DNA from: Maribacter polysaccharolyticus
GTDB taxonomy: Bacteria; Bacteroidota; Bacteroidia; Flavobacteriales; Flavobacteriaceae
NCBI RefSeq assembly: GCF_028882255.1
Contig: NZ_JARBUY010000001.1
Span: 1-64,000, forward strand
Direction of reading: 5' to 3'
DNA length: 64,000 bases
The position numbers and the translations under genes were made by a program. Each line of letters begins with the position of its first letter. Within the stretch, counting starts at the first letter, position 1. This document shows positions 1 through 64,000 of this stretch, piece by piece. The notes beneath the pieces were generated by a model that was not told the origin of the DNA, searched no databases, and was given only the letters and a program-made list of their open reading frames with translations.

Positions 1-444
1 ATTTTGGTTTCAAATGCAACTTAAAAAGTGTAAACGATGTTTCTATAACTCTGTAAAGGATGTTTGTATATCGTACCGTATTACAATTAAAATGCGTAGT
101 CAATGCAATTATAATTTAGGTATTTAATTAACCGTTGTTTTGTAAGTTGAAAAGCCGATTGAAGGGTTTCAGACCTATTTTCAGTATCCGTGGGACCAAG
201 GGGATTACATAACACACTTCCCGAAGTTGGTGACCGACCCTCAAGGAATATGGGTCAATACGAAACATATGGGATAAGACTCGTGGCCGATGGGTGACCA
301 GAAAAATAACTTGAATCTAACAAGGTATCGTTAGGTGCCTTTTTATAAAATCGATTACATTAGGGGTGTTCAAAATGTGGGGCATCACTAAAATTCCATA
401 GGATGGGACCCCTGTAAAAAGAAACCAAAAAAAGACAATTTTTC
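1..444. other. Left-edge region without a recognisable gene
   Basis: This stretch is upstream of the phosphodiesterase gene. I see no convincing reading frame on either strand, no RNA gene and no clear TAnnTTTG promoter. A short open stretch around 180-290 on the plus strand ends in stops and matches nothing I recognise. It probably holds the promoter of the next gene or the decayed end of a gene outside the window. Confidence 0.4.
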
Positions 445-1731
445 ATGGGAAAAAGAAATTTTATTTATGCCTTTATCGTCCTGTTGGTCACGTTGAATTT
501 TTCAGCCTGTAAATCAGGATATAAGGTGACCGAACCTACAGTAACCCAAAATTCGGAAATCTCCCTTCAAAAACCCTATGTCATTTTAGTTTCCCTCGAT
601 GGCTTTCGATGGGATTATGTAGACAAATATAAGCCTCCGTACCTTACGGAATTCATACGGAACGGGGTACAGGCCGAGTCCTTGATTCCTTCCTTCCCGT
701 CCAAGACCTTTCCGAACCATTACACCATCGCCACAGGCATTTACCCAGACAAGCATGGTATTATAGCAAATACGTTTTACAGCTACAAGAAGGGGGTAAC
801 CTATAAAACCGGCAACAGGGAAATGGTCGAAGACGGCACTTTTTATGGTGGGACCCCGCTTTGGGTCCTGGCCGAAAAATCGGATATGGTTTCTGCCAGT
901 TACTTTTTCGTAGGATCAGAAGCCGATGTCAAAGGGGTGCACCCGACGTATTATCACAAATACGATGGCAAGATCGAAAATGAAGTTCGCGTTTCCGAAA
1001 CCTTGAAGTGGTTGCAGTTGCCTGAAAACGAACGTCCCCATATGATTACTTTGTATTTTTCCGATATGGATGATACCGGACATAAGTTCAGTCCCGATAA
1101 TGAAGAACGGATCAAAAAAGCCCTCTTTGCTTTGGATGAAAATCTGGGAACCCTGTTCAAAGGAGTGGCGGCAACCGGATTACCCGCAAATATCATCGTA
1201 GTCTCCGACCACGGTATGGCCACCTTGCCTACCACCCATATGATCCCTGTAGAGGAGATTAAGAACGACGGACTGTTCACGGTCATCAATAGTGGGGCGA
1301 TCCTGAACATCCATCCCAAGGAAACTACCACTACGGAAGCCGTGCTAGATTACTTAAAACAAAAGGAAGACCACTTTAAGGTCTATAGGACGGCAGATAC
1401 CCCCGGTTTTGAATACCAACCTAAAAACAAGGATTGGGGAAGCATTCAAATAATACCCGATTTTGGCTATTATTTTTCATCGAAAAAAGGTATCGAGAGT
1501 TTGGAAAAAAGGTCGGTCAGTAGGGTAGGTGTACATGGTTATGATCCCATATATAAGGATATGCATGGGATCTTCTATGCCAATGGTCCTTCATTTAAAA
1601 AAGGGTATGTGGCCCCAGCGGTAAAGAATATCCATATTTACCCTTTGATATGTGAAATACTGGGACTGGATATCCCAACGGATATTGATGGGGATCTGAA
1701 TGTCCTAAAAAGTGTTTTAAAAAGCGAGTGA
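445..1731 (+). CDS. Alkaline phosphatase-superfamily phosphodiesterase (NPP-type) lipoprotein
   Basis: The protein has 428 residues. It starts with a hydrophobic signal segment ending at a lipobox-like FSAC with Cys22, so it is probably a lipoprotein exposed to the periplasm or cell surface. The body has the nucleotide pyrophosphatase/phosphodiesterase signature: metal ligand Asp52 in LDGFRWDY, nucleophile Thr88 in FPSKTFPNHYTIATG, then DMDDTGH (about 207-213), SDHGMA (254-259) and GVHGYDP with His364. The family hydrolyses phosphodiester or pyrophosphate bonds with two zinc ions. The substrate (nucleotide, nucleotide sugar or lipid headgroup) cannot be read from the sequence. The start gives a normal signal peptide. 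It stands alone, with a long intergenic region after it. Confidence 0.88.
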   Translation: MGKRNFIYAFIVLLVTLNFSACKSGYKVTEPTVTQNSEISLQKPYVILVSLDGFRWDYVDKYKPPYLTEFIRNGVQAESLIPSFPSKTFPNHYTIATGIYPDKHGIIANTFYSYKKGVTYKTGNREMVEDGTFYGGTPLWVLAEKSDMVSASYFFVGSEADVKGVHPTYYHKYDGKIENEVRVSETLKWLQLPENERPHMITLYFSDMDDTGHKFSPDNEERIKKALFALDENLGTLFKGVAATGLPANIIVVSDHGMATLPTTHMIPVEEIKNDGLFTVINSGAILNIHPKETTTTEAVLDYLKQKEDHFKVYRTADTPGFEYQPKNKDWGSIQIIPDFGYYFSSKKGIESLEKRSVSRVGVHGYDPIYKDMHGIFYANGPSFKKGYVAPAVKNIHIYPLICEILGLDIPTDIDGDLNVLKSVLKSE

Positions 1732-2309
1732 AGGTGGTATTCGGGAATCGCGGTGTCTGTGAAATTGTTGGTTAGGAGCCCAAGTTGTTTGGTAACTCGT
1801 TGATTATAAGGTTTGAATTTTGTTTTTAAGAAGTTTTTTTTAGTTTTATAGGACTCCAACCCAAAGGGTATTGGTGCTTTAGGGGTTATGGCGGTTGATG
1901 GTGTTTACGGGCGCTTAATAAGCTAGTGGTTGGGGCTTGGCAATGGGTACCGATAACGACCATGATTTCAAAGGTTTCGAAGCCTTTGAAATCATCAAAA
2001 TAACCAAACAACATTCAATAACCAGAAAAACCAACCAACCTATGAAACCAATGTATTGGGCCTTAACGACAGCCTGCCTGTGACAGTTGGCGTAACTCCT
2101 TGTTGAATCCCCATATCATGGTGTTGTCCTACAAAGCCACATTGAACCCAAGCGGTTTTTAAACGGAACTTATGTCGTACCGGTCTACGGAAATGTGTAA
2201 AAAACCCAATAAACCCAATTCTTGGTCTTACCGCTAAAAATACCTGTGTTTATTGATCAAAGTTCAATGATAGGATCATTAACTTAGCCCTATAAGGGAG
2301 GTATCATCA
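1732..2309. other. Long intergenic region with one strong palindrome
   Basis: These 578 bases between the phosphodiesterase and the amidotransferase gene hold no ORF I would defend. The only clear structure is the palindrome at 1962-1995. The rest is AT-rich and low in codon-like structure, and may be a decayed gene plus a promoter region. Confidence 0.45.
1962..1995. terminator. Perfect 13-bp inverted repeat, possible terminator or protein-binding palindrome
   Basis: ATGATTTCAAAGG (1962-1974) pairs exactly with CCTTTGAAATCAT (1983-1995) around an 8-base loop containing TTCGAA, so the whole site is close to a 34-bp palindrome. A hairpin here could end transcription from the gene that stops at 1731. 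There is no clean T-run after it and it lies 230 bases past that stop, so an operator or a repeat element is equally possible. Confidence 0.45.
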
Positions 2310-2354
2310 TTGATGCCATCCGATTATGGGGTACTATTGAATAAACCGATTAAA

Positions 2355-3104
2355 ATGATTCTGATATTAAAAACAGGAACCACCTTTACCTCCATCAAAT
2401 CCCGCTATGGGGATTTTGAGGATTGGATCATAGGAAAAATGAATTTGAAAGCTGGTGAATATATAATCCATCCAACGGAAGACTATCAAAATATACCCCC
2501 TAATTATAGCTATAAGGGAATCGTCATTACAGGTTCACATGCCATGGTAACCGATATTGAGCCCCATGAAAGTAAAATGTGCAAATGGTTGCTAAATGCC
2601 CACAAAAAAGAAGTGCCCATTTTAGGCATTTGTTACGGACATCAGTTACTAAGTGCCCTGATGGGGGGTATGGTAACCTACAATGCTAGGGGAACGGTAA
2701 TAGGTTCGGAAAACACCTGTTTAACACAAGCAGGTCTGGAAGATAAACTACTCGGCGGGTTTTCACCCATCTTTAAAGTCTATAAGGCCCATAAGCAGAG
2801 TGCATCTAAATTGCCCAAGTCCGCTGAGATTCTTGCGAAAAACGAATCAGGAATGATCGATGCATTTAGATGGAACAAAAATACATGGGGCATTCAATTC
2901 CACCCCGAATTTGATCAAAATATCACCAAAGCATACATCAATGAACTATCCTTGGAACTTGTGAATGAAGGGCAAGATGCCTTAAAGTTGGCCAATGCGG
3001 TCGTTGAAATGGATTATGGTACGCGAATATTACAATGTTTTAAACGGATTGCGGACAATACTTCACGAATAATAGAGCGCAACCAAAGTTCAAATAATGG
3101 ATAA
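2355..3104 (+). CDS. Class I glutamine amidotransferase-like protein
   Basis: From the ATG at 2355 the protein has 249 residues. It shows the class I (triad) glutamine amidotransferase pattern: nucleophile Cys93 in GICYGHQLL and the His183/Glu185 pair in QFHPEF. Such domains release ammonia from glutamine, or cut gamma-glutamyl bonds in the stand-alone hydrolase branch. I see no synthetase domain, so this is a free-standing GATase whose acceptor is unknown. I chose 2355 because the beta-strand MILILKTG is where the domain starts. An in-frame ATG at 2313, with a GGGAGG about 12 bases upstream, is a real alternative. The oxygenase 153 bases downstream on the same strand may be functionally linked. 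Confidence 0.8.
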   Translation: MILILKTGTTFTSIKSRYGDFEDWIIGKMNLKAGEYIIHPTEDYQNIPPNYSYKGIVITGSHAMVTDIEPHESKMCKWLLNAHKKEVPILGICYGHQLLSALMGGMVTYNARGTVIGSENTCLTQAGLEDKLLGGFSPIFKVYKAHKQSASKLPKSAEILAKNESGMIDAFRWNKNTWGIQFHPEFDQNITKAYINELSLELVNEGQDALKLANAVVEMDYGTRILQCFKRIADNTSRIIERNQSSNNG

Positions 3105-3257
3105 AACCCAATGGCCAAAGCGATAACAGGAAGTTTTATACAACCATAGTTCGCATCTATAATAGTTCGTAAAAAAAATATTATTTTAGGCAATGAAGTG
3201 GGGTATTGCCACTGATACTAACCAAACCGTTGTGGTTTATTTTTTAAATAGTAGTGT

Positions 3258-4043
3258 ATGAAAGACATTTCCGATATCATTAACTTACAACGGTATCCAA
3301 TTAACGACTTGGAAGGGTTTGCCACCGAATGCCATGAAAAATTAAAAGAGCATGGATCTGTGGTCCTGCCCGATTTTATTGGTCCGCATGCATTGAAAGG
3401 GATAAAGGAAGAAGCCGAAGAAAAGAAACATCTTGCATTTTTTTCCGATAAGACCCATACGCCTTATTTATCTCCATCAGATCCCGATTATCCAATCGAT
3501 CACCCGAGAAATAGACAGGTCGTCAGTACCAAAGGATGTATTACAGACGATCAGGTAGGTGAAAATTCAGCCTTAAGAATTTTGTATGATTCCAAGAAAT
3601 TCAGGCAGTTCCTATGCACTGTTTTGGGAGAGTCAGCGCTTTTCCCATACGAGGACCCACTTTCTTCGATCAATGTCCATTATCATAAAACCGGACAAGA
3701 ATTGGGATGGCACTTTGACAATTCATCATTTGCCATAACCTTAATGATCCAATCGGCCGAATCCGGTGGGCAAGTAGAGTACGTAAAGCAACTCCGAAAC
3801 TCGGAAATAGGGGACATGAATTTTGATGGTGTAGGGAAGGTTTTGGACGGAATCACGAAACCTGTTCAATTGGCCCAGACGGAAGGCGCCCTTGTTTTGT
3901 TCAGAGGGCGTGATACCATCCATCGTGTTACCCCCAATACAGGTAACCGCGATCGGATTTTGGTCGTTCTGGCGTACAATACCGAACCTGGTATTTCTTT
4001 ATCTGAGGAAGCCAGACTCACTTTTTATGGTAGGGAGATGTAA
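3258..4043 (+). CDS. 2-oxoglutarate/Fe(II)-dependent oxygenase, BesD/HalD-like, hydroxylase type
   Basis: The protein has 261 residues. The facial triad appears as His152-x-Asp154 in GWHFDNS and His222 in DTIHRVTP, with a following Arg (RDRILVV) for 2-oxoglutarate. The layout, with VHYHKTGQELGWHFD followed by RGRDTIHRVTPNTG, resembles the family containing the free-amino-acid halogenase BesD and related hydroxylases. Halogenases replace the Asp by Gly. Here Asp is kept, so hydroxylation of a free amino acid is the better guess. The family link is from memory of its motifs and is inference. It may be co-expressed with the amidotransferase upstream. Confidence 0.72.
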   Translation: MKDISDIINLQRYPINDLEGFATECHEKLKEHGSVVLPDFIGPHALKGIKEEAEEKKHLAFFSDKTHTPYLSPSDPDYPIDHPRNRQVVSTKGCITDDQVGENSALRILYDSKKFRQFLCTVLGESALFPYEDPLSSINVHYHKTGQELGWHFDNSSFAITLMIQSAESGGQVEYVKQLRNSEIGDMNFDGVGKVLDGITKPVQLAQTEGALVLFRGRDTIHRVTPNTGNRDRILVVLAYNTEPGISLSEEARLTFYGREM

Positions 4044-4225
4044 TACATTATTATTTCACTGCCTGAGAGACCTTTGGCGAAATTACTACAGAACATAGCT
4101 AAAAGTATGGTATCGTAAAAAGTCCTCCCGATTAGGGCTGCAACACGATAGAAGGAATCGTCGGACTTCGAAAATAGGATTGAAAGGCTTACCTAGGGAA
4201 AAAAATTGCAAACTATCCTTAAATA

Positions 4226-4279
4226 GGATTGCCAGTCATGATCGCAGGCGGTATTCCTATCGATCGGGACTGGCAATCC
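4226..4279. terminator. Long-loop inverted repeat between convergent genes, likely bidirectional terminator
   Basis: GGATTGCCAGTC (4226-4237) is exactly complementary to GACTGGCAATCC (4268-4279), with a 30-base loop. A short T-run follows at 4285-4290. The site lies between the oxygenase gene and the oppositely oriented small secreted protein gene, where a shared terminator is expected. The loop is longer than in a textbook terminator. Confidence 0.5.
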
Positions 4280-4322
4280 ATTCCATTTTTTAGTACTAAA
4301 ATAAGTAGCCTACTTTTTCGAA

Positions 4323-4910
4323 TTATAATTCTATATAATCGGTAAAAGTCCTTCCCTCCATTTCAGTTACTACTTTGTAATTTCCTTTTTCAATTTTATT
4401 CAATTCATAAATCCTACAAATATCCTTGGTATTTTCCAGGGTTTCGGAGTTTATGAGTTTATAGCCGTTATCATCATAATAGATGTTGATTTTCAAAGAA
4501 CGTGCCACTGTGGAAGGGCTTGAGACATAAACGAGATTTTCCTTCGACTTAACAAATGGCCGGAGTACGATCGTTTCATGATCCTTTTTTAGACTCACTG
4601 CGGTGGCTTGTACCGTAAAAGGTATGGTTTTGATTTTTAGGTCGTCGACCAATTCAAAAAAGTAATCTCCATCAGGAAGTGACGTTAAATCAAATGTTTT
4701 GATGTAGTTTCCGGAATTCCGGATCGTTTCACGATAAAGGACAGCTCCATAGACATCCTTAACAGAGAGTTTATTTCCTTGTTTGACATTGCTCAATGTC
4801 AATCTTGTTTTTGGGTTATCATCCAAAACTTCTTTAGTTGGATTTGCGTTTACAAATAAGGTAGTAAACAACACTATAACTACCAGACCGGTCTTAATTA
4901 AATTTTTCAT
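4323..4910 (-). CDS. Small secreted protein of unknown function
   Basis: From the ATG at 4910 the protein has 195 residues with a clear signal peptide (MKNLIKTGLVVIVLFTTLFVNA). An upstream extension to 4994 would bury this signal and is rejected. The mature part is beta-rich, with a segment (NVKQGNKLSVKDVYGAVLY followed by TSLPDGDYFFEL) reminiscent of the short Ig-like or sorting-type domains common at the ends of secreted Bacteroidota proteins. I recognise no enzyme motif. It is transcribed alone towards the terminator at 4226-4279. Confidence 0.6.
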   Translation of the reverse strand: MKNLIKTGLVVIVLFTTLFVNANPTKEVLDDNPKTRLTLSNVKQGNKLSVKDVYGAVLYRETIRNSGNYIKTFDLTSLPDGDYFFELVDDLKIKTIPFTVQATAVSLKKDHETIVLRPFVKSKENLVYVSSPSTVARSLKINIYYDDNGYKLINSETLENTKDICRIYELNKIEKGNYKVVTEMEGRTFTDYIEL

Positions 4911-4938
4911 AGTATAAATATTTAATTTATTTACAGGA

Positions 4939-4946
4939 CAAATGTA
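4939..4946 (-). promoter_or_regulatory. Putative -7 promoter element of the small secreted protein gene
   Basis: Read on the minus strand this is TACATTTG, a match to the Bacteroidota TAnnTTTG -7 element, 28 bases upstream of the ATG at 4910. A TTG lies further upstream (4973-4975), but its 26-base spacing is longer than usual. Confidence 0.45.
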
Positions 4947-5086
4947 GGGGCGATTAGAATGTTTAAAAACATCAAGTTTGACCAGTTTATACACAATATT
5001 AACCCTTAAATACTGTCAAGTTTACAAAAAGGGCAATATAAGCTAGAATAAAGTTAATTTTGTGTAATTCTTTCCTAGGAAGACAT

Positions 5087-5094
5087 TATCTTTG
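5087..5094 (+). promoter_or_regulatory. Putative promoter of the AraC-family gene
   Basis: TATCTTTG matches the TAnnTTTG -7 element, 19 bases before the ATG at 5114. A TTG at 5060-5062 could be the -33 element, with 24 bases between them, at the long end of the usual range. Confidence 0.5.
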
Positions 5095-5113
5095 ACAAAT
5101 AAATTAGGATATA

Positions 5114-5986
5114 ATGATTTTAAATAAACCGGTATATAAAAAATTAAATTCTGAATTCGGAAATTCGATTCTTATGGTACAACGTACCGAACGGTTGGAT
5201 AGTAAAACTGCCTTTTGGCACTTTCATCCCGAATTGGAGTTACACTATGTGAATAAAGGACATGGCAAGCGACATGTAGGAAACCATATCTCTTATTTCA
5301 ATAATAGCCAATTACTTTTATTAGGGGAGAATCTTCCCCATAAGGGCTTTACCGATGGTATAACGAACAACGGGATGGAAACCATCATTCAATTTAAAAA
5401 GGACTTTTTGGGGGATGCTTTTTTTGAAGTCCCTGAAATGAAGAACATCAAAACCCTTTTTGAGAAGGCCAATAAAGGATTGTTGTTCAATCCGATTGTC
5501 AAAAAGGAAATCGGGCCAAAAATCGAGGAATTGGTAAATTATCAAGGATATGAAAAAATCATAAAGTTTTTGGATGTACTCCACGATTTGTCCCTGACCG
5601 ATGATTATAGGATCCTCAATCCGGAAGGATTCAATTTTGAGGTGGAACCACAGAACACTTTAAAAATCGATATTATCTATAAATATGTAAACAACAACTT
5701 TAAAAGTCAGATCGCTTTAGAAGAAGTTGCGGACGCCGTTAGTATGACCGTTCCTTCATTTTGTAGATATTTCAAAAGGGTAACAGGAAAGACGTTTACG
5801 AAATTGGTGAATGAATATCGGGTAGTACATGCTACCAAATTATTACAGGAAAGCCAACTCGGTATTACCGATATATGTTATGAATGTGGATTCAACAGTT
5901 TTTCCCATTTTAATAAAATGTTCAAAGAAATTACCGGGGAAAGTGCTTCAAAGTATAGGAGTAATTTAAAGACTCTTGTACAATAG
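5114..5986 (+). CDS. AraC-family transcriptional regulator
   Basis: The protein has 290 residues. The N-terminal half (about 1-130) is cupin-like, with the FHPELELHYVNKGHGKRHVGN pattern typical of sugar or small-ligand sensing AraC proteins. The C-terminal part (about 185-285) holds the two helix-turn-helix motifs, ending in GFNSFSHFNKMFKEITGESASKYR. The ligand and targets cannot be read from the sequence. No catabolic genes sit beside it, because the gene is followed by a non-coding stretch and then the mobile element. Confidence 0.88.
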   Translation: MILNKPVYKKLNSEFGNSILMVQRTERLDSKTAFWHFHPELELHYVNKGHGKRHVGNHISYFNNSQLLLLGENLPHKGFTDGITNNGMETIIQFKKDFLGDAFFEVPEMKNIKTLFEKANKGLLFNPIVKKEIGPKIEELVNYQGYEKIIKFLDVLHDLSLTDDYRILNPEGFNFEVEPQNTLKIDIIYKYVNNNFKSQIALEEVADAVSMTVPSFCRYFKRVTGKTFTKLVNEYRVVHATKLLQESQLGITDICYECGFNSFSHFNKMFKEITGESASKYRSNLKTLVQ

Positions 5987-6286
5987 TCCAAACCGTACGA
6001 TAGCATCCGTTTTGTTGTTTATGGGAGCGTGAAAGAATTTGCAATTGAGGTGATTTCGTCCCCATAGGCCGCAAAGTACACGGATTGGGTGTATTGTATT
6101 TCCTTGTAGGGTGGCACTGGATTTACGATAGGTTTGGACTTTGTCCAAAAGCGTTTACAGCACATTGATCGTGCATCCCCAAAGGAAATCCCGGGCAAGC
6201 ATGTAAACCATAATCTGCCCAGCGTGTTACGTTTATTGTTTCCTTCCGCCTCCTTGAAGGGAGCTTCGGAGTCTGCGGAAAACAAA
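5987..6286. other. Non-coding or decayed stretch before the integration site
   Basis: Overlapping ORFs exist on both strands here (for example a 91-codon minus frame, 6019-6294), but none has a recognisable motif, a start context or a neighbour that supports it. Some blocks look protein-like without being intact, so a gene remnant is possible. The stretch ends at the hairpin at 6287-6312. Confidence 0.4.
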
Positions 6287-6312
6287 AAACCCATAACTTT
6301 CGTTATGGGTTT
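6287..6312 (-). terminator. Orphaned native terminator of the tRNA-Ser gene
   Basis: AAACCCATAAC (6287-6297) pairs with GTTATGGGTTT (6302-6312). On the minus strand the loop reads GAAA, a stable tetraloop, and the stem is followed by a T-rich tract (complement of 6281-6289). It lies just outside the left copy of the att repeat and points the same way as tRNA-Ser. After excision it would stand immediately downstream of the tRNA, so I read it as the tRNA's original terminator, separated by the insertion. Confidence 0.7.
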
Positions 6313-6318
6313 CCTTTT

Positions 6319-6331
6319 GCGGAGAAAGAGG
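6319..6331. repeat. Left att core of the integrative element
   Basis: GCGGAGAAAGAGG is identical to 24128-24140, which is the 3' end of tRNA-Ser on the minus strand. The copies differ immediately on the inner right side (AACTATCC here, GATTCGAA in the tRNA). A duplicated tRNA 3' end is the standard product of integrase-mediated insertion, so this is the distal att site. Confidence 0.82.
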
Positions 6332-6392
6332 AACTATCCATAAACTTAAACACACCTATTTCATTGGGTTTTTGAGAGGTTTATATTTATTA

Positions 6393-6412
6393 TACGCACC
6401 GAAATACGCACC
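6393..6412 (+). repeat. Two direct copies of the TACGCACC motif, candidate integrase arm sites (left end)
   Basis: TACGCACC occurs at 6393-6400 (followed by GA) and again at 6405-6412, 12 bp apart, about 60 bp inside the left att core. The same motif occurs three times at the right end near the integrase. The rest of 6332-6638 is AT-rich and holds no gene. Clusters of a short motif at both ends of an element are typical of arm-type integrase or excisionase binding sites. Confidence 0.6.
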
Positions 6413-6638
6413 TCATATTATTTGTTCATCTAATTGAATTCAAAACATACTAAATTATCTCAAAAATTATAAAGTATTTTTCTCTAAAACAATCTCATTA
6501 GTTTGTTTTTAATAAAATAAATCAACTTTCAGTTTAGTTTTTAGTGTTTTTTTAAACACATTATTGCAGGGGATTTTTTTGATATTTTACAATAGATAGA
6601 GGAGCAAAGGGGAGAGAAATAATTGTTTTCCTACACTT

Positions 6639-7985
6639 TTAATTTGTAGTTTGAAATTGCTTTCCCTTTACAGTTAATTTATACCGTTGTTTACTGCTTT
6701 TAGGTTTGTCCGGTATAGTCATTTCAATTAATTCTGCATCAAGGGCAGGCTGTAAATAATTATATAGAAATGTCGGACGGTGTTTTATATCTGCCAAATT
6801 CATTAACTCTGTCGTTGTATATTCATTCTGATCTACTTTTGAGAGTAATTTTAGAACTTGTTCGGTAACTTGTTCGGTAACTTGTTCGGTAACTTGTTCG
6901 GTAACCTTTTCAGAAGCAGGAAACGTCATTCTGGTAAAGTTATCCATAAATTTAAAACATTCTTTTCCGTAACTTTCCAAAATTCTTGGAACACCAGACC
7001 CCAATTGCTCTACCAATTCCAAATCCCTATAAACACGCATTAGTTCTTTATTTCTTGGGATGGAAACGCCTTCAAAAAAATCCATTTCACTTAATCCTTC
7101 CGGTAATGAACCAGCTGAAGTTATTTCAATTCTATCGTCAAATATTTCAAACTTTGGTGGGACTTCACGGGTATAGTCGTTATGGACTATCGCATTGTAT
7201 ATGGCTTCCCTTAAGGCAATAGGGTTCCATAACTTCCGTTCAATCCGTTGCTTTGATGTGATGGTTGCAAAAGTTGTATTTTCTACTGCAATTTTATCCA
7301 ATACACTTTTTGTTGCCTTAATAAGGGAACAATATCCATATTCGTTGTTTTCTATTAACTCTACTCTGTTTAGACCTTTATATTTTGCTACTTTAATGGA
7401 TACATTATTAACATCTGCTAAAAGGTATGCCGCATAATTTAAAAAACCATCTTCGGTAAGAAGTTCTAAGTTCTTTTTAAACTGTTTGTTAAGAGGTTTA
7501 CCATTTTCCTGGTAATAGATATGAAGCTGTTCAAAATTCAAGTCTTGACGATGCGATTTTATCTTTCCTATGGAGTTACGGGTACGGCTAGCAAAAAGTT
7601 TATCAATCATAGCTTGTGGCATGGGTTCGGCTGCCGTACCAACACGAATAAAACTGCCTTTTTCGGTCATGCCGTATTTCTTTTTGAAATAGGGTTTCTC
7701 ACTACCACCGGCGACGATAATTTTAATAATGTTTTTGCCAATACGCTCTTCAACTACAACATCGAATAACCCCATAGCAGAAGGAGCGATGTTGTTTTTG
7801 ATGCGATCTTTAATTTTAAGCATGTCACCGTCAATATCACCCACACCAAGTGTTTCCCCTTTCTTATCAATACCAATATAGATTAGCCCACCTTCCAAAT
7901 AATTAAGGAAAGCAATTACTTCTTTTTCCAAATCCAGATCTTTGGTTAATTTTTCTTTGTATTCTATACGGTTTGTTTCAGACAT
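6639..7985 (-). CDS. AlbA_2/Schlafen-like DNA-binding and ATPase-domain protein
   Basis: The protein has 448 residues. Residues about 10-130 fit the AlbA_2 (Schlafen-type, divergent AAA_4) domain, with FLNYLEGGLIYIGID and a conserved GSFIRVG segment. The middle (about 250-345) has the GHKL-like domain seen in this family (REAIYNAIVHNDY, ELVEQLGSGVPRI). The C-terminus is a winged-helix-like region preceded by four copies of TEQV. Proteins of this type are often carried by mobile elements and restriction islands, where they are suspected regulators or defence effectors. It lies downstream of the restriction operon with a 204-bp gap and may have its own promoter. Confidence 0.75.
   Translation of the reverse strand: MSETNRIEYKEKLTKDLDLEKEVIAFLNYLEGGLIYIGIDKKGETLGVGDIDGDMLKIKDRIKNNIAPSAMGLFDVVVEERIGKNIIKIIVAGGSEKPYFKKKYGMTEKGSFIRVGTAAEPMPQAMIDKLFASRTRNSIGKIKSHRQDLNFEQLHIYYQENGKPLNKQFKKNLELLTEDGFLNYAAYLLADVNNVSIKVAKYKGLNRVELIENNEYGYCSLIKATKSVLDKIAVENTTFATITSKQRIERKLWNPIALREAIYNAIVHNDYTREVPPKFEIFDDRIEITSAGSLPEGLSEMDFFEGVSIPRNKELMRVYRDLELVEQLGSGVPRILESYGKECFKFMDNFTRMTFPASEKVTEQVTEQVTEQVTEQVLKLLSKVDQNEYTTTELMNLADIKHRPTFLYNYLQPALDAELIEMTIPDKPKSSKQRYKLTVKGKQFQTTN
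6855..6902 (-). repeat. Four perfect 12-bp tandem repeats inside the AlbA_2 gene
   Basis: AACTTGTTCGGT is repeated exactly four times and encodes four VTEQ units (roughly residues 362-377) on the minus strand. The unit is a multiple of three, so slippage would lengthen or shorten the linker without shifting the frame. The repeat separates the ATPase-like part from the C-terminal winged-helix part. Confidence 0.9.
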
Positions 7986-8189
7986 TGATAATGATTCTTA
8001 AAGACTGTAAAAATAACTACTTATATAAAAAGAAGAAATAAGATCTTCAATTATGTTTCTATCTTTATCATTACAGGCATCGGAAAATCTACTCCAATTA
8101 ATATTATTTCATACAATCCAAGGATGTAAGTGTAAATTCTAGATGTTATAATTATAGAATAAATAACTTGTTCTATTATTTGCAATTTC

Positions 8190-8903
8190 TTAATAAGCCA
8201 CAGGCAAATTATCCAATTCTCTTTTATATGTTTTCCAATTTGGCATAAACTTGTCTAAAAGCCCTTTAAAATGGTCGTTGTGATTACGTTCAAAAAAATG
8301 CATTAACTCGTGAACTATAACATACTCCAAGCAATGCCTTGGTTTTTTTGCTAGCTCAAGATTCAATAATATTTTTCGTTTTTCGATATTACAAGAACCC
8401 CATCTAGTTCGCATTTTTTTAATATCCCAATTTTCGCAGTTTAAACCAGTTTTCTCTTCCCAGATTTTAATAATGTCTGGCACAATTTCTTTTAAATGGT
8501 TTCTATACCATTCATTGAAAACTTTTTCTTTGGCTTCAATGGTCGCTTTTGGACTAATATATAATTCCAAATAGCTTTTGTTTTTAATTTTTAATTCGTG
8601 CTTACCATACCGTTCTATAACTTTCAATAAATAACGCTTACCATCGAAGTAATGACTTTCGCCTGTAATATATTCTCTTGAAGTTTCACGTAATTGCTGA
8701 TAAAAGTTTTTTTGATGCTTTTTTATCCATCTAATCTTACTAATAGCAAAAAGCCTAATGGCTTCGTCATTAACCTCTTTCGGCGATGCTATACGGATTC
8801 TTCCAGTTGGTGGATAAACAGCCAAGTGCATATTCTTGATGTCCTTTTTCACGACGTCAATAGTTAAGTCCAAAACTTGTATTTGCGCTTCTTTAATACT
8901 CAT
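8190..8903 (-). CDS. YgjP-type M48-like zinc metallopeptidase attached to the type I RM operon
   Basis: The protein has 237 residues with the zinc-protease signature HELMH (198-202) and a downstream His208 in RNHND, in the fold known as DUF45/YgjP. The upstream motif MRTRWGSCN is also typical of the family. Its start overlaps the end of hsdR by 11 bp, so the two are translationally coupled. This small metallopeptidase is frequently found at the end of type I restriction operons, where its role is not settled. Possible jobs are turnover of the restriction subunit or an independent defence function; both are inference. Confidence 0.82.
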   Translation of the reverse strand: MSIKEAQIQVLDLTIDVVKKDIKNMHLAVYPPTGRIRIASPKEVNDEAIRLFAISKIRWIKKHQKNFYQQLRETSREYITGESHYFDGKRYLLKVIERYGKHELKIKNKSYLELYISPKATIEAKEKVFNEWYRNHLKEIVPDIIKIWEEKTGLNCENWDIKKMRTRWGSCNIEKRKILLNLELAKKPRHCLEYVIVHELMHFFERNHNDHFKGLLDKFMPNWKTYKRELDNLPVAY

Positions 8904-11900
8904 TTTGATTTTTTATAATTTCAAAAATCTCATCGACACAGTAACCGTCAGGAAGTATATGTTTTATTGCAATTTTAATCTTCCTTTCTTTAAGTTTATT
9001 ACCTCTAAAATCTGCTTGTTTATTATACTTAACAGTTTCATCCATTAATATTGCCAAAGTTTCATCTTTTCCTAAATTGTCATACAACGCTCTTTTGGCA
9101 TTAGTATCTAAAACATTTGGATATTCTGAAGTTTTATTTGGACGAGTGACCCTTTTTGTAAGTTCAATTATTTTTTGAAGATATTTTTTATAATCAAAAG
9201 CTTCTCGCTTACGCTCTAAAATCAATTCATCTAAAATCACAGACATATTTTCAAAATAGCGCGGATTGGTTGGCGCTTCTTCAATTATAACTTTACGCAA
9301 ATTATTTTCTATGGTTTCTGCAACCGCTTCTTTGTCTTTTCTAATACCTTCTGGAAGCTCATCAATTGCTTCTTCACCACGCTCAACAATCAATTGAATT
9401 AAGGATAAATCATCAAACGCAGAAACCTTTTCACTTTCATCTGCTCGAATATAGCTATCAATCAAATGTCGCATTGCAGGCTCAAATCGTTTTAGGTCGA
9501 TATAATCACCACTTGCTTTTTCAATTTCGTCTCTTAAATTCGTGTAGAATTTAACCTCCTGTTTTATTGTTTCAATTTCACTTGTTGAATATCCAGCTTC
9601 TTCCATTTCGTTAGCAATGTTTGCATAGGAACGAATTAAGCTTACTGTATATTTATAGAGATGTACTCTCAAAGTTTCGGTGTCCTTTAAATCTTCTTTG
9701 TTTTCAGATTTTCCACAAAAAAAACGTTGAAAATTAATTGTTGTCTGCGGAAACACTGGTTCACATAGAGCCTTGATTGTTTCCCTCGCTTCTTCCAATC
9801 GTTCTTTTGCTTTATCCAGCCTATTATCTAATAGCCCTTGCACATCATCATTTTCAAATTCACCAAAAGCTTCTTTAGTGTAATCATTGATTGAATTTTC
9901 TAAACTTTTGAACAAATCCTTATAATCAATGATATAGCCATATTCCTTGCTTTCTCCATCTAATCGGTTAACGCGACAAATTGCTTGAAACAGACCATGG
10001 TCACGCATTTGTTTATCAATGTATAGATATGTCGCAGATGGTGCATCAAAACCAGTCAATAATTTATCAACCACAATTAGCAGTTTCATTTGCGCAGGCT
10101 CATCTATAAATTTCGCTTTTGCCTCAAGTTCAAAATCTTCAATGCTTTTTCCATCAAGCATTTTTTTATAGGTTTCATACTGCATTAGTTTCTCAGTATA
10201 ACCTTCTTCTCCAGTTGTTTCGTCTTTAATGCTTTGAAGTGTTGGATTGTAAGATGTTATTATTGCACATCGCTTAAATCCTTTTTGTTGAAAGATTTCA
10301 TAATAACGGCACGCCTGATATATACTACCCGATACTAACATCGCATTACCTGTTCCGTTCTGCAATCTATCCTTAATTTCAAAATCCATTAAAACATCAT
10401 CGACTATTCTATTCAATCTGTCTTGGGAACTCAATACCTTTTGCATTGTTCCCCAACGTTGTTTTAATTTTCGCTTTGCGATATCTGTTAATCCTCTTGT
10501 TTTGGCATCAAACCATTGATCTATTTTGATTTGAGATGTGATGTTTTGTTCCACATCCCGAGCTTCGTACCTTAAATCTAAAACCACTTCATCTCTAACG
10601 GCTTCGTCAAATTTGTAAGTATGAATATATGAACCAAAAATCTCTATACTTTTTTGTTTGTCTTTCTTTAATAATGGCGTTCCTGTAAATCCAACAAATA
10701 TGGCATTAGGAAGTATTTGTCTCATTGCCTTATTTAAACTGCCTGATTGGGTTCTGTGACATTCATCTACAAATACGAAAAGATTTCCTTTTGCTTTAAA
10801 ATCTTTAGGCAAGCTATGTGTTAATTCATCTGCAAATGCATCAAAATTGGCTTCATCCTTACCTCCAAATTTGTGTACTAATGAGCAAATTAGCCATTCA
10901 TTCTTTTGATTGAGTTTATCAATTAAATCCCTACCGCTTGTTGTTCTATAAATATCCTCTTGAACACCTTTAAAAACTTTTTCAATCTGACTGTCTAATT
11001 CCTCTCTATCTGTAATTATCAATACTCTGGCATCGTCAACATTTTCCCTTAACCATTTGGTCAGCCAGACCATCGTTAAACTTTTACCACTTCCTTGTGT
11101 ATGCCAAATAATACCACCTTCTCTTTTCTGTAATTTTTCCTGCGCTGCTTTTACTCCAAAATATTGATTGTGCCTGCACAATTTTTTTACACCTTTATCA
11201 AAAACAACATAATCGTGAATTATCTCCAAGAAACGTGATTTATTACATAATTGCGAAATGTGTTTTAAAAGCTTATTTTCTTCGTTGCTATTCTCTTTCC
11301 ATTGCAAATAATATTTCTCTGAAGTTTCAATCGTTCCGTAACGCAAACCCTCTGTGTCATTTCCTGCCATTACCAACTGCAACGTGGTGTAAAATGAACC
11401 AATCACATCTTTCTCTTGGTTTAATAAATTTTGTCTGATACCTTCTGTTACGCCTACGGTACTTCTTTTTAATTCTATGACACCAAGGGCAACACCATTC
11501 ACATAAATTACAATATCTGGTCTTTTGGTGTGCTTTCCAGAGATGGTTACTTCTTCAGCTATTGCAAAATGATTATTATTCGGGTTTTTCCAATCTATTA
11601 GCCAAACGGTTTCCTTATTTTCCCCAACGTCTGGTCTTACTTTGACACCATAACGAAGCAAGCTGTAGGTGTCTTTATTGGCATCATATAAACTTTTACC
11701 CAAATCACTCGTATCTTTGGATAACTTATCGATGGCTTTGGTAATAAGCGTATCTGAATAGCCTTGCTTTTGTAAAAAAGCAATCAAATACTGTGGTTCA
11801 ATATTACTGTTATCTGCTCGGTCTTTCCAGTCGCCTAAATAGTCGTACTTTAAACCCAATTCAAAAAACTGAACTACTTTTTTTTGTGTGATGCGCTCTA

Positions 11901-11919
11901 TTTGACCTATATTGCTCAT
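8893..11919 (-). CDS. hsdR: Type I restriction enzyme, R subunit
   Basis: The protein has 1008 residues, normal for HsdR. The N-terminal nuclease domain shows the PD-(D/E)xK pattern with Asp135 (RPDIVIYV), then Glu149 and Lys151 (GVIELKR). The helicase/translocase has Walker A GSGKS (276-280) and a DECH box (385-388), followed by the further SF2 motifs (VGFTGTPLL, and LLTGFDAP near 640). With HsdM and HsdS it cuts unmodified DNA after ATP-driven translocation. It starts 3 bp after hsdS ends and overlaps the peptidase gene, so the operon order is M-S-R-peptidase. Confidence 0.95.
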   Translation of the reverse strand: MSNIGQIERITQKKVVQFFELGLKYDYLGDWKDRADNSNIEPQYLIAFLQKQGYSDTLITKAIDKLSKDTSDLGKSLYDANKDTYSLLRYGVKVRPDVGENKETVWLIDWKNPNNNHFAIAEEVTISGKHTKRPDIVIYVNGVALGVIELKRSTVGVTEGIRQNLLNQEKDVIGSFYTTLQLVMAGNDTEGLRYGTIETSEKYYLQWKENSNEENKLLKHISQLCNKSRFLEIIHDYVVFDKGVKKLCRHNQYFGVKAAQEKLQKREGGIIWHTQGSGKSLTMVWLTKWLRENVDDARVLIITDREELDSQIEKVFKGVQEDIYRTTSGRDLIDKLNQKNEWLICSLVHKFGGKDEANFDAFADELTHSLPKDFKAKGNLFVFVDECHRTQSGSLNKAMRQILPNAIFVGFTGTPLLKKDKQKSIEIFGSYIHTYKFDEAVRDEVVLDLRYEARDVEQNITSQIKIDQWFDAKTRGLTDIAKRKLKQRWGTMQKVLSSQDRLNRIVDDVLMDFEIKDRLQNGTGNAMLVSGSIYQACRYYEIFQQKGFKRCAIITSYNPTLQSIKDETTGEEGYTEKLMQYETYKKMLDGKSIEDFELEAKAKFIDEPAQMKLLIVVDKLLTGFDAPSATYLYIDKQMRDHGLFQAICRVNRLDGESKEYGYIIDYKDLFKSLENSINDYTKEAFGEFENDDVQGLLDNRLDKAKERLEEARETIKALCEPVFPQTTINFQRFFCGKSENKEDLKDTETLRVHLYKYTVSLIRSYANIANEMEEAGYSTSEIETIKQEVKFYTNLRDEIEKASGDYIDLKRFEPAMRHLIDSYIRADESEKVSAFDDLSLIQLIVERGEEAIDELPEGIRKDKEAVAETIENNLRKVIIEEAPTNPRYFENMSVILDELILERKREAFDYKKYLQKIIELTKRVTRPNKTSEYPNVLDTNAKRALYDNLGKDETLAILMDETVKYNKQADFRGNKLKERKIKIAIKHILPDGYCVDEIFEIIKNQNEY

Positions 11920-11922
11920 ATT

Positions 11923-13170
11923 TTACCTCAATTTTATTTTATATTCCGCTTTTGGTTCGGCAGCCTTTAATACATTTTTATCTATATTATTATTAGATGA
12001 TTGACTAACTGGCTTAACCAACCTATTCTTACCAGTCAACAATTCCTGCATCATCCCTTGTTTTATGTTTTGCGCTTTTTGTAACTGGATTTCCAGCACT
12101 TCAATCTCTGCATCCATATCGCTTAATATTTGGGCGATAGCTTTTTGTTCTTCAATCTTTGGTGTTTTTATAGTTAAATGTTGAAATTCTCCTATCCAAT
12201 GCCTTTTGTGGTCTCCCAGAGGATATTCAATTAATTGAATTACTTCATAAATGAAGCGTAAGCTGATATCTTCATTCTTCTTTTTTAAAATCTTCATTGC
12301 AGAAGATTTTACTTTAAATGGAAATCTAACAAACTTTGTTGCTGTTGTAAAGTCATCAAATATTATAACTGGTAAATCTTTGAAAATCCCCGTTTTTTCA
12401 TTAGTTCTCCCTAAAATAAATGATTTTCCTGCTGTTAATACTGGTGTTTCGTAGTTATCGTTATATTCTGTACTTGAAACTATATAATTTGTAGGTTGTT
12501 CGTAAATTAAAAAATCTCCTAGTCTTCTTTCTACCCATTTATCATCAAATCCTTTCAAACGCTTTTTACCAGTCAACAATTCTTGCATTGCACCTTGCTT
12601 AATAGCTTTCTTTTTTGAAATGAGGTTTTTTAGATTTTGGATTAAAATATCTGAATCAGTTAAAATGTCAGCAATTAATTTCTGTTCCTTTAAAGTTGGT
12701 GGCGCAGGAAATGTGTAGTGTATAAAATCTTTTTGATATAAGTGGTTGATAGTAGAGCCTGCTGTAAGTTTTGAAAGGAAATCTGCAAAATGTCCTGACC
12801 TCAAAATATAGAAAAGATATTTTGAGTAAAAACTCTTTCCGAAAGGCCTAACAACAAAAACGCCACTATTTAAAGTAGTTGGTTTCACAATCTTGTCCAC
12901 AATGGCAACCTTCCCTATCGTTCCGTCTTTGGTAACAAGAATATCATCTACTTGTAATTGAATGTATTTGTCTTGATCGTAACGTTCTTTTTCAACGTGA
13001 ACACAATTATTCCAATCGATAAATCCATTTAAAAAGTCTGTACCAGTAACCAAAAAATAATCTCCTGAACTTAAATATTCAGCAGTCGTTAAACCTTGCC
13101 AGCCTATCCTCGCTTTTAGTGTTGCAGATTTGCCGAGATTTATTTCTTTCCAAGAACCCTTTAATTCCAT
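11923..13170 (-). CDS. hsdS: Type I restriction enzyme, S (specificity) subunit
   Basis: The protein has 415 residues and the usual two-part build: target recognition domain 1 (about 1-170) ending in PPTLKEQKLIADILTDSDILIQ, a central conserved helix with AMQELLTGKKRLKGF, target recognition domain 2 (about 215-350) and a second conserved helix with EEQKAIAQILSDMD and MMQELLTGKNRL. The two recognition domains set the bipartite target, which cannot be deduced here. The gene overlaps hsdM by 10 bp. Only one hsdS copy is present and I see no inversion repeats for phase variation. Confidence 0.95.
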   Translation of the reverse strand: MELKGSWKEINLGKSATLKARIGWQGLTTAEYLSSGDYFLVTGTDFLNGFIDWNNCVHVEKERYDQDKYIQLQVDDILVTKDGTIGKVAIVDKIVKPTTLNSGVFVVRPFGKSFYSKYLFYILRSGHFADFLSKLTAGSTINHLYQKDFIHYTFPAPPTLKEQKLIADILTDSDILIQNLKNLISKKKAIKQGAMQELLTGKKRLKGFDDKWVERRLGDFLIYEQPTNYIVSSTEYNDNYETPVLTAGKSFILGRTNEKTGIFKDLPVIIFDDFTTATKFVRFPFKVKSSAMKILKKKNEDISLRFIYEVIQLIEYPLGDHKRHWIGEFQHLTIKTPKIEEQKAIAQILSDMDAEIEVLEIQLQKAQNIKQGMMQELLTGKNRLVKPVSQSSNNNIDKNVLKAAEPKAEYKIKLR

Positions 13171-15581
13171 ACCATTCCCATTTTTTGTAAATGTTCCGCA
13201 ACTTTAGTTTGCAATTCTTGTACTTGTTGCTCTATTCGTGGCAATGGATATTCATAACGGTTTGCCAACTCGGTAATTCGGTTGGTTAAACATTGGCTTA
13301 TACGGTCTATCTCACTATCGATACTATTTTTTAAAACAGATAACCACTTATCTTCCACAATTAGGGTTTTTATTTCATGTTCGGTTAATTTTGGGTATTT
13401 GGCATAAACTTGTAGTTTCAATTTTGCCTCTGCTTCTTTTAAAGTCTTTTTATTGGCCGCTTCTAAAGTCATCAGCTTTTCGTAGCTATGGATGACATCA
13501 TATTCCTCTACATATTCTTCATCTCCTTTGATTTCCTTTAGTCGTTTGGCGATGTCGCCTTTGGTAATATTGCCTTTATCATTGATGACTTCATTCAGCA
13601 AACCATCATCGCCAGAATGTTCTTCAATGAGCTCGGTCATTTCAGCAGACAAGGTATCCAAATACACTTCAATGGTTTTAGTTTCAATTTGCTCTTTTGC
13701 AAAAAAGCGATTGATAACCAATTCAAAAGGGATTAATTCGCTTTCAAATTCGCCTTTTTTAATTTTGCCATTCTTGTCTTTTAGGGGTGTTAAGGTGGCA
13801 ATCCAACCATCTTCTTTGATTAAAAAGCTGTCGTCTTTTAGAATGTCATTCCAGTAATCCATCAAATGTTGGTAGATATCATAAGGATTGATTAAAGCTT
13901 TGTTTTTATAATGTTTTAAAAGACTTTCAGAAATTTCAAAAATGAGTTCCTTTGGTTTCGTGGTTTCATTAATGTTCCAAAGTTTTGGTTTGGTTTCACT
14001 TTCCCAAGCGCAATACACTTTATCCAATGTTTCTCGGTATTCTATAAATTCAGCGTGGTTAAAAATGGTTTCTTTAATGTTTGCTTTGGGAACGACCAAA
14101 CTGTAATACGATTCACGTTTTGCAGGATGAAACAAATGCTCTTGTAAGTTTGGGTAAACTTCCCAATAGTTTTGCAAGGCTTCCACATCTCTGTTAGGAA
14201 TATCTCCTAATAAATGAGCTTGGATATCCTGTATATCTTCCTCATCTTGACTATCAATATATCTTGGGATATTTAGATTGTATTCGTTAGTTTCGATTTC
14301 TTCATACGATACCATTCTTGAAAACTTGGTAACCTCCATTTGGTTATTGAAGACATCTACGATTTTATGTAAATCTTGTTCTCTCAAACGGTTTTTGTTT
14401 CCATCTTTAATATAGCCTTTACTGGCATCAATCATAAACAAGCCTTTACGAGTTCCTGCATTTTCTTTATCGATAACTATAATACAAGCAGGAATACCAG
14501 TACCAAAAAACAAGTTGGCAGGCAAACCGATAATGCCTTTTATCAATCCACGCTTTACAATATTGGTTCTAATTGTTGCTTCTGCATTTCCACGGAACAA
14601 AACACCGTGAGGTAAGATGACAGCGCCTTTTCCTTTGGTTTTTAATGAGCGAATGATATGCAATAAAAAAGCATAATCGCCATTTTTGTTTGGTGGAATA
14701 CCAAAACCATCAAAGCGTTTGTAAATATCATTCTCTGGATGAAAGCCATTGCTCCAAGATTTAACCGAAAATGGTGGATTTGCTACACAGAAATCGAAGC
14801 GTTTTAACTGGTCTCCATCTTTATGTATTGGGTCTGCTAACGTGTTTCCCTGCACAATATCTTGTACGGCTTCTGGATTGTTATGCAGCACCATATTCAT
14901 TTTTGCCAAAGCTACCGTAGCATTGTCTTTTTCTTGGCCGTAAATTGTTAGTCCATGTGGTGCTTCATCGTTGACTTTAAGAAGCAAAGAAGCCGAGCCA
15001 CATGCGGGGTCATATACTGTTTGAGACTGTGAAGTGGCACTATTTACCCCTATAATTTTAGCCATAATTCGAGACACTTCCGACGGCGTATAGAATTGCC
15101 CTTTACTTTTTCCAGCTTCTTTTGCGAAATGCTGCATCAAATATTCATAGGCATCACCCAAAAGGTCATCATCTTCAGCACGGTTATTACTAAAATTAAG
15201 AGCAGGATTTTCAAAAATGGCAATAAGCTTACTTAACTTTTCAATCAGTTCTTTGCCTTTCCCTAATTTATCTTCATCATTGAAATCTGCCATTTTAGTT
15301 AGCATATCAAATCCGTTTTCTTTATCAATCGGGGCTAAGACTTTTTTATTGATATAATCGCCAATTCCATCTTTACCTTTCATCAGAACCAAGTCGTTAA
15401 AACTTGCGCCTTCTGGAATGGTAATTAGAGCATCTTCATCATCAGCATATTTGTCTGAAACATATTTTATAAATAATAAAGGAAGGATATAATCTTTATA
15501 TTGAGAGGCATCCATACCTCCTCTTAATTCATCACAGCTTTTCCAAAGTGAGCTGTATAATTCTGATTTTTTTATTGCCAT
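13161..15581 (-). CDS. hsdM: Type I restriction-modification system, M (methyltransferase) subunit
   Basis: From the ATG at 15581 the protein has 806 residues and begins MAIKKSELYSSLW, the usual HsdM start; a GTG seven codons upstream is less likely. It has the HsdM helical N-domain, the SAM-binding motif DPACGS (191-196) and the adenine-methyltransferase motif NPPF (268-271). The C-terminal 300 residues form a long coiled-coil-rich extension that ends in a heptad-like helix. It methylates adenine in the target set by HsdS. It is the first gene of the restriction operon, after the small XRE gene. Confidence 0.94.
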   Translation of the reverse strand: MAIKKSELYSSLWKSCDELRGGMDASQYKDYILPLLFIKYVSDKYADDEDALITIPEGASFNDLVLMKGKDGIGDYINKKVLAPIDKENGFDMLTKMADFNDEDKLGKGKELIEKLSKLIAIFENPALNFSNNRAEDDDLLGDAYEYLMQHFAKEAGKSKGQFYTPSEVSRIMAKIIGVNSATSQSQTVYDPACGSASLLLKVNDEAPHGLTIYGQEKDNATVALAKMNMVLHNNPEAVQDIVQGNTLADPIHKDGDQLKRFDFCVANPPFSVKSWSNGFHPENDIYKRFDGFGIPPNKNGDYAFLLHIIRSLKTKGKGAVILPHGVLFRGNAEATIRTNIVKRGLIKGIIGLPANLFFGTGIPACIIVIDKENAGTRKGLFMIDASKGYIKDGNKNRLREQDLHKIVDVFNNQMEVTKFSRMVSYEEIETNEYNLNIPRYIDSQDEEDIQDIQAHLLGDIPNRDVEALQNYWEVYPNLQEHLFHPAKRESYYSLVVPKANIKETIFNHAEFIEYRETLDKVYCAWESETKPKLWNINETTKPKELIFEISESLLKHYKNKALINPYDIYQHLMDYWNDILKDDSFLIKEDGWIATLTPLKDKNGKIKKGEFESELIPFELVINRFFAKEQIETKTIEVYLDTLSAEMTELIEEHSGDDGLLNEVINDKGNITKGDIAKRLKEIKGDEEYVEEYDVIHSYEKLMTLEAANKKTLKEAEAKLKLQVYAKYPKLTEHEIKTLIVEDKWLSVLKNSIDSEIDRISQCLTNRITELANRYEYPLPRIEQQVQELQTKVAEHLQKMGMVWN

Positions 15582-15702
15582 ATTTTTTATTTTCAATGAC
15601 ACTTATTATTATTTTAAATAAGTGCATTTCAACTCATTTTGTCACCAACCATATTAAAATTGATGTGACATTATTCATTTACAATCTTTTTAATATAATT
15701 AT

Positions 15703-15918
15703 TTAGTGCGGTAATTTTAAGCTTTTGAATACTTCCTTAAATAATTCTCCAGGATCAACATCAATTGCCAAAGCAATTAGATAAAGTTCATCGGCACGGA
15801 GTTTGGTTGAATCATTTCCACTCAATTGGCTTAAGCGAGATTTACTAATTCCAGTTCTTCTAGCAACCTCTGCTTTATTTATCGATTTTTTTGCTAAATA
15901 CAATCCTAAATCAGTCAT
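15703..15918 (-). CDS. Small XRE-family DNA-binding regulator
   Basis: The protein has 71 residues and is almost entirely a Cro/C1-type helix-turn-helix domain (KAEVARRTGISKSRLSQLSG). It lies 121 bp upstream of hsdM on the same strand and is divergent from the HEPN gene. In this position it is likely to control the restriction operon, the divergent HEPN operon or both, much as a C protein delays restriction after entry into a new host. This is inferred from position only. Confidence 0.8.
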   Translation of the reverse strand: MTDLGLYLAKKSINKAEVARRTGISKSRLSQLSGNDSTKLRADELYLIALAIDVDPGELFKEVFKSLKLPH

Positions 15919-16107
15919 TTAAATATCATTTTTTAATACATAAATATAGAAAGTATATACCCTTGTGTGAAATATTTACACTTTTGTTTTGAAATTGGAT
16001 TTATTTCAAATACATTAGTATCGATTTTTGATACACTTGTGTAAATAATAGATACATAATTAATATTCAAGTGACGGGAATCAATTTAGATAATTATAAT
16101 AATCACT
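15919..16107. promoter_or_regulatory. Divergent control region between the XRE regulator and the HEPN operon
   Basis: This AT-rich region holds several symmetrical sites: a near-perfect 17-bp palindrome GTGTGAAATATTTACAC (15965-15981), an inverted pair TTTGAAAT/ATTTCAAA (15988-15995 and 16003-16010) and GTATC/GATAC (16018-16022 and 16030-16034). The half-site GTGTAAATA occurs twice in opposite orientation (within 15971-15981 on the minus strand, and 16039-16049). These are good candidates for operators of the XRE protein. I see no exact TAnnTTTG element. Confidence 0.5.
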
Positions 16108-17271
16108 ATGAAAGATAAAATTGATGCTCAACAAAACCAGATTATAAACAGACTAAACTCGCTTTTGGAAATTAAGTATGTTTATGAATCAATAGTTGAA
16201 ACAGCGGGCATATTCAAGCCTTTGCTAATTGTAATACTTCAAGAAAACTGTTCTTCTTTGACAAAAGAATTATCATCCATGATAGCCAAAATATTTCAGG
16301 AAGAAACGGATTTTCTATACCGCATATTTTCATTAGACTTTGCCCAACAACAACTAAAAGAAGAAAACCTGTTTTTTGTACATGGGTGCACTTGGGATAA
16401 AATGGTCTTTTATAATCCAGATGCAGAATTTGATAGCTTACATGAATACCATATACCCGAAAAAACACTGAACAACATACAAGCAACCTTCGAAAAAGAA
16501 CGCCATAAAATGGCTGCCTTTTTCGAGGGTGCAAACTTTTTTATCGAAAACAATAATCTATCTCATGCCGCTTATATGCTGCACCAATATATAGAACTGT
16601 GGTTTCGGTATGCAGCTCTTTTTATAATGGGTAAGGAACGTAAAAGCCACAGTATTAAAGAGCTTCAAACTTATATAAAGGCATTTGCATCAGAACTAGA
16701 CAATCTTTTCAATACCGAAATAGAAGCAGAGTTAAACCTTTTAAAGTTATTGGATGATGCTTATATAACAACACGCTATGAAAACAATTACTATATCAAC
16801 CTAGAACAAATCAATAGAATATTGGAGAAAGCCAAAAAATTAGAATCATTGGCTACATCATTATTTAAAAACAGGTTAAATGCCTGCTCAAAACTCGTTG
16901 CAAATCCAAAAGAAATCAATATTCCTAAAGAGCAATGCTTTCCACCAAATGGCACAGAATTGTCCAATTTCATTAAATCCCTATCCGAAAAGGATTTTTC
17001 CACTTTAAAACCCTATCCCTTTAAAAAAGGACTATACACTACTGGAATTGTTACTGAAGGCTATTTAGGTAACTCATTTATGATATCAAATCTGCTAAAG
17101 GTATGTATCATCGCCATGGAAGCGGAGTACACTTCAACACATTCTATTCCTGAGCCAGAACATAACATTAGAGAAGTATTAGGGTATGTCTTGGACATGA
17201 TACCCCATAACGAAATGGAACTATTGGACACACTTAGGTATTTGGCTTTCGAAACAGAAACAAACAGCTGA
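16108..17271 (+). CDS. HEPN-domain protein with a C-terminal domain shared with the next two genes
   Basis: The protein has 387 residues. Residues about 1-125 form an alpha/beta N-terminal region I cannot name. Residues about 130-255 look like a HEPN domain (LSHAAYMLHQYIELWFRYAA, then HSIKELQ, and ARY-like TTRYENNYY at 221-229). Many HEPN domains are RNases with an Rx4-6H motif; here the place where it is expected reads RYENNYY (223-229), without the His. Residues about 315-385 form a separate helical domain, related in pattern to the two small proteins that follow. The stop overlaps the next start by one base, so the genes are coupled. Function is unknown; a defence or toxin-related role is inference. 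Confidence 0.68.
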   Translation: MKDKIDAQQNQIINRLNSLLEIKYVYESIVETAGIFKPLLIVILQENCSSLTKELSSMIAKIFQEETDFLYRIFSLDFAQQQLKEENLFFVHGCTWDKMVFYNPDAEFDSLHEYHIPEKTLNNIQATFEKERHKMAAFFEGANFFIENNNLSHAAYMLHQYIELWFRYAALFIMGKERKSHSIKELQTYIKAFASELDNLFNTEIEAELNLLKLLDDAYITTRYENNYYINLEQINRILEKAKKLESLATSLFKNRLNACSKLVANPKEINIPKEQCFPPNGTELSNFIKSLSEKDFSTLKPYPFKKGLYTTGIVTEGYLGNSFMISNLLKVCIIAMEAEYTSTHSIPEPEHNIREVLGYVLDMIPHNEMELLDTLRYLAFETETNS

Positions 17272-17612
17272 TGAAAGAAAAAAAGAAACATAAAAAAACA
17301 TTGAAAAGAATTCATGGGGCATTATCACATAGAGATGGACTATTGAAGCCTACTGGATATTCATGCAACCATAAAGCTATGATGAAAGGAGAATTTCCAA
17401 TAGGTGACAATGACGAACTTCTATTCAATATATCCTGTTTACTGAAAACCTGTGTATTGGCACTGGAGGGAGAAGCCACATTTTCATTATCAGCACTTTC
17501 CAATGCGAATCCTAAGTCGAATGTTATTGTAGCATTGGAATTCATCATCAATCTATTGCCTAGGGAACAAATGGTTGCCTTAGATGAAATCACTAAAATC
17601 CTTAGAAAGTAG
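17271..17612 (+). CDS. Small protein with the HEPN-operon shared domain (second gene)
   Basis: The protein has 113 residues with a very lysine-rich start (MKEKKKHKKTLKR), suggesting nucleic acid or phosphate binding. Residues about 48-112 match in pattern the C-terminus of the HEPN protein: a helix NISCLLKTCVLALEGE, a variable loop, then a helix ending LLPREQMVALDEITKIL. Start and upstream stop overlap as TGATG, the mark of coupled translation. No known family recognised. Confidence 0.62.
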   Translation: MKEKKKHKKTLKRIHGALSHRDGLLKPTGYSCNHKAMMKGEFPIGDNDELLFNISCLLKTCVLALEGEATFSLSALSNANPKSNVIVALEFIINLLPREQMVALDEITKILRK

Positions 17613-17633
17613 AACTCTAATACTTCAATAGCT

Positions 17634-17957
17634 ATGAAAAAAGAAAAGAAAAAGCTTAAGAAATTAATAAAATCAGCAAAGTATAAATTAGACACATTAC
17701 AACCTTCCGATATTCAAAAGGATAAATTTAAAGCTAAGTATTTGCAGTTTGAAGGGTATCTTGATTTGTTTACTACTATTGAAGCCTTAATCAATGTGAG
17801 TATATTGGCGACTCAAGGTGATTCCTATTGTCCACCTCATATCAAGGATCATGGTATGGATATTCGCAAAACGTTGGAGTTGGCCAATAAATTATTGCCG
17901 TTTGATGAAGGTGAGTTTTTGGATGACGTTAATACTATGTTGAAACAGCTAAAATAA
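17634..17957 (+). CDS. Small protein with the HEPN-operon shared domain (third gene)
   Basis: The protein has 107 residues, again with a lysine-rich start (MKKEKKKLKKLIKS), and residues about 43-104 follow the same pattern: TTIEALINVSILATQGD, a loop, then LELANKLLPFDEGEFLDDV. It begins 21 bp after the second gene. Genes two and three look like diverged duplicates of each other and of the C-terminus of gene one. No known family recognised. Confidence 0.6.
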   Translation: MKKEKKKLKKLIKSAKYKLDTLQPSDIQKDKFKAKYLQFEGYLDLFTTIEALINVSILATQGDSYCPPHIKDHGMDIRKTLELANKLLPFDEGEFLDDVNTMLKQLK

Positions 17958-17975
17958 AATGGTATTATCAATCTA

Positions 17976-18290
17976 TCATTTTAGAAATATGTAAGAAACT
18001 AAAGCTAAGGTAACTACAATACAAACTATAAAAACCACCACCGCCCAATTGGGATATATCTTAGCCTGCTCAATCTTATCATTAAACCGCTTTTCAAAAC
18101 TTGCAATGCTATTTAATTGAGATGCCATTTCTTTTTGATGCTCTTCAGTAATGGCTTTATATTCCGTTACATCCATCTTAATTTTGGTGTCTTTTAATTG
18201 TTCACTGATTTTTTCCAGTCTTTCAATGCCCTTGTTAAAGTCATTGAGCTCGTTGACCAATAAGGCGGTGAGTTCTTCAAGTTTCGTCAT
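17976..18290 (-). CDS. Small coiled-coil membrane protein of the mobilization region
   Basis: The protein has 104 residues: a helical, charged N-terminal coiled coil (about 1-75) and one C-terminal transmembrane helix (about 82-103, WAVVVFIVCIVVTLALVSYIFL). It follows the relaxase gene by 15 bp on the same strand. Short tail-anchored proteins of this kind are common next to relaxase genes in Bacteroidota elements. A role in docking the relaxosome at the membrane is inference. Confidence 0.65.
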   Translation of the reverse strand: MTKLEELTALLVNELNDFNKGIERLEKISEQLKDTKIKMDVTEYKAITEEHQKEMASQLNSIASFEKRFNDKIEQAKIYPNWAVVVFIVCIVVTLALVSYIFLK

Positions 18291-18305
18291 GTTTGCTGTT
18301 TTTGA

Positions 18306-19163
18306 TTAGTATGAGATTCCTTTATCTATGGCCTTTTTAATAATAAACTTTGTAATCTTCAAGGCTAAATTGGGAGTCAAGTCAACGAGTTTATCAGCTA
18401 TTTTAATGGTGACATTATTGTTCTTTAAAACCTTTGCCCCTTCAATACCTGCCATTTGTTTTCCGATATTACCAATGGACATGTTACGGTGTACTTCACT
18501 ACCTTTCAGGTTATGACCATCAAACTCAAACCGAAAGCCCTGCAATTTCTTTTGGTTGTTTATGGTTGGGATGACTTTTACACCATTAACTTGCATATCT
18601 TTTATATAAGCATCAAAGGATTTGGGCTTAAACTGTTTCATAGTCAGGTCATGCCGGCGCTTGATTTCCGTGCGTATTTCATTAAGGTTGAATTCCTTTT
18701 CAAACTGGATTTGCTTCACCGTGGTCAATCCCAAATGCTCTGCTGTTTTTTCAGCAGCCAACTGGCTACGCTTGCCAATAAAACTGTCATTATAGGCTAT
18801 CCCTTTAAAATCAATACGGTTGACATATAAATGGATGTGCTTGTGGTCTTTGTCCTGATGAACAAAGGCAATGGCCTGTCGTTCTCCCAGTTTCATTTCA
18901 TGCATAAAACGTTTTGTAATAGCTTGCAGTTCATTTTTATCCAATCGCTTGCCGTCTTCAATCGTTGGACTAATCACAAAGGACAAGGTATTCTTGGTGC
19001 AGTGGTAATTCTGATCCTGGAGCATTTTGAACTCTTTGGTAATCTCTGCAGGAGAATCGCCGTGCAGAAATTCCTTGAGTACGATCTCAGCATCCTTTTC
19101 CTGGTTCCATCCGTAGGACATGGAAGCCCTGGTATGTGATATGCTTTTGCCTTTTCCTATCAT
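18306..19163 (-). CDS. Relaxase (MobB-type mobilization nuclease)
   Basis: The protein has 285 residues. It carries the relaxase histidine motif VHQDKDHKHIHLYVNRI, with His102, His107, His109 and His111 as candidate metal ligands, and a conserved N-terminus (MIGKGKSISHTRASMSYG). Relaxases nick one strand at the transfer origin and stay bound to the 5' end during transfer. It overlaps the MobC-like gene by one base, forming the relaxosome pair. The oriT should lie in or near these genes, but I cannot fix it by eye. It is short, as in other Bacteroidota mobilizable elements. Confidence 0.87.
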   Translation of the reverse strand: MIGKGKSISHTRASMSYGWNQEKDAEIVLKEFLHGDSPAEITKEFKMLQDQNYHCTKNTLSFVISPTIEDGKRLDKNELQAITKRFMHEMKLGERQAIAFVHQDKDHKHIHLYVNRIDFKGIAYNDSFIGKRSQLAAEKTAEHLGLTTVKQIQFEKEFNLNEIRTEIKRRHDLTMKQFKPKSFDAYIKDMQVNGVKVIPTINNQKKLQGFRFEFDGHNLKGSEVHRNMSIGNIGKQMAGIEGAKVLKNNNVTIKIADKLVDLTPNLALKITKFIIKKAIDKGISY

Positions 19164-19675
19164 TATTGAAATTTTTTAAGATGTGTTTTGATTTCATTCG
19201 CCAAGGCATAAACTTCTTGGGTTAGTTTGGGATTTCGTTTTTTGTACATGTTCCCAATGGACTTAAAATTGTTATGGTACTTGATCAGCATTTTATAAAT
19301 CTGTATATGTTCATCGGAAAAACGTTCCGTGATTTCCTGTTCAAATAAGCTTCTCCTGATATATTCACTCAAACTTAATCCGCTCTGTTTGGCTTTGATG
19401 TTCAAAAGCTTCTTTTCATAGATAGTACACCGAAACTTAACGAGGTCACTTTTCCCCTTAAATTCTCTTTTTTTTTCTTTGCGACCTTCGGGAGCAAACG
19501 AGAATGTGTCCACAGACACACATCTCGAATTCCTCCCCACGATGATTTCGTTTTCCGTTCCATTCCGTTCCATATCCAATTCTATACTATCAGATTGGCT
19601 CAGTACTTTGGTAGGAATCTTTACAGTCCGTTCCCTATCATCATTTGATTTGAAATTAAAATCATCCGCTTTCAT
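19163..19675 (-). CDS. MobC-like relaxosome accessory protein
   Basis: The protein has 170 residues. After a polar, probably disordered N-terminus of about 70 residues comes a ribbon-helix-helix-like segment (KFRCTIYEKKLLNIKAKQ, LSLSEYIRRSLFEQ) typical of MobC/MobA accessory proteins that bind oriT and help the relaxase. Its start overlaps the end of the primase gene by 14 bp, and its end touches the relaxase start, so all three are likely one transcript. Confidence 0.8.
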   Translation of the reverse strand: MKADDFNFKSNDDRERTVKIPTKVLSQSDSIELDMERNGTENEIIVGRNSRCVSVDTFSFAPEGRKEKKREFKGKSDLVKFRCTIYEKKLLNIKAKQSGLSLSEYIRRSLFEQEITERFSDEHIQIYKMLIKYHNNFKSIGNMYKKRNPKLTQEVYALANEIKTHLKKFQ

Positions 19676-20513
19676 GGCACAACAAATCGTTTAAATCATT
19701 TTGGTTTTTATAGATATGGCTTTGATCCATGATATGCTTATGATGATCCATTAGATACTTGGCAGACTGTCTTCCAGCATTATCATTGTCCAGATAAATA
19801 AGGACAGATTCATAGGTCTTTAAATATGGTTCAATGGCTTTTATAAAGGCTATAGAATTCAAAACAATGATATCTGAAGCTTTTATTTGGATTTCATCTA
19901 AAGTGGCCAGTGATAACAAATCAAACATCCCCTCCAGAATGATGAGTTGTTTGTTATTGTTTTGGAGGTAGGTATAGGATTTTGGGCTGCTACTGTTCTT
20001 AAATAGTTTGTTCCTCAGTTCCCAACCACCTTGATAGTTCTGTAAGCCAATGGCAAAAAATCGGTTTTCCTTATGCTGGTACCAAACCTCTTTGCAGAAG
20101 GTCTTGGCAGTGTTTATCGGAATACCCCTTGAACCCAGATATTGAATGAGGGCAGGGTGCGTGATGTCCTGAACCTTAACAATGCCAAGTCCTGTGTCGT
20201 TGTCTTTAAAAATCCGTTGCTCTCTAAATGTATTTTTTGCGCCCCCATCGTTTAAAAATGCCAAGGCTTCACCTATAGAACATTTTAGAATCCGACATAC
20301 AAGGTCTATCACATTACCGCCCACACCTTCACCATGGTCGTACCATCGGTTCTTGGTTTTAGAGACTTTAAAAGAGGCTTGGGTTTCTGACCTGAAAGGA
20401 CTCAGAAACCAAGCTTCTTTTTCCGCTGTCTTTTTGGGGAAGTGCCCTAATTTTTCCAGTGTTTTTTCCACTGAAAAATTACGGGCTGTTTCACAATTTA
20501 TTTTTTCTTTCAT
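19662..20513 (-). CDS. Toprim primase with a zinc-less CHC2-like N-terminus
   Basis: The protein has 283 residues. The N-terminal third resembles the DnaG zinc-binding domain (SPFRSETQASFKV, then WYDHGEGVGGNVIDLV), but the cysteines and histidine that hold zinc are replaced (SPFR for CPFH, and no CxxC). The C-terminal toprim domain has Glu194 (LEGMFDLL) and the DNDNAG motif (242-247). It would make primers or assist replication of the excised element together with the helicase. The repeat-rich region just upstream (20593-20742) may be the origin it acts on. Confidence 0.84.
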   Translation of the reverse strand: MKEKINCETARNFSVEKTLEKLGHFPKKTAEKEAWFLSPFRSETQASFKVSKTKNRWYDHGEGVGGNVIDLVCRILKCSIGEALAFLNDGGAKNTFREQRIFKDNDTGLGIVKVQDITHPALIQYLGSRGIPINTAKTFCKEVWYQHKENRFFAIGLQNYQGGWELRNKLFKNSSSPKSYTYLQNNNKQLIILEGMFDLLSLATLDEIQIKASDIIVLNSIAFIKAIEPYLKTYESVLIYLDNDNAGRQSAKYLMDHHKHIMDQSHIYKNQNDLNDLLCHESG

Positions 20514-20592
20514 AAGCCAATGTGTTTTTAGGTGTATTTTTGTTTTTTTGATGATTTCCTCTGTTAAGCCTTATAAACATTACGTTTGTTCA

Positions 20593-20742
20593 GTCATCAA
20601 TGTGTCATCATTTCATCATTCTCGGTTTTTTATGGCATTATCCTGTCATCATTATATTTTTTGATGACAAAATGATGAATACATGATGACGGCTTAAGCC
20701 CAACAAATACTGCGATTTCGTCATCCTGTCATCAAATCATCA
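20593..20742. repeat. Cluster of TGTCATCA repeats on both strands, candidate replication origin
   Basis: About ten copies of TCATCA, several as TGTCATCA, lie in 150 bp. Plus-strand copies are at 20593-20599, 20603-20610, 20613-20618, 20644-20651, 20720-20725 (partial), 20727-20734 and 20737-20742. Minus-strand copies are at 20662-20669, 20673-20678 and 20684-20690. TGTCATCA (20644-20651) and TGATGACA (20662-20669) form a perfect inverted pair. The cluster sits between the primase and helicase genes and slightly enters the helicase 3' end. Iteron-like arrays between replication genes usually mark an origin. Confidence 0.6.
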
Positions 20743-21926
20743 AAATTTTGGGTCAAAAACGATTTGTCAACCGTAAAGTAGCGTCCTTTGGCATCGATTA
20801 GGTTGATATCGCCATCTGTCCAAATCACAAATTTCTGGTAGCTATTGGAGTTGTCCTTGTTGCTTAACCTCCAATCATTTTTGAGCAACCTTCGTAGTTG
20901 GGTCAGATCCGTTTTTACCCGAGTCCTGTTCAGTGCCAATAATGCATCCATGGGACAAAGGTCAACAGCTTCCAAATCAAATTTCTCAATGACCCCCATC
21001 AGGATACTGGCCAGTTCTTTCTCTACCCGGTTGCGATTGTTTTGCACCAACTTTACCAGGGCATTTGTTTTGATCTGGTGTGCGGTGAACCACATACGGG
21101 TCAAATGCTTTGAATGTAATTTTCGGTTTGCTAAGTAGTATAGGAAAGCTGGAATCTCTTCAACTAATTTCTCTAAATAATTTGTTTGTTCTACCTCTAA
21201 GGTTGGCACTTTAATCACCCAAAACCGTGTTTCATTGGCATCAATTTTTATAAAGCTTTCCTCATTATTGCTGCACAGGATAAACTTGCCAAAAAACTCA
21301 ACCTCGCGCTTGTCCTTGCCCTTGGCTTCCAGTTTATTGATATTGGTGGTGCTCAGGTATTTGATGCGTTCGGTCAGCTCTTCCTTATTGAAAAGGACTT
21401 CATCGATACATATCAGGAGTTTGTTTGCCCAATCGGCATTGAACTGGCTGCTGAAACTATCATTGGTCAGGTAGGTCAGGTTGTTCTCAAAGATTTCCTT
21501 GAGCCATTTTAAAAAGGTACTTTTCCCTGTGGAGCGTTCCTTGGACACCAAACATAATATTGGTAGCACTTGGATGGGTTTTAGATACAATAATTGCAGA
21601 TAATCCAATCCAAGTTCGTAGTGTTTACCAAAGATGTGCTTTACAAATTTTAGGGATAAGGTAACGTCTCCCTCTTTGGGCACTTTGCCCAAAGGGGAGT
21701 AGATATTGTAAAAACCCAAATATTCCTTTTTAAAATTCAAATGGCTTGGAATACAGGTAAAGCCATCATATTTTGGGATTTTACTCAAATGGTCTTTGCC
21801 ATGATCTTGTTTGATGGTTTCCATATTCCAGTGTACCAGGATCTCGTTGAAGTGACCAGCTATGGTTGGGGCTTTGACAAGTTTGTAATAGGAGGTTCCT
21901 ACACGTATATAAGGTATCTGTTTCAT
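20721..21926 (-). CDS. Primase-helicase (SF3-type, VapE/DUF5906-like)
   Basis: From the ATG at 21926 the protein has 401 residues, starting MKQIPYIRVGTSYYK, the start I expect for this family; an ATG ten codons upstream (21956) is possible. The ATPase has a Walker A of the form SKERSTGKST (128-137), an acidic Walker B in LLICIDEV, and the conserved FILCSNNEESFIKID. Such helicases are replication proteins of phages, satellites and mobilizable elements. It would open the element's origin and drive replication of the excised circle. Confidence 0.83.
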   Translation of the reverse strand: MKQIPYIRVGTSYYKLVKAPTIAGHFNEILVHWNMETIKQDHGKDHLSKIPKYDGFTCIPSHLNFKKEYLGFYNIYSPLGKVPKEGDVTLSLKFVKHIFGKHYELGLDYLQLLYLKPIQVLPILCLVSKERSTGKSTFLKWLKEIFENNLTYLTNDSFSSQFNADWANKLLICIDEVLFNKEELTERIKYLSTTNINKLEAKGKDKREVEFFGKFILCSNNEESFIKIDANETRFWVIKVPTLEVEQTNYLEKLVEEIPAFLYYLANRKLHSKHLTRMWFTAHQIKTNALVKLVQNNRNRVEKELASILMGVIEKFDLEAVDLCPMDALLALNRTRVKTDLTQLRRLLKNDWRLSNKDNSNSYQKFVIWTDGDINLIDAKGRYFTVDKSFLTQNFDDLMTG

Positions 21927-21993
21927 AAGAATTGTTTTTATGCCATAAGATGTCATGGCAAATTGCTAACTGTTTGATTTTCCTTAAAAAAGT

Positions 21994-22281
21994 TTAGGCA
22001 TTCTTATTCGCCAGATTACCTGCTTGGGTGTTGTCCTTTATTTTTAGTTGGGGTTCTCGCTTATGTTGTAGTAGCCAATCCACAAGTTTCTTTTTATCGA
22101 AAAAGACCATTTTTCCGTTGGGTTTGGAGTGGGGAATTTTTCCGGAAGCTGTTAGCTTGTAAAGATAACTTCTGGATATACCCGTGTAATCACTGGCTTC
22201 ATCAAAGGTCAATACTTCTTTGCTTCCTATAAGTAGTTTCTCTAAACGATCCAATCGTTCCAGTATTAAAATAGTGTCCAT
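21994..22281 (-). CDS. HTH_17 (excisionase-like) DNA-binding protein
   Basis: The protein has 95 residues with a MerR-like winged helix: LTFDEASDYTGISRSYLYKL, then SGKIPHSKPNGKMVFFDKKKLVDWL. Proteins of this build next to an integrase serve as recombination directionality factors or as activators of replication and mobilization genes. It lies 67 bp upstream of the helicase gene and may head that transcript. The 18-bp palindrome at 22309-22326 is about 30 bp before its start. Confidence 0.82.
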   Translation of the reverse strand: MDTILILERLDRLEKLLIGSKEVLTFDEASDYTGISRSYLYKLTASGKIPHSKPNGKMVFFDKKKLVDWLLQHKREPQLKIKDNTQAGNLANKNA

Positions 22282-22628
22282 TTTTATTGTTTTTAGGTTA
22301 ATAAAATGAACAAAAGCGCTTTTGTTATCCCTTATGGGAGTGTGGTAATAAAGGTATAAAACAGGGCTGTTGAAAGAAGAAAAAAAATTAATTAGTTATT
22401 CACAAATAACTGATATACAATATATTAAATTAAAATAAATCAATTTTTATGACCATAAAATAAAAACATTTTAATTGATAAAGCTTGGCATCATTTAGCA
22501 TGAAACTAAATGACCAAAAAAACGCAGTTTCTGGGAAGATTATGGGTTATTAACAATAGAAAACAAAGGTTTTGATCGATTCGGGATTTAAAAGGGCTGA
22601 ATATTATATCGATGCGACTTTAATTAAC
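22282..22628. other. AT-rich intergenic region between the HTH and integrase genes
   Basis: This region holds no ORF I can support. It carries the promoter side of the HTH_17 gene, including the perfect palindrome at 22309-22326, and the 3' flank of the integrase gene. The middle (about 22380-22500) is extremely AT-rich. Part of it could be oriT or an excisionase binding site, but I see no decisive motif. Confidence 0.45.
22309..22326. promoter_or_regulatory. Perfect 18-bp palindrome upstream of the HTH_17 gene
   Basis: AACAAAAGC at 22309-22317 is followed directly by its exact complement GCTTTTGTT (22318-22326), with no loop. A gapless palindrome of this length, 28 bp before an ATG, is a likely operator for a dimeric regulator, perhaps the HTH_17 protein itself or the element's XRE protein. 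Confidence 0.55.
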
Positions 22629-23879
22629 TTATTGATTTATGGATTTTTTTGCACTGTTTTGTTCAATAGCATCCATTTTCAATCTCAGAGCATTCATATC
22701 TTCACTTACTTTTTTATCAATGATTTTAGCATAGTGTTGTGTTGTCCTCAAAGATTTATGCCCAAGCATTTTGCTAACTGATTCAATAGGAACTCCATTG
22801 GTAAGAGTTACAGTAGTAGCAAAGGTGTGACGTGCTAAATGAAATGTTAGATTTTTATTTATTTCACATAAATCTGCAATTTCTTTGAGATAAGCATTCA
22901 TTTTTTGGTTGCTTAAAACAGGAAGCAAAAGTTCAGTGTCCAAAGATTCCTGATGTGCTTTGTATTTATCAATAATTGCCTGGGGAATTGAAAGAATAGG
23001 AATATTGCTTCTCGTATCTGTTTTTGTTCTTTTGGTTTTAATCCAATTTTGGCCATCAATACCAATAACAATATCATTTTTGATAAGTTTTTTTACATCA
23101 GCATAGGCCAATCCAGTAAAGCAACTAAATATAAAGATGTCCTTAACTTGGTTCAATCGGTCAGTTGAAAAATCTTTTTCAACTATCTTTTGAATTTCGT
23201 CACTTGTTAGAAATTCCCTGTCCACAATTTTAAGTTTGGCTTTCCAATGGATAAAAGGGTCTTTGCTAATCCAGTCATTGGCATAGGCAATGCGAATGAT
23301 TTTTTTAAAATTAGTGATGTATTTAATTGCTGAATTGTGAGCACAGCTTCTTGTTGTTTTTAGATAATATTCAAATCCAGTAATAAACTTAAGATCTACT
23401 TCTCTAACAGGAATATCTTTGACCTGATACTCTTTTAGAATATAATCAGTAACATGCTTCATTGCCGTTTTATAGCGTTCCGCTGTTCCAGCTGAAAAAT
23501 CTTTGCCCACTAATTCATTAACTTTATCATTGTGTTCTTGAAAAATAGCCAAAAGCATCTTTTGATTACTATTTTTTCCTAAATAGACGTTTTTGATTTT
23601 TTCTGCAGTAATCAAAATGTTATTTTCAGATAGCTGTTCTTGAATTTTATTAATCTTGAGTTCTATTGAGAGAAGATATTTATTCAATTCACGAACATCG
23701 GGAGTGGTGCCTCGTATTTTGCCTGCATCAGAATTCCATCGCGTTAGTTGCACTTTACGCCTTATGCTAAACTCACTTCGCTTACCATTTACAGTAATAC
23801 GTGCATATATGGGCGCATAACCGTTTTTGTCAATATCGTTTCCTCGAGGGTAGAATAGGATGGAGAATGTAGTTTGCAT
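22629..23879 (-). CDS. int: Tyrosine integrase of the element (Bacteroidota type)
   Basis: From the ATG at 23879 the protein has 416 residues and begins MQTTFSILFYPRGN, the standard start of this family; the upstream TTG at 23912 is rejected. Order: arm-binding N-domain (about 1-100), SAM-like core-binding domain (about 105-205) and catalytic domain (about 220-390). Catalytic residues seen are His347 and Arg350 (HLARHTFAT), His374 (LGHKS) and nucleophile Tyr383. The first catalytic Arg is absent: the motif is TGLAYADV with Ala258, as in other Bacteroidota integrases that deviate here. It sits at the tRNA end of the element, and a TACGCACC motif overlaps its start. Confidence 0.92.
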   Translation of the reverse strand: MQTTFSILFYPRGNDIDKNGYAPIYARITVNGKRSEFSIRRKVQLTRWNSDAGKIRGTTPDVRELNKYLLSIELKINKIQEQLSENNILITAEKIKNVYLGKNSNQKMLLAIFQEHNDKVNELVGKDFSAGTAERYKTAMKHVTDYILKEYQVKDIPVREVDLKFITGFEYYLKTTRSCAHNSAIKYITNFKKIIRIAYANDWISKDPFIHWKAKLKIVDREFLTSDEIQKIVEKDFSTDRLNQVKDIFIFSCFTGLAYADVKKLIKNDIVIGIDGQNWIKTKRTKTDTRSNIPILSIPQAIIDKYKAHQESLDTELLLPVLSNQKMNAYLKEIADLCEINKNLTFHLARHTFATTVTLTNGVPIESVSKMLGHKSLRTTQHYAKIIDKKVSEDMNALRLKMDAIEQNSAKKSINQ

Positions 23880-24017
23880 CGGTGCGTATTTTTTATCTCC
23901 ACTAAAATACAAAAAAAATATAAATTATAAAAATCAAGATATGCTTGTAAAACACTGTATTACTGTATTTTACAATCAATTCGGTGCGTAAATTTTATTT
24001 TAAAAAATACGCACCGA
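23879..24017. repeat. Three copies of the TACGCACCGA motif at the integrase end, candidate arm sites and promoter region
   Basis: TCGGTGCGTA occurs at 23879-23888 (touching the integrase ATG) and 23981-23990. Its complement TACGCACCGA is at 24008-24017, forming a perfect 10-bp inverted repeat with the second copy (17-base spacer). The first ten-mer recurs at 6393-6402 at the far end of the element. Between them lie a tandem repeat ACTGTATT (23954-23961 and 23962-23969) and a GTAAAA/TTTTAC pair. Binding here could both assemble the recombination complex and repress the integrase promoter. Confidence 0.62.
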
Positions 24018-24072
24018 ATCCCGCACTTTTTATTTGATATTTTTTGGTTTTATTTGATATTGAATAAAATTA

Positions 24073-24105
24073 AAAACCCTGTAAACATTTAATTTACAGG
24101 GTTTT
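24073..24105. terminator. Strong bidirectional terminator between integrase and tRNA-Ser
   Basis: AAAACCCTGTAAA (24073-24085) pairs perfectly with TTTACAGGGTTTT (24093-24105) around a 7-base loop. A/T runs on both sides let it work in either direction. It lies inside the element, just past the 3' end of the tRNA, and replaces the native tRNA terminator now found at 6287-6312. Two direct copies of TTTTATTTGATATT (24028-24041 and 24048-24061) precede it. Confidence 0.8.
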
Positions 24106-24127
24106 AGTGGAATTTAGCGCATTCCCA

Positions 24128-24140
24128 GCGGAGAAAGAGG
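24128..24140. repeat. Right att core, overlapping the 3' end of tRNA-Ser
   Basis: GCGGAGAAAGAGG repeats the left core at 6319-6331. It covers the 3' acceptor strand and discriminator base of tRNA-Ser plus one base beyond, so the tRNA stays intact after insertion. The distance between the cores is 17,809 bp. Confidence 0.82.
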
Positions 24141-24213
24141 GATTCGAACCCCCGGAGGTGTGACCCTCAACAGTTTTCAAGACTGCCGCATTCGACCACT
24201 CTGCCATTTCTCC
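24129..24213 (-). tRNA. tRNA-Ser (anticodon UGA)
   Basis: On the minus strand the gene starts GGAGAAATGGCAGAGTGG and ends with the pairing strand TTTCTCC plus discriminator G. The anticodon loop CTTGAAA gives UGA, the long variable arm (about GAGGGTCACACCTC) is typical of serine tRNAs, and GGTTCGAATCC is the T arm. It is 85 bases long; CCA is not encoded. Its 3' end is the integration site of the element. Confidence 0.95.
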
Positions 24214-24248
24214 TGAGTGCCTCATCAGGTATTCCCTGAATGCGGCTG

Positions 24249-24276
24249 CAAATATAACAACCTTTTTCAATTCCAA
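24249..24276 (-). promoter_or_regulatory. Promoter of tRNA-Ser
   Basis: On the minus strand TTG (24274-24276) and TATATTTG (24249-24256) are separated by 17 bases, an exact match to the Bacteroidota TTG / TAnnTTTG promoter. The -7 box lies about 35 bases before the tRNA 5' end. Confidence 0.75.
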
Positions 24277-24344
24277 AAAGGGAAAGTGGATTATTATTTT
24301 CATTACAGCCAGATTTATTCTTTTCAAGGGGTTATTTTTGCGCT

Positions 24345-25103
24345 ATGGAAGAATGGTACCATTATGTACTTATTATCCCCATTGGATTTATAGTCGGGTT
24401 CATCAATACCATCGCTGGGGGCGGATCACTGCTCACCTTACCGGTGTTGATCTTCTTGGGTCTTCCTCCCAATGTGGCCAACGGAACGAACAGGGTGGCC
24501 ATTGTCATACAAACCGCAATGGCAACGGCAGGTTTTAAGAGTAAAAAGGTATCTACCTTTCCATTTAATCTTTATTTGGGGACTTCAGCCTTGATGGGGT
24601 CGATCATCGGGGCTTATTTAGCGGTTGATATAAAAGGCGAAACCTTCAATAAAATATTGGCCATAATAATGATCGTCGTGGTATTGATCATTATCTTTAA
24701 GCCGAAAATCCGTTCCGAGGAATTTTTGGAACGCACCAAAGGCAAGTATTTGTGGCTGAATATCGTCGCATTTTTCTTTTTTGGTATCTATGGTGGGTTT
24801 ATCAATGCCGGAATTGGGTTTATTATTATCCTCTTCCTACACTATGTGAGTCAAATGACCTTGGTACGGGCCAACGCGACAAAAGTGGTCGTGGTACTCC
24901 TATATACCGTTTCCGCCTTGATCGTATTCGTACTCAACGATAAGGTAAATTGGGGGGTTGGATTGGTTTTGGCTTTTGGAAATGGTTCAGGAGCCTGGCT
25001 GGCAAGTAGGGTGTCGGTAAAGAAAGGGGATGGGTTTATAAAAAAATTCATCGTTGTCATGGTCATCCTTATGGCCATTAAATTATGGTTTTTTGATATC
25101 TGA
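24345..25103 (+). CDS. TSUP (TauE/SafE) family membrane permease
   Basis: The protein has 252 residues, with about eight hydrophobic segments in two repeats. Each half starts with the family motif: GFINTIAGGGSLLTLPVL near residue 18 and GGFINAGIGF near 150. The family moves sulfur-containing or organic anions (sulfite, thiosulfate, sulfoacetate) across the inner membrane; the substrate here is not known. A TATTTTTG element at 24333-24340 lies directly before the ATG. A nitroreductase gene follows after 24 bp. Confidence 0.85.
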   Translation: MEEWYHYVLIIPIGFIVGFINTIAGGGSLLTLPVLIFLGLPPNVANGTNRVAIVIQTAMATAGFKSKKVSTFPFNLYLGTSALMGSIIGAYLAVDIKGETFNKILAIIMIVVVLIIIFKPKIRSEEFLERTKGKYLWLNIVAFFFFGIYGGFINAGIGFIIILFLHYVSQMTLVRANATKVVVVLLYTVSALIVFVLNDKVNWGVGLVLAFGNGSGAWLASRVSVKKGDGFIKKFIVVMVILMAIKLWFFDI

Positions 25104-25127
25104 TAATAGAAAATAGATTTATTTAAA

Positions 25128-25766
25128 GTGGGAAAAAACATAGCACATTTGCAATGGCGATATGCCGTTAAGAAATTTGATTCAAAGCGAATATTGTCCA
25201 AGGATACTATTGAAGGGTTAAAACAGGCCTTTAACCTTACGGCGACTTCTTACGGTTTACAGCCCATTAAATTGGTAGTACTGCAAAATAAGGAGCTGCA
25301 GAATAAATTGGTCGGGTTCTCGTATGGGCAACAACAGGTAGGGGATGCCTCCCATGTATTGATCATTTGTATCGAGAACCATATCGACACTGACTTTATC
25401 ATTGGATACTTTGAAAGGGTCAGAAGGATCAGGGGTACCCAAAATGAAATTTTAAAGCCTTTTCAAGATTCCTTGGTCAAAAGTTTTTCCAAAAAAGAAA
25501 CCGATGAAGTAAGGACATGGGCAACCTACCAGGCGTACTTGGCTTTAGGTAACCTATTGTCCTATTGTGCTCTGGAGCAAATAGACTCCTGTCCCATGGA
25601 AGGTTTCCTGCCACAGGAATATGATACCCTCTTGAGGTTGAATGAAAAGGGACTTTCCTCGGTTTTGGTTTTGCCTGTAGGCTATAGATCCAAAGACGAT
25701 CCGTTTTCAAAAATGGGTAAGGTAAGAAAGGATATTGATGAAAGTGTTATTGAAATCATTGAATAA
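25128..25766 (+). CDS. Nitroreductase-family NAD(P)H:FMN oxidoreductase
   Basis: The protein has 212 residues and starts at GTG. It has the nitroreductase fold pattern: N-terminal WRYAVKKFDSKRILS, a TSYGLQPIKLVVL strand, and C-terminal LPVGYRSKDDPFSKMGKVRK. These FMN flavoenzymes reduce nitro groups, quinones or enones with NAD(P)H. It lies between the TSUP permease and the PLP-enzyme gene on the same strand (24- and 19-bp gaps), so the three are probably co-transcribed. Confidence 0.85.
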   Translation: MGKNIAHLQWRYAVKKFDSKRILSKDTIEGLKQAFNLTATSYGLQPIKLVVLQNKELQNKLVGFSYGQQQVGDASHVLIICIENHIDTDFIIGYFERVRRIRGTQNEILKPFQDSLVKSFSKKETDEVRTWATYQAYLALGNLLSYCALEQIDSCPMEGFLPQEYDTLLRLNEKGLSSVLVLPVGYRSKDDPFSKMGKVRKDIDESVIEIIE

Positions 25767-25785
25767 ATACTAAAAAATAAAGAGC

Positions 25786-26976
25786 ATGCCTGGTTTTGAG
25801 CTTTTTGGTGAGCAAGAAAAAAAAGAAGTACAAGATGTGTTGGATTCCGGTGTCCTGATGCGTTATGGTTTTGACGGAATGCGGCAAGGCCATTGGAAGG
25901 CAAGGGAGATGGAGACGGCATTAAGGGCTCGTATGGATACTAAATACGCCCATTTGGTCAGTAGCGGTACCGCTGCGTTAACCGTTGCTTTGGCAAGTGC
26001 AGGGGTTGGGGCAGGGGACGAGGTCATACTACCTACATTTACTTTTGTAGCCAGTTTTGAAGCGGTTTTGGCCTTAGGGGCCATTCCTATTTTGGCAGAT
26101 ATCGATGCTACCTTGACGCTGGATCCCCAAGCGGTTGAAAAAGCCGTGACCCATAAGACCAAGGTGGTAATGCCCGTGCATATGTGTGGTTCAATGGCCG
26201 ATTTGGAGCCATTGAAGACCATCTGTGACAACCATGGATTAGTGTTGTTGGAAGATGCCTGTCAGGCCATCGGGGGGAGTTATAAAGGGAAACCACTTGG
26301 AAGTTTCGGGGATTTAGGTTGTTTTTCTTTTGATTACGTAAAGACGATTACCTGTGGGGAAGGGGGCGCCTTGATCACGAACAACGAAAAGTATTATCTG
26401 AATGCGGATCATTATTCCGATCATGGCCATGACCATTTGGGAACTGACCGGGGGGCAGAAACACATCCCTTTTTAGGCTATAACTACCGCATTTCGGAAC
26501 TTCATGCCGCTACCGGACTTGCGCAATTAAGGCGATTGGATGAATTCCTGGAAATTCAGGAACGTAATTACACCGTAATAAGAAAGGCCTTGGAACCCAT
26601 TGATGGGATTACTTTTAGGACCGTTCCAGAAGGTGGGGTTGAAAATTATTCTTTTCTCAGTTTTTTGCTATCTACCGAGGAAAAAACAAGATCTTCCCAT
26701 AAAGGACTTAATGCTGCCGGTGTAGATGGCTGTTTTTATTGGTTTGACAACAATTGGCATTATTACCGTAAATGGGAACACTTGACCCATAAAAAATCTT
26801 TGGGCAATTTATCCCAAGAGGTAAAAGAACGATTACCCGATTATTCCCAAGCCGATTTTTCAAAATCGGACCATTGGATTTCCCGTACGATTTCCTGCCT
26901 AATCAAATTAAGCTGGACCGAGGAGGAAGTCAGGGAACGGGCGAAAAAAATGGCTGCGGTTTTAAGCGCTCTATAG
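25786..26976 (+). CDS. DegT/DnrJ/EryC1/StrS-family PLP-dependent aminotransferase
   Basis: The protein has 396 residues. The fold-type I features are visible: VSSGTAALTVAL (PLP phosphate region), PTFTFVAS, VLLEDACQAIG (cofactor Asp), and the PLP lysine in SFDYVKTITCGEGG. The family usually transaminates keto sugars for cell-surface polysaccharides or natural products, but no sugar genes are nearby. The C-terminal part (DNNWHYYRKWEH) is less typical, so another amine acceptor is possible. It ends 6 bp from the convergent ribBA gene. Confidence 0.85.
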   Translation: MPGFELFGEQEKKEVQDVLDSGVLMRYGFDGMRQGHWKAREMETALRARMDTKYAHLVSSGTAALTVALASAGVGAGDEVILPTFTFVASFEAVLALGAIPILADIDATLTLDPQAVEKAVTHKTKVVMPVHMCGSMADLEPLKTICDNHGLVLLEDACQAIGGSYKGKPLGSFGDLGCFSFDYVKTITCGEGGALITNNEKYYLNADHYSDHGHDHLGTDRGAETHPFLGYNYRISELHAATGLAQLRRLDEFLEIQERNYTVIRKALEPIDGITFRTVPEGGVENYSFLSFLLSTEEKTRSSHKGLNAAGVDGCFYWFDNNWHYYRKWEHLTHKKSLGNLSQEVKERLPDYSQADFSKSDHWISRTISCLIKLSWTEEEVRERAKKMAAVLSAL

Positions 26977-26982
26977 AAATCC

Positions 26983-28122
26983 CTAGTAGTTGACGTAATC
27001 CACGATTTCAAGGCCATATCCTACAATACCGACCCTTTTGGTTTGTTGGGTATTGGTCAATAGTCTTATTTTGGCAATTTTGAGATCGTGTAGGATCTGT
27101 GCTCCCACACCAAAGTCCCTCGCATCCATTTCAATTTTGGGGGCTTCAAAGACACCTTCGGATTGTAATTTTTTCAATTCGGACAATCTTTTTAGAAGAT
27201 TCAAGGATTGGGTCTCCTGGTTAATGAAGACAAAAACACCTTTTTCAGCTTCATTGATCGCCTTGAACATCTGTTGTAATTTCTTGTCAGGGTTGGAGGT
27301 CAAGGTACCTAGGATGTCGTTGTTCACCAAAGTGGCATTAATACGGGTCAAAATAGGTTCGCCCAACTCCCAGTCTCCTTTGGTCAAGGCGATATGGATC
27401 TGGTTGTTCGTCGTTTGTTGATAGGCATGAAGCCTGAATTTTCCAAATCGGGTAGTAATTTCAAAGTCCTCCTTCTTTTCGATTAGGCTATCGTGTTCCA
27501 TACGATAGGCAACAAGATCTTCTATCGTTATGATCTTTAAATCGAATTTCTTGGCTACTTCGGCCAATTGCGGTAATCTGGCCATCGTACCATCCTCGTT
27601 GAGTATTTCAACCAAGATACCTGCAGGTTCTGCCCCTGCCAATCGGGCCAAATCTATCGCTGCTTCGGTGTGGCCTGTTCTACGGAGTACGCCTCCATTT
27701 CTTGCCCTTAAGGGAAAAATATGGCCAGGGCGTCCTAAATCATGTGGTTTGGTCGATTTATCGACTAAGGACAATATTGTTTTTGAACGGTCATGTACCG
27801 AAATACCCGTAGTACAACCATGCCCGATTAAATCCACGGAAACCGTGAACGGGGTTTGGTGCAATACGGTATTGTTCTGCACCATCATATTCAGATCCAG
27901 TTCGTTACAGCGATCCTCTGTCAGTGGGGCACAGATCAGGCCTCGGCCATGTTGGGCCATGAAGTTGATCATTTCAGGGGTTACCTTTTCGGCAGCAGCT
28001 ATAAAATCCCCTTCATTTTCGCGATTCTCATCATCCACAACAATGATGACCTCTCCTTTTCGGATAGAATCAATCGCCTCTTCTATCGTATTCAATTGTA
28101 TGTTGTTCTTTAATTCGATCAT
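26983..28122 (-). CDS. ribB: Riboflavin biosynthesis RibBA-type protein with degenerate RibA half
   Basis: The protein has 379 residues. Residues 1-205 are a complete 3,4-dihydroxy-2-butanone 4-phosphate synthase (DDENRENEGDF, QHGRGLICAP, TGISVHDRS, RRTGHTEA), which converts ribulose 5-phosphate. Residues 206-379 are laid out like GTP cyclohydrolase II, with DARDFGVGAQIL near the end, but the three zinc-binding cysteines are absent (no GxxxCDC-type motif). The second half is therefore probably inactive as a cyclohydrolase, and a separate RibA is needed elsewhere. It is the last gene of the ftsK-lolA-lptF/G run. Confidence 0.9.
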   Translation of the reverse strand: MIELKNNIQLNTIEEAIDSIRKGEVIIVVDDENRENEGDFIAAAEKVTPEMINFMAQHGRGLICAPLTEDRCNELDLNMMVQNNTVLHQTPFTVSVDLIGHGCTTGISVHDRSKTILSLVDKSTKPHDLGRPGHIFPLRARNGGVLRRTGHTEAAIDLARLAGAEPAGILVEILNEDGTMARLPQLAEVAKKFDLKIITIEDLVAYRMEHDSLIEKKEDFEITTRFGKFRLHAYQQTTNNQIHIALTKGDWELGEPILTRINATLVNNDILGTLTSNPDKKLQQMFKAINEAEKGVFVFINQETQSLNLLKRLSELKKLQSEGVFEAPKIEMDARDFGVGAQILHDLKIAKIRLLTNTQQTKRVGIVGYGLEIVDYVNY

Positions 28123-29615
28123 TATGTCGTAATTGATTTTTTCTTTTTAAATACCTTTTGAAAAAATTCAGTGATTCCATCAAAATTCATCAATCCCCTG
28201 TCCGCGGTCGCCCTTTTTGTCAAAACAATAGACAAAGGTAACATTATCAGGGTAGATAACCATGCCCCTAAGATGGGATGGATTTCATTTTTCTTTGCAT
28301 AATTCTCTGCAAATACCCCAATAAAGTAATACGTAAGGAATAAAATGATGGCAATTACCATGGGAAGTCCGATACCTCCTTTACGGATGATCGCACCCAA
28401 TGGCGCCCCGACAAAAAACAGGATAATACAGGATAGGGCCAAGGCGAACTTTTTATGTAAAGCCAAAATATGCCTATTGTGGATTTCATAACGCTTGCCC
28501 AGCTCGGTCTTTTTCCCTTGTACCGAGGTAACGATATTCGTCATATTCGTTGACGCCGATGCTATTAGCTGTACTTTCTGCCATTCTGGAAATAGGTTGA
28601 TGACATCCCTCACGGTTTTTACACTGTCCTTGAACAAGGTGTCCTTAGGGGTTTTGACCAAGGGCTGTTTTTTTTCCTTGGCACGTCTTATCGAATCTTT
28701 TCGGTGGCCGGCAAAGGCACCCACCCTGGTTTGGATGTTTTTGGAAAAAGCACCTACGATCCTAAGGTTTTCTTGGTTCAAGGAGTCTATGTCCGTTCTT
28801 AACCGGGATACGTTCTTCATTTTTTCGGTACTGATATCGCGCTCTTCTTCCATATCCACATTGTTGAATTCGGAAAGGTCGATATTCATCGTGTAGGTTT
28901 CGAAATCGGCATTGGCAAAAGGGTATTTGTTCTTGCCTTTGGTGGTACTCCGTTCCAAATCGCGGTAATAATGGCCGTCATAAAGAACCAACTGCAGTAT
29001 ATCGGAAGTCTCGCTACTTTTCAGTTCTCCTGTTTTTGCCTTTATTACGGTCGAATTTACTTTAGTCTTCGTCTTAAGATGAATGGTGACATTTTCCAGA
29101 AAACGATCGTTCTCTCCGTATTTACGATCCACTTTTATATTCATGTCGGCCCCTTCAAAATCACTGAAGACCCCTTCAACAATGGCAACAGCGGGTTTTA
29201 CCTTGGCTATATTCCGTCGTAAATTGTATATTTTCTGTTCCGAGGCGGGTATTACGTCATTGGCGAAATAAAAGGTGACCACCCCAAGGAAGACAATAAA
29301 GACAATAAGACTCAACATGGCCCGCTGTAAGGAAATCCCAGAGGCTTTCATTGCCGCGAACTCGTAATTTTCAGCTAAATTCCCAAAGGTAAGTATGGAC
29401 GAGAGTAGAACGGTAAGTGGTAATACCTTTTCGGTCAGGTTAGGCATGAGATAAAACAAGAACTTGCCTATAATTATGATATCCAGTCCTTTTCCGGCCA
29501 AATCATCGATAAAAAGCCATATCGTTTGGAATATGAAGATGAACATCAATATCACAAACGAACTGAAAAAGTTAAATAGGAATCTCGATAAAATATACCG
29601 GTCTAGTATTCTCAA
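28122..29615 (-). CDS. LptF/LptG-family permease of the lipopolysaccharide export complex
   Basis: The protein has 497 residues, with three hydrophobic helices at the N-terminus (about 10-120), a long periplasmic beta-jellyroll and three helices at the C-terminus (about 395-475), the YjgP/YjgQ plan. It works with LptB to extract LPS from the inner membrane. The periplasmic part is longer than in E. coli and contains a polar insert (about 255-325), as is usual in Bacteroidota. It overlaps the ribBA start by one base. Confidence 0.9.
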   Translation of the reverse strand: MRILDRYILSRFLFNFFSSFVILMFIFIFQTIWLFIDDLAGKGLDIIIIGKFLFYLMPNLTEKVLPLTVLLSSILTFGNLAENYEFAAMKASGISLQRAMLSLIVFIVFLGVVTFYFANDVIPASEQKIYNLRRNIAKVKPAVAIVEGVFSDFEGADMNIKVDRKYGENDRFLENVTIHLKTKTKVNSTVIKAKTGELKSSETSDILQLVLYDGHYYRDLERSTTKGKNKYPFANADFETYTMNIDLSEFNNVDMEEERDISTEKMKNVSRLRTDIDSLNQENLRIVGAFSKNIQTRVGAFAGHRKDSIRRAKEKKQPLVKTPKDTLFKDSVKTVRDVINLFPEWQKVQLIASASTNMTNIVTSVQGKKTELGKRYEIHNRHILALHKKFALALSCIILFFVGAPLGAIIRKGGIGLPMVIAIILFLTYYFIGVFAENYAKKNEIHPILGAWLSTLIMLPLSIVLTKRATADRGLMNFDGITEFFQKVFKKKKSITT

Positions 29616-29771
29616 TGTAATAATGTTAATTTAAAAAAACTACGGACAGTACCCATATAACCCGTGCCGATCCATGGTTCAAAAATAATCAATTACGTGG
29701 GTCTTTCTTTTCTTTTTCCAAGGGAATCCGAAATAGGGAAGAGCCTTCACGCATTACATGTACCACCCACA

Positions 29772-30416
29772 TTAGTTTCGGATAATGTAATAACCTTCAT
29801 CCTTATACTTGTTTTCATTAAAGGTAAATAAGGTTTTGGACAATGGTTGGTTTGTTTTAAAAGAATTAACGGTTATGGTGGTCATTGTACCGTTTTTACC
29901 CGTTTCGATGACTTTGTATATGTTTTTGGTCTCCGAATCTATGCCCAATAAAATGGATTTTATTTCGGTATGGGTATCAATGGGCGTCAATTTGATGAAT
30001 TGTATCTTTCTGCCTTGTACGTTCTGTTCAATGTCCCATTGATAGGTGTGGCCTTCCCTGTAGAAAGTCAACATTTTGGATGGGGTCACCGTATCTTCAT
30101 CATTTGATTTGTCCTCGATGGTAACTTCTTCATTTTCAGGAACAATGGTGTATACTTTATGACCGTCATATAATTGCCTCGCACCAAAGAAATTAGCGAG
30201 GTATTTGTCCCCTTGCATGGTAACGTCTCCCCTGGTTTCATTGGTGATACCGGCTTCCTTGTTATTGAGCACATATTTAAAGTCTATAAAAATATTGTCA
30301 TAGCTTTCCACCTTGTTGTAAACTTCGTCCAATAAAGCCTTTGCCTTTGTTGAATTTTGGGCATTGGAAACATTCAAGGCTAAGAAAGTAACTGCAATTA
30401 AAAATATTTTTTTCAT
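29772..30416 (-). CDS. LolA-like outer-membrane lipoprotein carrier
   Basis: The protein has 214 residues, with a signal peptide (MKKIFLIAVTFLALNVSNA) and a half-barrel domain with the LolA-type segments KALLDEVYNKVESYDNIFID and TRGDVTMQGDKYLANF. It carries lipoproteins, or related hydrophobic cargo, through the periplasm. It lies 5 bp after ftsK, an arrangement common in Flavobacteriia. Confidence 0.85.
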   Translation of the reverse strand: MKKIFLIAVTFLALNVSNAQNSTKAKALLDEVYNKVESYDNIFIDFKYVLNNKEAGITNETRGDVTMQGDKYLANFFGARQLYDGHKVYTIVPENEEVTIEDKSNDEDTVTPSKMLTFYREGHTYQWDIEQNVQGRKIQFIKLTPIDTHTEIKSILLGIDSETKNIYKVIETGKNGTMTTITVNSFKTNQPLSKTLFTFNENKYKDEGYYIIRN

Positions 30417-30421
30417 TTAAT

Positions 30422-32791
30422 TTATTTTGACTCGTTATTCAATAATTGTTCTAAAGCAATAATATCGGGCACCAATACCTGTCTCGCTTTGCTACCTTCG
30501 AACGGACCCACGATACCTGCGGACTCCAGTTGGTCAATGATACGGCCTGCTCGGTTGTATCCCAACTTGAGTTTTCGTTGCAAGAGTGATGCCGATCCCT
30601 GTTGGGCGATGACGATCACTTCGGCAGCTTCCCGGAACATGTTGTCCCTTTCGCTTATTTCATAATCAATACTTGTGCCAGAATCCTCGCCAACGTATTC
30701 CGGTAATTCGTGTGCCTGGGGATATGCCCGCTGCGACCCTATGAATTCGGTTATTTTTTCGACTTCAGGAGTGTCAACGAAAGCACATTGTATACGTGTG
30801 ACTTCATTGCCTTGCGTAAACAGCATATCACCGCGCCCGATCAACTGATCGGCTCCCTGTGCGTCCAAAATGGTTCTGGAATCGATCTTCGAGGTTACCC
30901 TAAATGCGATACGTGCCGGGAAATTCGCCTTTATAAGTCCGGTAATCACATTTACCGACGGTCTTTGTGTCGCAATGATCAAATGGATGCCTATTGCCCT
31001 TGCCAATTGTGCCAAACGCGCAATGGGGGTTTCTACTTCCTTACCGGCGGTCATGATCAAATCGGCAAACTCATCAATGACCAAAATAATATAAGGTAAA
31101 AACTTATGACCGTCATTGGGGTTCAATTTACGGGCCTTGAATTTGGCATTGTATTCCTTGATGTTTCTGACCATGGCCAATTTCAACAGCTCGTATCGAT
31201 TGTCCATTTCGATACAAAGGGAATTCAAGGTGTTGATGACCTTCGTATTGTCGGTAATGATGGCTTCGTCCGAATCGGGGAGTTTGGCTAGGAAATGGCG
31301 TTCTATCTTATTATAAAGGGTGAGTTCTACCTTCTTAGGGTCAACTAAAATGAATTTGACCTCGGCAGGATGTTTTTTGTAGAGTAGGGAGGTGATAACG
31401 GCATTCAACCCTACCGATTTACCTTGGCCAGTGGCACCTGCCATTAACAAATGGGGCATTTTGGCCAAATCTACCACAAAGGTCTCGTTGCTAATGGTCT
31501 TACCGAAGGCGATGGGCAATTGCATTTCCGCCTTTTGGAATTTACTGGAGGCTATGACCGAACGCATCGATACAACCGTAGCATTTTTATTGGGCACTTC
31601 AATACCGATGGTCCCTTTTCCTGGGATGGGGGCAATGATCCTGATTCCCAAAGCAGCCAATGACAAGGCGATATCGTCCTCAAGGTTCTTTATCCTTGAA
31701 ATACGAACCCCGGCTTCGGGTACGATTTCATATAGGGTGACCGTAGGGCCAATGGTCGCCTTAATTTGGGCGATCCCTATTTTGTAATTCTTTAGGGTCT
31801 CTACGATTTTATTCTTGTTCTCCTCAAGTTCTTCTTGGTTGATGGTGATACCCCCTGTGGAACCGTGTTGTACCAAGAGGTCTATGGTAGGGAATTTATA
31901 ATTTCCCAATTCCAACGTTGGATCGAATTCCCCAAAATCATCGACCAATTTATTCGCGAGAATGTCTGTTTCTTCTTGCTCTTCAACGATTTTTTCGACC
32001 TCCATGGTCACGATTTCCTTTTCAGCCTCCTCTTCCTTGGGTATATTGACCTCAAAATCATCGATAACAGGTTCTTCTTTTTCCAAGGGGGGGATATCCT
32101 CTTTATGCGTATAGGTGTCTATGACGATGGGTGTATCGTCCTCTTTTTCCATGATTACGGAATCATCCGTAATTGTAGGGCTGTTGAATTCCGAGGCGAT
32201 CGAAGCTTTTTTGGATTGAAAATACCCGATAAGATCTTCGGGCGTAAAATGGAACAATCGGACCAAAATAAAGATCAAACCGAACACCAAGAGCAATAGC
32301 ACTCCTATTTTACCGGCATAATCCTGTAGAAAATCATTCATTTCATATCCTACCAGGCCACCCAACAGTGGTCGGCTAACGGCAAAGAAACCAAGGGAAA
32401 TCGAAATCCAGAGGACGAAAATCAATCCCCAGATCCATTTCTTGAGCAACCCCGGGCCTTTTAAACCAAGGAACATGTAAAGACCGGTATACCCCAGTAA
32501 GAAAGGGAATATCAATGATGCCAATCCAAAACCTTTGTACATGAACCAGTGGCTCACACTTGCTCCGAATTTGTTCAATAGGTTTTTGGCCTGTTCATTG
32601 CGATCGGCAAACTCGGTCAGCAAACTTTGATCGTCTTGCCAAGTAAAATAAAACGAGACAAACGAAAAGAACAATGCGATGCTGAAAAGCGTCAGAAGGC
32701 TTCCCAGTATAATCTTATTTTGTTTGGATAACTTTAAAAACCAGCCCTTTTTTGGACTCTTTGGCTTTGATTTTCTCCCTTTTTTTGCCAT
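30422..32791 (-). CDS. ftsK: DNA translocase FtsK/SpoIIIE
   Basis: The protein has 789 residues: four N-terminal transmembrane helices (about 25-185), an acidic linker rich in Glu and Asp (about 190-290), the alpha and beta motor domains with Walker A GATGQGKSVGLN and Walker B LVIDEFADL, and a C-terminal winged-helix gamma domain (about 725-785). It pumps chromosome ends through the division septum and activates dimer resolution. It heads the lolA-lptF/G-ribBA transcript. Confidence 0.95.
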   Translation of the reverse strand: MAKKGRKSKPKSPKKGWFLKLSKQNKIILGSLLTLFSIALFFSFVSFYFTWQDDQSLLTEFADRNEQAKNLLNKFGASVSHWFMYKGFGLASLIFPFLLGYTGLYMFLGLKGPGLLKKWIWGLIFVLWISISLGFFAVSRPLLGGLVGYEMNDFLQDYAGKIGVLLLLVFGLIFILVRLFHFTPEDLIGYFQSKKASIASEFNSPTITDDSVIMEKEDDTPIVIDTYTHKEDIPPLEKEEPVIDDFEVNIPKEEEAEKEIVTMEVEKIVEEQEETDILANKLVDDFGEFDPTLELGNYKFPTIDLLVQHGSTGGITINQEELEENKNKIVETLKNYKIGIAQIKATIGPTVTLYEIVPEAGVRISRIKNLEDDIALSLAALGIRIIAPIPGKGTIGIEVPNKNATVVSMRSVIASSKFQKAEMQLPIAFGKTISNETFVVDLAKMPHLLMAGATGQGKSVGLNAVITSLLYKKHPAEVKFILVDPKKVELTLYNKIERHFLAKLPDSDEAIITDNTKVINTLNSLCIEMDNRYELLKLAMVRNIKEYNAKFKARKLNPNDGHKFLPYIILVIDEFADLIMTAGKEVETPIARLAQLARAIGIHLIIATQRPSVNVITGLIKANFPARIAFRVTSKIDSRTILDAQGADQLIGRGDMLFTQGNEVTRIQCAFVDTPEVEKITEFIGSQRAYPQAHELPEYVGEDSGTSIDYEISERDNMFREAAEVIVIAQQGSASLLQRKLKLGYNRAGRIIDQLESAGIVGPFEGSKARQVLVPDIIALEQLLNNESK

Positions 32792-32811
32792 TAATAGATG
32801 TATTCTAGGCG

Positions 32812-32840
32812 CAAAAATACAAATTTACAACCTAAGCCAA
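32812..32840 (-). promoter_or_regulatory. Putative promoter of the ftsK transcript
   Basis: On the minus strand TTG (32838-32840), 18 bases, then TATTTTTG (32812-32819) match the TTG / TAnnTTTG promoter. The ATG of ftsK lies 21 bases further on. Confidence 0.6.
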
Positions 32841-32854
32841 AGCTAGGAGTGTTT

Positions 32855-33220
32855 TTAAAAAAATTTAGGGATATAGATGATCAATCCGATGATACTGGCA
32901 CCTATGGAGACAAGCATGACCGCACCGGCTGAAATATCCTTTATAAAACCGATTTTATGATCATACCCGGGTTTTACGAAATCGGACAACTTTTCAACCG
33001 CAGTATTCAGCCCTTCTATGCCCAAAACCATTGAAATGGCAAAAATCTGAAAGATCCATTCGGTTGCCGATATGTTAAAATAGAATCCGCCGGCGGTAAC
33101 CACCAAAGCGATGAACACCTGGATTTTTATACTGGCTTCCGTTTTTATCAAAAGCAGCGCCCCTTTTAGGGCAATACCCACACTGCGGATTCTATTTTGA
33201 AGAAATGATTCCTTAGGCAT
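32855..33220 (-). CDS. dgkA: Diacylglycerol/undecaprenol kinase (DgkA family)
   Basis: The protein has 121 residues and three transmembrane helices. The family signature is clear: an N-terminal amphipathic helix (RIRSVGIALKGALLLIKTE), GIEGLNTAVEKLSDF and KDISAGAVMLVSIGA. It phosphorylates diacylglycerol or undecaprenol in the inner membrane for lipid recycling. Its start overlaps the end of tpx by 8 bp, so it probably belongs to that transcript. Confidence 0.9.
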   Translation of the reverse strand: MPKESFLQNRIRSVGIALKGALLLIKTEASIKIQVFIALVVTAGGFYFNISATEWIFQIFAISMVLGIEGLNTAVEKLSDFVKPGYDHKIGFIKDISAGAVMLVSIGASIIGLIIYIPKFF

Positions 33221-33719
33221 CCATCAAAGCTTCCAAAGCGGCTTTGTAATTGGGCTCATCAACAGTTTCAGGAACTTGCTCAGAGTAAACTACTTTGCCT
33301 TTTTCATCGACGACCACGACAGATCTGGACAATAGACCTTGCAATGGGCCATCTGTAAATTCAACCTGGTAAGCTTTTCCGAAGTTACCATCCTTATAAT
33401 CGGATAACATGACCACATTCTCTATACCCTCAGCTCCACAAAAGCGGGTTTGGGCAAAAGGAAGGTCTTTGGAAATGCAAAGTACGATGGTATTGTCCAA
33501 TTCCGCGGCTTCTTGGTTAAATTGCCTTACGGAAGCGGCGCAAGTCCCCGTATCGATACTTGGGAAAATATTAAGTACCAACTTTCGGCCTTCGTATTCC
33601 GATAAAGAACGGGTAGATAGGTCGGTTAATGTCAATTTGAACTCCGGCGCGGTACTACCATTGGATGGTAAATCGCCGAGTGTATGTATTTCATTCCCTT
33701 TTAGTGTTACTGTAGCCAT
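33213..33719 (-). CDS. tpx: Thiol peroxidase
   Basis: The protein has 168 residues in the atypical 2-Cys peroxiredoxin (Tpx) pattern: peroxidatic Cys in PSIDTGTCAASVR and resolving Cys in QTRFCGAEGI. It reduces organic peroxides with thioredoxin. It precedes dgkA. The neighbouring thioredoxin and 2-Cys peroxiredoxin genes are on the same strand beyond a terminator, making this a peroxide-defence cluster. Confidence 0.93.
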   Translation of the reverse strand: MATVTLKGNEIHTLGDLPSNGSTAPEFKLTLTDLSTRSLSEYEGRKLVLNIFPSIDTGTCAASVRQFNQEAAELDNTIVLCISKDLPFAQTRFCGAEGIENVVMLSDYKDGNFGKAYQVEFTDGPLQGLLSRSVVVVDEKGKVVYSEQVPETVDEPNYKAALEALMDA

Positions 33720-33791
33720 AATGATGTGTTTTATATGAACGGTGAAATTATAAAATATATGCCTTAAATGGAATGATTATCGCATAAAAAA

Positions 33792-33818
33792 AGTCCGTTC
33801 CCCATAAGGTCCCGGACT
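33792..33818 (-). terminator. Terminator between the thioredoxin/peroxiredoxin unit and tpx
   Basis: On the minus strand the stem AGTCCG...CGGACT (33818-33813 with 33797-33792) is followed by a run of T (complement of 33785-33791). It ends the transcript that finishes at 33849 and leaves tpx with its own promoter. Confidence 0.65.
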
Positions 33819-33848
33819 ACTTTTCCTTTTCAAAGCAATTTTTTATGA

Positions 33849-34106
33849 CTATTTGTCTATGGATCCCACGACGCGTTTCATAAACTCGTTGAGGGCTTCT
33901 TTCTTGTCTTTGCCTTCTTTGACGGCTTTGTTTACTTCAAGAGCGCCGTACATATTGGAGATGATCTCCCCGATAACATCGAGCTCCTCATCTTTTAAAG
34001 AAGGGGCTTCCGTCAAGGCTTCCAAGGTTTCAAGGGTTTCGATGATATAATCCTCATCGTTCTCCTCTATAAAACCGGTAAGGTGTTTAATTACTGGTAA
34101 CTTCAC
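33849..34106 (-). CDS. Small acidic conserved protein of unknown function
   Basis: The protein has 85 residues, all-helical and acidic, with no cysteines, signal or motif I can name. It overlaps the thioredoxin gene by 20 bp and so is coupled to it. The tight overlap argues that it is real and that it partners the thioredoxin or shares its regulation. Confidence 0.68.
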   Translation of the reverse strand: MKLPVIKHLTGFIEENDEDYIIETLETLEALTEAPSLKDEELDVIGEIISNMYGALEVNKAVKEGKDKKEALNEFMKRVVGSIDK

Positions 34107-34401
34107 TGATCAATTCTTTTAAAACGTCATATTTATTCGTCTGGACTTGGTTTTTAAACTCCCCGTTCACGAAAGTTGCGAATGTAGGAAGGTTGTCCAC
34201 ATTGGCTAATTTTCGTGATTCCGGAAATTTTTCCGCATCGGCCAAAATAAAGGTGACATCCTCGTTTACGGTAGCTTCCTTTTTGAATTTCGGTTTCATG
34301 ATACGGCAATTGCCACACCATGTAGCGGAATACTGTACAACGACGTTTTTATTTTCAGCGATAATTTCATTCAAATTATCATTTTCCAATTCTATGAGCA
34401 T
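34087..34401 (-). CDS. Thioredoxin-family protein
   Basis: From the ATG at 34401 the protein has 104 residues and begins MLIELENDNLNEI; the longer frame to 34452 adds an implausible N-terminus. The active site is WCGNC within SATWCGNCRIMKP, and the cis-proline is in DNLPTFATF. It lies 75 bp after the 2-Cys peroxiredoxin and probably reduces it, or another cytoplasmic partner. Confidence 0.88.
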   Translation of the reverse strand: MLIELENDNLNEIIAENKNVVVQYSATWCGNCRIMKPKFKKEATVNEDVTFILADAEKFPESRKLANVDNLPTFATFVNGEFKNQVQTNKYDVLKELISEVTSN

Positions 34402-34476
34402 AGGATGTTTTTTTTGGGTTGAACAAAACTTGGCAACGACCCATTCAAGCATTGGTCGTTGCCGTGATTATTTATA

Positions 34477-35121
34477 TTAGTTGGTATGTGATGCCAAGTA
34501 TTCGGCAACCCCTTTTCTATCGGCGGTCATGGCATCTTTGCCTTCTTCCCAGTTGGCAGGGCATACTTCCCCTTTTTCCTGAACATGGGTATAGGCATCG
34601 ATCAAACGCAAATATTCATTAACGTTTCTACCCAATGGCATATGGTTGATCCCTTCATGGAAAACAGTACCTTCCTCATCGATCAAATAAGTGGCCCTAT
34701 ACGTTACATTGTCGCCGTCAACGGTTACTACACCCGTTTCCTCATTGTACTGCTCATTGGTAATGTCCAATATGCCCAATGTGGATGCAAGGTTTCTGTT
34801 GCTATCGGCCAATAGGGGATAGGTAACCCCCTCAATACCACCATTGTCCCTAGCGGTGTTCAACCATGCAAAGTGAACTTCCGCAGTATCACAAGAAGCA
34901 CCGATAACCACGGTATTCCTGTCTTCAAATTTCTTCAAGGATTCTTGGAATGCCAATAATTCCGTCGGACATACAAAAGTAAAATCCTTAGGGTACCAAA
35001 AAAGCAATACTTTCTTATTGTTTTTTTGGGCCTCTTCCAAAACGTTCAATTTGAAAGTGTCACCCAAATCGTTCATTGCATTTACATCCAAATCCGGAAA
35101 TTTTTTTCCTACAAAAGCCAT
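34477..35121 (-). CDS. 2-Cys peroxiredoxin (AhpC/Prx1 type)
   Basis: The protein has 214 residues. The peroxidatic Cys is in FTFVCPTELLAF, and the resolving Cys is in the C-terminal GEVCPANW, the typical 2-Cys pair. The GASCDTAEVHFAW segment fits the AhpC/Prx1 group. It detoxifies hydrogen peroxide with a thioredoxin or AhpF-type reductase. It is the first gene of a unit with thioredoxin and a small acidic protein. Confidence 0.92.
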   Translation of the reverse strand: MAFVGKKFPDLDVNAMNDLGDTFKLNVLEEAQKNNKKVLLFWYPKDFTFVCPTELLAFQESLKKFEDRNTVVIGASCDTAEVHFAWLNTARDNGGIEGVTYPLLADSNRNLASTLGILDITNEQYNEETGVVTVDGDNVTYRATYLIDEEGTVFHEGINHMPLGRNVNEYLRLIDAYTHVQEKGEVCPANWEEGKDAMTADRKGVAEYLASHTN

Positions 35122-35155
35122 ATTCTATATAATTTAAGGTTATTGATTCTAGGTG

Positions 35156-35163
35156 CAAAATTA
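35156..35163 (-). promoter_or_regulatory. Putative -7 element of the peroxiredoxin gene
   Basis: On the minus strand this reads TAATTTTG, a TAnnTTTG match 34 bases before the ATG at 35121. No clear TTG is seen at the -33 distance. Confidence 0.45.
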
Positions 35164-35360
35164 AGGCAGGATGCTTTGATAATCCGATTTGTCGATTCGT
35201 AAAATCGATAGGGATATAAGTATTATATATAGTGATGTTGAAAAGGGGTAAATATTGGAAAACAGGCGAAAATGGTAGGCTAAAAATGGTTATGTGAAAA
35301 AATTGACCCCTTCTTTTTGCGGAGATGGTAATGGGTGGATTTCATTTTTTTTTGAAGGAA

Positions 35361-36842
35361 TCAATCAGCGATCACCAATTGCTTTATTTTTATCTGAAAA
35401 GCGGCGAAAATCAAGGTCATAATCGGGCTGAGCCAATTGAATATGGCGTATAGAAAATATTCCCCTACGCTTACACCCAAAACTCCGCTATGATAAGCCC
35501 CACAGGTATTCCAAGGAATCAATACCGAGGTGACCGTACCGGAATCCTCAAGGGTCCTACTTAAATTTGTCGGATCAAGACCTTTGTCCTTATAGGCTTG
35601 TGAAAACATTTTACCGGGAATCACGATGGCCAAATATTGATCGGAAGCCGTAATATTCAAGGCAAGGCAGCTTCCCACCGTACTGGCGAATAAACCAAAG
35701 GTTGATTTTGCCATTTGTAAAAGGGATTTCGTGATCCGGGACAAGGCGCCTATACCATCCATGATCCCGCCGAAGAACATGGCGCACATGATGAGCCAAA
35801 TGGTGCCGAGCATCCCTTCCATACCTTTGCCCGTAAATAAATCGTTCAATGCGGGGTTATCGGTGGCCACATTGGTTTCTACCGTGATGGCGTTCATGAT
35901 CCCTTTATAACCCGATTCAAAAGTAAGTTCCTTGGAATTCGTAAGTCCGGCAACAATATCCGGTTGAAAAATAAGTGCAAAAACACCTCCCAATAAGGTG
36001 CCGATCAATAAGGCGGCCAAAGGCGGGGTCTTTTTAATGATCAAGGCAATCACTACTATGGGCACGATAAATAGCCAACCATGGATGTTGAAGGTGGCAT
36101 CTATATCGTTCAAAATTGCAGCGGTATCGGCAGAGCCCGTCGTGTCAATGGTAAACCCTAAAATGATAAAAACCACTAAAGTAATCGAGATGGTGGGTAC
36201 GGTAGTCAAAAACATATACTTGATATGGTCGAACAGGTTGCCTCCGGCCATTGCAGGGGCAAGATTCGTCGTATCGCTCAAGGGAGACATCTTATCCCCG
36301 AAATAGGCACCCGATAGGACGGCACCGGCCGTCATGCCCAAAGAAATCCCTAAAGCTTCACCGATACCGATCAATGCGATTCCCACGGTAGCCGATGTTG
36401 TCCAGCTACTTCCCGTGGCAATGGAGATGATGGCGCAGATCACCACACAGGCTGCAAGGAATATGGTCGGATTCAATATTTGCAATCCGTAATAGATCAT
36501 GGCGGGAATAACACCACTGATCAACCAAGTCCCGGCCAATGATCCCACCAACAAGAGAATCAATAAAGCTCCGGTCGTGGATTTGATGTTTTCCGCAACC
36601 TCGGCCAACATGGTCGTATAACTCACTTTGTTCAAAAAACCGACGATTGCAGCTACGGCCCCTCCCATAAGGAGGATAAATTGATTGGATCCCCCGATGG
36701 CCTCATCCCCGAACACAAAAACATTATAAGCAAGCATGCCCACAAGGGCAATAACGGGAATCATTGCCTCCCAAATATTTAACTCTTTATTTTCTTCAAC
36801 ATGCGCTTCTTTTCTGAGTTCATCGGGATTGGTTTTCGACAT
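35361..36842 (-). CDS. nhaC: NhaC-family sodium/proton antiporter
   Basis: The protein has 493 residues with about 12 transmembrane helices. Family motifs are present: ATGSSWTTSATVGIALIGIG and GAYFGDKMSPLSDTTNLA, which carry the ion-binding polar residues. It exchanges sodium for protons across the inner membrane, fitting a marine organism. It stands alone; the gene before it in transcription order is the transsulfuration-type enzyme. Confidence 0.92.
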   Translation of the reverse strand: MSKTNPDELRKEAHVEENKELNIWEAMIPVIALVGMLAYNVFVFGDEAIGGSNQFILLMGGAVAAIVGFLNKVSYTTMLAEVAENIKSTTGALLILLLVGSLAGTWLISGVIPAMIYYGLQILNPTIFLAACVVICAIISIATGSSWTTSATVGIALIGIGEALGISLGMTAGAVLSGAYFGDKMSPLSDTTNLAPAMAGGNLFDHIKYMFLTTVPTISITLVVFIILGFTIDTTGSADTAAILNDIDATFNIHGWLFIVPIVVIALIIKKTPPLAALLIGTLLGGVFALIFQPDIVAGLTNSKELTFESGYKGIMNAITVETNVATDNPALNDLFTGKGMEGMLGTIWLIMCAMFFGGIMDGIGALSRITKSLLQMAKSTFGLFASTVGSCLALNITASDQYLAIVIPGKMFSQAYKDKGLDPTNLSRTLEDSGTVTSVLIPWNTCGAYHSGVLGVSVGEYFLYAIFNWLSPIMTLIFAAFQIKIKQLVIAD

Positions 36843-36912
36843 AGGTTTGTTTTTGTTGGTGCGTAATATTACGATTTTGTCGAGTTTTCTGCAAGCCCAT
36901 TCCCAAAAGTCC

Positions 36913-38133
36913 TTACACCATAGCTGAATTGGATTTAAGTATATCCAAGGCGACCAGACATTCCCGCATCAGGGTGTAGGTGCGGTGTATATCATTGTCC
37001 AAACCTATGGAGAAGCGCACCAATCCGTCAGTGAGGCCCATTTCCTTTTGTTCTTCCAGCGGAATTTCCGAAGATGTAGAGGTGCCTGGGGCACTGAAAA
37101 GGGTTTTGTAAAACCCTAAGCTAACAGCCAAATAGCCTAATTTACGTTCTTGCATGAGTTCCATAAGGGCATTGGCCTTCTCCAAAGTTCCCACATCCAT
37201 GGTCAGGAGTCCCCCATAACCGAATTCATGGTTCATAAAACGTTTTAATTTTTGATGGCCTTTATGCGATTTTAAACCTGGGTATACGATTCGGAGTCCG
37301 TCTTTTTCAAAATTCTCCGCTAGATATTGCGCATTTTCACTGTGTTTCTTTACACGTATATGAATGGTTCTCATGTTTTTTAAGATCGATGCGGCCCTTA
37401 AACTGTCCAGTGTACTGCCCAATAACATTCCCGCACCATTATTGACATCTTTCAAGGCAAGACAGAATTCCTTGGACCCACATACGACCCCTGCCACACA
37501 ATCACTTGAACCATTGATGAATTTTGTAAGACTGTGGATCACAATGTCGGCCCCTAACTTTGCCGGAGTTATCGAAAGCGGTGAAAAGGTGTTGTCCACG
37601 ACCAACGGAAGCCCATGTTTTTTGGCCAATGTGGACAATGCTTTGATGTCGGCTACCTCCAATAATGGATTACTGACCGATTCGCAATAGATCATTTTGG
37701 TTTTAGGGGTAATGGCCTTTTCCACGGCCTCCAAATCGGTAATATCAACAAAGGAAGTCCCGATATTGAATTTTTTCAGGAAATTCTTAAGAAATGCATA
37801 GGTACCTCCATAAATGGTCCTGCTACTGACTATATGTTCATTGGCATTGCATAGCTGTAGGATCACAGCGGTAATGGCCCCCATACCACTGGCCGTTACA
37901 TTGGCGGTTTCGGTACCTTCCAGAGCAGCCAATGCCTCTCCCAGATATAAATTGCTAGGGGAGGAATGTCGGGAATAGAGATAACAGCCTTCGGTGTTCC
38001 CCTCAAAAGTATCGAACATTTTTTTGGCCGATAAAAAGGTGTAGGTCGATGAATCCGATATGGATGGATTGATGCCACCGTATTCCCCAAAGTATTGTAA
38101 ATCCTGTAAATTATCCGATGATTTGCTTTTCAT
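36913..38133 (-). CDS. Cys/Met-metabolism PLP enzyme (methionine gamma-lyase or cystathionine lyase type)
   Basis: The protein has 406 residues of the transsulfuration family: CYLYSRHSSPSN, VTASGMGAITAVILQL, SRTIYGGTY, LVVDNTFSPL (cofactor Asp) and the PLP lysine in HSLTKFINGSSDCVAG. Gamma-lyase, beta-lyase or homocysteine synthase activity cannot be told apart here. A TTG (minus strand, 38181-38183) and a near-consensus TAATTTTA (38153-38160) lie upstream. The divergent Lrp gene probably regulates it. Confidence 0.88.
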   Translation of the reverse strand: MKSKSSDNLQDLQYFGEYGGINPSISDSSTYTFLSAKKMFDTFEGNTEGCYLYSRHSSPSNLYLGEALAALEGTETANVTASGMGAITAVILQLCNANEHIVSSRTIYGGTYAFLKNFLKKFNIGTSFVDITDLEAVEKAITPKTKMIYCESVSNPLLEVADIKALSTLAKKHGLPLVVDNTFSPLSITPAKLGADIVIHSLTKFINGSSDCVAGVVCGSKEFCLALKDVNNGAGMLLGSTLDSLRAASILKNMRTIHIRVKKHSENAQYLAENFEKDGLRIVYPGLKSHKGHQKLKRFMNHEFGYGGLLTMDVGTLEKANALMELMQERKLGYLAVSLGFYKTLFSAPGTSTSSEIPLEEQKEMGLTDGLVRFSIGLDNDIHRTYTLMRECLVALDILKSNSAMV

Positions 38134-38287
38134 TGCTTTGTGTTTAATACCGTAAAATTACCCTATACTTAGTTTTATTTCAACGTATTGTATTTAAATT
38201 AGAATTAAAAACTATATAATATGATATTTATAGAATATATTACAGTACATTTTACCATGGCTTTAGATAATCTGAAAATCATTCCAA

Positions 38288-38746
38288 ATGAAATTTGATG
38301 CATTGGACAAAAAACTCCTGGGTTTATTGCAAGAGAACAGTAAGCGAACGACGAAAGCGTATGCGAACCAATTGGATCTTTCCGTAACCGCGGTTTATGA
38401 GCGTATAAAACGATTGGAGAAATCCGGGGTAATACGCAATTACGTTGCTTTGGTCGATAAAAAAAAGGTGGAAAGATCTTTCGTGGTATTATGTCATGTA
38501 AAATTGACCCAACATGCCAAGGCTTATGTACTTCAGTTTGAAAAAGAGGTACAACAGTTACAGGAAGTGGTTGAATGTTACCATACCAGCGGGGATTACG
38601 ATTATATTTTAAAGATATTCGTTCGTGATATGGAAGCCTATAGGGAATTTATGGTAACCAAATTGACGGCATTGAACCATATCGGAAGCACACAGAGCTC
38701 TTTTGTGATCAATGAGGTAAAGCATACCACAAGAATTCCCTTATAA
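38288..38746 (+). CDS. Lrp/AsnC-family transcriptional regulator
   Basis: The protein has 152 residues. The helix-turn-helix is at about 5-55 (QLDLSVTAVYERIKRLEKSGVI) and the ligand-binding RAM domain follows, with CYHTSGDYDYILKIFVRDM. The family senses amino acids. It is divergent from the Cys/Met enzyme across 154 bp, the classical layout for a regulator and its target, so methionine, cysteine or branched-chain amino acids are likely effectors. Confidence 0.92.
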   Translation: MKFDALDKKLLGLLQENSKRTTKAYANQLDLSVTAVYERIKRLEKSGVIRNYVALVDKKKVERSFVVLCHVKLTQHAKAYVLQFEKEVQQLQEVVECYHTSGDYDYILKIFVRDMEAYREFMVTKLTALNHIGSTQSSFVINEVKHTTRIPL

Positions 38747-38793
38747 ATCGGAAAATAGTGCTAATTTTGTTAGACATAAAATCAAAAATCACT

Positions 38794-40200
38794 ATGACTG
38801 AATACGATGTGGCCGTAATTGGCTCTGGTCCTGGCGGATATGTAGCTGCAATCCGTTGCGCCCAACTTGGAATGAAAACAGCAATAATCGAAAAATACAG
38901 CACATTAGGGGGTACATGCCTAAACGTAGGGTGTATTCCTTCCAAAGCCATGCTCGATTCTTCCCACCATTACGAAGATGCCATTAAACACTTTCAGGAA
39001 CATGGGATAGAAATCCCCGGGGAAATAAAGGTCAATTTAAAACAAATGATATCCCGCAAACAGGGGGTTGTTGATATGACCACCAAGGGCATTCAATTTT
39101 TGATGGATAAGAATAAAATTGATGTTTATGAGGGGGTCGGGAGTTTTAAGGATGCCACACATATCGATATTGCCTTGAGTGATGGCAAGAAAGAAACCAT
39201 TGCGGCCAAGAATACCATTATCGCTACAGGGTCGAAACCCTCTACCTTGCCTTTTATTACCTTGGACAAGGAGCGTGTGATCACTTCAACGGAAGCTTTG
39301 GAGCTTAAGGAGATCCCTAAACATATGATCGTGATCGGCGGCGGGGTCATCGGTTTGGAATTGGGACAGGTTTATAAACGCTTGGGTTCCGAAGTTACGG
39401 TCATCGAGTATATGGATCGGATCATTCCCACGATGGATGCAGGTTTATCGAAGGAGTTGATGAAATCGATGAAAAAACAAAAAGTAAAATTCAACCTATC
39501 GCATAAAGTAAAGTCCGTTGAACGCAAAGGCGACGAAGTAATCGTAAAGGCCGATGATAAGAAGGGAAAGGAAATCACCTTTACCGGGGACTATTGTTTG
39601 GTATCCGTAGGGCGAAGACCCTATACCGACGGATTGAATGTTGAGGCCGCCGGAGTTGAAATGGACGATAGGGGCAAGATCGTCGTAAATGAGCATTTAC
39701 AGACCAATATTCCGAATATTTATGCCGTTGGGGATGTAATCCGTGGTGCCATGTTGGCGCATAAGGCCGAAGAGGAGGGAACTTTGGTAGCGGAAATCAT
39801 AGCGGGACAAAAACCACATATCGATTATAACTTGATTCCCGGGGTCGTATATACCTGGCCCGAGGTGGCCGCGGTAGGTAAAACCGAGGAAGAATTGAAA
39901 GAAGCCGGTATTACTTACAAAGTAGGCCAATTTCCGATGCGTGCCTTAGGACGGGCACGGGCCAGTATGGATGTTGATGGCTTTGTAAAAATCCTTGCCG
40001 ATGCTTCTACCGATGAAATTTTGGGGGTACATATGATCGGTGCCCGTTGTGCGGATTTGATCAGTGAAGCGGTTACAGCCATGGAATTCAGGGCTTCTGC
40101 GGAAGATGTCGCTAGAATGAGCCATGCCCACCCTACGTATTCCGAAGCGGTAAAAGAGGCGGCATTGGCTGCTACTGAAGATAGGGCATTACATGTATAA
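38794..40200 (+). CDS. lpdA: Dihydrolipoyl dehydrogenase
   Basis: From the ATG at 38794 the protein has 468 residues and starts MTEYDVAVIGSGPGGY, a direct FAD-binding beginning; the frame's upstream extension is rejected. The redox pair is Cys42 and Cys47 in GGTCLNVGCIPSKA. The NAD-binding motif is IGGGVIGLELG and the catalytic His/Glu is in HAHPTYSEAVKEAA. It is the E3 subunit of the 2-oxo acid dehydrogenases. A TAATTTTG box at 38762-38769 is a plausible promoter element. Confidence 0.95.
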   Translation: MTEYDVAVIGSGPGGYVAAIRCAQLGMKTAIIEKYSTLGGTCLNVGCIPSKAMLDSSHHYEDAIKHFQEHGIEIPGEIKVNLKQMISRKQGVVDMTTKGIQFLMDKNKIDVYEGVGSFKDATHIDIALSDGKKETIAAKNTIIATGSKPSTLPFITLDKERVITSTEALELKEIPKHMIVIGGGVIGLELGQVYKRLGSEVTVIEYMDRIIPTMDAGLSKELMKSMKKQKVKFNLSHKVKSVERKGDEVIVKADDKKGKEITFTGDYCLVSVGRRPYTDGLNVEAAGVEMDDRGKIVVNEHLQTNIPNIYAVGDVIRGAMLAHKAEEEGTLVAEIIAGQKPHIDYNLIPGVVYTWPEVAAVGKTEEELKEAGITYKVGQFPMRALGRARASMDVDGFVKILADASTDEILGVHMIGARCADLISEAVTAMEFRASAEDVARMSHAHPTYSEAVKEAALAATEDRALHV

Positions 40201-40286
40201 AGGATAGGCCTTAAAAAAGGGGATATCGGAGCTTTTTGGCATTTCAATACGCTTTATAAATATAGGTAAATCAAGAATTTTCAGGA

Positions 40287-41297
40287 ATGAATATCAATGA
40301 TAAATCAGGAGTAAAGGAATATTTGCCTGCCGCCGAAAGGTATGGGGCAATGAAATATAATCGCAGTGGAAAGAGTGGGGTACTTTTGCCGGCCTTATCC
40401 CTAGGATTATGGCATAATTTCGGTTTTGTTGATAATACCGAAAATGCCCGTGAAATTTTACGTTGTGCCTTTGATTTGGGCATAACCCATTTTGACCTTG
40501 CCAATAATTACGGCCCGCCTTATGGATCGGCGGAAGATAATTTCGGGCAACTGTACAAAAAAGATTTCAAACCCTATCGCGATGAACTGTTTATCGCAAC
40601 TAAAGCCGGTTTTGATATGTGGCCTGGCCCTTATGGAAACCATGGATCACGAAAATATTTGATCTCGAGTTTAGACCAGAGTCTAAAACGAATGGGATTG
40701 GATTATGTGGATATTTTTTACCATCATAGACCCGATCCCGATACACCCCTTGAGGAAACCATGATCGCCCTTTCGGATATTGTGCGCCAAGGAAAAGCCC
40801 TTTATGTGGGTATTTCCAACTATCAACCCAAAGAAACTGCCGAAGCGAGTAGCCTTTTAAAAGCATTGAAAGTACCTTTTATACTGCATCAGGCACGTTA
40901 TTCTATTTTTGACCGATGGGTCGAGGATGGGCTTTTGGATACTTTGGGAAAAGAGGGGTTGGGCTGTATCGCCTTTTCGCCATTGGCCCAAGGGATGCTC
41001 ACCAATAAATATGTAGACGGTATACCCGCCAATTCAAGGGCGGCCAGGGACTTTACTTATTTGGCTACAACCGATGTTGAACGTCATTTGGACAAAATCA
41101 AGAATCTCGCTGCCATAGCCGACCAAAGGGGGCAGAAGTTGTCCCAAATGGCAATAGCTTGGTTGTTGAACAGGCCGAACGTAAGTTCGGTCCTCATCGG
41201 GGCAAGTTCTACAGATCAGTTAAAGGAAAATATCGGTGCTTTGGAGCAATTGCAATTTACCCAAGAAGAATTGGATCTTATCGACAAAAATTCTTGA
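40287..41297 (+). CDS. Aldo/keto reductase (YghZ / L-glyceraldehyde 3-phosphate reductase type)
   Basis: The protein has 336 residues with a TIM-barrel AKR pattern. Catalytic residues are the Asp and Tyr in FDLANNYGPPYGSAE, the Lys in ATKAGFDMWPG and the His in DIFYHHRPDP; VLIGASSTDQLKEN binds NADPH. The GPPYGSAE motif and long N-terminus match the E. coli YghZ group, which reduces methylglyoxal and L-glyceraldehyde 3-phosphate. Confidence 0.88.
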   Translation: MNINDKSGVKEYLPAAERYGAMKYNRSGKSGVLLPALSLGLWHNFGFVDNTENAREILRCAFDLGITHFDLANNYGPPYGSAEDNFGQLYKKDFKPYRDELFIATKAGFDMWPGPYGNHGSRKYLISSLDQSLKRMGLDYVDIFYHHRPDPDTPLEETMIALSDIVRQGKALYVGISNYQPKETAEASSLLKALKVPFILHQARYSIFDRWVEDGLLDTLGKEGLGCIAFSPLAQGMLTNKYVDGIPANSRAARDFTYLATTDVERHLDKIKNLAAIADQRGQKLSQMAIAWLLNRPNVSSVLIGASSTDQLKENIGALEQLQFTQEELDLIDKNS

Positions 41298-41320
41298 GAT
41301 ATTACGGATAGGTAATGGGT

Positions 41321-42505
41321 TTAGCTTTTTAGCAGCCTAACTGAACGCAAAAGTTTTAATACGTAAACTTTAGCGAGTCGTTGGGTAATGCTATATGCGG
41401 ATATCAGATGCTTGTTCATGGTTTTTACCGTAAAAGCCAAGCCGGCATTTATGGTCGCTTTGTTCTTTTCATAGCGCAACGCAGTATAGGAACAGATAAA
41501 CATGAAGATAAGGGCTCCCGAAATGGCAGCCGTCGGGTTCAATCCATGATGGAAGATCCTATAAAGTCCAAGTCCGGTGAAACTACCATATAGGATGATA
41601 AAATGGATGATGTATATACTTAGGGTACTTTGACCGATTTTCAATAGGGTGGCATTCACCATCATTCTTCTAAAAAGCATGAACATGGCAAAAACCACAA
41701 AAACGTCGCCCAATCTGATAAACAGGTAATTATTGTCGGCAATCGCTCTAAAAAGGGGTATCCCGGTCAAATAGGTGAGTTGCATAAAGATCCAGGAAGA
41801 ATAGAATATCAAAGCCGTACCCGTCAAAAGGCACAAGCTAATCGCATATGGGTACAAAAACCTGTGTTCCCTATAACGCGTGAATACTACCGAAAGGAAA
41901 GCCCCGAAGGTCGTGTATCCGAACCAAGGTATGATGGTAAATACCGAACCGTTGTCCCTTGTAAGGAAATTTGCCAAAGCCTGGGGTAGGAACTCAAATG
42001 TCCATTGGGAATAAATCGGTTCAAAAAGGAACAAGAATAGCGTTACCCCCAACAACATAACCGGGAGCAAGGTCTTTTTGGTCCTATGGGCCAAAAGATA
42101 AATACCTATAATCCCGAGTAACGATAGTCCGATGCAATGCAGTACATCGACCAAGAAAAAGGTCTTATAAACCTGTCCTTTCAGTATCCCGAAAAGATTG
42201 GCCCGCAATAAGTAACCGATGAACAATAATTGCAATCCCCGTTTAATACCTTTGGAAACCCTAGGATTTTGCCATCCCCATTGAGGGACTTTAATGAGTA
42301 AATAGGTAAAAATAAAACCGGAAACGGTAAAGAAGACGGGAGCCGTAATACCCCTGAAATATTTCCATACCGTAAAGGTAATATTGGAGTTATCCCTAAA
42401 GACGGGATCTAAAAGTCCGTCAATAAAATGCCCTTGCAACATCATTAGAATGGCCCAAGCCCGCATGGCATCCACAAAATATAATCGAGCAGTTTTCTTC
42501 TCCAA
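41321..42505 (-). CDS. Multi-pass membrane acyltransferase-like protein (DUF1624/HGSNAT-like)
   Basis: The protein has 394 residues with about ten transmembrane helices. It starts RLYFVDAMRAWAILMMLQGHFID, the pattern of the heparan-glucosaminide acetyltransferase (DUF1624) and acyltransferase-3 groups, with the conserved His in the first helix. It probably transfers an acyl group to a surface glycan, or is a structural relative of unknown use. It converges on the aldo/keto reductase gene, 23 bp away. Confidence 0.75.
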   Translation of the reverse strand: MEKKTARLYFVDAMRAWAILMMLQGHFIDGLLDPVFRDNSNITFTVWKYFRGITAPVFFTVSGFIFTYLLIKVPQWGWQNPRVSKGIKRGLQLLFIGYLLRANLFGILKGQVYKTFFLVDVLHCIGLSLLGIIGIYLLAHRTKKTLLPVMLLGVTLFLFLFEPIYSQWTFEFLPQALANFLTRDNGSVFTIIPWFGYTTFGAFLSVVFTRYREHRFLYPYAISLCLLTGTALIFYSSWIFMQLTYLTGIPLFRAIADNNYLFIRLGDVFVVFAMFMLFRRMMVNATLLKIGQSTLSIYIIHFIILYGSFTGLGLYRIFHHGLNPTAAISGALIFMFICSYTALRYEKNKATINAGLAFTVKTMNKHLISAYSITQRLAKVYVLKLLRSVRLLKS

Positions 42506-42661
42506 AGACTAAAAATTAACAATTTTTCACAATATTACGAAATCAAATTAATCTATATACTTGAAAAACAAGGTTTTTGGATGTTTCTGGATGCAAAATT
42601 TTGTAAATACTCGTATTTTGTCCCATTTTACGGTATTTTCGTTAACTTAACTAACAAAACT

Positions 42662-43195
42662 ATGGCATCAATAATGGCTTTCGCTGGAAGTAATTCGGCC
42701 TCTTCGATCAATTTCAAGTTAGTAAAATATACGGTATCCCTTATCAAGGGTCATGAAATTGAATTATTGAATATGGCCAGTGAGACTTTCCCCATGTACG
42801 GTATAGATCGGGAGAAACAATTGGGTTATCCGGAGACCTTGGTCAAGATACAAAAGAAAATAGAGCAAGCGGATGCCTTGGTGCTATCGGTAAATGAACA
42901 TAACGGGGGTCCCTCGGCATATTTTAAGAACTTATTGGATTGGTTATCCCGATCCAATAGAAGTTATTTGGAGAACACGAAAGTATTTTTAATGTCGACT
43001 TCCCCTGGTAAGAGAGGGGCCATAAGTGCCCATGAATATGTCAAGTACGCATTGACTAGGGTCGGTGGGGATGTTACCGCATCTTTTAGCCTTCCTTCTT
43101 TCGAAGCGAATTTCAAAGAGGATATCGGTATTGTCGATACGACCTTAAAGAAAGAACACAAAAAAATATTGGATCGTTTTTTAATGGAATTATAG
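42662..43195 (+). CDS. NADPH-dependent FMN reductase
   Basis: From the ATG at 42662 the protein has 177 residues and begins MASIMAFAGSNSASSINFKL, the flavodoxin-like FMN phosphate loop; 27 upstream codons in frame are rejected. VNEHNGGPSAYFKNLLDWLSR is the second flavin-binding segment. It reduces FMN, quinones or azo compounds with NADPH. It ends 4 bp before the pabB start, heading a run of pabB, hydrolase, tilS and dsbD genes. Confidence 0.88.
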   Translation: MASIMAFAGSNSASSINFKLVKYTVSLIKGHEIELLNMASETFPMYGIDREKQLGYPETLVKIQKKIEQADALVLSVNEHNGGPSAYFKNLLDWLSRSNRSYLENTKVFLMSTSPGKRGAISAHEYVKYALTRVGGDVTASFSLPSFEANFKEDIGIVDTTLKKEHKKILDRFLMEL

Positions 43196-43199
43196 CATT

Positions 43200-44510
43200 T
43201 TGCGTACCCTAAAATCGTTCGAGGTTTCCGATACAAAGGCCTTTAAGGACCATTTACTGCAATGGTCACAGCAGTTTTTTGATATCGCATGGTTGGATAG
43301 TAATGCCCATGCGGATGTGTATTCTTCTTTCGATGCCCTATTGGCGGTAGATGCCCTCACCTTGATACAAACCGATGCCTACGGGGCATTTGAGGACCTA
43401 AAAGCCTATCAAAAGGAAACCAAGGATTGGATTTTCGGCTATCTTACCTATGATTTGAAGAACGATGTTGAAAAGCTGGTCTCGAAGAATCAAGATCATC
43501 TATATTTTCCGGAATTGTTTTTTTTCCAACCTAAAAAAATCATCCAACTAAAGGGCTCAAAAGTGGAGTTCCGTTACCTGAATGTGGTAGCCGATGAAAT
43601 AGAAGGGGATTTTGAGACGATCCTAAAGGGAAGTCCAGTTTATAATGCGATTTCCACTTCCCCCGATATCCGTATTAAAATGCGCATTTTCAAGGATGAG
43701 TATTTTAAAGCCGCCCAGGAATTGTTAGGGCATATTCATCGGGGCGATGTCTATGAGGTCAATTATTGCCAGGAATTTTATGCCGAGGATACCGTGATCG
43801 ATCCCTTACGCACCTACGAACACTTAAACGCTATCTCAAAAGCCCCTTTTGCGGCATTTTTAAAATTGAATGATAAATACCTCTTGTCGGCCTCTCCCGA
43901 AAGGTATCTAAGAAAGGAAGGGACAAAGATCATTTCGCAGCCTATAAAAGGTACCGCGAAACGGTCTAAGGACAGGGAAGAGGATGAGCTATTGAAAAAA
44001 CGATTGTTCAATGATTCCAAGGAACGTGCTGAGAATATCATGATTGTGGATCTGGTAAGGAACGATCTTTCCAAAAGTGCCCTTAAAGGAAGTGTCACTG
44101 TTGCTGAGCTATGTAAAATTTACACCTACGAACAGGTTCACCAGATGGTTTCAACGGTGATTTCCCAAGTCAATGGGAATCGGAATCCGGTCGATCTTAT
44201 CAAAGATACCTTTCCAATGGGAAGCATGACGGGAGCCCCAAAAATATCGGCCATGAAACTCATTGAGGAATCGGAAGCCTTTAAAAGAGGTCTTTATAGC
44301 GGAGCGGTCGGGTATTTTACGCCGGACAATGATTTTGATTTCAATGTGGTCATACGAAGTATTTTATTCAATGCTACCGAAAAATATGTTTCTTATGCCG
44401 TGGGCAGTGCTTTGACCGCTAAAGCCTCACCAGAGCAAGAGTATGAAGAATGTTTGTTAAAGGCCAAGGCCATGCGCGAAGTCTTGGAAAGTTCAAGTGC
44501 AGAGGGTTAA
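43200..44510 (+). CDS. pabB: Aminodeoxychorismate synthase component I (PabB-like)
   Basis: The protein has 436 residues starting at TTG (43200). The chorismate-binding core is clear: SQPIKGTAKR, IMIVDLVRNDLSK, FPMGSMTGAPKISAM and YSGAVGYF. The Lys in PIKGT marks the PabB branch; anthranilate synthases have PIAGT there. It makes 4-amino-4-deoxychorismate for folate. The aminotransferase subunit (PabA) and lyase (PabC) are not in this window. Confidence 0.9.
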   Translation: MRTLKSFEVSDTKAFKDHLLQWSQQFFDIAWLDSNAHADVYSSFDALLAVDALTLIQTDAYGAFEDLKAYQKETKDWIFGYLTYDLKNDVEKLVSKNQDHLYFPELFFFQPKKIIQLKGSKVEFRYLNVVADEIEGDFETILKGSPVYNAISTSPDIRIKMRIFKDEYFKAAQELLGHIHRGDVYEVNYCQEFYAEDTVIDPLRTYEHLNAISKAPFAAFLKLNDKYLLSASPERYLRKEGTKIISQPIKGTAKRSKDREEDELLKKRLFNDSKERAENIMIVDLVRNDLSKSALKGSVTVAELCKIYTYEQVHQMVSTVISQVNGNRNPVDLIKDTFPMGSMTGAPKISAMKLIEESEAFKRGLYSGAVGYFTPDNDFDFNVVIRSILFNATEKYVSYAVGSALTAKASPEQEYEECLLKAKAMREVLESSSAEG

Positions 44511-44534
44511 CTCCGGAAAAGTCAACTTTACTTT

Positions 44535-45362
44535 ATGGAAATACATCATTTCAATACAAATTCAAGGGGTTATACGATCTATGGGGGCTTTGTAAGTCCT
44601 AAGCAGGTCAAAGGGGTAGTGGTGTTGGTGCATGGTTTTGGGGAACATTCCGGTCGTTATTTCCGGGAAGTGGTACCAATGTTCACCGATTTGGGTTTTG
44701 CCGTATTGTTTTACGATAATTTCGGGCATGGTAAATCTAGCGGTAAACGGGGCCATTGCCCCAGTTACGGTGCACTCCTTGGCCTACTGGAGGAAATGCT
44801 TCAAAAAGCTGCGGACGTATTTCCGAAGGTGCCCCAATTCCTTTATGGCCATAGCATGGGGGGGAATTTGGTGCTGAACTTTGCCATGCGGAAAAAAAGT
44901 CGATTATCGGGGGTCATGGCCTCAAGTCCCTATTTGCGATTGGCCTTTTCGCCCCCAAAATGGAAAATGGTACTTGGCAAGGCCCTATTGGGAATTTGGC
45001 CAGCATTGACCATGCCATCCGGATTGGATCCCGATGGCATATCGAGGATGGTCGAAGAGGTAGAGGCCTATAAAGCGGATCCCTTGGTGCATGATAAGGT
45101 AAGTCCCATGTATACTTTTCCCATTATGGAGGCAGGGGAGTGGGCCATAAAGCATGCTGCCGATTTACGGATTCCCACCCTTTTGATCCACGGTACGGGC
45201 GATCCGATCATCGATGTAAAGGGAAGTGAGGAGTTTCATGGGAATAACCCGCAATCGACCACTTTGAAACTTTTTGAAAATGGTTTTCACGAATTGCACC
45301 ACGACCTTTGCCGCAATGAAGTATTGATTTCCATTCAGAGTTGGCTAAGGCAACAACTTTAA
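44535..45362 (+). CDS. Alpha/beta hydrolase (monoacylglycerol lipase-like)
   Basis: The protein has 275 residues. VVLVHGFGEHSGRY is the oxyanion region, Ser nucleophile is in YGHSMGGNL, the acid in HGTGDPIIDVKGS and His in GFHELHHDL. The sequence is like monoglyceride lipase and lysophospholipase groups. It lies 24 bp after pabB and 13 bp before tilS, so it is part of the run. Confidence 0.88.
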   Translation: MEIHHFNTNSRGYTIYGGFVSPKQVKGVVVLVHGFGEHSGRYFREVVPMFTDLGFAVLFYDNFGHGKSSGKRGHCPSYGALLGLLEEMLQKAADVFPKVPQFLYGHSMGGNLVLNFAMRKKSRLSGVMASSPYLRLAFSPPKWKMVLGKALLGIWPALTMPSGLDPDGISRMVEEVEAYKADPLVHDKVSPMYTFPIMEAGEWAIKHAADLRIPTLLIHGTGDPIIDVKGSEEFHGNNPQSTTLKLFENGFHELHHDLCRNEVLISIQSWLRQQL

Positions 45363-45375
45363 GTAATTTTACACA

Positions 45376-46680
45376 GTGCAGAACGAATTCAAAGAACATA
45401 TTCAGGAGAATTTCCCCGAACTGCTTCAAAACAAGTTTTTATTAGCCTGTAGTGGGGGGGTGGATAGTGTCGTTTTGACGCATTTATGCGCCGAAAGTGG
45501 CCTTGACTTTAATCTGGCACATTGCAATTTTAAGCTGCGGGGTACAGAAAGTGACAAAGACGAGGCATTTGTACGGCAATTGGCAAAACAGTTGGGTAAG
45601 ACCGTCTTCGTAAAGCAATTTGATACGAAGGACTATGTCGCCGGTCATAAAGTTTCGGTTCAAATGGCTGCTCGGGAACTGCGTTATGAATGGTTTAATG
45701 ATCTTATGGCGGAATATCGATTAAAAACTTTGGTTACTGCCCATCATGCCGACGATGACCTTGAAACCTTCCTGATAAATCTTTCCCGTGGTACCGGTAT
45801 AAAAGGCTTAACCGGTATTCCGGCGAAAACCGGGTCGATTTCCAGACCGCTTCTGCCGTTTTCCAGGGTAGGGTTGGTAGAATATGCCAATCAACAAAAG
45901 ATCGATTGGCGTGAGGATCAAAGCAATGCCGAGACGAAATACCTGCGAAATAAAATACGCCATACGATCATCCCCTTATTAAAGGAAACACATCCGACCT
46001 TTCTTGACAATTTTCATACGACCCAAAAAAATCTGCAACAGATTTCAGATATTTCCGATATCCATATCAAGCAACTCAAAAACCGATTATTTAGGGAAGA
46101 GGGTGACATAATACGAATTTCCATTGCAGCTTTGCAACGGCTTCAGCCCATCAAAGCTTATTTATACGGATTGTTCAATGCCTACGGTTTTACGGCTTGG
46201 AACGATATAGAACACCTCCTAACGGCCATGAGCGGTAAGGAAGTGAGGTCAAAGACCCATCGCATGCTTAAGGATAGGGACGATTTACTTCTTGGACCGA
46301 TTCCAATACCGTCGCAAGATTCCTATAATATTGATGAAACCATTTCGGAAATAAAAACACCCATAGCCCTGTCGATCGTGCCGGTCGACTTGATTTCGGC
46401 CACGGCGCCCGATGTACTCTATGTGGATAAAGAAACGTTAAAGTATCCCTTGGTGTTAAGAAAGTGGGAAAAAGGCGACTATTTTTACCCATTGGGAATG
46501 AAGGGGCGTAAAAAATTGGCCAAATTCTTTAAGGATGAAAAAATGAATCTCATCGCCAAGGAAAATCAATGGGTATTGTGTTCCGACAACCGTATTGTTT
46601 GGGTTGTAGGGAAACGCGCCGATGAACGTTTTAAGATTACTTCGAATACAAAACAAATCCTAAAAATAAGTTTGAATTGA
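45376..46680 (+). CDS. tilS: tRNA(Ile)-lysidine synthetase
   Basis: The protein has 434 residues starting at GTG. The PP-loop is LACSGGVDSVVL, followed by CNFKLRGTESDKDE and AHHADDDLETFLINLSRGTG, the TilS signature; the C-terminal substrate-binding domain is present (KWEKGDYFYPLGM, KKLAKFFKDEK). It converts C34 of tRNA-Ile(CAU) to lysidine and is essential. It overlaps the next start. Confidence 0.94.
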   Translation: MQNEFKEHIQENFPELLQNKFLLACSGGVDSVVLTHLCAESGLDFNLAHCNFKLRGTESDKDEAFVRQLAKQLGKTVFVKQFDTKDYVAGHKVSVQMAARELRYEWFNDLMAEYRLKTLVTAHHADDDLETFLINLSRGTGIKGLTGIPAKTGSISRPLLPFSRVGLVEYANQQKIDWREDQSNAETKYLRNKIRHTIIPLLKETHPTFLDNFHTTQKNLQQISDISDIHIKQLKNRLFREEGDIIRISIAALQRLQPIKAYLYGLFNAYGFTAWNDIEHLLTAMSGKEVRSKTHRMLKDRDDLLLGPIPIPSQDSYNIDETISEIKTPIALSIVPVDLISATAPDVLYVDKETLKYPLVLRKWEKGDYFYPLGMKGRKKLAKFFKDEKMNLIAKENQWVLCSDNRIVWVVGKRADERFKITSNTKQILKISLN

Positions 46681-48656
46681 TGAAACGATATTTTGCAGTA
46701 GTATTATTGATATTCACGAGTCTCACCTTCTATGCCCAAGATGATGAAAATCCCGTCTCTTGGACACATGAAGTAAAGAAGATCAGTGATACCGAATTTG
46801 ATCTGATCATCAAAGGGGATATTTTCAAAGGTTGGCACGTTTATTCCCAATTTACGGCCGAAGGGGGGTCTTTACCGAGTGAGTTTACCTACAAAAAGGC
46901 GGGCGTCGATTATGAATTGGTAGGGGGGACTAAGGAAAGTCCGACCGAAACGGCCTATAGCGATATCTTTGAGGTCGATGAGACTTTTTTTAGGAAACAA
47001 GCCGTTTTTACCCAAAGGGTTAAATTGCTGAAACCCGATATACGCCAAATCGATGTGAATCTTTTTTATCAGGTATGTAAGGAGGTTTGTATAGCGGTGG
47101 ATAAGGATTTCATTTTTGTGTTGGATGGTGGTGAGGCGGTTACCGTTGAAAAAAATGTGGATGATCGCAGTTTGGCCATGGGAGAGACCTTAAAATTAAA
47201 CCTAAAGAACAAGGATAGGTTAACCGAAGGTAGTGATTCCAACCCTGAAACATCGAGTTTATGGGTGATTTTTGGATTCGGTTTCTTGGGCGGACTAATT
47301 GCCTTATTGACACCATGTGTTTTCCCGATGATCCCTTTGACCGTATCCTTTTTTACAAAGCAAGCGCAAAATAAATCCAAGGGTATAGTTAACGCCTTAT
47401 TATATGGTTTTTTTATTGTCTTGATCTATGTGTTGTTGAGCCTGCCGTTCCATATATTCGATTCGGTCGATTCCCAAATACTGAATACCATTGCTACGAA
47501 TATTTGGTTGAATCTCGCTTTTTTCATCATTTTCGTCTTTTTTGCATTTTCATTTTTCGGATATTATGAATTGACGCTCCCAAGTTCTTGGGCCAATAAG
47601 ATGGATGATGCCTCGAACAAAGTTGGGGGGGCGATCGGGATCTTCTTTATGGCGGTTACCTTGGCCATTGTTTCGTTTTCCTGTACGGGTCCGATCCTTG
47701 GCGGATTATTGGGGAGTACGACCTTGGCAGAAGGAGAGGTAGCCAATAACCTTACCGCAGGTATGACCGGTTTCGGAGTGGCCTTGGCTTTTCCGTTCGC
47801 ATTGTTCGCGATGTTCCCTGCATGGTTGAATTCGCTTCCCAAATCGGGTGGATGGATGACCACGGTAAAGGTGGTACTGGGATTTCTGGAATTGGCCTTG
47901 GCCTTTAAATTCCTTTCCAATGCCGATTTGGTAGGGAATTGGGGGATTTTTAAACGCGAGATCTTCTTAGGGGTTTGGATCTTACTTTTTGTATTGTTAA
48001 CGCTATATCTTTTTGGTTTGATCCGATTTAAACACGACGGACCCAAACAGAGATTGTCATTGGGTAGGAAAATTACAGGGTTGATAAGTTTCGCCTTTAC
48101 GGTCTATATGGTGTTAGGGGTTTTGAAATTCACCAATTTGAAATTGTTGAGTGGTTTTCCACCTCCCGATTTCTATAGTGTTTATCAGCAAGAAAGCGAT
48201 TGCCCGTTGGGCATCGATTGTTATAAGGATTTCAATGAGGGAGTGGCTTATGCCAAATCGGTGGGGAAACCCATCTTATTGGATTTTACGGGTTGGGCTT
48301 GTGTAAACTGTCGAAAGATGGAGGAAAATGTATGGAGCGACCCCGAAGTATATCCGTTACTAAAAGATGAATATGTTTTGATATCCTTATATATCGATGA
48401 TCGAAAAGCGCTTCCTGAAACCGAGCAGTTCGATTTTAAATATGACAGTGGTCGGGTAAAAACCATACAGACGATAGGACAGAAATGGGGAACCTTCCAG
48501 ACTGTTAACTTCAATTCGGCTTCCCAACCGTATTATGTACTTATTTCCCCGGAACTGGAAGTATTGAATCGTGCCATTCAAAGTGCACCCAGTGATGAAT
48601 ATCGCGATTGGTTGCGTAAAGGGTTGGAAAACCTTAAAAGCCTGGGTAAAAATTAG
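46680..48656 (+). CDS. dsbD: Thiol:disulfide interchange protein DsbD-type
   Basis: The protein has 658 residues with a signal peptide (MKRYFAVVLLIFTSLTFYA). Domains: N-terminal periplasmic domain with CKEVC near 140-145, a central membrane part of about eight helices with TPCVFPMIP and SFSCTGPILGG, and a C-terminal thioredoxin-like domain with WACVNC. It carries electrons from cytoplasmic thioredoxin to periplasmic proteins. The ATG shares a base with the tilS stop (TGATG-type). A terminator follows at 48682. Confidence 0.93.
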   Translation: MKRYFAVVLLIFTSLTFYAQDDENPVSWTHEVKKISDTEFDLIIKGDIFKGWHVYSQFTAEGGSLPSEFTYKKAGVDYELVGGTKESPTETAYSDIFEVDETFFRKQAVFTQRVKLLKPDIRQIDVNLFYQVCKEVCIAVDKDFIFVLDGGEAVTVEKNVDDRSLAMGETLKLNLKNKDRLTEGSDSNPETSSLWVIFGFGFLGGLIALLTPCVFPMIPLTVSFFTKQAQNKSKGIVNALLYGFFIVLIYVLLSLPFHIFDSVDSQILNTIATNIWLNLAFFIIFVFFAFSFFGYYELTLPSSWANKMDDASNKVGGAIGIFFMAVTLAIVSFSCTGPILGGLLGSTTLAEGEVANNLTAGMTGFGVALAFPFALFAMFPAWLNSLPKSGGWMTTVKVVLGFLELALAFKFLSNADLVGNWGIFKREIFLGVWILLFVLLTLYLFGLIRFKHDGPKQRLSLGRKITGLISFAFTVYMVLGVLKFTNLKLLSGFPPPDFYSVYQQESDCPLGIDCYKDFNEGVAYAKSVGKPILLDFTGWACVNCRKMEENVWSDPEVYPLLKDEYVLISLYIDDRKALPETEQFDFKYDSGRVKTIQTIGQKWGTFQTVNFNSASQPYYVLISPELEVLNRAIQSAPSDEYRDWLRKGLENLKSLGKN

Positions 48657-48681
48657 ACCTTAAATAATTGATTCTATGAAT

Positions 48682-48707
48682 AAAAAGCACCTTTATGGGT
48701 GCTTTTT
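48682..48707 (+). terminator. Terminator of the fmn-reductase-to-dsbD transcript
   Basis: AAAAAGCACC (48682-48691) pairs with GGTGCTTTTT (48698-48707) around TTTATG, followed by further T. It lies 26 bp after the dsbD stop on the same strand. Confidence 0.82.
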
Positions 48708-48755
48708 TTATTTATTAAATAATCCTACCTTACAAAATGAACCGAGACTAATACA

Positions 48756-51152
48756 ATGAAACACCTTAAAACAATTGGATGGGCAGTATTGGTGCTTTTG
48801 GCCGTATCTGCCTTATTCGCCGGAGTAACCATCAATAACCTAGCCCCAACCTACGAAGGGCAAAAGACGCTCCCAAAATTAGCCCAAGAGACCCAAGTGT
48901 ATTATGACCCCTACGGTATTCCACATATTTATGCCGATAATATCGAAGATGCATTTCGTACGTTAGGATATGTTCATGCCCAAGATCGTTTATGGCAAAT
49001 GGAGTTGTTGCGAAGGATCGGTACTGGACGCCTATCAGAGGTTTTTGGCCGTAAAATGTTGGATACCGATAAATTCTTCCTCTCGCTGGGAATCGATGAG
49101 GCTACCGAACAAACGGTTTCGGAATTGGATATGAACAACCCCATGGTACGGTTATCACAAGCATATTTGGATGGTCTCAATCAATTCATAGCCGAAGGGC
49201 CGACCCCCTTGGAGTTTTATTTGACCGGTATTGAAAAGGCACCTTTTGAGTTGGGGGATGTTTATAATATTGTGGGGTATATGGCCTTTAGCTTTGCCAT
49301 GGCCCATAAAACCGATCCTTTACTGACCAACATCAAAGAGAAACTGGGAACCGCATACCTGGTGGATTTGGATTTGAAAGTAGACCCACATACCGTTTGG
49401 ATCAAAAACCATAGGGAAGTACCTGAAGACACCCTTATGAATTCGATAGCCGCAGCGACGTCCAAGGCTTTGAAATCACTGTCTTTACCCCTGTTCGAAG
49501 GGAGTAACAGTTGGGTAATAGCCCCTGAAAAGACCAGAAACGGAAAGGTGATCTTTGCCAACGATCCCCATATCGGATTTTCACAACCTGCTGTTTGGTA
49601 CGAGGCACACATCAGCACCCCTGACTATGAGAAATACGGGTTTTTTATGGGGGGCATTCCTTTTCCTTTACTGGCACACGACCGTCATAGTGCCTATGGT
49701 CTGACCATGTTCGAAAATGATGATATCGACTTTTTTTATGAGGAAACACATTCAACCGATAAAGAAAAATACAAAACGAAATATGGTTGGTCTACCTATG
49801 AAAAGGTTGAGAAGACCATTAAAATAAAGGATTCCAGCGATTATCGTTTTACCTACAGAAAGTCCGTTCACGGTCCCATAATGAACGGGGTTGCAGACCA
49901 GGTAAAGGGGGAACGGCCCATCGCAATGTGGTGGATGTACACCCAACATAAAAATGAGGTCATGGATGTTTTTTATAAAATGTCGCAAGCAAAAAACAAA
50001 GCTGAATTTCAACGGGCACTTCCCAAAATGCATGCCCCGGGTTTGAATATCATGTATGGTGATGCCGAAGGCAATGTGGCTTGGTGGGCGACCGCAAAAC
50101 TATATAAGGATGCCAATAGTGATAATACCAAATTTGTTTTAGGGGATTCTTCCGATTTGAATGTTCCCGAACGGTATTTGGATTTTTCACAGAATCCCCA
50201 AGCCATCAATCCCCCTTGGAAGTATGTGTATTCGGCCAATAACCAACCTGATTCCATTGCAGGGATGCAGTACCCCGGCTACTATTTGCCCGAAAATAGG
50301 GCCCTACGGATTACCGATCTTCTGGAGGCTAAGAATGACTGGACTTTGGAGGATGTAAAAGGTATGATCAATGATGTGGTTTCCCCTGTACATCCCATGA
50401 TCGTGGATAACTTAGGAAAATATATCCTTAAAAGTGATCTTTCCGGAGATCAACTTGCGGTGTTAGACCGTTTATTGGCTTGGAAAGGTGAAAGCCATTT
50501 GAAAAGTATGGAACCGACGGTATTCCATCGTTGGGTCTACTTTTTCCTGAAAAACACCTTTGCCGATGAATTGGGCGAAGAAATGTTCGGGCAATTCTTG
50601 TCGACCCATTTATTAAAGCGGAGTATTGCTCCCATGGCCGCCATAAAGGAATCCGTTTGGTGGGATGATAGCACCACCCTATCGGTGGTCGAAACGAAAA
50701 CGGACATCGTAACCACATCTTTTATTGAAGCCTGCAATGCCTTGAAGAACGAATTAGGGCCCGATTGGAAGGGATGGACATGGGAGAAGGTACATACTTT
50801 GGAACATTCGCACCCTATAGGACAAGTGGAGGCACTTCGTTCGTTTTTTAATGTAGGTCCTTTTCCCGTTGTGGGTACTCGTGAGGTCATCAATAATATG
50901 GCTTTTGATTACGATGGTGATGGCATGAACAATGTTACGGCAGGACCATCAACTCGGCGTGTAATCGATTTTTCCGATATTGAGAACAGTATGGGCATAA
51001 TACCCACGGGGCAATCGGGCAATCCGTTCAGTGAACATTATGACGATCAGGCGGAAATGTATGTACGGGGCGAATTTCGAAAAATGATGCTGAATGAAAC
51101 CGAAATTATGGAGACCTCAAAATCTTTACTTACATTTAAGCTTACAGAATAA
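48756..51152 (+). CDS. Penicillin acylase-family (Ntn-hydrolase) protein
   Basis: The protein has 798 residues with an N-terminal signal anchor (about 5-27). The precursor layout is clear: alpha part with YDPYGIPHIYADNIEDAF, the processing site and catalytic Ser in FEGSNSWVIAP, and the beta part with FANDPHIGFSQPAVWYE. Members cut themselves into two chains and hydrolyse amide bonds of beta-lactams or acyl-homoserine lactones. Its substrate is unknown; periplasmic location is expected. The next gene follows after 8 bp. Confidence 0.92.
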   Translation: MKHLKTIGWAVLVLLAVSALFAGVTINNLAPTYEGQKTLPKLAQETQVYYDPYGIPHIYADNIEDAFRTLGYVHAQDRLWQMELLRRIGTGRLSEVFGRKMLDTDKFFLSLGIDEATEQTVSELDMNNPMVRLSQAYLDGLNQFIAEGPTPLEFYLTGIEKAPFELGDVYNIVGYMAFSFAMAHKTDPLLTNIKEKLGTAYLVDLDLKVDPHTVWIKNHREVPEDTLMNSIAAATSKALKSLSLPLFEGSNSWVIAPEKTRNGKVIFANDPHIGFSQPAVWYEAHISTPDYEKYGFFMGGIPFPLLAHDRHSAYGLTMFENDDIDFFYEETHSTDKEKYKTKYGWSTYEKVEKTIKIKDSSDYRFTYRKSVHGPIMNGVADQVKGERPIAMWWMYTQHKNEVMDVFYKMSQAKNKAEFQRALPKMHAPGLNIMYGDAEGNVAWWATAKLYKDANSDNTKFVLGDSSDLNVPERYLDFSQNPQAINPPWKYVYSANNQPDSIAGMQYPGYYLPENRALRITDLLEAKNDWTLEDVKGMINDVVSPVHPMIVDNLGKYILKSDLSGDQLAVLDRLLAWKGESHLKSMEPTVFHRWVYFFLKNTFADELGEEMFGQFLSTHLLKRSIAPMAAIKESVWWDDSTTLSVVETKTDIVTTSFIEACNALKNELGPDWKGWTWEKVHTLEHSHPIGQVEALRSFFNVGPFPVVGTREVINNMAFDYDGDGMNNVTAGPSTRRVIDFSDIENSMGIIPTGQSGNPFSEHYDDQAEMYVRGEFRKMMLNETEIMETSKSLLTFKLTE

Positions 51153-51160
51153 GACAATTT

Positions 51161-52696
51161 ATGCTTACAAAAGTATTTGGAAGTGCGGTTTTCGGGGTGG
51201 AGGCTACGACCATCACCGTCGAGGTCAATGTAGACAAAGGGGTGGGATACCATTTGGTCGGCCTGCCCGATAATGCCATTAAGGAGAGTAATTATCGAAT
51301 TGCAGCGGCCCTATTGAATAACGGTTATAAAATCCCAGGGAAGAAAATCACCATCAATATGGCCCCAGCGGATCTTCGAAAGGAAGGTTCCGCTTATGAT
51401 CTTACCTTGGCTTTGGGAATATTGACCGCATCTGGCCAAATACAATCGAACGATTTGGAAAAATACCTCATTATGGGAGAACTTTCCTTGGACGGTAGTT
51501 TACAACCCATCAAAGGGGCTTTGCCTATTGCCGTAAAAGCAAGGGAAGAAGGTTTTACGGGATTCATATTACCAAAAGATAATGCCAAAGAGGCTGCTAT
51601 CGTTTCCGATTTAAAGGTCTATGGAGTTGATAATATCAAGGAGGTCATCGATTTTTTCGACAAGGATGAACCTTTGGAACAGACCATTGTGGATACCCGG
51701 GCGGAGTTTTATAAAAATCTCGATTTTCCCGAATTCGATTTTTCGGATGTAAAGGGGCAGGAGAGTATTAAGCGCTGTATGGAAATTGCAGCGGCCGGCG
51801 GTCATAATATAATTTTAATAGGACCACCAGGATCGGGTAAGACGATGCTTGCCAAGCGATTGCCCTCTATTTTACCGCCAATGACCTTGCATGAAGCTTT
51901 GGAGACCACCAAGATACACAGTGTTGTCGGGAAGATCAAAAATATGGGGTTGATGAGTCAACGCCCGTTCCGTAGTCCCCATCATACCATTTCGGATGTT
52001 GCTCTCGTAGGTGGTGGGGCCTATCCGCAACCAGGGGAGATTTCCCTTTCCCATAATGGAGTGTTGTTTTTGGATGAGCTGCCTGAATTCAAAAGAGGGG
52101 TATTGGAAGTCATGCGCCAACCCTTGGAAGATCGTGAAGTTACCATTTCCAGGGCACGCTTTACGGTTACCTATCCCAGTAGTTTTATGTTGGTCGCGAG
52201 TATGAATCCGAGTCCGGGTGGGTATTTCAATGACCCCGACGCTCCGGTAACTTCTTCCCCGGCCGAAATGCAGCGCTATTTGGGAAAGATATCAGGGCCG
52301 CTTTTGGACCGTATCGATATCCATATAGAAGTTACCCCGGTTCCATTCGAAAAGCTTTCCGAAGATAGGAAAGGGGAGAGTAGTGTGGAAATACGTAAGC
52401 GGGTCACGGCAGCGAGGGAAATACAGACCGAACGCTTTAAGGAATTGGAACATGTGCATTACAATGCCCAAATGAATACCAAACAGATAAGGGAGTATTG
52501 TAAATTGGATGAACCTTCCAAATTATTATTGAAGAATGCCATGGAGCGTTTAAACCTTTCCGCACGGGCCTATGACCGTATTTTAAAAGTGGCACGGACC
52601 ATTGCAGATCTGGAAATGAGTGAACAGGTTTTCGGCCCTCATATCAGTGAAGCCATCCAATATCGAAGTCTGGATAGGGAGGGGTGGTTGGGATAA
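51161..52696 (+). CDS. comM: YifB/ComM-family Mg-chelatase-like AAA ATPase
   Basis: The protein has 511 residues: N-terminal Lon-protease-like ChlI domain (about 1-180), AAA core with Walker A IGPPGSGKTMLAKRLPS and Walker B VLFLDELPEF, the RSPHHTISDVALVGGG loop, and a C-terminal Mg-chelatase lid. ComM is a helicase that widens branch migration in natural transformation. In Bacteroidota the role is less tested. Confidence 0.93.
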   Translation: MLTKVFGSAVFGVEATTITVEVNVDKGVGYHLVGLPDNAIKESNYRIAAALLNNGYKIPGKKITINMAPADLRKEGSAYDLTLALGILTASGQIQSNDLEKYLIMGELSLDGSLQPIKGALPIAVKAREEGFTGFILPKDNAKEAAIVSDLKVYGVDNIKEVIDFFDKDEPLEQTIVDTRAEFYKNLDFPEFDFSDVKGQESIKRCMEIAAAGGHNIILIGPPGSGKTMLAKRLPSILPPMTLHEALETTKIHSVVGKIKNMGLMSQRPFRSPHHTISDVALVGGGAYPQPGEISLSHNGVLFLDELPEFKRGVLEVMRQPLEDREVTISRARFTVTYPSSFMLVASMNPSPGGYFNDPDAPVTSSPAEMQRYLGKISGPLLDRIDIHIEVTPVPFEKLSEDRKGESSVEIRKRVTAAREIQTERFKELEHVHYNAQMNTKQIREYCKLDEPSKLLLKNAMERLNLSARAYDRILKVARTIADLEMSEQVFGPHISEAIQYRSLDREGWLG

Positions 52697-52816
52697 GTAG
52701 AAGTCCCAAACCCCATAGAAGCATGACGTTACTGTCCGTAGTGGAATTTTTAAAGGAAGATTGATTATTTTGAATCAATTGATCTTAATGGACCTTCTCT
52801 TAATCGAATAATTTTC

Positions 52817-53461
52817 CTATTTATAGGTTCTTAAAAGAAAATGAGAATGATATTTGCCAAATAAAATGACATATAGGAATAGTTTGGTGTGTTTGGCATT
52901 CAATTTTTTTTTGAATTTGATTGTAGACCTGTTAAAATATGCCGAAACACTATAAACCCTATCCCTTCCTAAATCTTTTAAAAGGCCATAACTTTTATAT
53001 CGTAGATAGGGTGCGAGGTTTTTACCTCGATATGACTCAAAAGTATACATATTAAGCAAATAGGCTTCATTATCCTTAAGTTCAAACTTTTTGCGATTGT
53101 AATTAAAATCGTTCAACTCAATAAACATGTAAGCGGCTATTTCATTGTCGTGCCTTAAACCGATACAAATTTGTCCTTCCTGATAGCCACGGAGCAATTC
53201 TTCTTTGCTCATTCCCCGTTTGGTTTTTCCGATTTCGATTATTTCATCAAGAGTGATATGGTCAAATATATATTTAGAAGGATTTTCGTCTTTTATTTCA
53301 GGTTGTTGGCAAGGCGATGAAGCTTCCAAAACCCAATAGAAAGGATCAAAATCCAGGCCTATTTTGGCGAACCTATTACGTATTCCATAGAACAATAGGC
53401 CATTTTTTATAATATTTGAGAACCACTGGATTTTATAAAATTTATTATTGTTGACCTCCAT
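52817..53461 (-). CDS. GNAT-fold acetyltransferase-like protein
   Basis: The protein has 214 residues. The C-terminal half looks like a GNAT domain (EAYLLNMYTFESYRGKNLAPYLRYKSYGLL, with an R-G-K-N-L-A pattern like the acetyl-CoA loop), while the N-terminal 75 residues are unusual. The acceptor is unknown. It lies 15 bp downstream of the BKACE gene, likely in the same transcript, and could act in the same amino-acid or beta-keto acid pathway. Confidence 0.72.
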   Translation of the reverse strand: MEVNNNKFYKIQWFSNIIKNGLLFYGIRNRFAKIGLDFDPFYWVLEASSPCQQPEIKDENPSKYIFDHITLDEIIEIGKTKRGMSKEELLRGYQEGQICIGLRHDNEIAAYMFIELNDFNYNRKKFELKDNEAYLLNMYTFESYRGKNLAPYLRYKSYGLLKDLGRDRVYSVSAYFNRSTIKFKKKLNAKHTKLFLYVILFGKYHSHFLLRTYK

Positions 53462-53476
53462 GGAAAAGTGTTAGTT

Positions 53477-54340
53477 TTAACTTGTTCTACCATAATTACC
53501 ATTGCCTACCTCGAATTTCATTCTTTTTCTGAATTCTTGTGAGGTCATTAATTCCCGAGAATTGGTTTCAGCCAAACTTTTTACCCGTTTTAAAAGCTCT
53601 AAGTTGGTGGCCAATTTTGTCCTCGATGTGTCGTACCAAATATTATCTTCAATACCTACCCTGACTCCCCCTCCAATTGCAATTGACAATGAATTCATTT
53701 TCAATTGATCTTTTCCTATTCCGGCAAAACTCCACAAAGCGTCGATGGGCAGATCATTGAGAAGTACCCCGGCATGTAACAGATTAGCCTGGGAACAAGC
53801 TATATTCCCCAATAAAAGATTAAAGTAAAAAGGAGGCTGCAATAGCTTTTTGCGAATTAGATATTTCGCATAATTCAGCATGCCTATATCGAAAACTTCA
53901 AGTTCTGGAACAATACCCTTATCTAACATTATAGTTGCCAAATCTTGTACCATTTTCGGTGAATTGATACTGGCCGTGGCATTAAAGTTAAGGGAACTTA
54001 ACGTTAAACTACCCATATCGGGTTTTAGTGCTCCTTCAAGGAATAATGGATCTCCACGTTGTTCCAATTCGGTAAAATCCCTACCACTCAACGATACACA
54101 AAGAACAAGTTCTGGGGCGAATTTACGTATGCCTTCGATAATTTGAGCATATATTTCCTTCTTATAAGTAGGCTTACCGGTAATTTCATCCCGAGCGTGC
54201 AAATGCACCATCGTAATTCCAAGATCACATGCTTTGTGCACATCCTCCACAATTTCTGATACACTTATAGGGACATGTTGGGTCATTGCTTTGGTGGGAA
54301 TCATTCCCGTAGGGGTGAAATTGATAATCAGCTTTTCCAT
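53477..54340 (-). CDS. Beta-keto acid cleavage enzyme (BKACE, DUF849)
   Basis: The protein has 287 residues of TIM-barrel type. Zinc ligands His46 and His48 sit in MVHLHARDE, and the third ligand Glu is in RVGIEDNIW near 232, as in the 3-keto-5-aminohexanoate cleavage enzyme. The family splits a beta-keto acid with acetyl-CoA into acetoacetate and a CoA ester. The substrate here (for example a lysine or carnitine catabolite) is not indicated. Confidence 0.87.
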   Translation of the reverse strand: MEKLIINFTPTGMIPTKAMTQHVPISVSEIVEDVHKACDLGITMVHLHARDEITGKPTYKKEIYAQIIEGIRKFAPELVLCVSLSGRDFTELEQRGDPLFLEGALKPDMGSLTLSSLNFNATASINSPKMVQDLATIMLDKGIVPELEVFDIGMLNYAKYLIRKKLLQPPFYFNLLLGNIACSQANLLHAGVLLNDLPIDALWSFAGIGKDQLKMNSLSIAIGGGVRVGIEDNIWYDTSRTKLATNLELLKRVKSLAETNSRELMTSQEFRKRMKFEVGNGNYGRTS

Positions 54341-54765
54341 TAGAGTGTTAAATAATTGTAGTAATAATACAATTTATTTCAAGGTTTTAAGGCGATCGGC
54401 TTAAGTACTTTAAATTTAAGTTGTTCTGTCGATTAAAGGGGAATTATTCGCTATACTTGGCTAAATCACAGTTGTTTGACAAAAATTAATACTTATTTTT
54501 TAAATATTATGGAATACATGGGATGATCCATTCTTCCATGGCCATTTTGTTTAGATCACTTGACAGGGAAGCATTGTTGGGATAACCATGTATTGTCTAC
54601 GAAATCTTTATCGAAAGACAAGCTTTGAAAAGGGCACTTAGATAGGGACATTCGCAAATATAAAAGCCCCATGAAGGGGCTTTTACAAACGACAAAGTTA
54701 ATGGATAGTGAAAGAAAACGTGTTTCTTTAATTGTCATTTTCTATTTGGTTTACAGCATATACCT
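54341..54765. other. Intergenic region with the terminator of the ars-like operon
   Basis: This 425-base region has no gene I can support; the short minus ORF at 54556-54738 lies across the terminator and is rejected. It holds the hairpin at 54661-54685 and, on the minus strand next to it, a TATATTTG box (54655-54662) that could be a promoter towards the BKACE gene, though nearly 300 bases from its ATG. Confidence 0.5.
54661..54685 (-). terminator. Terminator of the ArsR-headed operon
   Basis: TAAAAGCCCC (54661-54670) pairs perfectly with GGGGCTTTTA (54676-54685) around a 5-base loop. It lies 80 bp beyond the last gene of the operon (which ends at 54766). Confidence 0.78.
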
Positions 54766-55473
54766 TTATAATATTCCTGCAAAAATGGAAACATAATACA
54801 CCCCCGTAATAATAAAAACGACTCCGGCGCCGCTTCTCATGATTTTTTCAATTTTAGTGATCCGGTTATAGAATACACCTACTTTACCTGCTGTAAAGGC
54901 CAATAGGTAAGTAAAAAGAATTACAGGTAACCCAGTTCCGAATGCGAATATTATCGGTAAATACAATCCGTCTGCAGAGGCTATTGTCATTGGGATGAGC
55001 ATGCCGAAAAACAGTGCACCACTATAAGGGCAAAATGCCAAGGCAAAGACGACCCCGATCAAAAAAGACCCCAATAGGCCTTTATCCTGGAATTTTTCGG
55101 ATAGTTTTTCTTGAAAATTCGTCTTTCCCAAAAAGTTAAGTTTTATGATATTCAGCATAATCAACCCTATGATGATCAATAATGGACCTAAATACTTTTC
55201 CCCATTCTGATTAAAGAACCGGGCAATATGAAACTTGCTGGCCCCAAAATACAGGATCAAACCGATTACGGTATAACTAAATCCCCTTCCTAAGGAATAA
55301 AGCAATCCACTTAAAAACACTTTCCGTTGGCTGGAAATGTTTTTCGAGATAAAGGCAGTCGCAGTTATATTGGTCGCCAAAGGACATGGACTGATGGCTG
55401 TCATTAGTCCTAGTATAAATGCCGATAAAATGGGGAAATTATAATTTTCCAATAGCGATTTCAGGAAATCCAT
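54766..55473 (-). CDS. ArsG-like permease (CcdA/DsbD-type membrane protein)
   Basis: The protein has 235 residues with six or more transmembrane helices. Two conserved cysteines lie in SPCPLATN (Cys30) and FCPYSGALFF (Cys148), the membrane thiol pair seen in DsbD/CcdA relatives. In Bacteroides, ArsG is described as the permease that exports reduced aromatic arsenicals together with ArsE and ArsF. That name is given here by similarity of order and motifs. It is the last gene of the operon, directly abutting the ArsF-like gene. Transport of electrons instead of arsenic is an alternative. Confidence 0.7.
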   Translation of the reverse strand: MDFLKSLLENYNFPILSAFILGLMTAISPCPLATNITATAFISKNISSQRKVFLSGLLYSLGRGFSYTVIGLILYFGASKFHIARFFNQNGEKYLGPLLIIIGLIMLNIIKLNFLGKTNFQEKLSEKFQDKGLLGSFLIGVVFALAFCPYSGALFFGMLIPMTIASADGLYLPIIFAFGTGLPVILFTYLLAFTAGKVGVFYNRITKIEKIMRSGAGVVFIITGVYYVSIFAGIL

Positions 55474-55911
55474 CTAGAGGGTCTTTAATTCGGTGTTGAT
55501 CTTGGCTTTCAATTCCTTGGAGAAAGCTTCTTGGTCCAATCCGTTCATAAAGGCAAAATCGGTTAGGTCTATTTTGGTTTCCTTACCGTTTTTAATCACA
55601 TTCAAGAATAGGGAAGTACCAGATGCCTCGAATTTTTCAGCAATCTTTTCGTTTTCTTCCTTGTCTACATTGATGACCTGAAAAGTGATTTTATTTTCTT
55701 TCAATTCCTTTGAAAAATAGGTGTCCAAGGTATATCGTGTGTTTTTTTCAATGGCATTGCACGTCATACATCTATGGGTAGCATGAAAATCAAATACCTC
55801 GATTTTGGAGATGGAAGCTTCCAATGGAGTGTCTTTGCTTTTTTTCTGGCCGTTACAAGCTGTAAGTACTAGACCAATGGTTAATACGGTGAATAATTTG
55901 ATAGTTTTCAT
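55474..55911 (-). CDS. ArsF-like thioredoxin-fold lipoprotein
   Basis: The protein has 145 residues with a lipoprotein signal (lipobox LTAC, Cys19) and a thioredoxin-like domain with a CMTC pair (48-51) in FHATHRCMTCNAIEKNTRY. Proteins of this kind are annotated as ArsF, a partner in reducing nitro-aromatic arsenicals. It is anchored in the periplasm and follows the FmdE gene by 17 bp, so it may pass electrons between the neighbouring membrane proteins. Confidence 0.7.
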   Translation of the reverse strand: MKTIKLFTVLTIGLVLTACNGQKKSKDTPLEASISKIEVFDFHATHRCMTCNAIEKNTRYTLDTYFSKELKENKITFQVINVDKEENEKIAEKFEASGTSLFLNVIKNGKETKIDLTDFAFMNGLDQEAFSKELKAKINTELKTL

Positions 55912-55928
55912 TTTGTTGGATTATTTAA

Positions 55929-56609
55929 TTATTGACAATAGGATTTATTCTTATTTAAAATATCTGTTTTGGGGTAATCGTTTTTTTTCAAGGGTTTCCA
56001 CTTAAAATCGACTATTTCGGTAACTATGAAGTTCTCTTTGGGATCGGTGGTAAGTAATCGCCCAGAAAAATCGGCTTCCAAGTTTTTGAGCGTATCCAAA
56101 TCACAGGGCGATAATGCTCCTTTAATGGCTTTTGCCCCGAGTTCGTCGATTACGGAAGGTTTAACCCCTTTTTTCATTTGAACTTTAACAGCCTTTTGGG
56201 TGTCTTTCCGTTGTAGGACATAAAATCCGTCTTCGATGGTATCATCCACATAAAAAGAGTTATACTGGTACCTGCCACCCGTAATATAGATAGCCACATC
56301 GGTTAGGCAAGGAGAACTATTACTGACAATTCGGGTATTCGTTCTGTCGATGGTTCCCGTGGGATAAAGTATTTTCAATCCTTCCTGAATCCCTAAAAAT
56401 CCTTGAATGAGGCCATCGCATAAATGCCCGTGGAATCGTTCTAGATCTTCCAAGTTTATTTGGTGTTCCAAGGTCAATCTTCCTTTTGAAAAATCGGTAT
56501 CCAAAACAGTAACCCCCGTATGTTGCCCTACCATGTCGACAGGGGAGTTTTGGGCCATAGAGAGGTGAATTGCGAAAAATATGATCAATGGAAACCGTAA
56601 ATATTTCAT
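55929..56609 (-). CDS. Exported FmdE-domain protein
   Basis: The protein has 226 residues with a signal peptide (cleavage near Ala19) and an FmdE-like domain: the family motif FHGHLCDG (59-66) and a second conserved Cys in SSPCLTDV (101), with GGRYQYN (111-117). FmdE was named from methanogen formylmethanofuran dehydrogenase operons, but such isolated domains in bacteria have no proven function; metal or thiol binding fits the conserved His and Cys. Its start overlaps the permease end by 4 bp, so it is coupled to metalloid transport. A second, cytoplasmic FmdE protein is at 59833. Confidence 0.75.
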   Translation of the reverse strand: MKYLRFPLIIFFAIHLSMAQNSPVDMVGQHTGVTVLDTDFSKGRLTLEHQINLEDLERFHGHLCDGLIQGFLGIQEGLKILYPTGTIDRTNTRIVSNSSPCLTDVAIYITGGRYQYNSFYVDDTIEDGFYVLQRKDTQKAVKVQMKKGVKPSVIDELGAKAIKGALSPCDLDTLKNLEADFSGRLLTTDPKENFIVTEIVDFKWKPLKKNDYPKTDILNKNKSYCQ

Positions 56610-57586
56610 AGTACTATTTTGAATAAAGATCCCGAAATGATGATAAACAAGGTCACAACGCTAAAAAATATGGCGATCAATTTTAAGGACATTACTTTTT
56701 TGAGCAAAGTGGCTTCGGGAATGGATAGCCCTACCGTGGCCATCATAAAAGCAATGGCCGTACCCAAAGGCATCCCTTTGGCAACAAAAACCTCTATGAC
56801 AGGAACTATACCAGCTGCATTGGCATACATGGGAACGGCAACCAATACCGCAAGCGGAACGGTCCACCACTCACCACCTCCTAAATAGGTGTTGAAAAAG
56901 TTTTCCGGAACATAGCCGTGCATAGCACCGCCAATGGCAATCCCGATAATAACGTAAAGGAGAACCCCTTTTACGATATCCCAAGCTCCCCGGGTTATTT
57001 CCGGCATTCGTTGGTAGAAGGTTTGTTTTTCCACTACATATTCGTCCTGATCCATTTTGGCTTCAAGGATCCTTTTTACCCAATCGGAAAGTAAAGGTTC
57101 GAGATTGAATTTTCCCAACAGCCAACCTCCGATGGTACCCAATAATATTCCTGAAACGGCATAAATCAGGGTAACCTTTATGCCGAACATACCCAAAAAC
57201 ATGGCCACGGCCACCTCATTGACCAAAGGTGAAGTGATCAAGAAAGCGAACGTTACCCCTAAAGGGATCCCGCCTTGAACAAACCCAATGAACAACGGGA
57301 CCGAAGAGCAGGAACAAAAGGGGGTTATAGCCCCGAAAATGGAAGAAAAAAAGTATTCCAGTCCGTAGAGCTTTTTTTCGTTCAGATAGGTTTTAAGTCG
57401 TTCAATCGGGAAATAGGCATTTACGATTCCCATTATAAAAACGATAACGAATAAAAGAATCAGAATTTTTATGGTATCGTATACAAAGAAATTAAGGGCC
57501 GTTCCCAAATGGGTGTCCGCTCCGATTTTAAAAACGGAATAAATAAGCCAATCTGAAAAATGCTGTAACCAATCAAACATAGGCAA
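56606..57586 (-). CDS. DUF318/ArsP-type permease
   Basis: The protein has 326 residues with about eight transmembrane helices in two halves. The family motif CSCS (Cys91 and Cys93) is in TPFCSCSSVPLFIGF, followed by ITSPLVNEVAVAM. Members such as ArsP export trivalent organoarsenicals, and the Cys pair binds the metalloid. A central charged loop lies at about 170-205. It overlaps the OsmC gene by 14 bp and the FmdE gene by 4 bp. Confidence 0.82.
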   Translation of the reverse strand: MPMFDWLQHFSDWLIYSVFKIGADTHLGTALNFFVYDTIKILILLFVIVFIMGIVNAYFPIERLKTYLNEKKLYGLEYFFSSIFGAITPFCSCSSVPLFIGFVQGGIPLGVTFAFLITSPLVNEVAVAMFLGMFGIKVTLIYAVSGILLGTIGGWLLGKFNLEPLLSDWVKRILEAKMDQDEYVVEKQTFYQRMPEITRGAWDIVKGVLLYVIIGIAIGGAMHGYVPENFFNTYLGGGEWWTVPLAVLVAVPMYANAAGIVPVIEVFVAKGMPLGTAIAFMMATVGLSIPEATLLKKVMSLKLIAIFFSVVTLFIIISGSLFKIVL

Positions 57587-57980
57587 TGGTGTTGATCGTA
57601 CCGGAAATGGCGCAGGACATTTTTACGGTATTGTAGATAGTTCCGTATTTTTCAATATTCTTTTTAAGCAAATCCGTATTCAGTTTTTCATCGTTACTGT
57701 AAAGGGTCAACTTGTAAACGAGGTTATCCATTCTAGGCGGGTGTTCAAGACGGGTTGCATTGACCTCTAGGGTTGCCTTTGTGTACGTGAATTTCATCAT
57801 ACTTGAAAAGCGTTCAACATTTTTCAATATACAGGCAGCAAAGGAACCTAAGAACAATTCAGCGGGATTTGGGAGGGTCTCGGTCGTTTCCTGAGTGGTA
57901 CCAAAATCTATGATGGACTGCTTTAGGTGGATCACCGCATCCTGGTTTGCTCGGGAAGAAGCTTTGATATGATAATCCAT
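57573..57980 (-). CDS. OsmC-family protein
   Basis: The protein has 135 residues with the two conserved thiols, Cys50 (GSFAACILKN) and Cys123 (VKMSCAISGTI), that reduce organic hydroperoxides in OsmC and Ohr. In thiol-stress operons OsmC members may also handle sulfur compounds. It lies 12 bp after the mini-thioredoxin and overlaps the permease. Confidence 0.85.
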   Translation of the reverse strand: MDYHIKASSRANQDAVIHLKQSIIDFGTTQETTETLPNPAELFLGSFAACILKNVERFSSMMKFTYTKATLEVNATRLEHPPRMDNLVYKLTLYSNDEKLNTDLLKKNIEKYGTIYNTVKMSCAISGTINTIAYV

Positions 57981-57992
57981 AGGATACGCGAA

Positions 57993-58229
57993 TTACTTTA
58001 AAAGCTCCAAGACTTCGTCTTTCGATGGTACCCTGCCTTTTATGGTTATCGCACCGTCTATGACCAAGGCAGGGGTGGTCATTACGTTGAACTTCATAAT
58101 TTCCATGATATCCTCAACTTTTTCAATACTGGCATCAATATGGTTTTCAGAAACCACATCCTTAACTACACCTGTCATGGATTGACATTTGGGACATCCC
58201 GTACCTAAAATTTTGATTACTTTACTCAT
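57993..58229 (-). CDS. Small thioredoxin/glutaredoxin-like protein (ArsE-like position)
   Basis: From the ATG at 58229 the protein has 78 residues with CPKC (12-15) in LGTGCPKCQSM and the cis-proline in TTPALVIDG; the longer frame to 58286 would overlap arsR and is rejected. It belongs to the small redox-active disulfide proteins often found beside DUF318 permeases. It may correspond to ArsE, inferred from position only. It is cytoplasmic. Confidence 0.82.
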   Translation of the reverse strand: MSKVIKILGTGCPKCQSMTGVVKDVVSENHIDASIEKVEDIMEIMKFNVMTTPALVIDGAITIKGRVPSKDEVLELLK

Positions 58230-58278
58230 GCTATTTAATTTGTATATCGGCAATAAGCGATATTGTTTATAAAAAAAT

Positions 58279-58584
58279 TCATTCAAAAAACTGTTGGAAT
58301 AACGATTTTGCCTTCTTCCAGTTCTCTTGATCGATACAATACTTTATTTTGGGCGGTTTCAATTCTCCTTTTATGAGTCCGGCATTCTTCAATTCCTTAA
58401 GGTGTTGGGAAACCGTAGATTGTGCCAAAGGAAAAACATCCACCAAATCCCCGGTAAAACAACAGGATTGATTTTCAAGATGTCTTAAAATCGCAATTCG
58501 GGTAGGATGCCCCAAGGCTTTGGCAATTTTTGCCAAGGCTTCGGTATCTTCCTGATATTCGATATGTTCCAGGGTTCTTTTCAT
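58279..58584 (-). CDS. arsR: ArsR-family metalloid or redox-sensing repressor
   Basis: The protein has 101 residues. The winged helix is clear ([38 protein letters not shown]). A vicinal Cys41-Cys42 in [10 protein letters not shown] is placed to bind As(III) or to react with oxidants. It heads the operon of mini-thioredoxin, OsmC, permease, FmdE, ArsF and ArsG proteins and very likely represses it. Confidence 0.9.
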
Positions 58585-58594
58585 AATCTTATCG

Positions 58595-58602
58595 CAAATA
58601 TA
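58595..58602 (-). promoter_or_regulatory. Promoter of the arsR operon with AT-rich operator candidate
   Basis: On the minus strand TATATTTG lies 10 bases before the arsR ATG, an exact TAnnTTTG box and a very short leader. The adjacent AT-rich stretch (58603-58620) contains ATTAATATTTAAT, symmetric enough to be the ArsR operator. Confidence 0.62.
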
Positions 58603-58624
58603 CGATTAATATTTAATATGAAGA

Positions 58625-59050
58625 TTATTCTACACCTTGTTTATTTAGAACTTTCATTAATTCATCATAAGGGAAAAAACCTTCATGACGGAAAAACTCA
58701 TGACCATTTCCATCCAAAAATATTTGGGTTGGAATAGCCCTGATATTATACGTTTCGGCATAAGGTTTTCCTTCCTCGGTCCAAACATCATAGAAAATAG
58801 TCTGTACTTGGTCTCCATACTTTTTTTCTACGGATTTTATGACCTTTTGCATTTTTCGACAAGGAATGCATTTTACAGACCCTAATGCTATAAAAGTCAC
58901 TTTAGTCAGGTTTGTTTTCAAATGCCTTGTTTTATTAACGCCTGATTTGTCGGCATTATTGTTAATAGTTGCAAGTTCCTTTTTTGATGTTGCATTATCC
59001 TTACAAGAGCATAATACCACAGTCAAAAGTAGTATATATAAGTATTTCAT
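58625..59050 (-). CDS. Thioredoxin-family lipoprotein
   Basis: The protein has 141 residues with a lipoprotein signal (lipobox around LCSC, Cys16) and a thioredoxin domain with CIPC (61-64) in GSVKCIPCRKMQK and cis-proline in AIPTQIF. It is periplasmic and would supply electrons to exported proteins. It lies 32 bp after the TSUP gene, in the set that precedes the arsR promoter. Confidence 0.84.
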   Translation of the reverse strand: MKYLYILLLTVVLCSCKDNATSKKELATINNNADKSGVNKTRHLKTNLTKVTFIALGSVKCIPCRKMQKVIKSVEKKYGDQVQTIFYDVWTEEGKPYAETYNIRAIPTQIFLDGNGHEFFRHEGFFPYDELMKVLNKQGVE

Positions 59051-59082
59051 TTTTAATGGATATAATTAATATTGAACAGTTT

Positions 59083-59820
59083 TTAAAACAATTTAAGTCC
59101 CATTTTAACAGCCATTATCAGTAGGATAATCGCTAATATCTTTTTGACCATTTTCGGATTCAACCGATTTTGCATGATAATGGTCCCCAGCGTAGCCCCA
59201 GCGAGACCGGCTAAGGAGGTGATGACCAATAATTCCCAATCTACAGCACCTATTGACCAATACGTCAGAAAACCGGATAAGGAAGAAAAAGGAACAACAA
59301 AAGCGGTTATGGCCGTAATTTTTTTTGGATTGAATCCCATCATCAAGAGAAGGGGAGAAATAATCCCACCACCACCGATCCCCAGCAAACCCGATAATAG
59401 ACCGGCACCGGCCCCAATGAATGAAAGTGGTGAATAGGGGACGTCTTCTCGATATTCTGTTTCGTTTTTCTTTTTAAAAAACAAAAACATTAAACCGGAG
59501 AACAACAAAAACAGTACGAACAGCATCAAGACAATTCGTGAGGCGATGTATTTTGACAAATAAGCCCCGACAATCGCGAAAAGAAACGAAAAGATGATTA
59601 GTGGAATCCCCAATTTAAAATCGAGGCGTTTGTTTTCAATATTGTTAATACTTGCTCCGGTAAGACTAATGGTGTTATAAAATAAGCCGACAGGTTTCGC
59701 CACGGAAATGGGAATCCCGAAGGCATACATGATAGGAATCAATATAATTGCTGCCCCTATACCTCCTAAAGAGAAAATAAGGGCAGCAAAAAATGAAATA
59801 GCAGCTAAATAATATTCCAT
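59083..59820 (-). CDS. TSUP (TauE/SafE) family permease
   Basis: The protein has 245 residues in about eight transmembrane segments. Repeated motifs GGIGAAIILIPIMY near 19 and GLLGIGGGGIISPLLL near 145 are typical of TSUP. It may export sulfite or another sulfur anion. It starts 12 bp after the FmdE gene, so the two form a unit with the thioredoxin lipoprotein. Confidence 0.87.
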   Translation of the reverse strand: MEYYLAAISFFAALIFSLGGIGAAIILIPIMYAFGIPISVAKPVGLFYNTISLTGASINNIENKRLDFKLGIPLIIFSFLFAIVGAYLSKYIASRIVLMLFVLFLLFSGLMFLFFKKKNETEYREDVPYSPLSFIGAGAGLLSGLLGIGGGGIISPLLLMMGFNPKKITAITAFVVPFSSLSGFLTYWSIGAVDWELLVITSLAGLAGATLGTIIMQNRLNPKMVKKILAIILLIMAVKMGLKLF

Positions 59821-59832
59821 GATCGCTACGGT

Positions 59833-60435
59833 TTATTTTTCTGAGCAAGGAATACATACTCTTTTTCCATCAATGACCTTTGAACGGTTGTCGAACACAA
59901 CCTCCTTACATACCGCGCAATGATGCCATTCGAAAGTTCCCTTTGGTAATTCCACATCTTTTTCGAAAATATCACTTATCGAAAACAGTATGTTCTCGTC
60001 CATTTTCTTGGCATTTTCAATAAGTGGCATTACCACTTGGGGTTTAATGTCCTTGGGTTCAACCTTTTGTTTTCGGAGTTGGACGAATTCGGAGTTCAAT
60101 GCTTTTTCGAAAAATGCCGGTTGCATTGAAACCCTCACCGCATTCTTCGTTTTTAAATCGACCAGGACGATGGCGTTTTTCCCGTAATTGAGTTTTTCTG
60201 CATTTCCCTTACCATAGGTACAACCCGTCGCTGCCATGACCCCGTCCAAAAAGCAGGCGGCGGCATGGGCGGGTCCGTTTTCACAGAACAGATACAACTC
60301 TTTGTTAAGGGATTTCTCAACCCCGAGTTTGTTCATTGCGGTCAACCCTGCACGGTAACCAATTGGCATTGCCGGACATTTATGTCCGTGAAATTCAAAT
60401 GCCCATTCCGGAATTTCAATTTTTTGGGTATTCAT
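59833..60435 (-). CDS. Cytoplasmic FmdE-domain protein with C-terminal zinc ribbon
   Basis: The protein has 200 residues without a signal. FmdE motifs are FHGHKCP (15-21), the Cys in HAAACFLDG (61) and GCTYGKGNAEKL (71-82). At the C-terminus is a four-cysteine zinc ribbon, HHCAVCKEVV and RVCIPCSEK (Cys173, 176, 194, 197). This matches FmdE-family proteins in bacteria whose role is not known; methanofuran chemistry is not expected here. It is transcribed with the TSUP permease and thioredoxin, opposite in location to the exported FmdE at 55929. Confidence 0.82.
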   Translation of the reverse strand: MNTQKIEIPEWAFEFHGHKCPAMPIGYRAGLTAMNKLGVEKSLNKELYLFCENGPAHAAACFLDGVMAATGCTYGKGNAEKLNYGKNAIVLVDLKTKNAVRVSMQPAFFEKALNSEFVQLRKQKVEPKDIKPQVVMPLIENAKKMDENILFSISDIFEKDVELPKGTFEWHHCAVCKEVVFDNRSKVIDGKRVCIPCSEK

Positions 60436-60841
60436 ACTTTATGTTTTAAAAAATTATTGTTTTATTCCATGATTTTTTTTTCGATCACTTTAAGGGGATA
60501 ATCCAAGCGCTATATCATTTTTGATCCAATGAAATCGCTTGGATCCCGAATTCCTTATTTCAAACGGTCATGAAGAGGCGATTACAAAGGACGGATGCAT
60601 TTATTAATCCTCCGTTGAATAGGTTTGGGTGTTTCAAATAACCAAATCCGATATGTATTATCGCTCTATTGAGTAACTTGATAGACTTAAATGGCATATG
60701 CTTTATTTTCCGTTTTAATTTGCTTTTCACCCCTCTTTTCCACAAAAACAATGCTTTAAGGGGTCAGGATGTTCATTTGTCGAATTCACCGATCTATACG
60801 GTAAGTAGTAGTGCAAAATTTCCATATATTATATGGGGTTT
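60436..60841. other. Intergenic region between the RND permease and FmdE genes
   Basis: These 406 bases hold a stem-loop candidate at 60501-60544 and a 63-codon minus-strand frame (60560-60751) without known motifs; I do not call the frame a gene. The region probably separates the RND transcript from the FmdE-TSUP-thioredoxin transcript. No exact TAnnTTTG box is seen before 60435. Confidence 0.45.
60501..60544. promoter_or_regulatory. Inverted repeat upstream of the FmdE-TSUP unit
   Basis: ATCCAAGCG (60501-60509) pairs exactly with CGCTTGGAT (60536-60544). With a small bulge the flanking GGGAT/CCC extends the stem. It lies 66-109 bases before the FmdE start and has no T-run, so an operator or 5' leader structure is as likely as a terminator. 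Confidence 0.45.
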
Positions 60842-63800
60842 CTATTTTTTATCTACCGCATAGGTATAAATTGGTACATAGATTAAGGTCAATAAAGTCC
60901 CTATCAATAAACCTCCAATGGCAACATCTGCCAACGGACTTAATCGTTCCAAACCTACGGCTTGTTCAAGGGCGATAGGGATCATACCCGCTATAGTTCC
61001 GAAAGCCGTCATTAAAACAGGACGGAAACGTACACGTACACTTTCAATGGCACTTTCAAATGGGCTTTCACCACTGGAACGGTGGTGTTGGTAAAAATCT
61101 ATCAGTAATACTGCATTTTTAATGATGATACCGAACAACAACAGAATACCCAATAAACTGGGCATACAACTTGGCTTATTGAACAATAACATGCCCCAAG
61201 CTGCCCCAATCAATGACAAAGGCAATACCAATATCATGATGAAACCCATTTTAACCGATTTATAGATGGCGATCAGCACCATTAATAAAAGGATAATACC
61301 AAGGGCAATCGCTTTTATCATACGTGAAAAACTGTCGTTGATGGTGGCGATATCCCCTTCTTGGCTAACAACGACATCTTTTAGGTTGTTAACGTTGGCT
61401 AAGGCTGAATTGGCATCATCCGTTAAATGCGTTATCGGGCGTTTGGAACGGTACCCGTTAACATCGACACTGTACAACATTTTATCGCGCTCAATTTTGG
61501 CATAGGTCAGTTTTTTTGAGATTTTGGCCAACCATTCAAGTGGGATTTCCCCAAATTTCGATTGTACCGGCAATAGCCGTAAGGTTTGTTCGTTTTCGCT
61601 GAATTTACCTTTTAGATACAACCTGACATATTGGGAGTTCATGGATTGTAAATTGGCATTTAAACCAACTACTTGGCCTTTTACAGGTATCTGTGCCGCA
61701 ATATCATAGGGGGTAAGACCATAACTCAAGGCTTTGTTTTCATCAATGTCAAGTACAATTTCACTGACATCCTTATTCCAACTTGTAGACACGGAGGTCA
61801 ACCCTTTAACGGTTGACATGGCTTCACTTACCTGATGGGTTTTTTCTGCCAAACCATCAACTACTGGCGATTTTAACCGAACATCCAAAGGTGCTTTTAC
61901 AGATGACAAGGCAGTTGCCCCAAAATCATAAACATCGTTACGTTTGAGTCCCTTTAATTCCGATAATTTGTCACGAATTACATCTTCGAGTTCCCACATG
62001 GTCGATGATCTATGAAAACGGTCAACGCAATTGATGGTAATGGTGGCTTCTGAAGGTAAATTACCACTTCCCAAACTTAAGACCCCTGGTTGTGTTCCAA
62101 AAGCTACCGAGCTTTTATCTGCCCAATCCTGTTCGTGTAACCAAGTTAGAAAAGGCATGACTTTTCTTTCGGCACTTTCAACGGTTTCATTGGCACTAAA
62201 TGCAATTTGTGCTTTTATGATTCCGGTATCCATAGGTGGCATTGCATCTTTACCAATGGTTGGCATTATGCTGCCCATACTCAATACCAATAGCAGTACC
62301 ACTCCAGCGGTTAAGACCACCCTTCGTAATACTTTTTGTTTCCCATTGGAAAACTTGATTACCTGGACATAAGGTGCAACCAAACGGCCAATGGTATTGT
62401 TATAAGCTTTATCAAACCACAATTCTACTTTTGTTTTTGTAAAACCGTTTTTGTACATCACTTTTAACAATTGTGGAATAAAGGTGATGGAAATGAAAAA
62501 CGATATGATCAAGGCCACGATTAACGTAAAAATCAAGGGTTTGAATATTTTTTCCGGAAAACCCCCAATGAACATCAACGGAAAAATGATGGCAATGGTA
62601 GAAATGGTTCCTGCAAGTACAGGGGCAATAACCTCTTTAGTGCCATTTAGAATAGCAGTTTCAAGATCCTCTTTTAGTTCATTTAGGTGACGTTCTACAT
62701 TTTCAAGTACCACGACGGCATCATCGGTGAGCATACCCAACGCTAAAATAATGGCGGTATAGATTACTATGTTCAATTCACCACCCGTTAACCAAATAAC
62801 CGCCATAGTGGCGAAAAATACCATGGGTATGGACAAGGCGGCCGCAATAATGGCCCTAAAATTCCCTAGGAAAAAAAGCACCACGATCAAGGTGAAGATT
62901 ATGGCATCGCGAAGTGCCTCCAACATGTTCGAATTAGCTGTCTCGATAAGATTTCTTTGGGTATCTGAAATCTCAAATTTGATATTTGGATATTCAGCTT
63001 CCAATTTTTCCATTTCTGCCCGGGCAGCCTTACTCACATCCAATACGCTGCCCCCGGGAGCGCGCTGAACAGCCAATGCAATCGCAGGTTTGGCATTGCC
63101 GATATAGCCACTCGTTCTTTTTTGATAACTCCAACTAACATTTGAAACATCCCTTAATCGGACATTGGGCAAAATTGTAATGTTCTTTATTTTTTCAATT
63201 TCATTTTTTTCACCGTAAAAAGTAATGGTATAGAAACTATCGTTCCCTTTTACAAAACCAATGGGCATATCCTTGTTGATTACCTTTAAGGCATTGGATA
63301 TGGTTTCAAAATTCACGTTATATCGTTTGGCTTTGAACGGATCGATTTCGATGTTTATCGAATTCTGAAATCCACCGAAAACTTCAACATTTCCGATTGA
63401 AGGGTTACTCAATAGATAGGGCTTGATAAAATTATCCGCGATTTTGCTGATATCGGCAACATCGAGGGTATTGTTTTTTGGACTCAATGAAATCACATCG
63501 ACAGGTAAGGTGAAATCCCCTGCCGTATAAACTGCGGGATTCACGTTAGTGGGTAGTTTACCTTTCGCAATGGATAACGCATTGGCTACATCAACAGCTG
63601 CAGCATTTAGACCTTTTTTATATCCGAAATCGGCTTTTACAATAGAAAAGTTCGCGACATTGACAGAACTGACATCGGTGACCAAACCCAATCTTGAAAT
63701 TTCCTGTTCAATGGGTTTTGAAACCGTATTGGCCGCTACTTGTGCCGTGGCCCCGGGAACATTCGTAATAACGATTACTTGTGGTGGATTGGCATCGGGA

Positions 63801-63904
63801 AATAGGTTTTTAGGCAGCGTGATCAAGGCAACGATACCCATAATGAAGAAACCAGCTATAAGGGCATATAGGGTATAAGGCCGTTTATAAAAATATTCGA
63901 ACAT
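60842..63904 (-). CDS. RND-family efflux permease
   Basis: The protein has 1020 residues with the RND plan: TM1 (about 10-30), periplasmic loop, TM2-6, second loop and TM8-12. The proton-relay aspartates are in GMLTDDAVVVLENVERH near 395, and the FGTIAGMIPIALEQAVGLE segment is near the end. It resembles HAE-1/MdtB-type transporters. The export substrate is unknown; drugs, metals or metalloids are all possible. The adaptor gene lies immediately upstream, cut by the window edge. Confidence 0.92.
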   Translation of the reverse strand: MFEYFYKRPYTLYALIAGFFIMGIVALITLPKNLFPDANPPQVIVITNVPGATAQVAANTVSKPIEQEISRLGLVTDVSSVNVANFSIVKADFGYKKGLNAAAVDVANALSIAKGKLPTNVNPAVYTAGDFTLPVDVISLSPKNNTLDVADISKIADNFIKPYLLSNPSIGNVEVFGGFQNSINIEIDPFKAKRYNVNFETISNALKVINKDMPIGFVKGNDSFYTITFYGEKNEIEKIKNITILPNVRLRDVSNVSWSYQKRTSGYIGNAKPAIALAVQRAPGGSVLDVSKAARAEMEKLEAEYPNIKFEISDTQRNLIETANSNMLEALRDAIIFTLIVVLFFLGNFRAIIAAALSIPMVFFATMAVIWLTGGELNIVIYTAIILALGMLTDDAVVVLENVERHLNELKEDLETAILNGTKEVIAPVLAGTISTIAIIFPLMFIGGFPEKIFKPLIFTLIVALIISFFISITFIPQLLKVMYKNGFTKTKVELWFDKAYNNTIGRLVAPYVQVIKFSNGKQKVLRRVVLTAGVVLLLVLSMGSIMPTIGKDAMPPMDTGIIKAQIAFSANETVESAERKVMPFLTWLHEQDWADKSSVAFGTQPGVLSLGSGNLPSEATITINCVDRFHRSSTMWELEDVIRDKLSELKGLKRNDVYDFGATALSSVKAPLDVRLKSPVVDGLAEKTHQVSEAMSTVKGLTSVSTSWNKDVSEIVLDIDENKALSYGLTPYDIAAQIPVKGQVVGLNANLQSMNSQYVRLYLKGKFSENEQTLRLLPVQSKFGEIPLEWLAKISKKLTYAKIERDKMLYSVDVNGYRSKRPITHLTDDANSALANVNNLKDVVVSQEGDIATINDSFSRMIKAIALGIILLLMVLIAIYKSVKMGFIMILVLPLSLIGAAWGMLLFNKPSCMPSLLGILLLFGIIIKNAVLLIDFYQHHRSSGESPFESAIESVRVRFRPVLMTAFGTIAGMIPIALEQAVGLERLSPLADVAIGGLLIGTLLTLIYVPIYTYAVDKK

Positions 63905-63909
63905 GATTT

Positions 63910-64000
63910 TTAGTTTTGGGGTTGAATATTTGTGCCACCAAGAAGTTTTAACAAGATATCTTGTTTAGCGACTACGATTTCCTTACCGGATATATCGGCA
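63910..64000 (-). CDS. RND periplasmic adaptor (membrane fusion protein), 3' end only
   Basis: Only the last 29 codons are inside the window, ending with GTNIQPQN and a TAA at 63910-63912. It is 5 bp from the RND permease start on the same strand, and the final residues have the polar tail expected of an HlyD/AcrA-type adaptor. The identification rests mainly on the position, because the domain itself is out of the window. Confidence 0.6.
   Translation of the reverse strand, partial: ADISGKEIVVAKQDILLKLLGGTNIQPQN

Follow-up and report, generated by a model that had tools for sequence, protein, structure and literature searches.

The FmdE domain is named after methanogenesis, yet proteins carrying it have been reported mostly beside transporters. 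In Maribacter polysaccharolyticus an exported protein of this family (FmdEx) is encoded in the middle of an ArsR operon, which raises the question of what it does there. The window analyzed here comprises 64,000 nucleotides; the initial annotation had described seven of its genes as an organoarsenical-type set under ArsR control, in which FmdE was unexplained. All seven open reading frames were confirmed on the minus strand (Table 1), with overlaps or short gaps between them, and family scans agreed with the families named; the vicinal Cys pair of ArsR is C41-C42. The gene cluster is real and was correctly described, but it is larger and less odd than thought: the same-strand run continues 5' of arsR with genes for a thioredoxin-like lipoprotein, TauE, FmdEc (a second FmdE) and an RND permease. 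The initial annotation had overlooked the RND pump and FmdEc, and likewise the operator and the completeness of the ArsEFG set. A genome-wide profile search gave just two PF02663 matches, both within this run. No fmd/fwd catalytic genes were found among the scanned neighbours (54766-63904), and the run does not qualify as a formylmethanofuran dehydrogenase operon. The reported lack of inorganic arsenic genes holds for the run, acr3 and arsC being absent from the operon itself, but not for its surroundings, because such markers lie near the module in relatives (see below) and an arsM, arsC-like, acr3 run is present on another contig of the same genome.

Table 1. Features of the ArsR locus and the adjoining same-strand run, with profile scores and cut-offs in bits.
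Feature	Position	Strand	Score (cut-off)	Remarks
arsG, DsbD/CcdA-type membrane protein	54766..55473	-	NF040495 309.6 (200); PF13386 77.6 (24.9)	one Cys in each of two CP motifs
arsF, thioredoxin-type lipoprotein	55474..55911	-	NF040494 115.2 (60)	CMTC
FmdEx, exported FmdE-domain protein	55929..56609	-	PF02663 60.3 (22.9)	4-nt overlap with arsP
arsP, DUF318/ArsP_1 permease	56606..57580	-	PF03773 228.9 (32.3)	CSC motif; ATG start placed by eye
OsmC-family protein	57573..57980	-	PF02566 39.7 (27.5)	
arsE, mini-thioredoxin, MTH895/ArsE family	57993..58229	-	TIGR00412 114.1 (62)	CPKC; scored on 57993-58217; ATG start placed by eye
arsR, ArsR/SmtB repressor	58279..58584	-	NF033788 66.8 (55); PF01022	C41-C42 and C83
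Predicted ArsR operator ATCGTATATTTGCGAT	58591..58606	-		just 5' of arsR; conserved dyad
Thioredoxin-like lipoprotein	58625..59050	-	PF13098 49.2	5' of arsR
TauE/SafE-family exporter	59083..59820	-	PF01925 160	
FmdEc, second FmdE	59833..60435	-	PF02663 104; PF01258 26	lacks a visible signal peptide; zinc finger at the C terminus; 2gvi relative (E 8.7e-41)
RND permease of TolC-MFP-RND operon	60842..63904	-	PF00873 555.9	

Since the mini-thioredoxin scores 114.1 bits against TIGR00412 (cut-off 62), it is ArsE, and with ArsF and ArsG also above their cut-offs the ArsEFG set is complete. From the work of Chen, Zhang and Rosen in 2019, arsEFG of Shewanella putrefaciens is said to confer resistance to roxarsone and nitarsone. 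The window locus encodes all three proteins; it departs from arsEFG in that FmdE and OsmC belong to the same run, that an RND operon shares its operator, and that the host is one of the Bacteroidota. ArsF begins with a lipobox (judged by eye) and its CxxC is kept in 47/47 sequences, while C30 and C148 of ArsG are kept in 43/43. The DsbD_2 match (PF13386) and these two membrane cysteines are as expected of a DsbD/CcdA-type thiol electron carrier; the model for full-length DsbD (NF001419) gave 23.7 against a cut-off of 330. The invariant Cys pair would be as much in keeping with an electron conduit as with a permease. The NCBIfam label is efflux permease, not reductase, which counts against the thiol relay proposed below.

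The PF03773 score together with the C(S/T)C motif identifies the permease as ArsP_1, and CSC is present in 68/68 ArsP sequences. PF03773 is shared with ArsP of Campylobacter jejuni, and the motif is universal in this trivalent organoarsenical exporter according to PMC4435449 and PMC12607644. Just as in cluster 2 of the former, the motif is preceded by 'tPF', and ars genes adjoin arsP in relatives.

ArsR belongs to the ArsR/SmtB family by NF033788; C42 and C83 are conserved in 66/69 sequences and C41 in 55/69, and the Cys pattern differs from that of acr3-linked ArsR. The palindromic predicted operator ATCGTAnnTTTGCGAT spans the arsR promoter, and what we take to be a Bacteroidota-type -7 box (TAnnTTTG) overlaps it. 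The genome (4.76 Mb) contains three exact sites, against none for the reversed pattern as control: one precedes this arsR, one the TolC-MFP-RND operon (contig C11, 66285-66300) and one a second, decayed copy of arsP. The dyad is conserved 5' of arsR or arsE in related loci, and the pattern matched 66 times in 80 loci, one palindromic site being counted on both strands; 64 matches had a matched outer pair, and the controls gave 0 (reversed pattern) and 0.2 (shuffles). Outside the modules, matches in 18 other genomes were near background, which counts against a regulon. ArsR is predicted to bind at the palindrome, and the control of an organoarsenical-type set by ArsR that had been claimed is supported.

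The initial annotation had staked its reading on whether FmdE is randomly distributed near such permeases. It is not: among FmdE loci with full flanks, ArsP was present in 41/41, ArsE in 41/41 and ArsR in 40/41. A sample of 395 genomes of the same order held 12 FmdE genes in 11 genomes and at least 43 ArsP_1 matches, one of them under the cut-off, in 29 genomes (up to five candidates scored per genome). Eight of the 12 FmdE genes, seven of the exported type and the window's second FmdE, have an ArsP gene no more than 5 kb away, compared with roughly 0.5% per gene expected for random placement, assuming 1.6 ArsP genes and 3.3 Mb per genome. The association is not due to chance. All FmdE-linked ArsP genes are among the 15 best-scoring ArsP_1 matches (>212 bits), and none of the 28 others in this sample has FmdE nearby. 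An FmdE gene stands with seven of these 15 close ArsP genes, unlike in the known ArsP systems; a literature search for FmdE and arsenic together listed a single paper, which is not PMC4435449, so that the latter does not use the word FmdE. Because the other eight have none, FmdE is accessory and not obligatory, and the module can stand without it. The linkage is found in several families of Bacteroidota and has withstood at least three rearrangements of gene order. Exported FmdE is a regular partner of the ArsP exporter that recurs across Bacteroidota, and a homologue is part of an ars operon on a plasmid from Bacillota (see below), so that its standing as an oddity falls.

The MFP and TolC genes of the RND operon reach beyond the window (contig C11, 63910-66266). 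The pump is 90% identical to one in Yeosuana marina, located between an acr3 operon and an ArsP-FmdE module, and 74% identical to one between ArsP and FmdE in locus L096; among RND-bearing loci, close relatives were seen only in these two. An RND probe found such genes in 3/79 loci, which counts against a regulon, and a family search found the window TolC in 2/388 genomes, its own included (up to four candidates scored per genome).

Gene content, conserved linkage, conserved residues and the palindrome with its three sites are established at the level of sequence, and the link of the regulon to arsenic is well supported. We give roughly even chances to an ArsR-controlled arsenic resistance regulon, most likely for trivalent (organo)arsenicals, that includes the following export steps. 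ArsR would sit on the palindrome over the promoter and be released once an arsenical binds its cysteines. ArsP would move the arsenical from the cytoplasm to the periplasm, where FmdEx would bind it at its His2Cys2 site and shield it or hand it on; from there the co-regulated TolC-MFP-RND pump may take it through the outer membrane. ArsE in the cytoplasm, ArsG with its CcdA-like Cys pair in the membrane, presumably as electron conduit, and ArsF in the periplasm would form a thiol relay that keeps periplasmic cysteines reduced. Such a relay is not always present, because ArsG was not found in 16/41 full-flank loci. In Cus-type metal export, a periplasmic metallochaperone connects an exporter of the inner membrane with a tripartite RND pump. 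The proposed scheme would work alike, but the window system is not a Cus member, its RND permease scoring 280.8 against a cut-off of 701.45 for the CusA/CzcA heavy-metal type (TIGR00914).

FmdEx begins with a signal-peptide-like sequence (judged by eye) and belongs to the FmdE family by PF02663. The three solved FmdE proteins are the best fold matches of its AF2 model (pLDDT 89.4), with Z scores of 12.0 (2glz), 11.4 (2gvi) and 11.4 (3d00) and rmsd of 3.3-4.2; the next best match has Z 5.1. H60, H62, C64 and C101 correspond to the four metal ligands of the N-terminal domain in 2glz and 2gvi. They are invariant in an alignment with seven relatives from a whole-protein search, and two plasmid homologues from other phyla also have the His-x-His-x-Cys and distant Cys site; in the 79-locus set, conservation of H60, H62 and C64 is partly by construction, the motif having been used in the scan and required. 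FmdEx differs from the solved proteins in being exported, lacking a zinc finger and being tied to an arsenic module. The intact site fits the periplasmic metalloid- or thiol-binding role that had been suggested. That proteins of the FmdE type form a hitherto unrecognised class of arsenical carriers in the periplasm, with whole-envelope export running from ArsP over FmdEx, kept reduced by ArsE-ArsG-ArsF, to the ArsR-controlled RND pump, is a tentative and on balance doubtful extension.

Within the same arsenic regulon, FmdEx might instead be a periplasmic zinc enzyme acting on arsenical-thiol adducts or organoarsenicals, with an acetolactate-decarboxylase-like domain as partner where fused. Such a PF03306 domain is fused to FmdE in loci L013 and L019 (Pfam); 17/79 FmdEx open reading frames exceed 320 aa, and 11 of these have a domain of this type as best BLAST match. 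Five His of the domain are kept in 15/15 sequences, three of them spaced as we take them to be in the acetolactate decarboxylase zinc site, and the domain is weakly similar to 6j3d and 4bt2. The FmdE section of PMC2954224 describes a ligand of unknown identity at the Cys of the metal site in Q9HJ63_THEAC (Thermoplasma). Against an enzyme, we know of no catalytic residue set for the FmdE family, the metal site has four protein ligands, and no fusion occurs in the window or in 62/79 loci, so that we hold this to be unlikely.

The surroundings of the module in relatives bear on the stress that the regulon answers. Rhodanese (18/41), DinB (15/41; Pfam MST match), which we take to be of the bacillithiol-transferase superfamily, and OsmC, an optional member (13/41), recur in full-flank loci. 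TauE and thioredoxin lie 5' in the window, the thioredoxin-like lipoprotein adjoining arsR in Maribacter aquimaris (L023) too, and FmdE stands beside TauE on three plasmids. One of these, from Sulfuricella, carries thioredoxin-CcdA-OsmC-TauE-FmdE and no listed ars gene in the 8.6 kb viewed. These genes would suit a response to reactive sulfur or thiol stress (persulfide, sulfite, electrophiles), with arsenic names inherited from annotation. We consider this distinctly improbable, as ACR3, ArsC, ArsM, ArsA or ArsD are linked in Bacteroidota, Bacillota and Pseudomonadota, and ArsR keeps three Cys and resembles acr3-linked ArsR apart from the pattern noted above. An ACR3, ArsC-like, ArsM or DUF6428 cluster gene is present in 14/41 full-flank loci (one representative of each cluster checked by family models); the larger arsC-like cluster falls below arsenate-reductase cut-offs (46.4 against 215), which counts against the arsenic regulon. 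Ars genes stand directly before the module in locus L105 and in Yeosuana. An Alicyclobacillus plasmid (Bacillota) has arsD-arsA-arsA-hypothetical-FmdE-arsR-arsenic transporter-arsC, a Citrobacter plasmid unites FmdE, permease, thioredoxin, rhodanese, ACR3 and ArsA in one island, and a Prevotella plasmid carries ArsFG-thioredoxin-permease-ArsC-ACR3 without FmdE. One of the two plasmid FmdEx homologues is not beside ars genes, again a point against the arsenic regulon.

There is little probability that the locus exports divalent metals, the permease acting in the manner of the SO_0444-type Cu/Zn exporters and FmdEx carrying zinc or copper in the periplasm. According to the FmdE section of PMC2954224, which does not mention arsenic, solved FmdE structures hold Zn or Zn/Ni and most PF02663 genes adjoin metal-ion transporters. 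CDF cation exporters occur in 9/79 loci, which counts against an arsenic regulon, and Halorubrum has FmdE-TauE-CDF-ZIP. The permease, however, scores 89.5 against a cut-off of 300 for the SO_0444 Cu/Zn exporter (NF033936) and 123 against 325 for SaoE (NF040736), and in the sample of the order FmdE keeps to the best-scoring ArsP_1 proteins. SaoE is of the same superfamily as the window ArsP, and the SAO and Tso selenoprotein systems likewise have thioredoxin-type partners, among them the thioredoxin SaoT, in a proposed organometal setting; their description in the accessible part of PMC13188914 includes no FmdE, in contrast to the window locus. That FmdEx is a mere passenger of a horizontally transferred ars island is very improbable: its patchy occurrence (7/395 genomes of the order) and neighbours that are highly identical to their counterparts elsewhere (ArsP identity 88.5% in L105, 92.9% in L023) would fit, but the linkage survives the changes of gene order, the gene overlaps arsP by 4 nt, a domain fusion occurs in up to 17/79 loci, and FmdE lies in the ars operon of a second phylum (Alicyclobacillus).

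In the usual description, bacterial arsenic resistance amounts to export across the inner membrane. The ArsR regulon proposed here points to a step in the periplasm, with FmdEx as the candidate, and the link to the RND pump would complete export. With its invariant Cys pair, ArsG may be either the permease of its annotation or a conduit for thiol electrons, and the palindrome offers a means of searching for the regulon in other Bacteroidota. For exported FmdE proteins, the regulon would provide a first testable function.

Seven open reading frames lie on the minus strand at the coordinates proposed in the initial annotation, and curated models support its names for ArsR, OsmC, ArsP_1, FmdE, ArsF and ArsG. 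The protein described there as a mini-thioredoxin matches the curated model for ArsE, so that the ArsEFG set is complete. Upstream on the same strand are genes for a thioredoxin-like lipoprotein, a TauE-type exporter, and a second FmdE protein (zinc finger present, no visible signal peptide). A 400-base gap separates these from an RND permease gene, whose MFP and TolC partners are encoded beyond the window end. A search of the 4.76 Mb genome returned two PF02663 matches, both located in this run. A separate contig carries an ACR3 gene together with arsM and an arsC-like gene, and a decayed second module is present on contig C17. Coordinates and feature lists are collected in the table.

Features of the module, its relatives and its predicted regulatory sites (L-numbers, loci of relatives; C-numbers, contigs of the own genome; G1028, genome of a relative)
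Feature	Location	Details
Module, arsR to arsG	window 54766-58584, minus strand	
Exported FmdE protein (FmdEx)	window 55929-56609	
Second FmdE	window 59833-60435	
Second FmdE, then TauE	window 59083-60435	
Decayed second module	L103:7802-9471, own contig C17	operator, arsE-like remnant without cysteines, arsP and arsF intact
Own-genome predicted operator 1		at arsR
Own-genome predicted operator 2		18 bases before tolC ATG of RND operon
Own-genome predicted operator 3		before second arsP-arsF copy; arsE remnant there without cysteines
Variant dyad, tolC promoter	own contig C11, about 66318-66333	
Loci with Crp/FNR-like dyad	L030, L032, L043, L046, L047, L048, L050, L051	
FmdE fusion	L013:9520-10830	N-terminal alpha-acetolactate-decarboxylase-like domain, conserved His (Pfam)
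FmdE fusion	L019:7717-9015	N-terminal alpha-acetolactate-decarboxylase-like domain, conserved His (Pfam)
Run containing arsM	L094:3201-9627	ArsR-ArsE-rhodanese-ArsP-ArsF-ArsG-FmdE
118 aa protein, DsrE-like by eye	L096:8615-8971	between RND gene and FmdE
Island, first part	G1028	ars genes with ACR3, arsR with operator, TolC (64%), MFP (75%), RND (90%), thioredoxin-like
Island, second part	G1028	second RND set, arsR with operator, arsE, rhodanese, arsP, CDF, OsmC, FmdE, arsF, arsG

The position of FmdE beside ArsP is not due to chance. FmdE is uncommon among 395 genomes sampled from the order, 11 of which carry 12 genes in all; ArsP_1, for which at most five candidates per genome were scored, gave at least 43 matches in 29 genomes, one of them below the cut-off. 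Eight of the 12 FmdE genes, seven of the exported type and the second FmdE of the window, are found within 5 kb of ArsP and are spread over four of the six FmdE-bearing genera, compared with a rough chance expectation of about 0.5% per FmdE gene (ArsP and genome densities assumed). All seven ArsP partners are within the 15 top-scoring ArsP_1 matches (>212 bits), and among the matches scored none of the 28 remaining ones has FmdE nearby. Since FmdE is missing beside eight of the 15 best matches, it is an accessory of this ArsP type. One of these eight is locus L105, in which arsR-arsE-osmC-arsP-arsF-arsG, with 70-90% identity to the window proteins, come directly after acr3-type genes.

From a scan of named genomes 80 of 110 relatives were kept, all of them Bacteroidota by title apart from one "Kofleriaceae" bin that may, at a guess, be misbinned. 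The 79 usable loci (L102, which has no HGHxCDG ORF, was left out) include 41 with full flanks of at least 4.5 kb on each side, the other 38 being shorter on a side. With genes named after their top BLAST match (E 1e-5) among the window proteins or a few representatives instead of by curated calls, and close relatives counted without thinning, the full-flank loci contain ArsP and ArsE in 41/41, ArsR in 40/41, ArsG in 25/41, ArsF in 24/41, rhodanese in 18/41, DinB in 15/41 and OsmC in 13/41. The distribution of FmdE near such permeases is therefore not random, and the initial interpretation is partly supported; the gene set itself proved larger than described, with the RND pump and the second FmdE. 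ACR3 is present in 9/41 full-flank loci, and any cluster of ACR3, ArsC-like, ArsM or DUF6428 proteins in 14/41. When one representative of each marker cluster was scored against curated models, ACR3 (448 bits, cut-off 283), ArsM (334, cut-off 263) and DUF6428 (110, cut-off 28.7) were over the cut-off; the larger and the smaller arsC-like cluster were under it, with 46 of 215 and 123 of 174 bits, respectively. Gene order varies: FmdEx precedes ArsG in 22 loci and follows it in 26, and the FmdEx tree requires at least three order changes. Locus L094 has arsM inside the gene run, which fits methylarsenite as substrate. Flavihumibacter stibioxidans carries the FmdE-ArsP module twice in one genome (L082, L089); its species name points to antimony, which the module may also serve.

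By sequence, neither FmdEx nor ArsG and ArsF had a helpful match in the PDB. The AlphaFold2 model of FmdEx (pLDDT 89.4) matches three solved FmdE proteins with Z 11.4 to 12.0, the next-best fold match being at Z 5.1. The N-terminal domain ligands of 2glz and 2gvi are two His and two Cys (PMC2954224), and their counterparts in FmdEx, H60, H62, C64 and C101, do not vary among the window protein and the seven relatives recovered with the whole protein as query. For the larger set, the motif used in the scan partly guarantees the first three ligands; C101, which is free of the motif, is present in 68/68 proteins, with 11 fusions labelled by BLAST according to their other domain left out. Alignment A2 excludes L083, L096 and L102. 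The distant exported relatives L020 and L021 keep the metal site only partly, and ArsP is absent from the 20 kb viewed around them.

FmdEx ORFs are longer than 320 aa in 17/79 loci, and for 11 of these 17 the best BLAST match is an acetolactate-decarboxylase-like domain, so that by length or BLAST the fusion extends to up to 17/79 loci. ArsG was detected in 1/13 fused versus 24/28 unfused full-flank loci (fusion by length; Fisher p 2.6e-6). We do not claim that the fusion replaces ArsF-ArsG: the FmdEx tree contains one to three independent pairs (sign test p 1).

Upstream of arsR or arsE, a dyad with the pattern ATCGTAnnTTTGCGAT or TTCGTAnnTTTRCGAA, the predicted ArsR operator, lies over a TAnnTTTG box. 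The 80 loci (1.04 Mb) contain 66 matches, a total in which one site appears twice, once per strand, compared with 0 for the reversed pattern and 0.2 for mononucleotide shuffles. The outer pair is matched in 64/66 (33 A..T, 31 T..A), as it should be in a putative dimer site. The operator is present in 35/41 full-flank loci and 52/79 of all loci. Because the pattern was derived from these loci, the own genome is the fairer test, and here three sites were found versus about 0.6 expected and 0 for the reversed control. In 18 other genomes 16 matches, representing 15 distinct sites, were found versus 10 with the reversed pattern. Twelve of these sites are inside the module, and elsewhere the frequency of the pattern is close to background. 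A sigma-70 scan of the region remained at chance level (23 found, 20.5 expected). In eight loci the operator is preceded by a TGTGACnnnnGTCACA dyad at a distance of exactly 17 bases, whereas the plus strands of all loci together contain just 12 motifs of this kind, close variants included. In the tolC promoter the variant TGTAACTTAAGTTACG is found at this same distance. This spacing represents a fixed promoter geometry, and we infer that a Crp/FNR-type activator would sit at the dyad.

In G1028, taken as Yeosuana marina, one same-strand island joins ars genes, a pump with a 90% identical RND protein and the module. RND or MFP neighbours were detected in loci L027, L087, L094 and L096. In L096 an RND protein with 74% identity is encoded between arsP and FmdE; the RNDs within L027 and L094 are only 22-26% identical to the window pump, and the Yeosuana pump relative is found just outside L027, in the wider contig stretch. 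L096 also encodes a small protein, DsrE-like by eye, beside FmdE. We rejected the pump as a general module member, a close relative being within the locus only in L096 of the four. Its TolC was found in at least 2 of 388 family genomes, including the own one (at most four candidates per genome scored). The pump is rare; it is linked to the arsenic regulon here but is not part of the module generally.

Among 72,556 plasmid records only two match FmdEx. The Alicyclobacillus plasmid has the order arsD-arsA-arsA-hypothetical-FmdE-arsR-arsenic transporter-arsC-arsC-trxB, and its FmdE (35% identity to FmdEx) keeps the metal site and has no visible signal peptide. The Sulfuricella homologue, metal site likewise kept, adjoins ATP synthase genes with a rhodanese near, not ars genes. 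The second FmdE has matches in 30 plasmid records, and five of these contexts were viewed. TauE adjoins FmdE on plasmids of Kosakonia, Halorubrum (followed by CDF and ZIP) and Sulfuricella (RND, thioredoxin, CcdA, OsmC, TauE, FmdE), and this recurrence suggests a separate FmdE-TauE unit. A Citrobacter island combines FmdE with ACR3, ArsC, ArsA, permease, thioredoxin, rhodanese, CDF and TauE; the Deinococcus context contains none of these partner genes. In the window the second FmdE is likewise followed by TauE.

Judged by gene content, arsenic is the best-supported substrate class, since three phyla have ACR3, ArsC, ArsM, ArsA or ArsD genes adjacent to the module or to FmdE. Trivalent organoarsenicals are favoured in this class, because ArsEFG and ArsP are reportedly connected with organoarsenicals and because the Cys pattern of this ArsR differs from that of acr3-linked ArsR. 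For ArsP such a role has been reported (PMC4435449, PMC12607644). ArsE, ArsG and ArsF would form a thiol relay of the DsbD type, a reading based on the cysteines kept in ArsG (two in CP motifs, 43/43), ArsF (CxxC, 47/47) and ArsE (CxxC, 66/67). The NCBIfam name of ArsG is "efflux permease", whereas here it is read as part of the putative relay. FmdEx may bind the arsenical in the periplasm, block its re-entry or act on it.

In the open-licence literature searched, no paper tying FmdE to arsenic was found, and the one paper that names both mentions fmdE only for the methane cycle. The occurrence of FmdE proteins near transporters is already known (PMC2954224). Taken together, the gene-cluster observation is confirmed: the ArsP/ArsEFG arsenic set is a known module type, the new elements being an exported FmdE that is conserved among relatives and an RND pump that in this genome shares the predicted operator.
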